From an uncultured bacterium (GTDB lineage: Bacteria; Bacillota_I; Bacilli_A; RF39; UBA660): 34,795 nucleotides of DNA. The notes under the pieces are model-generated. The model was not told the DNA's origin and did no database searches. It saw only the letters and a list, made by a program, of their open reading frames with translations. Position numbers and translations under genes: made by a program. Each line of letters opens with the position of its first letter. Positions within the stretch are counted from its first letter, which is position 1. The stretch lies in the NCBI GenBank assembly GCA_949285875.1, contig CASDZZ010000012.1, positions 1-34,795 on the forward strand, written 5' to 3'. Shown here one piece after another: positions 1-34,795 of this stretch.

Positions 1-3
1 CAT
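1..3 (-). CDS. start codon of a gene running off the left edge
   Basis: On the minus strand the last three bases of the window read ATG, preceded by AAAGGAG about ten bases upstream (bases 14-20). This is a well-placed ribosome binding site, so a gene on the minus strand very probably begins here and continues outside the window. It lies just past the terminator of tRNA-Thr. No product can be inferred from a single codon. Confidence 0.5.
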
Positions 4-28
4 AACTAATCAACTCCTTTCAAGCATA

Positions 29-56
29 TAAAAAAGGTTAACCGAAATTAACCTTT
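29..56 (-). terminator. intrinsic terminator after tRNA-Thr
   Basis: On the minus strand AAAGGTTAA and TTAACCTTT form a nine-base-pair stem around a six-base loop, followed by a T run. It sits about 40 bases beyond the 3' end of tRNA-Thr, as expected for a tRNA transcript terminator. Confidence 0.8.
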
Positions 57-94
57 CATATATTTAAAGTCGATTAGTTCGACTAATTTCCCTA

Positions 95-168
95 TGGTGC
101 CTCCTGTAAGAATCGAACTTACAATTCAGCCTTACCATGGCTGCGTTATACCACTTAACTAAGGAGGC
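95..168 (-). tRNA. tRNA-Thr (anticodon GGU)
   Basis: The minus strand folds into a complete 74-base cloverleaf. The acceptor stem is GCCTCCT/AGGAGGC, the anticodon stem CAGCC/GGCTG encloses the loop ATGGTAA, and the T arm holds TTCGATTC. The CCA end is encoded at bases 97-95. Loop position gives anticodon GGT, which reads ACC and ACT (Thr). It may be co-transcribed with the preceding 127-residue gene, since no terminator is seen between them. Confidence 0.95.
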
Positions 169-221
169 AAGCTAAATATATTTTATCATATTATATTTAA
201 TAATACAATAAAATATACTAG

Positions 222-605
222 TCATTTTCTACTTTTGCTATTATATTTAATAGAATATTTTTTAGAATCATTTTTAATCATTCTTTTTGTATATTTCTTA
301 TACCCAGGTTTCTCTTTTTTTAAATTAATAGAACTAATTTGGTTATCAATAAAGTTTAAATGAGTCAAATCCTTACTATATTTATTAAAGTAAGGTATTA
401 AATCCATAATAGTTAGGTAAATATAAGATTTATTTAAATCAATGTGTTTTTTGTCATAAATTCTATAAATATTATTGCTTACATGTAATTCTACATATTC
501 TTCATAATTAATCATTAGATAATTAATATTATTAATAGTCATTTTATTTAATAAAAAATCAATAAAAATATCATCTAAATCAGTTAAAATATTAGTTATC
601 TTCAT
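222..605 (-). CDS. hypothetical protein, last gene of the patatin operon
   Basis: A 127-residue ORF starts with ATG one base after the TAA of the HD-domain gene, so translational coupling is likely. The protein is rich in Ile, Asn, Lys and Tyr, has no obvious membrane segment or signal peptide, and ends in a basic tail (residues about 98-127). I recognise no family. It ends with TGA; reading through that codon would add 14 residues before TAA, so the stop assignment rests on the standard code. Its position makes it the last gene of the patatin, pentapeptide, HD operon. Confidence 0.6.
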   Translation of the reverse strand: MKITNILTDLDDIFIDFLLNKMTINNINYLMINYEEYVELHVSNNIYRIYDKKHIDLNKSYIYLTIMDLIPYFNKYSKDLTHLNFIDNQISSINLKKEKPGYKKYTKRMIKNDSKKYSIKYNSKSRK

Positions 606-606
606 G

Positions 607-1191
607 TTATCCTTCTATATCATCATTACTATCAAATTTAACGTCTAAGAACTTACGACTTGCTAAATAATCACACATGTGAACGAATCTTTGGAACCTA
701 GTTTCTGGCTTTGGTAAAACAACATCACTATAATTATTAGTATTCCAAGGACCCATATGTCTTTCAATTACGCTACATAAAAAGTTTATTTCATTATCCT
801 TAAGTGTCAATTTATCTTTATTCTCTTTAATATAATTACTAACTAATAATGGATGATCAAAATTAGTATACTCACTTTTTACAAAACCAGACTTTAAACC
901 ATCATGAAGCATTAAACCTATTAACATCAAATCCTTTTCATTTTTTGTATAAGCTCCAGATACACTTTCATCATTAAATAGTTCATTAGCTATTCTTACC
1001 GCTACCTTTGTATGTCTTACTAACCCACCTTTACCTAAAGCAAAAGAAGGATGGTATTTACCCGTAGAAGAAGCAGGAACTTCAAAAAAATAATCAGGTA
1101 ATAAGTTTATTAAAATTTTAGCATTTTCCTTATACCTTGGGTTGTTTATATAATCTATTTCTTTAAAAAATTTTACTTCTTTATTTATCAT
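607..1191 (-). CDS. HD-domain metal-dependent phosphohydrolase
   Basis: This 194-residue protein shows the metal-binding pattern of the HD superfamily. It has a His in GGLVRHTK (about residue 60), the HD doublet in MLHDG (about 97), a third His in FDHP (about 111) and a further His in ERHMGPWN (about 143). Enzymes of this fold hydrolyse phosphate esters of nucleotides or nucleic acids, and the arrangement resembles the C-terminal HD domain of YhaM-like 3'-5' exoribonucleases, but no nucleic-acid-binding OB domain is present. The substrate is unknown. The ATG follows AAAGGAG. The pentapeptide gene stops 13 bases upstream, so they share an operon. Confidence 0.8.
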   Translation of the reverse strand: MINKEVKFFKEIDYINNPRYKENAKILINLLPDYFFEVPASSTGKYHPSFALGKGGLVRHTKVAVRIANELFNDESVSGAYTKNEKDLMLIGLMLHDGLKSGFVKSEYTNFDHPLLVSNYIKENKDKLTLKDNEINFLCSVIERHMGPWNTNNYSDVVLPKPETRFQRFVHMCDYLASRKFLDVKFDSNDDIEG

Positions 1192-1204
1192 TTTTACACT
1201 CCTT

Positions 1205-1831
1205 TTAAAACTTTATTGTTATCCCTAATAATCTTGATATATTAACCATTCCAGACATATCTACTATAATACCTTTCAAGCTTTCCTGATCAACATCGAT
1301 ATCATCTAATATTGAGTTAGATAAATCAGCTTCCTTAAGACTAGTTTTAAATATTTCAGATTCGGATAAATTGCAACTATCAAAATTAATTCCATTTACC
1401 TTACAATCAAAAAACCTTGATTTCTTTAAATTACAACTTTCAAATAAAATATTTTTTATGGCGCTAGATATATTTATTAATTCCAAATTACATTCCTTAA
1501 AAAATATATTTTTTAAAGATGAATTAATGATTTGGGTACCAATCAAACTACAATTTATAAATTTATTTCTTAATATAAGTTTTTCTTTAATATATGTATT
1601 TGATAAATCACAAGTATCAAACACACAATCTATTAAATCAACATTTTCTAAAGGAAACATACTAAAATCTATATTCTTAAAATAACACCCATTTATTTCA
1701 GTATTGACTACTTTTTTAGCTATTTTCTGATTTTCAAAAAAAAGTTCGCAAACCTTATCGTTAAAATCTACCTTATTAATATCTTCTTTTACTAATTCCT
1801 TTAATATTTTTGGCTGTTCTATTTTTTTCAT
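1205..1831 (-). CDS. pentapeptide-repeat protein, Qnr/McbG-like
   Basis: Tandem pentapeptides of the A(D/N)LxX and CxFxx type run from about residue 45 to 185 (for example CDLSN, CSLIG, CNLKKSRFF, CNLSE). They predict a right-handed quadrilateral beta helix. The C-terminal segment ending in MVNISRLLGITIKF resembles the dimerisation tail of Qnr proteins (pattern SLLMERLGI), and the length of 208 residues is close to Qnr (about 214-218). Qnr and MfpA mimic DNA and bind gyrase; whether this protein does so is inference. I start at the ATG at 1831, two bases after the patatin stop and behind GGGGT, rather than at the upstream in-frame codon 1867 inside the patatin gene. Confidence 0.8.
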   Translation of the reverse strand: MKKIEQPKILKELVKEDINKVDFNDKVCELFFENQKIAKKVVNTEINGCYFKNIDFSMFPLENVDLIDCVFDTCDLSNTYIKEKLILRNKFINCSLIGTQIINSSLKNIFFKECNLELINISSAIKNILFESCNLKKSRFFDCKVNGINFDSCNLSESEIFKTSLKEADLSNSILDDIDVDQESLKGIIVDMSGMVNISRLLGITIKF

Positions 1832-1833
1832 AA

Positions 1834-3054
1834 CTACCCCACTAAAGTCTTTAAATATAAAGCACATAAAAAACTATCTGAAAATAATTTTATAATATTA
1901 TCAAGTATTTTATTAGACTTTTTGTTCTTATTAAGTTCTTGATATATAAATAAAACCAGTTCTTTACTTATAAAAGTATTTTTTAGTATTTTATTTTTTA
2001 AAAGTTCTTTTACCCCTTTAAACGAATCTAATTTTATCTTAGAAAAATTTCTTTTAATAATCATATTTAAAGTAGAAGTTCTATAAATCTTAGAAGGATC
2101 AATATCAAATAATTTAGCTGTTTGTTCTAATACTTCATTAAATTCTTTTTCAAAATTATTTTTCATAAACTTTTTAAGTTTAGAATTTTCATTATCTTTA
2201 CCTACAAAAGTACTAAATAATTGCATAAACTTTTCTTGTTTTCTAATGTAGTTGCGATGCAAAGAATTAATCTTAAAAGCATACAAATTTCCTTCTAATT
2301 TATTAAATTTTTTCATGGTATCATTATAGCCTAAATTAATTGATCTTCTCGTATAATCTTTTTCAAAAACCAAAAAGTTACCTATATCATTTTTAGGCGT
2401 AATTGTTGTTACTTTTACCTTATTTTTATCATAATCTTTTTTTACGCCAACAGCCCTTAAATCAACAGCTATTATTTCTTCAGCTCCTAATTTAATAGCT
2501 AAATCTATTGGTAAATTATCATTATAGCCCCCATCCAGATAATATTCATTTTTAATTTTAGTCATTTTAAATGCAGGAAAGCATGATGCTGAAGCAAGCA
2601 GATAATCTTTAAATAAATCTTTATCAACTTTATTTTTTAGTATATATTTAGCTTTTAAGGAAGGAAATTTTGTTGTAACAAGTCCGAAATCAACTTTAGA
2701 AGAAAAAAAATTTTCACTATCAAAGAAATTATTGATTACCTTTTTTAAACCACTCATCTCATAACCGCCTGTAAAAGCCCCTTTAGCATACATACCAATA
2801 ATCTCTTGTTTTCCCTTATTAGAGTTAAACTGTTTTTTTATCTCTATATCAATAACATTTTTATAATCCATATAGTACCAAAGTTTTAGAGCTTTAAAAT
2901 AATCATTTTGAACCATCATTACACCATTTAATGCACCAACAGAAGTACCAGTTACAATGTCATAATTTATATTTAATCTTCTTAAAGCTTTCCAAACCCC
3001 TAGTTGATATGCTCCTTTAGCTCCTCCGCCAGATAAAACTACTGCTCTTTTCAA
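1834..3054 (-). CDS. patatin-like phospholipase/acyl hydrolase
   Basis: The N-terminal half is a patatin domain. It has the oxyanion-hole loop LSGGGAKGAYQLG (residues 7-19), the nucleophile elbow GTSVG with Ser at residue 38, and the second member of the Ser-Asp dyad in DGGYNDNLP. All catalytic residues are present, so it should hydrolyse acyl esters of lipids. The C-terminal part (about residues 250-406) is Lys-rich and helical with no recognised domain. There is no signal peptide, so it is probably cytosolic or membrane-peripheral. The start is taken as TTG 3054, because AAGGTGAT lies directly upstream and would overlap the alternative GTG at 3063. It is the first gene of a four-gene operon. 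Confidence 0.85.
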   Translation of the reverse strand: MKRAVVLSGGGAKGAYQLGVWKALRRLNINYDIVTGTSVGALNGVMMVQNDYFKALKLWYYMDYKNVIDIEIKKQFNSNKGKQEIIGMYAKGAFTGGYEMSGLKKVINNFFDSENFFSSKVDFGLVTTKFPSLKAKYILKNKVDKDLFKDYLLASASCFPAFKMTKIKNEYYLDGGYNDNLPIDLAIKLGAEEIIAVDLRAVGVKKDYDKNKVKVTTITPKNDIGNFLVFEKDYTRRSINLGYNDTMKKFNKLEGNLYAFKINSLHRNYIRKQEKFMQLFSTFVGKDNENSKLKKFMKNNFEKEFNEVLEQTAKLFDIDPSKIYRTSTLNMIIKRNFSKIKLDSFKGVKELLKNKILKNTFISKELVLFIYQELNKNKKSNKILDNIIKLFSDSFLCALYLKTLVG

Positions 3055-3111
3055 AACAATCACCTTCTATATAGATAAGTATATCAAATCTTTAAAAAAA
3101 TTACCACAAAA

Positions 3112-3143
3112 ATAAAAGAAAGCCACTAACGAAAGTACTTTCT
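3112..3143 (-). terminator. probable terminator after the XRE gene
   Basis: On the minus strand AGAAAG and CTTTCT pair around a loop and are followed by a TTTTATTTTTG run. An overlapping 12-base palindrome (3131-3142) could compete. It lies between the XRE regulator and the patatin gene and separates their transcripts. Confidence 0.5.
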
Positions 3144-3212
3144 TCTTTTCAAACTAAATTAAAATTATATATTATTATATAATAACTCACTGTAACTATT
3201 ATAAGTATTATC

Positions 3213-3680
3213 TTATATATCTTTACTACTTATATTATCTTTCCATTCAGATGCAAGTATATCTTTTAATACAAGCATAGAATCAGTATTATTATAGCCA
3301 TAACTATTTGAAATATCATCTAATAATTCTCTAATTTTAATAGCATGCTTCTTAACATCCACTTTACTTTTATAAGTATTTAAAACTGGATATTTTCTTC
3401 CTCAAGCTTTAGTCCAATTAATGGAAGAATCTTTTTTAGAATCACTATTTTCTATAGCTTTATTTACCCTCTTAAAGTAATCATCAGTACTATCAATAAG
3501 CTCATATAAACTAACATTATATATTTTACCAATATCCTTTATTTGTTTTATGCTTGGATATGTTATTTCCTGCTCTCAATTTGAAATTGCTTGCCTTGTA
3601 ACGTTTAATTTTTCAGCTAAACTCTCTTGGGTATATCCATTTTCTTTTCTAAGTTTAATTAATTTATCTTTTAGTTTCAT
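3213..3680 (-). CDS. XRE-family regulator with two in-frame TGA codons at Trp positions
   Basis: This 155-codon frame starts at ATG 3680 behind AAAGGAAGT and ends at TAA. Residues 1-60 form a helix-turn-helix of the XRE type (GYTQESLAEKLNVTRQAISN followed by WEQE). Codon 35 (3576-3578) and codon 93 (3402-3404) are TGA. The first is the near-invariant Trp of the SxWE motif. The second falls in a NWTKA-W-GRKYPVL segment that I recall as Trp in related XRE proteins. Two other Trp codons (89 and 146) are TGG. No other lesion exists. It reads as an intact gene only if TGA is Trp, so it is either a gene from a UGA=Trp lineage, a readthrough gene, or a pseudogene hit twice at Trp. Under the standard code only 34 residues would be made from the ATG. 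Confidence 0.7.
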
Positions 3681-3701
3681 AATTACTTCCTTTCAAATAT
3701 A

Positions 3702-3720
3702 ATATACATTAAACGTATAT
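3702..3720. promoter_or_regulatory. inverted repeat, candidate operator of the XRE gene
   Basis: ATATAC and GTATAT flank a seven-base spacer, 22-40 bases upstream of the XRE start codon in the expected promoter region. Autoregulation through such a repeat is common for small XRE regulators. That this is the operator is inference, and the composition is AT-rich enough for chance. Confidence 0.35.
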
Positions 3721-3782
3721 ATAAATCTACCAAATTTTTTTAACAAAATAGTATTAATAACAAATATTACTAATACTTTCTA

Positions 3783-4175
3783 TTAAAAATCTATCATATC
3801 ACATACGTGAGAAGTATCAACATTTATATCATTATTTTTCTTTCTTACTATAATATAACCTACACATTCATCTTGCTCACTCGTAAATTTAATAGCTGTT
3901 TGTGGTATAGAAGGTAAAGTATTTCCTTCTTTTTCTAACAAATCCTCCACTTTTATAACAAACGTTCCTTTATTATTAAATTTAAACTTATCCGGCCTCT
4001 TTTTATATAATTCCTTAACAGTTTCTTCATAAGAAGAAAAATCAGACTCGCTTTGTTTATTTAAGTTATAATCCTTAGTAAGCTTTGATAAGATAAAACA
4101 AAATATTATAAAAATAATAATACCTATAACATAATAAAATATATATTTATGAAGATGTAATCTTATTTTTTTCAT
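3783..4175 (-). CDS. single-span membrane protein with pilin-like outer region
   Basis: The protein is 130 residues long. It has a short basic N-terminus, one membrane helix (about residues 10-30) and an extracellular region of about 100 residues. That region has the order VKELYKK..., FVIKVEDLLEKEG and CVGYIIV...SHVC, reminiscent of the soluble domain of small pilin-like proteins with a C-terminal disulfide. It lacks the prepilin peptidase motif, so it is not a canonical prepilin. Start is ATG 4175, with GGAGG 11-12 bases upstream; the in-frame GTG at 4187 overlaps that site. The gene overlaps the end of the preceding gene by 29 bases, so the two are translationally linked. Confidence 0.6.
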   Translation of the reverse strand: MKKIRLHLHKYIFYYVIGIIIFIIFCFILSKLTKDYNLNKQSESDFSSYEETVKELYKKRPDKFKFNNKGTFVIKVEDLLEKEGNTLPSIPQTAIKFTSEQDECVGYIIVRKKNNDINVDTSHVCDMIDF

Positions 4176-4731
4176 ATAAATTACCACCTCCTACGATAAC
4201 ATTAAAGCTAATGTGAGTTTTTACAGATGATAGCAAATTATTTTTTCTTGTAGAATATATATGGATATAATACCTACCATTTTCTTTTAAATAATTAGTA
4301 ATGTCACTAATATATACTCCATCATATAAAACTTTACCCTTTCTTTTAATTTTAAGTTTAACAGCCGTATCTTCTACTTTTTTATAAGAAATGCTATCTT
4401 CCATTAACCAGTCATTAGGCGCTTCTTTTCGGTAACCATTACTATAATAAGTTTCATATTCATTTACTTTTAAAATAAATTTATCTTCTAAATTTAAACT
4501 ATTTATATTATTTTCTACCGCGTTAAAACCTTCCGTCTTAGCTTTAATAATAAATCCACTACTATATTTTTCGGTATAATAACATTTCATTAGTTCTTCA
4601 TTTAATTTTACTTCAAATAAATTTTTATCATAAGAACTATAAAAACTAGTAAAAAAACCAACTGATAAAATCAAAGCCAAAATAACTAAAATGATAAAAG
4701 GTTTAAATATACCCTTAACTGCTTCTGCCAT
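4147..4731 (-). CDS. hypothetical membrane-anchored protein
   Basis: A 194-residue protein with one membrane helix near the N-terminus (FIILVILALILSVGFFTSF, about residues 12-30) followed by a soluble, beta-rich domain presumably outside the cell. No family is recognised. Its ATG lies four bases after the TGA of the upstream gene and uses AGGTGAT there as ribosome site; its 3' end overlaps the next gene. The three genes 5590 to 3783 therefore form one tightly packed operon. A shared envelope role is inference from the order only. Confidence 0.6.
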   Translation of the reverse strand: MAEAVKGIFKPFIILVILALILSVGFFTSFYSSYDKNLFEVKLNEELMKCYYTEKYSSGFIIKAKTEGFNAVENNINSLNLEDKFILKVNEYETYYSNGYRKEAPNDWLMEDSISYKKVEDTAVKLKIKRKGKVLYDGVYISDITNYLKENGRYYIHIYSTRKNNLLSSVKTHISFNVIVGGGNLYEKNKITSS

Positions 4732-4735
4732 GTAA

Positions 4736-5590
4736 TCACCTATCTTTATCTTTGCAAATCTTTCCTTTTATTTTTGCTAAAGTATTTAATTCAAAACTAT
4801 CTACATGACTATCAATAAATTTTCTTTGATCTTCAGAAGCTATATTATACTTTAAAAAGCCTTTAGCAACAGGAAACATCAAATCAGCATCATCATAAAA
4901 TTTAGCAACAAAACTATCTAAATCATTCTTTAATAACGGTTGATAGAATAAAATTTCTTCCTTATTTGCACCTTTTTTTAACATCTCAAATTTATTATAT
5001 TTATAGCTATCTAAAGCCATTTCTAAAATAATATTACTAAAATCTTTATGACTTACATTAAACATTTCCTCTAGCCCTTCTAAAATATAATTAATAGAAG
5101 CAACTAAAGCCTTGTCTTTTTTGTTTTCTAAAACTTCTTTTATTAAATAATATTGTTCAACAAAATCCTGAGCTGATATATTTTTTAAATAAAAAATTAA
5201 ATCTAAAATATATCCAGGAAAAACATTCATAAATTTATTCTTTAAGATTAAAGCATCTTTGAAAAACGAAGCTACCTCAAATCTATTTATATTATTAAAA
5301 CCAAAAACGTCATTGCACATAAGTTCCAATTTATCTATATCTAACGTATCAATAAATTCATCAATGTTATAAATTTCATCTAAATAACTTAAATTTATCT
5401 CTTCTTGACTTTCTTCTTCGTCACACAAATTAAAATTAATTATATATGAAGTTTCATATAAAACCCCGGCCACATATTTTGCCTCAGCACTCTTTTGTTT
5501 TAAAAAGTCTAAAAGTTCATCATAATTTCCTTCATAAATAATTTTTTCAAGAAGAATTCTTACACTATTGTTAAGATTAATTGCTATCAT
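4736..5590 (-). CDS. hypothetical cytosolic helical protein
   Basis: A 284-residue acidic protein with no signal peptide or membrane helix. Leu, Ile, Lys and Glu-rich segments suggest an all-helical fold. I recognise no domain. It is the first gene of the three-gene operon with two membrane-anchored proteins downstream. It ends with TGA four bases before the next ATG; under a UGA=Trp code it would extend only eight residues, so this stop does not by itself settle the code. Start ATG 5590 follows AGGGGGAAATT. Confidence 0.55.
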   Translation of the reverse strand: MIAINLNNSVRILLEKIIYEGNYDELLDFLKQKSAEAKYVAGVLYETSYIINFNLCDEEESQEEINLSYLDEIYNIDEFIDTLDIDKLELMCNDVFGFNNINRFEVASFFKDALILKNKFMNVFPGYILDLIFYLKNISAQDFVEQYYLIKEVLENKKDKALVASINYILEGLEEMFNVSHKDFSNIILEMALDSYKYNKFEMLKKGANKEEILFYQPLLKNDLDSFVAKFYDDADLMFPVAKGFLKYNIASEDQRKFIDSHVDSFELNTLAKIKGKICKDKDR

Positions 5591-5717
5591 AATTTCCCCC
5601 TAAACCACATATTTATATTATATCATATATAATTTTGTTTTTTAAAATAAGTGAAGGCTTTTTAAATATATTTTTTTCCCAAACGAAAATATAATATAAA
5701 TGAAAGGAATGTTTTGT

Positions 5718-5873
5718 ATGTATTATTATGGATATCCCGGTTATCCGGTTTATGAAAACAATAACAACTGTAGCTGGCTTTGGATAATAATAATAGTATT
5801 TATAATATTTTATTTATTCTGTGGTTCAAACTTTAATAACAACCATTATAACTACAATTGTAATAGAAACTAA
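5718..5873 (+). CDS. YjcZ-like small membrane protein
   Basis: A 51-residue ORF has a Tyr/Gly/Pro-rich head (MYYYGYPGYPVY), an Asn run, one hydrophobic helix (WLWIIIIVFIIFYLF) and an Asn/Tyr/Cys tail. This plan matches the very short YjcZ-type sporulation-associated proteins of Bacillota, although it is divergent. AAAGGA lies nine bases before ATG 5718, and a strong terminator directly follows the stop, so it is a self-contained unit. It is the only plus-strand gene in the first 23 kb. Confidence 0.65.
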   Translation: MYYYGYPGYPVYENNNNCSWLWIIIIVFIIFYLFCGSNFNNNHYNYNCNRN

Positions 5874-5897
5874 AAAAGACCTTTAAGGTCTTTTTTT
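5872..5897. terminator. bidirectional terminator
   Basis: AAAAAAGACCTT and AAGGTCTTTTTT form a near-perfect hairpin with A and T runs on the two sides. It can end both the YjcZ-like transcript (plus) and the VanZ-RDD transcript (minus), whose stop codon it touches. Confidence 0.9.
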
Positions 5898-7011
5898 AAA
5901 ATTCATTTGTTTCAGTATCTTTTTCATCTTCTAAAATTGTACTTATATATTTTGTTTTAAACAATCTATCATAAAAAAGCTTATTTTTTACGATAAGATA
6001 AAAAATATTTATAAAATAAAAAAGCATACTTATAAAAATTAATAATAAAACTAAATATAATTCTTTTTCAAGATTAAAATAATTTATTAAAGAAAAGCCA
6101 AAAGTTAAAATAAAATAATTAAAGAAGAAATAATAAAAATATAAAAATACCAGCCTAAGACTTAATCTTAGAAATGTTTTATTAGGAAATTCTAACCTTA
6201 ATTTAAGAAAGCTACTCCCTAAGGTTTTACCATTATAAAAATAAGGTATTATAACAAAATATGTAAATAACAAAATATACTTTAAGAATTTATTATTAAA
6301 TACCAAGCTTATTCCTACATATAAAACAAGGCAAATCAAAATATCTAAACAAAAACTTGTAAGTCTTCTAAACCCTGAAACACTTTTTCCCTTTTCTAAA
6401 GATATCTTATCTATTTGCTCCCTAGTAGGTAAAATTCCCTTTATAATTCCAAATAGTAAATAACCTAATAAACTTCCAAAGGTATTTAAAATAAGGTCAT
6501 CTACATCAAATAGTCTATATGGATAAGGATAGATAAAATATAACCCAGTTAATTGTGTTAATTCAAAAAATAAACTAAGTAAAAAGCCACATAAAAATAC
6601 TTTTTTAAAACTACATTTAAAATAATATCTTAAATACATTCCAAAAGGAATAGTCATTAAAATATTAAATGCTGCAACATAAAAACTTGGCTCAGAAAAA
6701 GCTTTCAAATAAGTACTAGAATCATTAAAAAGAAATGATGAGTTAGTTAAAAAATCACTTACAAAAGCAAAAGGCACCAAATTCATCGTTCTACCCTTAG
6801 GTATAGAAACATCTTTAATATTAGGTAAAGGTAATATTACTAGAAAATAGATTACAATTAAATATAAAATAAAAGAATAAATAATTAAGGCTCTATACCT
6901 ATTAATAGATCCATATTTGTGATATTGATGCAAAATAAAAGGAATAGTAAATAAAAATGCTATTATTGGAAAAACAAATATTGCGGTTTTTATTGCGGTT
7001 ACATAATTCAT
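5896..7011 (-). CDS. VanZ-RDD fusion membrane protein
   Basis: A 371-residue polytopic protein. The N-terminal part (about 1-190) has the VanZ-like arrangement: a membrane helix, the loop LPLPNIKDVSIPKGRTMNLV, further helices and ELTQL...RLFDVDDLILNTFG. VanZ domains are linked to low-level teicoplanin resistance, but most homologues have no known role. The C-terminal part (about 208-350) is an RDD domain (RRLTSFCLDILIC, then NGKTLGSSFLKLRL), a membrane domain proposed in transport. Such fusions occur in Bacillota. It stands alone, between a terminator on each side. Confidence 0.8.
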   Translation of the reverse strand: MNYVTAIKTAIFVFPIIAFLFTIPFILHQYHKYGSINRYRALIIYSFILYLIVIYFLVILPLPNIKDVSIPKGRTMNLVPFAFVSDFLTNSSFLFNDSSTYLKAFSEPSFYVAAFNILMTIPFGMYLRYYFKCSFKKVFLCGFLLSLFFELTQLTGLYFIYPYPYRLFDVDDLILNTFGSLLGYLLFGIIKGILPTREQIDKISLEKGKSVSGFRRLTSFCLDILICLVLYVGISLVFNNKFLKYILLFTYFVIIPYFYNGKTLGSSFLKLRLEFPNKTFLRLSLRLVFLYFYYFFFNYFILTFGFSLINYFNLEKELYLVLLLIFISMLFYFINIFYLIVKNKLFYDRLFKTKYISTILEDEKDTETNEF

Positions 7012-7023
7012 AATACTCTAAAA

Positions 7024-7047
7024 GGATTAGCTGTTTTTAACTAATCC
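7024..7047 (-). terminator. terminator after the BceB-like gene
   Basis: On the minus strand GGATTAG and CTAATCC form a seven-base-pair stem with a ten-base loop and a short T run, 16 bases after the permease stop codon. Confidence 0.65.
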
Positions 7048-7062
7048 TAACCCTCCTTTAAG

Positions 7063-9126
7063 TTATTTACTTTTAATAATATTCTTACTGCATAAATAAG
7101 TCAATAAGAAATAACCTCCATATATTATTAAAATAAATATTGATGTCATAATTATGGAAGATAATAATTTTTCATCTCCAAAAGTTTCCAAAATATAATT
7201 ACAAAACATTATTCCAAAAATAGAATGAATTATGGCGATTAATAAAGGAAAAATAAAGAATATTGCTATTTGTCTAAATAGTGCTTTATTTAACATCTTT
7301 TCATCAGTTCCTATTTTTCTTAACATATTAAACCTTTCTTTATTATCAGCTGATTCAGATAATTCTTTTAATGCTAAAATAACAGCACTAGAAGTTAAGA
7401 AAATAATACCTAAATAAAGTCCAATAAAAGTAACTAAAGCACCTAAACCAACACTTGCCTCATATAAAGATATTTTAGTGCTAGCATTAACATATATTTT
7501 GTTTAAATATTCTTCGTTAGCAGCGTTTATTAAAGCTTCTTCTATATTTCTTTTACCTTCTTTATCATTAGCTTTATAATTAGCTATTAATATATTTTCT
7601 TTTCTAATAGATTCATCGACAGCTTCATCTGGTACAATAAAAATACCATAGTTAACATGATTGCTAGACATATATATAAATTCATTTTGGCATTCTTCAT
7701 ATTTAGGATAATAAGTTTTTCCTAGTAAAGTAATTGAAGTATTTTATTTTAAACCAGCATTTCTAATTTCTATCCAGCTATCAAAATCAGCTATTAAGAT
7801 GTACTCATCATCTTTTAAAGTAAATTCTTTTAAGCCATATAATCTAGCTACCTTATTATAATCGCTTAGCTTAACGAAAGTTTCAGCCTCATCATACGTA
7901 AGCTGAGGATAAGCTTTTTTTATTTCAGGATAAGCACTACCCAAGGTATCTTTTACGGTAATTAAATTAGTAGCATATAAATTAAACTCTGTAATATCCT
8001 TGTAATATTTATTAACATCAAAATTTATTTTATTAAGGGACTCTCTAACGGTTAGTTTAGAGTCTTCAACTTGATCTTTAGTATAACCATAGTTACTTGC
8101 ATATTCATCTGTAATATCTAACGTTTTATAAAATAAAATATCTGCTGGAACCAAGGTTTTCAAATTATTTGTCATTGAGTTTTTTAATGACAAAGCACTA
8201 GATAGTACGCAAATCGTAACAAAAAGCATAAGACAAATAACTGTCATGGAAAATACCGTAGTATTTATCTTGTTACTAAACTGTCTTAAAGTAAAACTAT
8301 TTAGTCCCTTGTAATAAGTTCTTTTTAATCCCATAAATATTTTTAATAATAAACCTGATAAAGACCAGAATATAAAAAACGTTGAAAGTACACCTAATAT
8401 TATTGGAATAAATATTTTAGACATATCATCTATTTTTTCTAACCCATTAGTCACAGGATAGTATGCATATCCTAAAGCAATACAAGAAATAGCAAAAACT
8501 ATCATGCAAACAACTGGATTCTTTAATTTAATTTTTTCAGATTTTTTGTCATTATTTAATAAATCAATAAGTTTACATTTGCTAATACTTATAACGTTAA
8601 ATATCATAACAAGTAAATACATAATAGCAAAATATAATAAAGTTTTAAAACAAGCTTTTGAAGAAAATACAAAAGTGAACTTAGTTAAATCGGCTTCAAA
8701 CAAGTTTGCGACCAAAACACTCATAAACTGAGATAATAAAACTCCTAACCCCAAACCTAGTAGTAGGGAAATAACTCCAATAAACAAAGTTTCAAAAAAT
8801 AATATCATAGATATTTTTCTTTTCCCCATTCCAAGGGTTAAGTATATTCCAAATCCTTTACTTCTTCTTTTTATTAAAAACCTAGATGCATATATTATTA
8901 AAAAGCCTAGGATAAATGAAACAAAAACGCTAACCACTGATAACATATTAACCATAAGATCAATTATTTCATAAGTAGACTTAGTTACGTTTAATAAAAC
9001 AGTCTGACTTTCAATTGCATTAAATACGTAAAATATTGAAACACCTAAGATTAGCGTAAAAAAGTATATAGCGTAATCCTTAAAACTTTTCTTAATGTTT
9101 TTTAATGATAATTTAAAGAGCATCAT
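7063..9126 (-). pseudogene. BceB-like ABC permease interrupted by in-frame TAA
   Basis: Codons 1-460 (start ATG 9126) encode a FtsX/BceB-type permease: membrane helices at about 15-35, 60-80, 110-135 and further, then the start of a large extracellular domain. TAA at 7744-7746 stops it. The same frame continues without another stop as NTSITLLGKTYYPKYEEC and then NYGIFIVPDEAV, followed by the last three helices, to TAA at 7063. Together the parts give about 687 codons, matching BceB-type permeases (about 650). An ATG at 7671 could restart the C-terminal part but lacks the domain context. A substitution of a sense codon such as CAA to TAA is the simplest cause. Confidence 0.8.
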
Positions 9127-9880
9127 TTAAATCACCACCAAGAAGAGTTACCACGTCAATTATCTTATTAGAGAACTCTTTTCTAGAATCTGACCCACGG
9201 TTTATTTCGTTAAAAATCTTACCATCTTTTATAAAAATTACCCTACTTGCATAACTTGCGGTAAAAGCATCATGGGTTACCATTAAAATAGTAGCTCCTA
9301 ACTTTTCATTTAAGTAATTAAATTTTTCTAATAGCATTTTAGATGACTTTGAATCAAGGGCACCAGTTGGCTCATCTGCTAAAATTAACTTTTGATTAGT
9401 AATAATGGCCCTTGCTGATGATACCCTTTGTTTTTGCCCGCCAGATAGTTCATATGGATATTTTTTTAAAATATCTTTGATTCCTAACTCTTCTGAAACT
9501 TTTTTTATCCTTTTATCTATTTCTTTTACGTTTACGTTTTGAATAGATAAAGCAAGGGCTATATTTTCATAAGCGGTTAAAGTATCTAACAAATTAAAAT
9601 CTTGAAAAATAAAACCAAGTTCTTCCCTTCTAAATTTATTTAAGTGATTACCTTTTAATTTTGTAATGTCATCTCCTGCTACGTATATATGACCTGAAGT
9701 TACTTTATCAATGGTCGATATGCAGTTAAGAAGCGTAGTTTCGCCACTTCCACTAGCTCCCATAATAGCAACAAATTCTCCTTTTTCAGCCACAAAAGAT
9801 ATATTATCTATAGCCTTTGTTAAAGAAGATTTATTACCATAATATTTTTCTATTTTATCAATCTTTAAAATTTCTTCCAT
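9113..9880 (-). CDS. BceA-like ABC ATPase lacking the Walker A lysine
   Basis: A 255-residue ATPase of the MacB/BceA type. It has Q-loop FIFQDFNLLD, signature LSGGQKQRV, Walker B LILADEPTGALD and H-loop VTHD. The Walker A motif reads GASGSGETT: residue 47 is Glu (codon GAA, 9740-9742) where Lys is needed to bind the ATP phosphates. In known ABC ATPases this replacement abolishes hydrolysis. It is the partner of the interrupted permease and overlaps it by 14 bases. Its ATG lies inside a 26-codon ORF and has only a weak ribosome site, so it may rely on coupling. The transporter as sequenced should be inactive. Confidence 0.85.
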   Translation of the reverse strand: MEEILKIDKIEKYYGNKSSLTKAIDNISFVAEKGEFVAIMGASGSGETTLLNCISTIDKVTSGHIYVAGDDITKLKGNHLNKFRREELGFIFQDFNLLDTLTAYENIALALSIQNVNVKEIDKRIKKVSEELGIKDILKKYPYELSGGQKQRVSSARAIITNQKLILADEPTGALDSKSSKMLLEKFNYLNEKLGATILMVTHDAFTASYASRVIFIKDGKIFNEINRGSDSRKEFSNKIIDVVTLLGGDLNDAL

Positions 9881-9945
9881 AATTTTTCTCTTGATGCTAT
9901 CACGGCTTCTTCTGCTAGGCCAAAATATTTTTCTTCTTTTTTCAT
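9865..9945 (-). CDS. 26-codon ORF upstream of and overlapping the ATPase
   Basis: ATG 9945 is preceded by AAGGAG at eight bases. The frame begins MKKEEKYFGLAEEAVIAS, is charged and probably helical, and ends 16 bases inside the ATPase gene. The good ribosome site makes translation likely. It could be a coupling leader for the ATPase, a remnant of a larger gene, or a real small protein. I recognise no family. Confidence 0.4.
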   Translation of the reverse strand: MKKEEKYFGLAEEAVIASREKLWKKF

Positions 9946-9975
9946 AGATAATACTCCTTGCTAAGTTATTAAGTT

Positions 9976-10125
9976 TTAATTTCTTAATTTAAATGCTTTG
10001 TGTGCATATTTATACGCAACAACTAATGAAACTAAAGAATAGATAATACAAAAAGCACTCATAAGTATACCAAAACTAAATGTTGGTATTTTTGAAAGTA
10101 AGCTACAAAATAAGTTACCAATTGA
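9976..10125 (-). pseudogene. remnant: C-terminal end of a membrane protein
   Basis: The minus strand is open from about 10125 to TAA 9976 with the text SLLSKIPTFSFGILMSAFCI, then a second hydrophobic stretch and the basic end YKYAHKAFKLRN. This looks like the last membrane helix and cytosolic tail of an ABC-2-type or similar permease. There is no start codon or ribosome site, and a stop lies directly upstream at the edge of an inverted repeat. I read it as the 3' end of a gene whose front was deleted. Confidence 0.5.
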
Positions 10126-10178
10126 CTACTGTATAAATACTATTTTTTATGAAAAAACTACTACTATCAATTGGCAAC
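10114..10178. repeat. 12-bp inverted repeat around the deletion edge
   Basis: GTTACCAATTGA (10114-10125) and TCAATTGGCAAC (10167-10178) are inverted copies that pair over 12 positions with one G-T wobble and enclose 41 bases. A smaller TTTTTT/AAAAAA hairpin is nested inside. It could be a terminator-like stem after the 25-codon ORF, or the scar of a small mobile element; no T run follows it. Confidence 0.45.
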
Positions 10179-10193
10179 TCTTCATTTAAGCAA

Positions 10194-10271
10194 CTAAATA
10201 ATTTGTTTTGCCTGTGCGTTTCTACCTAACAAACCATAAATTTTTCTTAATCCTTCAATTACTAACTTCAT
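10194..10271 (-). CDS. 25-residue cationic peptide ORF
   Basis: ATG 10271 follows AAAGGAG at a spacing of six bases. The peptide begins MKLVIEGLRKIYGLLGRN and ends AQAKQII; it has a net positive charge and could form an amphipathic helix. It lies 26 bases after the stop of the FtsX-type permease, so it is probably in the same transcript. It might be a leaderless bacteriocin-type peptide or pheromone, or only the N-terminal end of a deleted gene. Nothing in the sequence decides between these. Confidence 0.4.
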   Translation of the reverse strand: MKLVIEGLRKIYGLLGRNAQAKQII

Positions 10272-10297
10272 GAATACTCCTTTAATAAATTATACTT

Positions 10298-12067
10298 TTA
10301 TTCACTTCTAAGTGCTGTTACAGGATCTTTTTCACTAGCCATCTTTGATGGTATATGACCTGCTAATACATTAAGTCCAATACTAAGTAATATCAAAAAT
10401 ACTGCGCTTCCAAATGGTAAACTAGCAATTTTTTCTATATGTACTAGTGCTGATACAATTAGGTTAATAGGTAGTGAAATAAGTAGAGCTATTCCAATAC
10501 CAAGTAACCCTGCTATAAGCCCCTCAATAATTGTTTCTGCTTTAAATACGCGAGATACATCTTTTTTACTAGCTCCCATTGCTCTTAAAATACCAATTTC
10601 TTTAGTTCTTTCAAGAACACTAATATAGGTAATAATTGATATCATAATACTTGAAACAATCAAACTAATAGCTACAAATCCAATTAAAACGTATGACACT
10701 ATATTAACTACAGATGTAACTCCATTAACAACAGTTTTTATTAAATCAGTATAAGATAGTACTAAATCTTTTTTTCCGTCTTCTTTTTGCTTCTTGTTAT
10801 AATTCTCAATTAAATTGATTACTTGTTGTTTTGAATCTAAGTCTTTTGGATAAATATTAATTGAGTCTGGGTCATTAATATCAGCGATTCCTAATAACTG
10901 ACAATTACTTTCATAAGAACTATCCATTCCATCAAATTTTTCTCCAGTTAATACATTAATATTTTTATTAGTAGTTTGAGCTTTATAAATACCTGTTTTA
11001 GAAATATTATTAATTACATATTCTGTTAATGAACTTTTATAACCAATATAATTTGCTTCAGTACTATCATCCTTTGTCCTTAAAATACCTACAATCTTAA
11101 CATCTAATCCATTGTTAACTATGTTTTTCATATATTCGCTATCAGTAGAATAATCTTTATAAACACCACTTTCATATCTATAATAATCCGTATTTAAAAT
11201 TAATTTATAAGATAAATTTAATATTTCATCATAAGAATAAGATGTACTCTTAACTTCTACTTTTTCATTTTTGCTTTTTTTATCTAATATTTCTGTAATT
11301 TCTTTTCTATCTTTAATATCTAATGCATAAAGAACAGAGTCTGGAATAACATTATCTTTATTAACTACTAATACTAATTCATTGTATTCTTTAGGAAAAG
11401 TTCCTGCTACTACTTCATATTTACTATTTAATGATTCTTCATTATCTAATAATTCTTGAAATACAGGTGCACTATCCGTATTTAATGATGCTGACACACC
11501 TTTTGACTCTTCTTTTATATCTGTATTTCCTAGTGGATTAAAACTATTAGGATTTATCCTAGTATAATCTGAATTTTTTGTAGAATATATTTGCAAATCT
11601 AAATTATATCCATACTTAATTTCCGTAACATAATCTTTAATTTCTCCATTACTTTCAATATATTTTTTAAATTCCTTTAAATTATTTTTTTTAGTTATGT
11701 CATTTTTTACTAAATCTACTTGTTCTGTTATATCATCATTAGAACATAATTGATTTTCTTTACATTCAATTTTCTTTGTTTCACTTAATTCAAGTGCTTT
11801 TGTAAAATCATAGTTATTTTTATTTAAAGAAATAGGAAAATTAGATAACGAATTTTTTTTCATGCTAGATACATAATTGTTAACTCCAGTTGTAAGAGAT
11901 AAAATTAATGCTATTCCTATAATACCAATTGATCCGGCAAGAGCTGTTAAAATAGTTCTTCCCTTTTTAGTTCTTAGATTATTAAAAGATAAACCTAGTG
12001 ATGTTAATAAAGACATAGAAGTTTTGGATATTGTTTTATTTGTATTTTTTCTTCTAAAGAATCGCAA
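10298..12067 (-). CDS. FtsX/MacB-type ABC permease, probably C-terminal half of a split fusion
   Basis: A 589-residue permease with a membrane helix at about 44-66, a large extracellular domain (about 70-445) and three C-terminal helices. The cytosolic coupling loop VLERTKEIGILRAMGASKKDV is typical of the FtsX core. The annotated start is TTG 12067 with no convincing ribosome site. Related Bacillota proteins carry the ATPase and permease in one chain with a SMSFF...NNLxTKKGRT-type joint, and the same joint is seen here (TSMSLLTSLGLSFNNLRTKK). The two frames overlap by 64 bases and are joined by adding one A to the A6 tract at 12045-12050. Whether a separate permease is made from the TTG is uncertain. 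The cargo is unknown; lipoprotein or peptide export is typical. Confidence 0.8.
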   Translation of the reverse strand: MRFFRRKNTNKTISKTSMSLLTSLGLSFNNLRTKKGRTILTALAGSIGIIGIALILSLTTGVNNYVSSMKKNSLSNFPISLNKNNYDFTKALELSETKKIECKENQLCSNDDITEQVDLVKNDITKKNNLKEFKKYIESNGEIKDYVTEIKYGYNLDLQIYSTKNSDYTRINPNSFNPLGNTDIKEESKGVSASLNTDSAPVFQELLDNEESLNSKYEVVAGTFPKEYNELVLVVNKDNVIPDSVLYALDIKDRKEITEILDKKSKNEKVEVKSTSYSYDEILNLSYKLILNTDYYRYESGVYKDYSTDSEYMKNIVNNGLDVKIVGILRTKDDSTEANYIGYKSSLTEYVINNISKTGIYKAQTTNKNINVLTGEKFDGMDSSYESNCQLLGIADINDPDSINIYPKDLDSKQQVINLIENYNKKQKEDGKKDLVLSYTDLIKTVVNGVTSVVNIVSYVLIGFVAISLIVSSIMISIITYISVLERTKEIGILRAMGASKKDVSRVFKAETIIEGLIAGLLGIGIALLISLPINLIVSALVHIEKIASLPFGSAVFLILLSIGLNVLAGHIPSKMASEKDPVTALRSE

Positions 12068-12738
12068 GGATTACTATCTTTGATAATTAAACCATCTTTT
12101 AATTCAATAATTCTAGTTGAGTATTTTTGAGCTATATCAGGATTATGCGTAACCATAATCACTAATTTATCTTTTGCAATTTCCTTTAGTAATTCCATTA
12201 TTTGGATACTCGTTTCAGAATCCAATGCTCCCGTCGGCTCATCTGCTAATATTATTTCTGGATTATTAACTAATGCACGTGCTATTGCTACTCTTTGCAT
12301 TTGACCACCAGATAATTGATTAGGTCTTTTGTTAATATGTTCTTTCAAACCAACTTTTGTTAAAGCATCTATCGCTCTTTTTTTTCTTTCTTTTTTAGAT
12401 ACTCCAGATAAAGCCAGTGCAATTTCAACATTTGCTAAAACCGATTGATGAGAAATTAAATTATAACTTTGAAATATAAAACCTACCCGATGGTTTCTAT
12501 AACTATCCCAATTTCTATCATTATATTTTTTTGTAGAAACACTTTCAATAATTAAATCTCCACTATCATATTTATCCAAACCACCAATTATATTAAGTAA
12601 AGTTGTTTTTCCGGATCCCGAAGCTCCTAAAATAAAAGCAAATTCATTTCTTCTAAATGAAACATTTATTCCTTTTAATACTTGTTGCTTTGTTTCTCCA
12701 ACAGTATAATACTTAGTAATATTTTTTAACTCTAACAT
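12004..12738 (-). CDS. LolD/MacB-type ABC ATPase, N-terminal half of a split fusion
   Basis: A 244-residue ATPase with intact motifs: Walker A GASGSGKTT (Lys 44), Q-loop FIFQSYNLIS, signature LSGGQMQRV, Walker B IILADEPTGALD and H-loop VTHN. ATG 12738 follows AAGGAGG. The last dozen residues (from about 230) look out of frame, because the permease-type linker continues in the -1 frame. With one extra A the product would be a single chain of about 813 residues. It is the first gene of its transcript. A helper protein and a regulator are not seen nearby. Confidence 0.85.
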   Translation of the reverse strand: MLELKNITKYYTVGETKQQVLKGINVSFRRNEFAFILGASGSGKTTLLNIIGGLDKYDSGDLIIESVSTKKYNDRNWDSYRNHRVGFIFQSYNLISHQSVLANVEIALALSGVSKKERKKRAIDALTKVGLKEHINKRPNQLSGGQMQRVAIARALVNNPEIILADEPTGALDSETSIQIMELLKEIAKDKLVIMVTHNPDIAQKYSTRIIELKDGLIIKDSNPCDSLEEKIQIKQYPKLLCLY

Positions 12739-12795
12739 TTTTTCCTCCTTTTCAGATTAATTTCTATATTAAATGTTCCCTTCTACATTATTTTA

Positions 12796-12824
12796 ATGAT
12801 ACTATAAATCGTTTTGATTTTCAA
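12796..12824 (-). promoter_or_regulatory. promoter of the ABC ATPase-permease transcript
   Basis: TTGAAA (12819-12824) and TATCAT (12796-12801) on the minus strand are 17 bases apart, about 58 bases upstream of the ATPase start. The -10 box is imperfect. Confidence 0.4.
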
Positions 12825-12847
12825 TTATACTAATATATTTTACTAAT

Positions 12848-12874
12848 AAAAAAGTTTATCTAAAATAGATAAAC
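12848..12874 (-). terminator. terminator after the PAP2 gene
   Basis: GTTTATCTA and TAGATAAAC form a nine-base-pair stem with a three-base loop, followed on the minus strand by a TTTTTT run. It separates the PAP2-flavodoxin transcript from the ABC transporter. Confidence 0.85.
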
Positions 12875-12886
12875 CAAATAAATTTA

Positions 12887-13540
12887 TTATGATTTTTTTG
12901 TATTTTTTAAATCCAATATAGTATAAAAACTCATTAATAACGCTGAAGAAATAATTACCCCACCTATAATATCAGTAAACCAGTGTACTCCTGATATTAC
13001 TCTTCCAACAACAATTAATAAAAGAACAATAATAGATATTAAGTTTAATAATTTAAATACTTTTTTATTACTAAATAGTCTGTTGTTTACCATGACAAAG
13101 CTTCCGCAAATAAAGATGCTCATCATCGTATGAGAAGATGGATAAGAAGCTTCTAACGCACCTTCTAAAAGTACCGGTCTATAATTAATGATAAACTTTT
13201 CAAACAAGAAATATAAAGCTATTACAATAACATAAAATACTCCTAGCTTTATTAATTCATTATCAACTTCGAAGATACTTTTTCTTTTAATTAACTCATA
13301 TAAACCAAACAAAGCATAACCTAATACCATTAAAATAGGAATAACCCCTAAAATATCCGTAAAATGATACCAAAACATATTAACACCTGTTTTTTCAAAA
13401 ACAAAATTATTTAAACTAGATAATCCAACTTTAGTTTTACTAAGACCTATAGTGTTAACATCCACGTATTTTACTAAAACAGTAAAAATAACAAATAACA
13501 ATATTAAACTTATACTTAAAATTACATTTTTCTTTTTCAT
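12887..13540 (-). CDS. PAP2-family membrane phosphatase
   Basis: A 217-residue protein with about six membrane helices. The acid phosphatase signature is present as INYRPVLLEG, then SYPSSHT (second motif, His), then GRVISGVHWFTDI (third motif, with Arg, His and Asp). Members dephosphorylate lipid phosphates such as undecaprenyl pyrophosphate or phosphatidate at the outer membrane face; the substrate here is not known. The start is ATG 13540, eight bases after AAGGTGG; the in-frame GTG at 13552 overlaps that site. It follows the flavodoxin gene by 13 bases and shares its transcript. Confidence 0.85.
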   Translation of the reverse strand: MKKKNVILSISLILLFVIFTVLVKYVDVNTIGLSKTKVGLSSLNNFVFEKTGVNMFWYHFTDILGVIPILMVLGYALFGLYELIKRKSIFEVDNELIKLGVFYVIVIALYFLFEKFIINYRPVLLEGALEASYPSSHTMMSIFICGSFVMVNNRLFSNKKVFKLLNLISIIVLLLIVVGRVISGVHWFTDIIGGVIISSALLMSFYTILDLKNTKKS

Positions 13541-13553
13541 AATAACTACCACC

Positions 13554-14060
13554 TTAATTATTTATTATACTTAAAGCCCATTTAGATACATCTTCTAAAT
13601 CTTTTTTATCAGGATGACTTAAAGCTTCATCAAAATTATCAATACTAACCTTTAAATTAACATCTTCTTTATTTTGCGTAATCATTTTTACGTATCTTTC
13701 TCTTACACTTAAAGGCATTTTGCCTTGTGAGTAAAAATATCCTAATACCTTATTTGTTTCATCTAGTTCTTTTTTCACTCTGTTAAACAAAGTTTCATAA
13801 TAACTTTTATCTTTACCATAACCTGCGGTTCCAAAAATTGCTATCTTTTTATTTTTTAAAGTCTTTAGAAAATTAATAATTTCATCTGATGCATTACCTT
13901 TATTAGTCCAAGAACCAACAAAATATAAGTCTGCATTGGGTATATCTTTTGTAACCTTTCCAAAATAAGTTACTTCTTTATCTTTAAAAGTATTTTTTAT
14001 GGTTTCTGCTAGTAATTTAGTATTACCTGTAATACTAGAATAAATAATTACTACTTTCAT
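13554..14060 (-). CDS. flavodoxin-family protein
   Basis: A 168-residue protein with the FMN phosphate-binding loop near its N-terminus (YSSITGNTKLLAETI, residues 7-21), the second loop GSWTNKGNAS (about 53-62) and FGTAGYGKDKSYY (about 75-87). It carries electrons by FMN. The WTNKG and FGTAGYG pattern resembles flavodoxins of gut Bacillota grouped with BilS, the partner of bilirubin reductase, but no bilR-like gene is in the window, so I do not assign that role. It is the first gene of a two-gene transcript with the PAP2 phosphatase. Confidence 0.85.
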   Translation of the reverse strand: MKVVIIYSSITGNTKLLAETIKNTFKDKEVTYFGKVTKDIPNADLYFVGSWTNKGNASDEIINFLKTLKNKKIAIFGTAGYGKDKSYYETLFNRVKKELDETNKVLGYFYSQGKMPLSVRERYVKMITQNKEDVNLKVSIDNFDEALSHPDKKDLEDVSKWALSIINN

Positions 14061-14099
14061 AATTGCTACCTTCTTTCAAACTACTTGTCCTATAAATAA

Positions 14100-14108
14100 A
14101 TTATAACA
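14100..14108 (-). promoter_or_regulatory. extended -10 promoter of the flavodoxin gene
   Basis: The minus strand reads TG-T-TATAAT about 40 bases before the flavodoxin start. A clear -35 box is not seen, as is usual with an extended -10. Confidence 0.5.
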
Positions 14109-14182
14109 CAAACTAATAAAACTAAAAAAAATATTTTGTAAACTATATAATTTATAACAAACGCGTAGTCATATGTCACAAG

Positions 14183-16162
14183 TTAACTTTTAGAAACTTT
14201 AAATACTAAAGTACCATTTGTCTTTTTGTCACCAATATATAAATTGCCTTTGTCGTAAACTTTATAGTATTTAGAATTTTCATAAAAATTTATCTTTAAA
14301 TCGCCATATTTAGTTATCTTTTTAACATTAACTGAATATTCATTTTCTTTTTTTGGAAAAATAGTTTTAAAATCAAAAACATACTTGCCACTATTTTCCA
14401 AAGAATTAAACTTTTCTTTATATAGTACTATTCCACTTGTTTCATCATTTAACTCAAAAAGATATTCACCTTTTTCTTTAGATTGTTTTAACATTTGAAG
14501 TTCTACCTTATTAAAACTTTTAGAAGTAGAAAAAGTTTGTTTTATGATGTTATTTAAAGAAGCATAATCAAAACCTCTATATGATAATATTCTTATTTCC
14601 TCAGTATAATCCCTTTGTTTTCCTAAAAAACTAACTACTATTAGAAGAACCGCTATCATCATGAATCCTTTAAAATATTTACCATAACTATCTTTAATTA
14701 TTTTTTTTGAAGTTTTTGAATCACTATATAATATTAAACCAAATAATATAGTTATCCAGGGTAAAAAAGTTAAACTATATCTTTGTGATGCTTCCCAAAT
14801 CAAATAGAAAATAACAGCTCCAAAGATTGCAATATATAAAATAGTATCAAACTCATAACCTTTATTTTTACTTTTTATTTTTTCATATATACCTATTAAT
14901 ATAATAAAATTAATAAATGACTTTAATACTTGTAAAATGTATTTAATATAAATATTATTTTTTCCCGAGCCACCTAAATAATTATAAAGAAGGCCCCCTT
15001 CTTGCGTGTTTGTAAACTTTGCAAATACTCCATATGAACCACTAGACCAAGTTCTAACGAGTTTTACTACATCTAATTTTATAATTCCAGTAAGTTCTAA
15101 CTTATTAATTCTTTCCTTTATAACTTTGATATTCATATCTTTTTTTTCTTCATAAGTTTTTTCATTTAAAGTTTTATCATGATCAGAAGCGTTATATCCG
15201 CCAGCTTCATTTAAATTAAGTCCCATCATAACCCAGTGGGTAACCGGAAAACTTTTTTCTTTATCTAACTTTATATCAAAAGCACTATAAATAACTTTGT
15301 AACATAAAAATCCTATAAAAAGACCTAATAATAAAGAACATAAAATTTTCACTTTAACTTTAATGTTCTTAGATAATATAATAAAGCAAACTCCAGCTAT
15401 TAATAAAATCATAACTACAACTCTGATTTTAAAACCTATGAAAAATATAGTGCCAGAAAATAACGAAAATAATATTTTTTTAAGTAATTTTTCTTCCTTT
15501 AAACTTTTTATAAGAAGAAAAAGTCCTATAACCGCAAAAGGCATACATAATGTATCTGTGTAGTAATAAGAAGAATATAAATAGAAAATTGGATTTAAAA
15601 CCATAAAAATTAAAGAAATAAAACCAGCCTTAGAGTTTTTTATCTCTTTACCTACTAAAAATACAAAATATGCAGTTACACTCATAAATAAAGTATTAAA
15701 TAGAGTTCCGAATAAAACAAAACTAGTACTACCAAAAATATTTGCTACCCTATAAAAGAAATAAACTAACATAACAAGCGGAATTTGATTTGTGTATTTA
15801 GAAAAATAAGACCCCTCAATTACTAGGTTATTATCCATTACCATAGCTTTTGCATAAGAATGAATATGTGAAAGATCAGTAACAGGTTTGCTTGGCATAA
15901 AAATACCTATTAAAAGCATACCTACAAAAAAAAGAATACATAAAATTACTGCACTAATTTTTATTTGTTTTTCACTTAATGTTTTAATTTTATTTTTAAA
16001 AAAATTAAAAGCAAAAAATAATATTACTACTCCTAGCAAAACAGATAGCCAAGAAATCCCCTCAAAAATATCAAAAAATAAGCTTGCAAATGCTATAATA
16101 AAAAATAAAATAAATAAAATATACAAAAGAGCTTTATAGCATAAATCGAAAAATTTACCCAA
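14183..16162 (-). CDS. GT-C family membrane glycosyltransferase (PMT/ArnT-like)
   Basis: A 659-residue protein with a dozen or so membrane helices up to about residue 510 and a soluble C-terminal domain (about 515-659). The first outer loop carries acidic and His residues (SKPVTDLSHIHSYAKAM) in the place where GT-C enzymes keep their catalytic Asp. Later come YYTDTLCMPF and WEASQRYSLTFLPW, typical of dolichyl- or undecaprenyl-phosphate-sugar-dependent transferases. It would transfer a sugar to a surface polymer or protein; the acceptor is unknown. Start TTG 16162 is supported by AAGGAGG at eight bases. Confidence 0.8.
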   Translation of the reverse strand: MGKFFDLCYKALLYILFILFFIIAFASLFFDIFEGISWLSVLLGVVILFFAFNFFKNKIKTLSEKQIKISAVILCILFFVGMLLIGIFMPSKPVTDLSHIHSYAKAMVMDNNLVIEGSYFSKYTNQIPLVMLVYFFYRVANIFGSTSFVLFGTLFNTLFMSVTAYFVFLVGKEIKNSKAGFISLIFMVLNPIFYLYSSYYYTDTLCMPFAVIGLFLLIKSLKEEKLLKKILFSLFSGTIFFIGFKIRVVVMILLIAGVCFIILSKNIKVKVKILCSLLLGLFIGFLCYKVIYSAFDIKLDKEKSFPVTHWVMMGLNLNEAGGYNASDHDKTLNEKTYEEKKDMNIKVIKERINKLELTGIIKLDVVKLVRTWSSGSYGVFAKFTNTQEGGLLYNYLGGSGKNNIYIKYILQVLKSFINFIILIGIYEKIKSKNKGYEFDTILYIAIFGAVIFYLIWEASQRYSLTFLPWITILFGLILYSDSKTSKKIIKDSYGKYFKGFMMIAVLLIVVSFLGKQRDYTEEIRILSYRGFDYASLNNIIKQTFSTSKSFNKVELQMLKQSKEKGEYLFELNDETSGIVLYKEKFNSLENSGKYVFDFKTIFPKKENEYSVNVKKITKYGDLKINFYENSKYYKVYDKGNLYIGDKKTNGTLVFKVSKS

Positions 16163-16227
16163 TTAAAAAACCTCCTTTTTAACTTTATAAAATATTATAG
16201 CATAAGAAAGCAACAGTTAATATATAT

Positions 16228-16719
16228 CTATTTAATTTCCTCATAAAATACTTCCATACTATTATTTACCATAACATCATATTTCTTAATCTCAATTATT
16301 TTTTCACTATTCATATCTACTAATTCTATCTCAAGTTTAGTAGAACCTTCTTTTAAAGGTATAAATAAAAAATTAAATACCTGGATATTATTTTTTTCAA
16401 GATAATTATCTCTTAATTTTATATTTAAGGTAGTTTCATCATCATTTTTAACATTTACAAAAACATTTTCTTTTATATTTATTTTTAACTCTTTATATTT
16501 ACTTACCTTTTCATATACTAAACCAGCATCTTTTAACCTATCAATATTAATTTCATATTTAGTAGGATTATTATTAAGTAAATCACTTACTAAATATTTT
16601 TCTTTATTATTTATAACCGCATAAACTTTATCGCTCTTGGTACAGTTAAAATAATACATATAAAATTCATCTTCATAAAATTTTTCTTTTTCACTATCAC
16701 AATTATATAATACAAACAA
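16228..16719 (-). CDS. hypothetical protein, start doubtful, possibly 5'-truncated
   Basis: A 163-codon frame upstream of the glycosyltransferase. The only start near the front is TTG 16719, with no ribosome site, and a transcription terminator ends about 15 bases before it. The sequence suggests a soluble beta-rich domain (KELKINIKENVFVNV, TKLEIELVDMNSEKI) such as an extracellular accessory domain, but the signal peptide or membrane anchor one would expect is missing. It may be the remaining part of a larger gene. No family is recognised. Confidence 0.4.
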   Translation of the reverse strand: MFVLYNCDSEKEKFYEDEFYMYYFNCTKSDKVYAVINNKEKYLVSDLLNNNPTKYEINIDRLKDAGLVYEKVSKYKELKINIKENVFVNVKNDDETTLNIKLRDNYLEKNNIQVFNFLFIPLKEGSTKLEIELVDMNSEKIIEIKKYDVMVNNSMEVFYEEIK

Positions 16720-16733
16720 TTCTAAGTCTACAT

Positions 16734-16757
16734 AAAAAAGTTATCAATATTGATAAC
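16734..16757 (-). terminator. terminator after the lipoprotein gene
   Basis: The palindrome GTTATCAATATTGATAAC (16740-16757) is followed on the minus strand by TTTTTT. It starts five bases after the second stop of the lipoprotein frame, which supports that stop as the original gene end. Confidence 0.85.
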
Positions 16758-16761
16758 CTTA

Positions 16762-17283
16762 TTAATTTATATACTTTAATTTTAAAGTTTCAGTTTCACA
16801 CTTGTCTTTTATACAATACTTTGCTTCTAACTTGATACTTTTTTTAAAATTATCCTTTGCTGTTTCAAAAGAAGAATCAGATTCACCTATAATTTCTCCA
16901 GTTTGATTTTATTTAAGGGTGCCATACTCTCCAATTACTATATCTTCAAACTCCTTCTTTGTTAGTAACTGATTTGAATGTGAAACATTTCCATATAATA
17001 TCTTGTCATCAAAATATAAATTAATAGAAAATTTAGCATCCTTATTTATGTTATCTTTTACTTTAAAATTACTAATTAAAAGCTCTCTTTCAGCATTATC
17101 ATAATATACTTTACCTGTTTCAAAATAAAAATGTTTTGACTCTCCGACAAACCTGTAAGTATAATTAGAAGTAACCTGATGAACTTTATCTTCTTTATAG
17201 TTAATTTCATATTTTGTATTTGTACACGCGGTAGCAAAAAACAAACAAAATGCAGTAGTAAAAAATAAAATTAATCTTTTCAT
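16762..17283 (-). pseudogene. lipoprotein gene with in-frame TAA
   Basis: ATG 17283 begins a lipoprotein signal (hydrophobic LILFFTTAFCLFF, then ATAC with Cys 20). The first 124 codons end at TAA 16909-16911. The same frame continues with NQTGEIIGESDSSFETAKDN and a region holding a Cys pair (KYCIKDKCE) for another 48 codons to TAA 16762, five bases before a strong terminator. The fit of the second stop to the terminator argues that the first is a nonsense mutation and that the parent protein had about 173 residues. The truncated lipoprotein could still be made. Function unknown; the soluble part looks beta-rich. Confidence 0.7.
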
Positions 17284-17425
17284 AATAATAACCTACTTTT
17301 TTCTTAATTATTTAGATATTTTTTAGTATACAATAATGGTTTTATTATTATTCACTAGTAATACCTCACTAACATTACACTATAAAAAAACAACTTTAAA
17401 ACTCTACCGTTAGTTTAGCTTATCT

Positions 17426-18157
17426 TTAATTAAAACTATTTTCGTATATATCCATAAATTCTGATACAAATCTTGCTTGTTCCTGAGCCTTTTTTGTTCC
17501 TTTTGTAACTTGAAAGCCATATATTTTATATTTACTATAATTAAAGCAGTTTAAAGGCAATAAATTAAATTCATTTTGTATTAATTTTAATCCTTCTGAA
17601 TAATCCTTTTTTAATCTTTTTAAAGCCTTACCGGGATCTTTAAATACCGCATCTCCATATTTATTTGCTCCTATATCAAAATCTATATTTATTTTTGAAT
17701 AATAATTTATATTAACTTCTCCTTTTATATTTGAATCATTAATAATATAAGGTTTTGTATACTTTAACTCATCACTTGTAAGTATTCCTTTTCTAATTAA
17801 TATTGTCTTTCCAACAAATAAAAATGATATAAATAATAACAAAAACAAAACAAAAAAAATTATCTTACTTCTCTTTTCTTTAATATAATTAAATTTTAAA
17901 ATTTTTATAATGTTATTTTCTGATTGTTTTTTTATTTCTTTTTCCTTTATAAAATCACCAGCAAATAGTTCATTTAAAGAAATGTCCAAAATTTCACATA
18001 ATTCTAGCAAAATAGAATAATCAGGCAAACTCTTACCACATTCCCATTTTGAGACTGCTTTATAAGTTAAACCTAGTTTTTCTGCAAGTTGTTCCTGTGT
18101 TAACTTTTTCTTTTTTCTGTTTTATGCTATAAATCTTCCTATCTTTTCTTGATTCAT
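17426..18157 (-). pseudogene. membrane-anchored XRE regulator with nonsense codon 12
   Basis: ATG 18157 behind GGAGTAA begins MNQEKIGRFIA, then TAA at 18122-18124, then NRKKKKLTQEQLAEKLG and the rest of the helix-turn-helix (AVSKWECGKSLPDYS), an acidic linker, one membrane helix (about residues 110-132) and an outer domain of about 110 residues. Paralogues next door have Lys, Ser, Asn or Arg around this position, so the TAA replaces a sense codon. A TTG at 18028 would give a product without a complete DNA-binding domain. It lies upstream of the lipoprotein gene. Confidence 0.75.
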
Positions 18158-18245
18158 AATATTACTCCTTTCTAAGACTAATATTATTATTTTTTATCAA
18201 AATATTACACCCACTACCAGTAGAGTTATGAATACCTATGATTAA

Positions 18246-18905
18246 TTACTTTCCTTTTTTAAATTTTTCATAAACTGCTAGCTGTGAAAATATAGCGCAA
18301 AATATACTCGGAATTATTGCGTAACCTGCACTTACTTGACCTTTGTTTGCTAATACATATCCTGCTCCAATAAAAGTTAAAATCATAAATATAAAAGTTA
18401 AAATTCTAAATACTTTTTCTTTTTTCATAACATCACCTTCTAAATTAATTTCATTAATTATTCTTCTTAATTTAATTCTTAATAATATTCCGTATCCCCA
18501 TATAAAACTTCCAATTAATATCATTATTACTTTTTGAATAGTTGTTACTGCTAATAAAGAAGTTAAAGTAATCGTTATAACTATTCCAGCAAATATTAAA
18601 ATTTCAGTTAATATTTGTAAATTTTCTATTTGGTTTTTTGTTATTAAAATAGATAAAATATTTTCATCCGATAACTTTTTTTGCTCTATTTCATCTAACC
18701 TTCTTCCCTCTAAAAGTTCATTTATGGTAATTTCAAATATATTACACAATACCTTCATGTTAGATATGTCTGGTAAATTTAAGCCTCGCTCCCACTTTGA
18801 TACTGCATTAACACTTACATCTAACTTTTCTGCGAGTTCTTCTTGCGTCAGATTCTTTTCTTTCCTACACTTAGTTATAAATGTTCCTATGTTTATTTTT
18901 TCCAT
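18246..18905 (-). CDS. XRE regulator with C-terminal membrane domain
   Basis: A 219-residue protein. Residues 1-65 are a helix-turn-helix of the XRE type (NLTQEELAEKLDVSVNAVSK then WERG), followed by INELLEGRRLDEIEQKKLSD and four hydrophobic helices at about 95-120, 122-142, 165-185 and 190-210. The Trp is TGG, unlike the TGA regulator. Such proteins sit in the membrane and may respond to envelope signals. ATG 18905 follows AAAGGAGAAG. It is one of three tandem paralogues in this region and is intact. Confidence 0.85.
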   Translation of the reverse strand: MEKINIGTFITKCRKEKNLTQEELAEKLDVSVNAVSKWERGLNLPDISNMKVLCNIFEITINELLEGRRLDEIEQKKLSDENILSILITKNQIENLQILTEILIFAGIVITITLTSLLAVTTIQKVIMILIGSFIWGYGILLRIKLRRIINEINLEGDVMKKEKVFRILTFIFMILTFIGAGYVLANKGQVSAGYAIIPSIFCAIFSQLAVYEKFKKGK

Positions 18906-18981
18906 AATATCTTCTCCTTTATTACTAAGTCTAACAAATCTATTATAAAATTACCACATACCTTAGGTTTAACTTTAACTT

Positions 18982-19692
18982 TTATTTACAAAATTTATCA
19001 ATTTTTTCAACATCATATTTTTGATTTTTTATTACTTTATATACTTCATTATCTTTATTAGCTCTACACCTTACCACATCATAAAACGGCGTATCATAAT
19101 ATATAACATTTTCGCCTGTAATTTTTTTAGTTACAAACCTAGGAGCTTGATTAATATTAATAACACCTATATAATCTATTAGAAATAAAACTATCATAAA
19201 TAATATAAAATAGCAAAAATTACAAGCTAGTCTTTTCCCTATTGTCAATCTCTTAACAAAGAAATTAATCCCTATTAATGAAACTATTGCTCCAAAGGTA
19301 GAATAAATTGATCCCCAACTACTTTCGCTAGGAAATATTGCTATAGCAGTAATTGAAATTAAAACACCTAATATTATTAATATCAACCCAATAAAGTTAT
19401 TATGTTTTTCTAGCTTTTTATTAGTATAATTTATAGCATTAATTATATTTTCTTCACATCTTTTTTGATACTCTTTCTCACCTACTTTTTCACCGCTCAT
19501 CAAATCATTTAAAGAAATATCAAGCTCATTACACAAGGGCTCAAACAAAGATAAATCAGGCATATTTTTGCCGTTTTCCCAGTTAGATATTGACCTATCA
19601 GTAACGCCCAACTTTTCAGCCAGTTCACTTTGCGTCATGTTTTTATTTTTTCTTCTGTTAGATATAAATTTTCCTATTTTAATTTGATTCAC
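18982..19692 (-). CDS. XRE regulator with C-terminal membrane domain
   Basis: A 236-residue paralogue of the previous gene: helix-turn-helix at residues 1-65 (NMTQSELAEKLGVTDRSISN then WENG), linker LNDLMSGEKVGEKEYQKRCE, four membrane helices at about 97-117, 122-145, 155-175 and a short tail domain (about 180-236) with two Cys. Start is GTG 19692 behind AGAGGTGAT. Its TATAAT box lies 20 or so bases further upstream. The tail differs from the neighbours, so each paralogue may sense a different signal. Confidence 0.85.
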   Translation of the reverse strand: MNQIKIGKFISNRRKNKNMTQSELAEKLGVTDRSISNWENGKNMPDLSLFEPLCNELDISLNDLMSGEKVGEKEYQKRCEENIINAINYTNKKLEKHNNFIGLILIILGVLISITAIAIFPSESSWGSIYSTFGAIVSLIGINFFVKRLTIGKRLACNFCYFILFMIVLFLIDYIGVININQAPRFVTKKITGENVIYYDTPFYDVVRCRANKDNEVYKVIKNQKYDVEKIDKFCK

Positions 19693-19761
19693 AATATCAC
19701 CTCTCGACTTGATTATACTCTTTTCTTTATTTTTTTTACACGAAATACTTCTTGAATTATA

Positions 19762-19790
19762 AAAAATGATCTATTTAAAAATAAATCATT
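19762..19790 (-). terminator. terminator overlapping the ispH stop codon
   Basis: AAAATGATTTATTT and AAATAGATCATTTT pair with one mismatch and are followed by more T residues. The TGA stop of ispH lies within the ascending arm of the stem. Confidence 0.7.
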
Positions 19791-20646
19791 TTGTGTTTTT
19801 TAAAATACCTATACATTTTTCAATACTTTTATTAGGGGTAGACGCTCCTGCCATTATGCCAACCATATCATATTTTTTAAAATCATTTATATTTAATTCA
19901 GTTTCATCTTCCACCAAATAAGTATCAACTATTTTATTAGAAGATTCAAAAAGTTTTTTTGTGTTAGAACTATTTTTTCCGCCTATAATTACCATTGCAT
20001 CAACTTGTTTAGAAAGCATTTTAGTTTCTTCTTGTCTTTTCCTAGTTGCATTACAGATGGTGTTTTTTACCTCAATTTTTTCAGCTACTTTTGACATAAT
20101 TATATCTTTATATTTGTTAAATTTATCTAAACTAAATGTTGTTTGTGCAAGTAAAAGAATTTTTTTATAACTGTTATTAAAACATTTTTCTATATCTTCT
20201 TCATTTTCGATTACAATACATTTTCCCATACCCCATCCACAAGTTCCAATAACTTCTGGATGGCTTTTTTGACCTACCAAAAATATATGATAATTCCTAT
20301 TTGCATAATCATTAACTATTTTATGTATATTTAAAACATTAGGGCATGTTAAATCTATAATTTTATATCCTAAACCCTCTATTTTTTTATAAGTTTCCTT
20401 ACCTACTCCATGTGCTCTTATAATCACTTTATCTTCTTTATTTGTAGCTTTAGGAAGCTCATCGATACTTAAAATAGTTTTTAACCCACTTTCTAAAAGG
20501 CTATTAACAACCTCTTTATTATGAACCAATTCACCCAAACAATAAATGTTACATTCTTTATTATTATCTAATATTTCTATAACTTTTGATACCGCATTTT
20601 TAACACCATAACAAAAACCCGCTGTTTTACCTACTACTATTTGCAT
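19786..20646 (-). CDS. ispH: 4-hydroxy-3-methylbut-2-enyl diphosphate reductase
   Basis: The last enzyme of the MEP pathway, which reduces HMBPP to isopentenyl and dimethylallyl diphosphate. The 286-residue protein has the three cluster cysteines at about 12 (TAGFCYGVKNAV), 101 (LTCPNV) and 198 (NTICNATRKRQ). The substrate-binding His residues are in LVHNKEV, RAHGVG and GQKSHPEV, with the catalytic TICNAT region, GGKNSSNTKKL and GASTPNKSIE. Length is normal for the stand-alone form. ATG 20646 follows ATAGGAGAT. It is transcribed alone and ends at TGA within its terminator. Confidence 0.95.
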   Translation of the reverse strand: MQIVVGKTAGFCYGVKNAVSKVIEILDNNKECNIYCLGELVHNKEVVNSLLESGLKTILSIDELPKATNKEDKVIIRAHGVGKETYKKIEGLGYKIIDLTCPNVLNIHKIVNDYANRNYHIFLVGQKSHPEVIGTCGWGMGKCIVIENEEDIEKCFNNSYKKILLLAQTTFSLDKFNKYKDIIMSKVAEKIEVKNTICNATRKRQEETKMLSKQVDAMVIIGGKNSSNTKKLFESSNKIVDTYLVEDETELNINDFKKYDMVGIMAGASTPNKSIEKCIGILKNTK

Positions 20647-20676
20647 ACAAATCTCCTATTATATAATTATACTTAT

Positions 20677-20685
20677 ATTATAACA
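20677..20685 (-). promoter_or_regulatory. extended -10 promoter of ispH
   Basis: TG-T-TATAAT on the minus strand, about 31 bases before the ATG. No strong -35 box is evident. Confidence 0.5.
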
Positions 20686-20861
20686 TGCATAATCTTGAAC
20701 ATAAAGTTTTTAATATTAGTTATTGCATGTTTTCATCATCATAAATATCAATTATGAAATGAAGTCATTACAAATTTCTATCTTATAGTAATACGAGTAT
20801 ATACTAATATCAAACTATAATTTAGCTTAATTATTTTATTTACACTATTAAAATAAAATTC

Positions 20862-22148
20862 TTATAATTTTTCATTTATTTTCCCAAAAAATGATGGTAG
20901 TTCATTTATATTAACAGTATCTTTAATATTAGTTTTAACGCTTTCAATTTCAATATTTTTTCCATCAAATTTATTACCTATAACAATCATGTAAGGTGTT
21001 CCTAGTATTGAAACATCATTAATTTTCTTACCTAAAGTAAGATCTTCTCTATCATCTATAATTGCATTAATATTATTTTTCTGCAATTGTTCGTAGATTT
21101 CAAACGCGATATTCTTTAGTTTGTCCTTGTATATTATATGTACTTTATAAGGTGCAATACTATATGGCAAAACAAATCCTTTAACCTCATTATTTTTTAC
21201 AATCAAATTATTTTCTATTAAAACCGCAATAATTCTGCCCAAGCCAATTCCGTAGCATCCCATATAATATGGTTTATCTTTACCATTCTCGTCTTTATAA
21301 TACAGCTTCATTGAATCTGAATACTTTGTTCCTAAATAAAAATTATTACCTAGTTCTATTGAATTATATTCTTTCATATTTTCTAATCTTATTCCGTTTA
21401 ATTCATTTACAAAAACTTCTTTGTTTTCAAAGGTTAAAACTTCCTTATTTATACCAACATTATTCGCTTCATCATATAAAATAATGTCTTCTCCTTTTTT
21501 AGTGATTGCTTGAAATTCTTCAGAAACTTTTCCTCCCATGGTTCCACCATCACTTACAACTGGAATAATATTAATATTAAGTCTTTTAAAAATATTCATG
21601 TATACTTCATGCATTTTATTAAAGCTTTTTTTCATATCTTCTTCTGACTTATCAAAAGAATACGCATCCATCATTACAAAAGTTCTTGGTCTAAATAAAT
21701 ATCCACGAGTTCTAATTTCTTTTCTAAATTTTTCGCCAATTTGATAATAAGTTGTTGGTAATTGTTTATAAGAAGTTAATCTATTAGTTGCAAAAAGAGC
21801 TGCACATTCCTCACCCGTTGGAGCAAGTCCATATTCACCAAGATTGTTTTTAAAGTTAAACATCATATCATTTTGGTTTGTATAAACGTCCCATCTTCCA
21901 GATTGATCCCATATTCTTCTTGGTTGTAATTTAGGAAATTCAACTTGAATACAATTAGCTTTATCTAATTCTTCTATTATTATATTTTCGACAATTCGTT
22001 CCAGTTTAGTCCATATGTTACCATACCCATAAATTCCGCTTTCAAATTGGTACAATTCTCCTGCTTTCATAAGAATATCCTGACCAGTATAATTATCATC
22101 AACATCTTTTAAATTAATATTTTTTATATTTAATTTACTTAATTCCAT
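20862..22148 (-). CDS. proS: prolyl-tRNA synthetase without the editing domain
   Basis: A class II synthetase of 428 residues. The motif 2 region reads KEIRTRGYLFRPRTFVMMDA, followed by YSFD. The bacterial-type GGTMGGKVSEEFQAITKKGED follows at about 200-220, motif 3 is GCYGIGLGRI, and the anticodon-binding domain is at the C-terminus (about 330-428). The usual bacterial enzyme has about 570 residues because an editing domain (INS) sits between motifs 2 and 3. Here that stretch is only about 130 residues, so the enzyme resembles the short alphaproteobacterial/mitochondrial type and should not clear Ala-tRNA-Pro in cis. The T-box leader with a CCU specifier supports proline specificity. Confidence 0.9.
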   Translation of the reverse strand: MELSKLNIKNINLKDVDDNYTGQDILMKAGELYQFESGIYGYGNIWTKLERIVENIIIEELDKANCIQVEFPKLQPRRIWDQSGRWDVYTNQNDMMFNFKNNLGEYGLAPTGEECAALFATNRLTSYKQLPTTYYQIGEKFRKEIRTRGYLFRPRTFVMMDAYSFDKSEEDMKKSFNKMHEVYMNIFKRLNINIIPVVSDGGTMGGKVSEEFQAITKKGEDIILYDEANNVGINKEVLTFENKEVFVNELNGIRLENMKEYNSIELGNNFYLGTKYSDSMKLYYKDENGKDKPYYMGCYGIGLGRIIAVLIENNLIVKNNEVKGFVLPYSIAPYKVHIIYKDKLKNIAFEIYEQLQKNNINAIIDDREDLTLGKKINDVSILGTPYMIVIGNKFDGKNIEIESVKTNIKDTVNINELPSFFGKINEKL

Positions 22149-22162
22149 AAAAATTCACCCTT

Positions 22163-22340
22163 TCAAAAAAATAAGGGTGGTACCATCAGGAGTCTTATTA
22201 GACGGTACCATCCCATATATTTACTTAATTTAGATAACGGATTTTCACCGGAAATGTTTTCATTTCTCTCTAAGGTAGGAACTAATATTACATCTAATTG
22301 TTTTTCACCAGCCAACAATTCTCTAAATAGATTATTATAA
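22163..22340 (-). promoter_or_regulatory. T-box riboswitch (proline) upstream of proS
   Basis: The minus strand holds the T-box element GGGATGGTACCGTC (22214-22201), close to the consensus with UGGN for pairing to the tRNA acceptor end. It overlaps a terminator formed by GGATGGTACC and GGTACCACCC followed by TTATTTTTTT. Upstream is a Stem I-like region with AGAGA, an apical hairpin ATTGTT...ACAAT carrying GGCTGGTGA, and on its 3' side TTCCTACC. The CCT (22279-22277) followed by A fits a Pro specifier codon. Uncharged tRNA-Pro would favour the antiterminator and allow proS transcription. The stems are somewhat shorter than usual. Confidence 0.85.
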
Positions 22341-22373
22341 AAGTCATGTCCTCATCAAAGATTTATATAACAA

Positions 22374-22402
22374 AAAATATCACAAAATTAAAATTAAGTC
22401 AA
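22374..22402 (-). promoter_or_regulatory. promoter of the T-box-proS transcript
   Basis: TTGACT (22397-22402) and TATTTT (22374-22379) on the minus strand with a 17-base spacer, just upstream of the leader. The -10 box is weak. Confidence 0.45.
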
Positions 22403-22654
22403 GTAAAGCCTTAAAACACGTTAATATATTAACTTCTACACCAATTCAACATACAACTAAATCTTATAGTAAAACAAGTTAAAATACCAAATAGAGTTTT
22501 TTTAAGAAAATTATTTTAAATATTATCTGATTAAATTTAGAGAATCAAAGCCATGATACACTACTTAAAATTTTGCCCTATGTTTTTTTATACATATACT
22601 TTTATTCTGCTTGTAATAGATATAAATACATATTTTAGATTATTTTAACCAAAT
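22403..22654. other. AT-rich intergenic stretch without recognised feature
   Basis: Between the proS promoter and the tRNA-Arg terminator I see no ORF with a ribosome site, no repeat and no convincing structure. Confidence 0.5.
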
Positions 22655-22684
22655 AAAAAACCATATGAATTTCACATAGCTTTT
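22655..22684 (-). terminator. terminator after tRNA-Arg
   Basis: On the minus strand AAAAGCTATG and CATATGGTTTT pair with a mismatch and a bulge, followed by TTATTT, 13 bases beyond the tRNA CCA end. Confidence 0.6.
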
Positions 22685-22696
22685 AAAATCATACAA

Positions 22697-22773
22697 TGGC
22701 GTCCACGGCGCGATTCGAACGCGCGACCCCTCGCTTAGGAGGCGAGTGCTCTATCCAGCTGAGCTACGAGGAC
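22697..22773 (-). tRNA. tRNA-Arg (anticodon CCU)
   Basis: A complete 77-base cloverleaf on the minus strand. The anticodon stem CTCGC/GCGAG encloses CTCCTAA, giving anticodon CCT, which reads AGG (Arg). The D loop has AGCTGGATAGAG, the T arm GCGCGTTCGAATCGCGC, and CCA is encoded. The acceptor stem GTCCTCG/CGTGGAC has one T-T mismatch. Confidence 0.95.
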
Positions 22774-22805
22774 ACTAAAGTTATTTTATCACAAATTATA
22801 AAATA

Positions 22806-22829
22806 AAAAAAGCTTAAAATAAGCTTTAT
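22806..22829 (-). terminator. terminator overlapping the HD gene stop
   Basis: AAAGCTTA and TAAGCTTT pair around a two- to four-base loop and run into a TTTTTTT tract on the minus strand. The TAA of the HD gene lies at its edge. Confidence 0.85.
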
Positions 22830-23335
22830 CTAATAAAATTTACTAAGAATAGCATCCAAACTGACAATTGTGTTCTTGCTCTTCCTGCTCCCTCTACTAA
22901 AGCGACTACTTTATCAAAAAATGATACTAACCAAGCTTCTTTACTATTAGGAACTACATTAGATAGTGGAAACATATGTGATTCAATTATATTTTGTTCC
23001 TTTTTACTAACACCAAAATAATTAATAGCATTATTTTTTGCCATCTCAGGATGTTTAATAAGCATTTTAGCTTCGGTTGCTATGTTTTTATCATCTCTAA
23101 CTAAGAAAAAATCATGTAAAGCACCAGCTCTTACTACAGACTTTGTATCACATCCTAATAATTTAGAAGCTTTGTAAGAAAAATAAGCAACCTTTACAGA
23201 ATGATTATACCTTGTACTACCATGATGTACTATAGACTTAGTTTTTACAAATTCTTTATGAGTTAATATAGGTGATGCAATTTGCATAAAACCTTTATCA
23301 CTATGTATCCTATCTATTAGTTTCAATTTGATCAA
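22826..23335 (-). CDS. HD-domain hydrolase, short form
   Basis: A 169-residue protein with the HD-superfamily ligands: His in SIVHHGSTRYNHSVKVAYFSY (two parts, about residues 36-56), the HD doublet in GALHDFFL (about 71-78), His in IKHPEM and His in IESHMFPL. It belongs to the small cytosolic HD proteins common in Bacillota, whose substrate is unknown. ATG 23335 follows AGAGGTTGATCAAATTG loosely. Upstream is a noncoding stretch, so it is probably transcribed alone and ends at its own terminator just before tRNA-Arg. Confidence 0.75.
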   Translation of the reverse strand: MIKLKLIDRIHSDKGFMQIASPILTHKEFVKTKSIVHHGSTRYNHSVKVAYFSYKASKLLGCDTKSVVRAGALHDFFLVRDDKNIATEAKMLIKHPEMAKNNAINYFGVSKKEQNIIESHMFPLSNVVPNSKEAWLVSFFDKVVALVEGAGRARTQLSVWMLFLVNFIR

Positions 23336-23534
23336 CCTCTTTATTCGATATTATTATATTCTTATTTTATATTAAAAATCACTTAAATAACATAATTTCA
23401 ATAACACTAGCTCAATAATTTTATCATATTATGACTAAAAAGTAAAGTTATAAATAATTAATTGGAAATATGATAAAAAAGAATAGTAAATTAAACTTAT
23501 TGACCAAACAAACTTTAATGTCATAATAAAAAAA

Positions 23535-23753
23535 CTATTTTTTTCTTAGTTTAAAAACTGATAACACAATTAATATGACACCCACAATATATACAGGCCA
23601 AAATAAATAAGAGTATAAAAAGATAGCATCACTAAATGCTCTAAGTCCATAATAATATTTACAATTTAATATACATAAACCAGAAAAACCAACTATAGAA
23701 TAATATATTGCATTGTATAGCACTATAGCAAAAGGAATAAAGCCTATTATCAA
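23535..23753 (-). CDS. small membrane protein, probable start upstream across an A7 tract
   Basis: The frame from TTG 23753 encodes 72 residues with three hydrophobic segments (about 1-20, 22-30 and 45-67) and a basic end KLRKK. The TTG has no ribosome site. The frame stays open upstream, and GTG 23782 has AGAAGGG at nine bases, but is in another frame. Adding one A to the A7 tract at 23773-23779 joins them, giving a typical start MKKKLIWKILLIIGFIPFAI. The real gene is therefore probably 23535-23782 with a one-base lesion, miscall or phase-variable tract. No family recognised. Confidence 0.5.
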   Translation of the reverse strand: MIIGFIPFAIVLYNAIYYSIVGFSGLCILNCKYYYGLRAFSDAIFLYSYLFWPVYIVGVILIVLSVFKLRKK

Positions 23754-23954
23754 TAAAATTTTCCATATTAACTTTTTTTCACACGAAATTACCCTTCTAG
23801 TTTCATTAAAATCATTATACAGAGTATAAAATTTATAGTCAGTACGTTATAACATTAACAACAATAATTACTTTAAAAAAATTCATAATAATGATTTTGA
23901 CTTTGCCGATTGAAATATTAAACGTTATAGTTTATTATAAGTGTGGTGATTTTT

Positions 23955-24731
23955 GTGAATGAAGAAAATTTAATTAAATATTATAATAAATTTAATGAAG
24001 ATAAGAGATTAACAAGAAGACATGGCATAGTGGAATTTACTACTGCTATGAAATATATACATGAATATTTAAAAAAATTTGAGAAGCCTAAAATTATAGA
24101 TATAGGTGCCGGTACAGGAAAATATTCAGTAACACTAGCTAATGAAGGCTATGACGTAACAGCTGTAGAATTAATAAAGCACAACTTAATGACTTTAAAA
24201 TCCAAAAGTAATCTTGTAAAAGCTTATTTAGGAAATGCCTTAGACTTAAGCAGATTTAAAGAAGATTCTTTTGAGATGGTATTACTTTTTGGTCCTTTGT
24301 ACCATTTAATTAGTAAGGAAGAAAAGTTAAAAGCGCTAAAGGAAGCTAAAAGAATTGTAAAAAAAGATGGTGTTATTTTAATTAGTTATTACATGAACGA
24401 ATATGCCATAATTACACATGGCTTTAAAGAAAATAATATTTTAAAAGCTATTAAAAATAAAGAGGTAGATAAAAACTATCATGTAATTCCAAAAAAAACA
24501 GATTTATACAGCATGGTACGACTAGAAGATATAAACGAATTAAATAAACTAGCAGAACTTAAAAGAATAAAAATATTAGCTCAAGATGGGCCTACCGACT
24601 ATATAAGACCTATTATCAATAAAATGGATAACGAAACTTTTGAAGAATATATAAAATATCATTTAAGTACATGTGAAAGATATGAATTATTAGGTGCATC
24701 TTCCCATGTATTAGATATACTAAAAAAATAA
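23955..24731 (+). CDS. SAM-dependent class I methyltransferase
   Basis: A 258-residue protein with motif I IIDIGAGTGKYSVTLA (about residues 44-59), the acidic end of strand 2 in VTAVEL, motif II-like NALDLSRFKEDSFEMVLLFG and the family loop GPLYHL. The substrate is not known; a small molecule is likely from the C-terminal domain. The start is GTG 23955, because GGTGAT lies four bases upstream; the in-frame GTG at 23943 lacks a site. It is a single-gene transcript on the plus strand, closed by a terminator. Confidence 0.85.
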   Translation: MNEENLIKYYNKFNEDKRLTRRHGIVEFTTAMKYIHEYLKKFEKPKIIDIGAGTGKYSVTLANEGYDVTAVELIKHNLMTLKSKSNLVKAYLGNALDLSRFKEDSFEMVLLFGPLYHLISKEEKLKALKEAKRIVKKDGVILISYYMNEYAIITHGFKENNILKAIKNKEVDKNYHVIPKKTDLYSMVRLEDINELNKLAELKRIKILAQDGPTDYIRPIINKMDNETFEEYIKYHLSTCERYELLGASSHVLDILKK

Positions 24732-24756
24732 ATTATAACATTTTTTATAACAAACA

Positions 24757-24785
24757 AAAAAACTTATTTTTATAATAAGTTTTTT
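24757..24785. terminator. bidirectional terminator
   Basis: AAAAAACTTATT and AATAAGTTTTTT form a 12-base-pair stem with a five-base loop. It closes the methyltransferase transcript (plus) and the mutS operon (minus). Confidence 0.85.
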
Positions 24786-24809
24786 CTATATCTATATACC
24801 TTACTTTTA

Positions 24810-25723
24810 CTAAATCAAGAATTTTTCCATACAAGTTATTATTCCTTCGTTAATTTCATACTTAACTCCAATTGGAATCGTTGCCATAACAATTTCGTGA
24901 CCAAAAGAATTACATTTAACAATAGGAAAATTATAATCTTTAGAATAATCTAATAATATGTCTTCCATTTGGGGATATATGTCTTCATCCTTTTGTAATT
25001 CATAATTATAACCAATTAATATACCAGAAACAGATTTAAAAACATTACAGTTTTTTAAAATTACAAAACGTCTTTGACATTCATTTGGAGATGAAATAAG
25101 ACTTTCTATAGCTAAAATTTTATTTTTTAAAGACGGAAAATAATCTGTTCCAATTTGATACATCATACATGCTAAGTTAGTCCCTATAATTTCACCTTTC
25201 ATTTTGCCTTTTCTAATTATTTTAGTATTAGCGTCCGTAAATTTAGATATATTTTTATGTATAAAAACATCTTCAAATTCTTTAAAAAAATCTTGACCTT
25301 TATCACTTCCGTAATCAATAAAACAAGCTCCACTAAAAGTAACTAATCCAGTCTTTTTATTTATAACTTGAAGAAGTATCGTAATATCTGAATATCCAAC
25401 AAAGATTTTAGGATTCTTTTTTATTAAATCATAATCTATTAAATCTAAGATTGTGTTGAAAGTTTCTCCACCTGTAAGGAAAATTATTGCCTTAACGTAA
25501 GGATCCTTAAACATATTATTTAAATCTTCAGCTTTTTGATATCTTGTACCACAAGATCCATAATAATCTTCGTATAAATACTTTCCTTTTTTTATTTTAA
25601 AGCCTTTTTCTTTAAATAACTTTTGGCTTTATCAATAATCAATTTATCACTAACACTATTAGATACTCCAATAACTCCTATAGTATTACCATAATTTAAT
25701 TTTTTAGCAATAAGCTTTCTCAT
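24810..25723 (-). pseudogene. S66 peptidase (LdcA/MccF-like), frameshifted and lacking the nucleophile Ser
   Basis: ATG 25723 with AAAGGAA upstream begins MRKLIAKKLNYGNTIGVIGV, the normal front of the S66 family. The frame breaks near 25624 and resumes one base off as LFKEKGFKIKKGKYLYEDYY, GTRYQKAEDLNNMF and GGETFN. One A added to the AAAA at 25621-25624 restores it. The family nucleophile sits in GGxxSN; here it is GGETFN, with Phe (TTC, 25458-25460). The Glu (LAIESL) and His (FGH) of the triad remain. S66 enzymes cleave peptidoglycan L,D-peptides or microcin C-type antibiotics. With both defects this copy should be inactive. It follows nusB by 14 bases. Confidence 0.8.
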
Positions 25724-25737
25724 AAATTATTTCCTTT

Positions 25738-26130
25738 TTATTTTTCATGATATATTTTATCTAAAACACCATTTATCATATTTTTAACTTTATCATCAGA
25801 ATACTTTTTAGAAAGTTCAACAGCTTCATTAATAGCTACTATATCAGGTGTATCTGTATATAATAACTCATATATTCCCATACATAATATTGCTTGATCT
25901 GTTAAACCTAACCTTTTTAAATCCCAATCTTTTAAATATTCGTTAGCTTTTTTTTCTAAATTCTTCCTATTATTTAAAACTCCTATTACTGTTTCTTTTA
26001 TAAATTTATTTTCTTTTTCCATATTATTTTCAAAAATTTCATCTAAATCATAAGGTATATTACTATTTTCATGCATAAATATTTGATATAAAATAGTCAT
26101 AATAATAATTCTAGCTTCGTTTCTATTCAT
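25738..26130 (-). CDS. nusB: transcription antitermination factor NusB
   Basis: A 130-residue all-helical protein with the NusB pattern: NRNEARIIIMTILYQIFMHE at the front, a middle FIKETVIGVLNNRKNLEKKA, then DWDLKRLGLTDQAILCMGIY with ELLYTDTPDIVAINEAVELS and KMINGVLDKI-like NMINGVLDKI at the end. It binds the boxA RNA with NusE to prevent premature termination of rRNA. Length and motifs are complete. It lies 15 bases after the unknown 284-residue gene, in the mutS operon. Confidence 0.92.
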   Translation of the reverse strand: MNRNEARIIIMTILYQIFMHENSNIPYDLDEIFENNMEKENKFIKETVIGVLNNRKNLEKKANEYLKDWDLKRLGLTDQAILCMGIYELLYTDTPDIVAINEAVELSKKYSDDKVKNMINGVLDKIYHEK

Positions 26131-26145
26131 AACTTTTAATCGCCC

Positions 26146-27000
26146 CTACTCCAAATTAAATTTCTTCATGCATTTTTCTCTTAATGAATCACTAGTTATT
26201 AAAGCGCAGAATGCATAGTAATTTTGATCTATAGTACTAAAAGAATCATTTATTAAAATCTGATATTTATCTATTAAAAGCTTTTCCTGTGCATTAGGAT
26301 GGTTCTTAACCTTTCTACTTATATACATTGCACATATACTATCTAAAACTTCAACTAATAATTTTGTGTTACTATCTAAAAGTAAATTACTTACAAATTT
26401 ATTATAGCCTTCAAAATACATGTCATGAATAACCCTGTTTTCATTAATTTTTTTACTCATAAACAATTGTTTTAATAGAGAAATAATAAGATTATAATTT
26501 AAATAACCAGCTCTTATTTGAATTTGATCATTTAAAATAGTTTCAGTAGTAGTATGAGGCATTATAATTCTAGATCCATTTACATCCATATTGTAAATTT
26601 TTTCAGCAGCTATTTCACACAATGCATTACTTAAACTTATATTATTATCATTAGTTTCAAACAAAACTTCAGAAACAGCCTTGAAAAAATTAATTTCGTA
26701 AAAAGTAATGTTATCACTTTTTAGTTGCCCGTTTATATACAAAATACTTCCATTTATTACATAGTAATCCATCTTATTAACATTATTATAATTTAAAACT
26801 ATTATCTTTATTTTACTTGCAAATTTATTAACCATCTTGGTTAAATCAGTAGGAAGCATATAACCCAAATTAAGACAAGCTATAAAATATCTTCTAAGTA
26901 AATTAAACTCATCTTCTTCATATTTTGCCCCATTAGAATACATCGCTTGTTCAACAATTGCTTTAATTGGAATTTTAATATCCTTTGATTCTTCATTCAT
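26146..27000 (-). CDS. hypothetical protein between mutS and nusB
   Basis: A 284-residue soluble protein with no signal peptide and no family that I recognise. It looks mostly helical, with a conserved-looking centre (SNALCEIAAEKIYNMDVNGS, IIMPHTTTETILND). The ATG 27000 is used because AGGTG lies just upstream and overlaps the alternative GTG at 27009. It is 15 bases from mutS and 15 from nusB, so it is part of the operon; a role in DNA repair or transcription cannot be inferred from that alone. Confidence 0.65.
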   Translation of the reverse strand: MNEESKDIKIPIKAIVEQAMYSNGAKYEEDEFNLLRRYFIACLNLGYMLPTDLTKMVNKFASKIKIIVLNYNNVNKMDYYVINGSILYINGQLKSDNITFYEINFFKAVSEVLFETNDNNISLSNALCEIAAEKIYNMDVNGSRIIMPHTTTETILNDQIQIRAGYLNYNLIISLLKQLFMSKKINENRVIHDMYFEGYNKFVSNLLLDSNTKLLVEVLDSICAMYISRKVKNHPNAQEKLLIDKYQILINDSFSTIDQNYYAFCALITSDSLREKCMKKFNLE

Positions 27001-27015
27001 AATAAACACCTACCC

Positions 27016-29571
27016 TTACTTTTTATTCAAATCATTTTTTAATTCATACAAAATATTTAGAGCTTCCATAGGAGAAACTTCTAAAGGATTAATTTTATTT
27101 AATTTCTCAACTATTATATCATACTTATCGTTAGTTTCTACAGGTTCTTCAAAATTCATAGAAATTTGACTTAAAATTTCATGTTCTTTACTTCCATTAT
27201 TTTCATAAGACTTTAATATTTCATCTGCTCTTTTTATTATAGAGTCCGGCAAATCAGCTAATTTAGCTACATGAATACCATAACTTTTGTCTATACTTCC
27301 CTCTTTTATTTTATGTAAAAAAGTTATTTCTCCGTTTTCTTCGTGCGCACTTACATGAACATTTTTTATGTGTTTTTTATTTTTTTCTAGACTAGTAAGT
27401 TCATGATAGTGAGTAGAAAATAAAGTAATTGCTTTTATATTATCATGAATATATTCTATTATAGCTTGAGCTAAACTCATTCCATCATAGGTAGCAGTTC
27501 CTCTTCCTAATTCATCAAACAAAATTAAGCTTCGTTCGGTAGCCTCCTTTATAGCATTGTTAGCTTCCATCATTTCCACCATAAAAGTAGATTCACCAGC
27601 TACTAAATCATCTGAAGCACCTATGCGGGTATATATTTTATCAAAAATTGGTAAATAAGCTTCTTTTGCAGGTACAAAACAACCAATTTGAGCCATAATA
27701 ACGATTATTGCCATCTGTCTCATATAAGTAGATTTACCAGCCATATTAGGTCCAGTTATAAGTTGTAAATAAAAGTTTTTATCAAAGATTATATCGTTAG
27801 AAACAAACTCTCCATCCAAAACTTTCTCTACCACAGGATGCCTGCCTTCTATTATTTTTACTACTTTATTTTCATTTAAAATAGGTCTTACATAATTATT
27901 TTCTTCGGTTACGGTTGCAAAAGACTGCATAACATCAAGCATAGCTATCGATTTAGAATTAAATTGAAGTACAGGTATTAATTCCTTTACTTTTTGCCTA
28001 ATTTCTAAAAATAAAGCATATTCAAGATTAATAATTTTTTCTTCAGCGCCTAAAATCATTTGTTCTTTTTCTTTTAAAGTAGGAGTAATAAATCTTTCGC
28101 AGTTTGCAAGGGTTTGCTTTCTTTCATACCCAAACTCTTCTGTAACTTGTTTACTATTACCCTTTGAAACTTCAATATAATAACCAAAAATCCTATTATA
28201 TCCTACTTTTAAATTTTTTATTCCTGTACGCTCTTTTTCCTCACTTTCTAATCTAGCAATAAAATCCTTTCCGCCACGTCTAGCATCCTTTAATTCATCT
28301 AAATCTTTATTATAACCATCTTTAATAAGATATCCTTCTTTTAACCCTATAGGAGGATTTTCATAAATACTTTTATCCAAAAATTCATAAAGATTTTTTA
28401 AATCATCTATTTTTAAATCAAAACCTAATGTATTAATTATTTCTTTTAATCTAGGTAATACCTTTATTGAAGCTTTAAGTTGTAATAAATCCCTTGCGTT
28501 TGCATTACCAAAAGATACTCTTCCTGCTAATCTTTCTAAGTCATAAACTTCATTTAATAAATCTTTAATCTCATCTTTAATTAAAAATTCTTCTAGTAAT
28601 TTAGACACCATATCATATCTTTTTTCAATTTCATCTTTATTAACTAAAGGATTTTCTATCATGTTTTTTAACATTCTAGAGCCCATTGCTGTCTTTGTTT
28701 TATCTAATAACCAAAGTAAAGAATACGTACGTTCCTTAAGTTTTAAATTTTCTGTTAATTCTAAATTTCTTTTGGTGTTAACATTCATTTTTAAATATGT
28801 ATTATAATCTTTTATAACCACATCTTGCATGTGTTCTAAACTTCTTTTTTGACTTTCAACCAAATAATTTAATAACGTATTTATCGAAACTATTAATTCA
28901 ACATTCTTAATATTACTGTACAATTTTTTATATTGTTCTAATTCCTCTTTTGATTCTTGATAAGAAATAGTAACACCATACTGTCCTCTTAAAACCTCAA
29001 TTATTTTAGGATCTATATTACCTTGAATAACAATTTCACAAATATTATCACTTACTATTTCATTTATTAACTTTTCAACATTATTATCTACTAAAATAAC
29101 ATTAAATTCTCCCGTAGATAAGTCAGCATAAGAAAGAGAGTAAACATGACCTAGATTAACAACCGCTCCTATATAATTGTTACTTTTAGCATCTAACATT
29201 TCGTCATTCATTATAGTTCCTTTAGAAACTATTTGTACTACTTCTCTTTTAACTATTCCCTTAGTACTTTTGGGATCTTCAACTTGCTCACATATAGCAA
29301 CTTTATAACCCTTATCAATTAACTTATCTAAATATACATTAGCTGCATGATGGGGAACTCCGCACATTGGAATCCTTTCAGATAACCCTGCATTTTTCCC
29401 AGTTAAAGTAAGTTCCAAAACTTTAGATACTTTTATAGCATCCTCAAAAAACATTTCATAAAAATCACCAATACGATAAAAAAGAATTATATCCTCATAT
29501 TTATCTTTAACTTCCATATATTGTTTCATCATAGGACTAATTTTACTTCTATCTACTTCACTTCTAGTCAC
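27016..29571 (-). CDS. mutS: DNA mismatch repair protein MutS
   Basis: A full-length 851-residue MutS1. The mismatch-binding Phe-x-Glu is in FYRIGDFYEMF (Phe 37, Glu 39). Later come the connector and lever domains, Walker A GPNMAGKSTYM around residue 610, Walker B LILFDELGRGTATYDG and the H-loop STHYHEL. It recognises mismatches and recruits MutL, which is not in the window. Start GTG 29571 is supported by AAGGTGAT. It is the first gene of a four-gene operon with the unknown gene, nusB and the S66 remnant. Confidence 0.97.
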   Translation of the reverse strand: MTRSEVDRSKISPMMKQYMEVKDKYEDIILFYRIGDFYEMFFEDAIKVSKVLELTLTGKNAGLSERIPMCGVPHHAANVYLDKLIDKGYKVAICEQVEDPKSTKGIVKREVVQIVSKGTIMNDEMLDAKSNNYIGAVVNLGHVYSLSYADLSTGEFNVILVDNNVEKLINEIVSDNICEIVIQGNIDPKIIEVLRGQYGVTISYQESKEELEQYKKLYSNIKNVELIVSINTLLNYLVESQKRSLEHMQDVVIKDYNTYLKMNVNTKRNLELTENLKLKERTYSLLWLLDKTKTAMGSRMLKNMIENPLVNKDEIEKRYDMVSKLLEEFLIKDEIKDLLNEVYDLERLAGRVSFGNANARDLLQLKASIKVLPRLKEIINTLGFDLKIDDLKNLYEFLDKSIYENPPIGLKEGYLIKDGYNKDLDELKDARRGGKDFIARLESEEKERTGIKNLKVGYNRIFGYYIEVSKGNSKQVTEEFGYERKQTLANCERFITPTLKEKEQMILGAEEKIINLEYALFLEIRQKVKELIPVLQFNSKSIAMLDVMQSFATVTEENNYVRPILNENKVVKIIEGRHPVVEKVLDGEFVSNDIIFDKNFYLQLITGPNMAGKSTYMRQMAIIVIMAQIGCFVPAKEAYLPIFDKIYTRIGASDDLVAGESTFMVEMMEANNAIKEATERSLILFDELGRGTATYDGMSLAQAIIEYIHDNIKAITLFSTHYHELTSLEKNKKHIKNVHVSAHEENGEITFLHKIKEGSIDKSYGIHVAKLADLPDSIIKRADEILKSYENNGSKEHEILSQISMNFEEPVETNDKYDIIVEKLNKINPLEVSPMEALNILYELKNDLNKK

Positions 29572-29604
29572 AAATAATCACCTTTTCTAATTATATAATA
29601 AATA

Positions 29605-29629
29605 ATAAAAAAAAGCCATAAATAGGCTT
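29605..29629 (-). terminator. terminator before mutS
   Basis: AAGCC and GGCTT on the minus strand enclose a seven-base loop and run into TTTTTTTTATT. It ends the preceding 188-residue gene. Confidence 0.75.
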
Positions 29630-29632
29630 ATT

Positions 29633-30199
29633 TTAAGTTAATTTATTTTTTAATCTTTTTACATCATCACTAGGAACGAACGGATATGTATTTATGCTTA
29701 AAATTCCAGGAACTGCTTCAATAACCGGTAACATAATCTTTTTTAATTCTGGAGTTACTTCATCTTCATTAGCTACATAGCAATAGCTTCTAAATAAAAC
29801 TTCTTCATTAATAGGACTTAAATAAAAACTTGCATCCTTAACTTCATATAAATACTTAGGTAAATCAATTTCTAAATCCATCCCCTTATCAACTAACAAA
29901 ATCCTTTTCTTATCTAGTTCTATACCTTTAGTAACTAAATAAACACCATTATCTTTTCTAAAAGTATAAATCTTATCCTGATAATTTCTAAGTCCTTGCT
30001 CATTAGTTATTTCGTAACCAACTAAAATATTATTTTCAACCAAGTGATTTTTTAAATCTCTCGGGCCTATTAATGGACTATAAAACATAGCAAGTTTATC
30101 TTCTTCTAAAAATTTAATATATCTTTTTTTGTTAAGATCCTTATCCAAAAAAGAAATGTCACTTTCAAAAACAATCAATTTTTTATCATCACTATTCAT
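29633..30199 (-). CDS. hypothetical protein
   Basis: A 188-residue soluble protein with alternating strands and helices, including KKRYIKFLEEDKLAMFYSPL, LYEVKDASFYLSPINEEVLF and a C-terminal LSINTYPFVPSDDV. No family recognised. The start is ATG 30199 with GGAGGG four bases upstream; the in-frame ATG at 30211 overlaps that site. It stands between its own terminator and a divergent membrane-protein gene. Confidence 0.6.
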   Translation of the reverse strand: MNSDDKKLIVFESDISFLDKDLNKKRYIKFLEEDKLAMFYSPLIGPRDLKNHLVENNILVGYEITNEQGLRNYQDKIYTFRKDNGVYLVTKGIELDKKRILLVDKGMDLEIDLPKYLYEVKDASFYLSPINEEVLFRSYCYVANEDEVTPELKKIMLPVIEAVPGILSINTYPFVPSDDVKRLKNKLT

Positions 30200-30257
30200 A
30201 TAACCCTCCATCTTTTAATAAGTTATATAAAAAGTATATTTAAAAAAGGAAAATAAA

Positions 30258-31133
30258 ATGTCAAATAAAAAGAATTTAATAATAATTTATGTTTTTATTC
30301 TATTAGAACTTTTAATTTTAATAAATTCTAAAGAAGTTACGATAAACATTATTAAAAGTATAACAATTTTTAAAAATCGTGTTTTTCCTAGCCTTTTTCC
30401 AGCCATGATAATAGGAAGTCTACTAATTAAAAACAATATCCAAAACTTTATTCCAAATATAATTAATATTTTTTTTAAAAAGATATTTAACTTTGATAGA
30501 AATATGACTAGCCTGTTTATTATTTCTATATTTTCAGGTACCCCATCAAATGCTTTATTTATAAATGAATATCTAAATAAAGGGCTGATAAATGATAAAA
30601 CGGCTGAAAACTTATTATGCTGTACTCATTTTATAAACCCTCTATTTGTAATAAATGGAGTTGGAATAGGAATCTTTAATAGCGTCCAAATAGGTTTTAT
30701 TCTTCTATTTTTCCTATATCTTTCAAATTTTATTAAAGCCTTTATTTTAAGAAAAAAATTTACTACAACAAATACTTTTAATAAAAAAATAAGTAAAAGT
30801 AATTTTATAAATGACTTTCAAAATACTATCAAGGAAAGTATTTTAGCCTGCTTAAACATTCTTGGAATAATTATCATTTTTAATATACTAATTATTTTGT
30901 TAGAGAATATCTTTAGTCTAAGTATATCATTAAAGCTTGGACTTAACATATTATTAGAAATGACTTCTAGTACTATTTTACTTTCGTTTTTAAACATAAA
31001 CTTTTATTTAAAATTTATAATTTCTTATTTTATACTAACTTTTGGTGGATTATGCATTCAAATGCAAACTCTAAACATGTTACAAAATAAAAAAATAAGA
31101 TATTTTAAATACCTTATTTTTAGAATGCTTTAA
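30258..31133 (+). CDS. YlbJ-like sporulation integral membrane protein
   Basis: A 291-residue polytopic protein with about seven or eight helices. It has the markers of the YlbJ/nucleoside-recognition family: FKNRVFPSLFPAMIIGSLLI (about residues 38-57), SGTPSNALFINEYLNKGLI (about 94-112) and HFINPLFVINGVGIG (about 124-138). YlbJ contributes to spore formation in Bacillus; here the role is inferred. ATG 30258 follows AAAAGGAAAAT. It converges with the pilin-LRR gene, and the two stop codons overlap by four bases. Confidence 0.75.
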   Translation: MSNKKNLIIIYVFILLELLILINSKEVTINIIKSITIFKNRVFPSLFPAMIIGSLLIKNNIQNFIPNIINIFFKKIFNFDRNMTSLFIISIFSGTPSNALFINEYLNKGLINDKTAENLLCCTHFINPLFVINGVGIGIFNSVQIGFILLFFLYLSNFIKAFILRKKFTTTNTFNKKISKSNFINDFQNTIKESILACLNILGIIIIFNILIILLENIFSLSISLKLGLNILLEMTSSTILLSFLNINFYLKFIISYFILTFGGLCIQMQTLNMLQNKKIRYFKYLIFRML

Positions 31134-32227
31134 GGGCAGTTTTTTAAAAGCCTTAGAGTCACACGCGAATCATCAGCATCAATTACACCTTTTTCATGAA
31201 GCTTTTGACTCCAACCCCATTTAGATAAACTTAAAATACCGGTTTCTTCAAAAGCACGATAATTTACCATTTTAACAGTAGTAGGAAGACAAACATTAAC
31301 GTTTATACTATTTCCAGCAAATGATTTATACCCAATGTAAGTTATACTATCTAATATTTTAAAATCTTTAAGATTTAACCCTGCACCAGCGAATGCATAA
31401 GCATCAATTTTTACTATACTATCTGGTAATTGTAACTTATACCCAGATAAAATAGACGTGTTTTTATTAATTTCATATTGTTGCTCATATTTATTTAAGA
31501 AATTACTAGAACAATTAGTAGATTCCATCCAACACAATTCATAAGTATTAATATCTTGCTGCATTGCCAAGGTATTAGCACCTGAAGAAAAATATAAAAA
31601 CGCTCCAGGATAAATCTCAGTTGTTCCATCTGGTATCTTTAAAATTTTATTATGATCGGCATTAGGATTTTTGTAATACTTTATACCTTTTTCAGATAAT
31701 CCTACTAAAATAGTTTCATCTTTCCAAAGAAATAAGTCTTTACCATAAGTAATAACTTCATCGTCCGTTTCACTACCTCCTCCAGGATCAGTAGTACCAC
31801 CTTCATCAGGATCAGTAGTACCTCCCTCCCCAGGATTTTCTCTTCTTACTATAGCTTTATAAAAAGTTTTTGTTGTTCCTTCTGGGAATGTCACATTATA
31901 GCTAACCATATTATCTCTCCAAACAGAACCCTTTGTTATACTTGAACACTTTGCATCATAGCTGTAATTATCATTAACTTTAGTGCACATGCCATCTTCT
32001 ATATTATTTAAGTCTGTTCCAGTCGCTATTGCTTTATTTACTTTAGCATCTAAAATTCGAAAAGTATAAGAAACATTTATAAAATCATTAGTTTCTCTTT
32101 GAACAGAACCATATACTTTATTAACAGTTAAAAGTGTTTGAAAAAAATACACAACTGCAACTGATACTATTGCAAAGCTAACAATTAATTCAGCTATAGT
32201 TATACCATTATTATTTAATTTTTTCAT
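31130..32227 (-). CDS. prepilin-like protein with C-terminal BspA-type leucine-rich repeats
   Basis: A 365-residue protein. The N-terminus is a prepilin signal: MKKLNNNG cleaved before ITIAELIVSFAIVSVAV, with Glu at +5. A pilin-like stalk domain (about 30-135) leads to a Gly/Thr/Asp/Pro hinge (PGEGGTTDPDEGGTTDPGGG, about 135-155). Then come repeats of the LRR_5 type: IPDGTTEIYPGAF, LPDSIVKIDAYAFAG and ILDSITYIGYKSFAGN. This suggests an adhesive minor pilin or tip protein. Start ATG 32227 is chosen because GGAGG lies at 32234-32238, on the stop codon of the preceding pilin gene. Confidence 0.8.
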   Translation of the reverse strand: MKKLNNNGITIAELIVSFAIVSVAVVYFFQTLLTVNKVYGSVQRETNDFINVSYTFRILDAKVNKAIATGTDLNNIEDGMCTKVNDNYSYDAKCSSITKGSVWRDNMVSYNVTFPEGTTKTFYKAIVRRENPGEGGTTDPDEGGTTDPGGGSETDDEVITYGKDLFLWKDETILVGLSEKGIKYYKNPNADHNKILKIPDGTTEIYPGAFLYFSSGANTLAMQQDINTYELCWMESTNCSSNFLNKYEQQYEINKNTSILSGYKLQLPDSIVKIDAYAFAGAGLNLKDFKILDSITYIGYKSFAGNSINVNVCLPTTVKMVNYRAFEETGILSLSKWGWSQKLHEKGVIDADDSRVTLRLLKNCP

Positions 32228-32237
32228 TTTTAACCTC

Positions 32238-32759
32238 CTATAAATTACAATTTCTATTTGGGTTAGGATTATCAATTTTTATAGAAGCATATCTTTCCTC
32301 ATTAGTAACTTCATTTTTAAAAACTCCTATCAATCTATAAGATGTTGTATCATATGTTGTTCTCTTCATACGCTTTAAATATCTATTAAAATTATAGTTA
32401 TCACTACTACTAACCTCAGTCATGTAACCTGTTATATAAAGCTCAGTTAATTCAAATTCATTTGTAGTTTTTAATTTAAGTGAATTGTCTAAAGTAATTT
32501 CTGCTAATTCGTCGAGAGTATCGCATCCATTGTTTGTTTTTTCTATTATTATATTTTCAGCTTCATCCGCTTCTGATTTTAGGTCATATATAGCTCTTAA
32601 AGCATACAAATCCTCTGTTTGATCATAATATAAAGTTTGATTTTTGTAGTTATTATATAATTTTGAAATATTAGGATAAACAAACGCCATTACGGTAGTA
32701 ACAAGAGCTACTACTATTATAGTTTCTGCTAAGAAGAATCCTTTTTTATTCTTTTTCAA
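32238..32759 (-). CDS. type IV prepilin-like protein
   Basis: A 173-residue protein with a classic prepilin signal: a basic leader MKKNKKG, then FFLAETIIVVALVTTVMAFV with Glu at +5 after the Gly cleavage point. The rest is a soluble pilin domain with a C-terminal Cys. Start TTG 32759 has AAGGTGAT four bases upstream; the GTG at 32768 overlaps it. It is the first gene of a two-gene unit with the pilin-LRR fusion. Its genes for prepilin peptidase and the membrane platform are not in the window. Confidence 0.85.
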   Translation of the reverse strand: MKKNKKGFFLAETIIVVALVTTVMAFVYPNISKLYNNYKNQTLYYDQTEDLYALRAIYDLKSEADEAENIIIEKTNNGCDTLDELAEITLDNSLKLKTTNEFELTELYITGYMTEVSSSDNYNFNRYLKRMKRTTYDTTSYRLIGVFKNEVTNEERYASIKIDNPNPNRNCNL

Positions 32760-32908
32760 TTTTATCACCTTTTCTTTATTGATATCTTTTCAAATATATT
32801 ATATAATATTATTATAATAAAATCTAGAGTAAAGATAAAAATAATAAATAGTTATTTATAAAGTCTAGTAAAAGAATAAAAAGAATAATAAGGGAGAGCG
32901 AATTAACT

Positions 32909-34681
32909 ATGTTAAAGCAAATAGATTTTACTAAATTACCTATCACAGAAATTGTTAATGAAATAATTTACAACGCAGCTAAAGCTGGCGTTAGTGATAT
33001 GCACTTTGACCCTACTGAAACAGCCATAAGAGTAAGATTTCGTATTGATGGTGTATTAAGAGATTACATGGTGATACCACAAAACATAAAGAAAAATCTT
33101 ATAGCAAGATTAAAAATAATCTCAGGAATGGATATCACTGAAAGTAGGTTGCCGCAAGACGGTGCAATTAAAACTACCATTAAAGATCTTGAGTTAGACA
33201 TGCGTGTTTCTTCCTTACCAACTAATGTAGGAGAAAAAATAGTTATTCGTATTCTTGATTATTCTTCATCTTCTAAAGGACTTGAAAGTTTAGGTTTTTC
33301 ACCTAATAACCTTAAAAAAATGAAAAATTTAATAAAAGAACCTAACGGAATTATCTTAGTTACTGGAGCTACTGGTTCAGGTAAATCAACTACCGTATAT
33401 TCTTTACTACAAATTTTAAATACTCCAGAAGTGAATCTTATCACAGTTGAAGATCCAGTAGAAATGGGTATTGAAGGTATTAACCAGATTCAAGTTAATA
33501 GTGAAATTGGACTTACTTTTGCTAGCGTTTTAAGATCTATTTTACGTCAAGACCCAGATATCATAATGATCGGAGAAATTCGTGATGATGAAACTGCTAA
33601 AATTGCCGTAAGAGCTTCTATTACTGGACACTTAGTTTTATCAACACTACATACTAATAACGCATTAAACACTATAGAACGTTTAACTGATATGGAGGTT
33701 GAAAGGTACTTACTAGCTAGTTCTTTAAATGGTGTTGTATCTCAAAAACTAGCAAGAAGAATATGTCCTCACTGCATGAAAAAAAGACCTGCAATAGCTT
33801 ATGAAAGAAAATTAGTAAAAGCTAACCTAGGAATTGATATAACTGAGTTATCTTATGGTGAAGGATGCTCTGAATGTGTTGGCGGTTATAAAGGAAGAAT
33901 CGCAATTCATGAAGTTTTAGTTTTATCTCAAGAAATTAGGGATGCCATAGCTAATGGAATGGCAAAAGAAGAACTAAGACATTTAGTGTATAAAGGAGAT
34001 ACTAGAACACTACTTCAAGATGGTTTAGAAAAAGTTGTGCAAGACAAAACTACAATTGAAGAAATTTTAAGATTAGTAGAATTAAGTGATGAGGATGTCA
34101 AAATTATAAATGAAACTTATCAACAAAAAGATGATGAAGCTTTAGACTCTTTAACAAATACTAATAATCAAGTTAAAATAGAAGTCAAAGAGCCTATCAA
34201 TAATACTATAATTAATCAAAGCAAAGCAGAACCAGAGTTAACTAGTAGCCCTTCAATAAATCAAGTAAAACAAAATAACGAACCTGCATCAATTCCTTCT
34301 ATTCCTGTAAAAAAAGATGAAAAAATAGATGAAGAAATTGAAGATTTAGAATTTATTAGTGAACCAATAAAAGAAGAAAAAATTAATATATCTACTCCTA
34401 AAATAGAAGATTCAAATTTAAATAGTTCTACTCAAAATGTCAGCAAAAATTTAGAGCCATTAAAAAAAGAAAATGAAAATAATATAAATAAACAAAATAT
34501 TCCTTCAAAATCTATAGAGCAAATATCTAATATATTGACCAACAATATCAATATGACACCTCCAAAACCTGTTTCCTCGGTTTCCAATTCAGGTTTTAAA
34601 CCCAAACCTATTAATCAAAATTTAATTAATAATAATTTTAGAAATTATATTATGAATAAACAAACTAATAATTTAAATTAA
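32909..34681 (+). CDS. PilB/GspE-family pilus assembly ATPase
   Basis: A 590-residue hexameric ATPase that powers pilus or pseudopilus extension. Residues about 25-120 form the N2 domain, Walker A is GATGSGKST (about 153-161), Asp box and Walker B DPDIIMIGEIRDDE, His box HLVLSTLHTN, and a zinc site from Cys 286, 289, 320 and 323 (CPHC ... CSEC). The N1 (MshEN) domain usual in PilB is absent. The last 190 residues (about 400-590) are a low-complexity, Asn/Ser/Pro/Lys/Glu-rich tail. It is divergent from the pilin genes, whose promoter region it shares. Confidence 0.9.
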   Translation: MLKQIDFTKLPITEIVNEIIYNAAKAGVSDMHFDPTETAIRVRFRIDGVLRDYMVIPQNIKKNLIARLKIISGMDITESRLPQDGAIKTTIKDLELDMRVSSLPTNVGEKIVIRILDYSSSSKGLESLGFSPNNLKKMKNLIKEPNGIILVTGATGSGKSTTVYSLLQILNTPEVNLITVEDPVEMGIEGINQIQVNSEIGLTFASVLRSILRQDPDIIMIGEIRDDETAKIAVRASITGHLVLSTLHTNNALNTIERLTDMEVERYLLASSLNGVVSQKLARRICPHCMKKRPAIAYERKLVKANLGIDITELSYGEGCSECVGGYKGRIAIHEVLVLSQEIRDAIANGMAKEELRHLVYKGDTRTLLQDGLEKVVQDKTTIEEILRLVELSDEDVKIINETYQQKDDEALDSLTNTNNQVKIEVKEPINNTIINQSKAEPELTSSPSINQVKQNNEPASIPSIPVKKDEKIDEEIEDLEFISEPIKEEKINISTPKIEDSNLNSSTQNVSKNLEPLKKENENNINKQNIPSKSIEQISNILTNNINMTPPKPVSSVSNSGFKPKPINQNLINNNFRNYIMNKQTNNLN

Positions 34682-34740
34682 AAAAACCATTTATACTGAT
34701 GTGAACCCCATTTAGGAGACATCAAATAAAAAACTAGATA

Positions 34741-34787
34741 AAAAATCAAGGGCGAACGAAGTGAGTTCATCTAGACCCTTGATTTTT
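34741..34787. terminator. large hairpin downstream of the PilB-like gene
   Basis: AAAAATCAAGGG (34741-34752) and CCCTTGATTTTT (34776-34787) are perfect 12-base inverted repeats around 23 bases that contain a second hairpin GAAC/GTTC. A further pair CTAGAT (34734-34739) and ATCTAG (34769-34774) could compete. It functions as a terminator for the plus strand and could also serve the minus strand. Confidence 0.75.
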
Positions 34788-34795
34788 ATTATTTA

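Follow-up and report, generated by a model that had tools for sequence, protein, structure and literature searches.

A prepilin with a BspA-type leucine-rich repeat module in a probable minor-pilin slot beside pilB whose cargo differs between species

Results

The locus beside pilB

The window (34,795 nucleotides, the whole stretch of DNA analysed) is contig C12 of a draft genome of 1.10 Mb in 46 contigs, estimated to be 90.65% complete. It holds a pilB gene, a pair of prepilin genes transcribed away from it (slots A and B) and a convergent gene for a membrane protein. P0001 fills a fixed slot, the second of the two prepilin genes. The features are as follows, with the evidence in brackets:

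32909..34681, plus strand, divergent: PilB/GspE-type extension ATPase (T2SSE E 7e-128; PilB/GspE E 1e-144)
32238..32768, minus strand: P0002, the companion prepilin in slot A, bare and ComGE-like (ComGE E 2.3e-5, below cut-off)
32239-32234, minus strand: SD AGGAGG of P0001 (sequence)
31130..32227, minus strand: P0001, modular prepilin in slot B of the pilB-divergent pair (open reading frame, 365 aa)
32204..32227, minus strand: P0001 prepilin leader MKKLNNNG, residues 1-8 (sequence; orthologous stalks above the N_methyl cut-off)
31835..32203, minus strand: P0001 pilin module, residues 9-131 (alignment and AlphaFold2)
31757..31834, minus strand: P0001 Gly/Thr/Asp hinge, residues 132-157, PGEGGTTDPDEGGTTDPGGGSETDDE (sequence; pLDDT <50)
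31592..31747, minus strand: head of the P0001 LRR module, residues 161-212, FLWKDETILVGLSEKG...IPDGTTEIYPGAF (common to nine paralogues)
31229..31438, minus strand: BspA-type LRR_5 match of P0001, residues 264-333 (Pfam PF13306; PDB 4fd0/4fs7)
30258..31133, plus strand, convergent: conserved 'Gate'-type membrane protein gene (Gate profile sub-threshold; synteny)

The original prediction had placed a prepilin fused through a hinge to leucine-rich repeats at 31130-32227, and these coordinates proved exact: P0001 starts at the ATG at 32227. The AGGAGG lies six bases 5' of this ATG, where it overlaps the stop codon of P0002, the prepilin gene before it. A longer reading from a TTG at 32275 was rejected, as it extends into that upstream gene. 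P0002 itself starts at either a GTG (32768) or a TTG (32759), the latter closer to its relatives. On the other side, the Gate gene overlaps P0001 by 4 bases and identifies the corresponding locus elsewhere in related species. PilB bears a long low-complexity C-terminal extension (window 34109-34681, residues ~400-590) that is absent or variable in most relatives.

The pilin part and the leucine-rich repeat module

P0001 begins with a class III signal peptide (MKKLNNNG/ITIAE-LIVSFAIVSVAVVYFF), comprising a short polar leader that ends in Gly(-1), a Glu at +5 and a hydrophobic stretch. PilD is predicted to cleave after Gly8, which would leave Glu at position 5 of the mature protein. The Pfam N_methyl profile scores 13.8 bits on P0001, below its cut-off of 21.2, and exceeds this cut-off on the orthologous stalks L166 (23.4 bits), L175 (27.4 bits) and L173. 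By alignment, the pilin module is homologous to the bare pilins of 114-148 aa found in sister species. Two AlphaFold2 models were built, one from a two-row alignment (pLDDT 46.7) and one from an alignment with LRR-only relatives (pLDDT 61.2), and the second was used throughout. It shows a long helix (residues 11-48) and strands (96-125) at pLDDT 64-88, with low confidence over 40-92; from 127 to 160 pLDDT falls below 50, so that the hinge is predicted to be disordered. Short strands then cover most of 161-212 and 258-330 at pLDDT ~75-89.

The C-terminal part matches Pfam LRR_5 (PF13306, for which we take IPR026906 to be the BspA-type entry) once, at E 3.3e-10 and 40.4 bits, above the cut-off of 27.7. 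Residues 269-342 match the solved BspA-like LRR proteins 4fd0/4fs7/4fdw (E 4e-6), and residues 264-338 match NF047961 (HupY/LrrG) at E 2.5e-7, far under the 1250-bit cut-off of that family. A Foldseek search of the better model against the PDB gave nothing significant, and the LRR fold of P0001 therefore rests on sequence profiles. The original prediction was to fall if a structure prediction showed no leucine-rich repeat fold; on this point a firm profile match stands beside an empty fold search. Eight other proteins of the genome resemble residues 151-328, the head motif and LRR region, with a best E of 6.6e-14. P0001 keeps the head motif IPxGTTEI. With about three repeats, its LRR part is the shortest copy in the genome and also the most divergent (branch 3.6 in the module tree); it lacks the C-terminal end that is conserved among the paralogues. 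G+C content is 29.6% in the cargo and 27.6% in the stalk, and a comparison with phage records returned zero matches. With a non-pilin C-terminal domain joined through a linker predicted to be disordered, P0001 has the make-up of a modular pilin, and the expectation that signal, stalk, hinge and LRR_5 repeats would be found in one chain was borne out.

Pilus machinery in the genome

PilC (T2SSF) and PilD (A24 peptidase) are encoded in tandem on contig C3, the single PilB-type ATPase in the window, and about a dozen prepilins across the genome, with tandem major-type prepilins on C1. The original prediction leaned on pilC, pilD and major pilin genes lying beyond the window and on a pilus platform being encoded at all; these genes are present. 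The T4a component set PilB, PilC, PilD and pilins is thus complete, as are the four conserved components of T4dP, namely ATPase, platform, peptidase and pilins (PMC12153270), and ComEC is encoded as well (E 7.5e-45). A comGA-comGG operon with ComG-family pilins was not found: pilB lies on C12 and pilC/pilD on C3. The draft genome (90.7% complete) yielded no PilT, its ATPases being the PilB-type one and one of Tad type, and every PilM match in it fell below cut-off. Pilus dynamics are uncertain for lack of PilT and a clear PilM.

Other pilin-related genes lie elsewhere in the genome. A separate Tad-type locus (L277, C1:60-67 kb) encodes a TadZ-like protein, a TadA-type ATPase, two T2SSF proteins and TadE-like short pilins. 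Three consecutive prepilins of ~630 aa (L026, L027 and L028, C3:29.4-35 kb) have long tails of Ig-like repeats, one of them with a thrombospondin-like stretch. A further modular pilin, on C29, is a prepilin-DUF6273 fusion (L024:274-1503, E 2.9e-7). Directly 3' of P0003, a prepilin on C20 discussed below, is another prepilin with a dockerin-like tail (L025:1492-1986, E 0.007, below cut-off).

One slot, different cargo

Every one of the 18 genomes of the genus encodes the P0001 stalk, and the 17 other copies are 43-58% identical to it. Slot B holds a bare pilin in 14 of the 18 and a pilin with an extension in four; where the contig extends far enough to tell, the bare pilins are likewise flanked by P0002 and the Gate gene. 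The hinge of P0001 begins in the alignment where the bare sister pilins stop; in this species, hinge and BspA-type LRR module are joined exactly at the end-point of the 14 bare pilins. The four extensions differ: LRR_5 in P0001, Peptidase_M23 in L166, and regions in L175 (313 aa) and L173 (251 aa) for which Pfam gives nothing beyond the prepilin motif. L166 (L166:444-1757, slot B of genome G203) has a Lys/Thr-rich linker followed by an M23 peptidase (E 5.5e-22) which retains the HGGND and HLH motifs; this pilus subunit may cut peptidoglycan. Within the genus, the PilB and Gate gene trees had too little support for counting cargo gains.

The same arrangement recurs across the family, in which 180 of 193 genomes have pilB. 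Among 80 pilB-upstream regions fetched, 60 have a divergent prepilin and 53 the pair. There are 28 bare forms in slot B beside two of 201-300 aa and 21 of more than 300 aa, and 43 bare forms in slot A beside one intermediate and 15 of more than 300 aa. Cargo recognised by Pfam comprises ALK_LTK_GRD (glycine-rich), Fib_succ_major (FISUMP), Laminin_G_3 (lectin-like), DUF285, DUF6273 and DUF7507; several cargo regions remain unknowns by Pfam. Given the differing cargo in this survey, P0001 represents the LRR_5 form of a minor-pilin slot with variable cargo. Prepilins divergent from pilB in two other genera (L081:293-1906 and L145:1046-2062) bear DUF285, another BspA-related repeat, so this locus has acquired more than one form of LRR-like cargo.

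One module, different stalks

About ten proteins of the genome carry this LRR module. Eight of them have it on a non-prepilin stalk, or apparently so where contig ends cut the gene, characterised by a short hydrophobic N-terminus and a GYAIFSESLN motif. The prepilin stalks that carry it are P0001 and P0003. The module of P0003 is 74% identical to that of P0005, a protein with the other stalk, over 288 residues (81.3% over 861 bases of DNA), and the two pair in the module tree with support 94/100; their stalks share background identity only. The P0001 module is 32-37% identical to the other copies and its position in the tree is unsure, which marks it as either old or rapidly changing. The pattern is repeated in a second species of the genus (G200): prepilin L355, with a stalk orthologous to that of P0003, bears a module of the same set, and so do L182, L351 and L353 on the other stalk. 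A 429-aa protein of G200 is identical to one in the MAG CAMMVQ010000006.1, labelled 'uncultured Mollicutes'.

On C11, a SipW-like signal peptidase is encoded close to bare paralogues of the second stalk. This cluster (L275:2836-8592) comprises three bare stalk-type proteins, the peptidase and one further protein, without profile match and presumably DUF5305-like; it is probably a second surface-fibre system. Profile searches against NCBIfam and PDB gave no identity for the second stalk, hence the label SipW/TasA-type is an inference drawn from its motif and the neighbouring signal peptidase. A search of openly accessible journal papers found none linking SipW, TasA and leucine-rich repeats.

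Among five of the other-stalk LRR paralogues (L012, L014, L018, L013 and L015, on C3, C36, C33, C22 and C6), DNA identity reaches 96% in the stalks and falls to ~70% in the modules. Contigs end within the stalks, and the C3 copy has stop codons between stalk and module. Gene conversion or assembly trouble may account for this pattern.

How common is the fusion

LRR_5 occurs in 90 of the 193 family genomes. A prepilin signal stands at the start of 11 of the 70 LRR_5 loci read, from at least nine other genomes; another 10 of the 70 are cut at the 5' end, and the sample is skewed towards high-scoring matches and holds a few duplicates. A pattern-based scan over all GTDB species found a prepilin start at none of 79 LRR_5 loci. 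The class of modular pilins has been described, with more than 1,200 members in 264 architectures (Raynaud 2021, PMC8179133). IPR026906, treated as an LRR domain in PMC5067614, is listed among the extra domains of the 15 commonest of these architectures (PMC8179133), so the architecture of P0001 is not new. The prepilin-LRR_5 fusion is a habit of this bacterial family, and it also exists elsewhere according to Raynaud et al. (PMC8179133). Of the original interpretation, then, the prepilin-LRR_5 chain and the platform stand, and the view of it as unusual is not supported, considering both this described class and the number of family genomes with such fusions.

Discussion

We consider it probable that P0001 serves a minimal monoderm type IV filament as a modular minor pilin, encoded in a slot with exchangeable binding cargo. 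PilD would remove the eight-residue leader, and the helix would then pack into the filament beside P0002, at or near the tip. The hinge could let the LRR module stand off the pilus shaft and bind a protein or glycan ligand on the host, a food particle or a neighbouring cell. Exchanging the cargo on a constant stalk would alter what the pilus holds and not how it is assembled. Tip position and adhesion are suggested by analogy with PilB and PilC of Streptococcus sanguinis, which have host proteins and glycans as ligands and are placed at the tip in models (PMC8179133, PMC9934059).

The main rival, compatible with this reading, is that the filament is a Com/T4dP-like DNA-uptake pilus, whose LRR cargo either binds surfaces as a secondary role or influences how DNA is captured at the tip. 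The presence of ComEC, the resemblance of P0002 to ComGE, a machine reduced to the four T4dP components (PMC12153270) and the lack of PilT and PilM matches above cut-off all speak for it. However, pilB and pilC are on different contigs and outside any comG operon, P0002 and other matches stay under the NCBIfam cut-offs, and the many large cargo domains at the locus (lectin-like, M23, glycine-rich) are unexpected for DNA capture; we regard a competence role as possible rather than probable. P0001 might also stay outside any filament, either anchored in the membrane or in a short pseudopilus-like form, with the prepilin helix as a mere membrane anchor for an LRR surface protein. The genome does use a plain signal-anchor (SipW-type) stalk interchangeably for the same module, and there is no retraction ATPase, but Gly(-1), Glu5, a PilD in the genome and the constant association with pilB and a second prepilin throughout the family make this unlikely.

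Turning to the module itself, the LRR of P0001 could be decaying, since it is the shortest and most divergent copy, lacks the C-terminal end and has no fold match in the PDB. Taken further, the tail would be the degenerate remnant of a recently acquired cargo, without binding function. Against this stand an open frame over 200 codons without a stop, the clear LRR_5 profile match, the conserved head motif and a cargo G+C close to that of the stalk, and we find it quite unlikely. That P0001 is a chimera of a bare pilin and an LRR fragment, made during metagenome assembly, is very improbable. The genome is a draft in which LRR paralogues break contigs, but the neighbours on both sides (pilB and P0002; the Gate gene) match the syntenic locus in sister species, and the P0001 module, ~33% identical to the paralogues that cause the repeats, is too distant for a mis-join.

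Modular pilins are known mainly from domain-architecture catalogues and one studied species. Here, one syntenic locus in one genus shows a bare pilin beside several cargo-bearing forms, hence the grafting step becomes traceable and cargo can be tested against a natural bare stalk. That one genome has closely similar LRR modules on a pilin and on an unrelated stalk suggests that its fibre systems draw on binding domains in common. We tentatively propose, as a possibility and not a favoured outcome, that a single set of exchangeable cargo domains (LRR, lectin-like, glycine-rich, M23 and others) recombines between two independent surface display systems, the type IV pilus and the SipW/TasA-type fibre, and that the fixed minor-pilin slot next to pilB receives it on the pilus side. 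How monoderm pili cross peptidoglycan is an open question (PMC6916266), on which the M23 cargo of one species bears.

Comparison with known systems

The second stalk recalls SipW-dependent TasA-type proteins, an inferred relative, in its short hydrophobic N-terminus with the GYAIFSESLN motif and in the proximity of its bare paralogues to a SipW-like signal peptidase; unlike them, it matches no profile or PDB entry and carries a C-terminal LRR cargo. P0001 shares LRR_5 repeats with BspA-type LRR surface proteins (PF13306) and with the streptococcal LRR adhesin HupY/LrrG (NF047961). Those proteins are secreted, lipoproteins or wall-anchored, whereas the anchor of P0001 is a pilin. The Com pilus (T4dP; minor pilins ComGD-ComGG, PMC12153270) is comparable in its minimal machine, the ComGE-like companion P0002 and the presence of ComEC in the genome, but the present genome is without a comG operon and its minor pilins bear large cargo.

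PilB (vWA) and PilC (lectin) of S. sanguinis, also a monoderm, share with P0001 the order of class III prepilin signal, pilin module (in P0001 a predicted one), linker and non-pilin C-terminal domain. P0001 differs from them in its BspA-type LRR cargo and in a long Gly/Thr/Asp hinge in place of their nine-residue loop. Moreover, its slot adjoins pilB, its cargo varies between species of one genus, and the cargo module of its set occurs on a non-pilin stalk too. What is new here is this context: a constant slot with differing end-domains, and a module that is also carried by an unrelated stalk.
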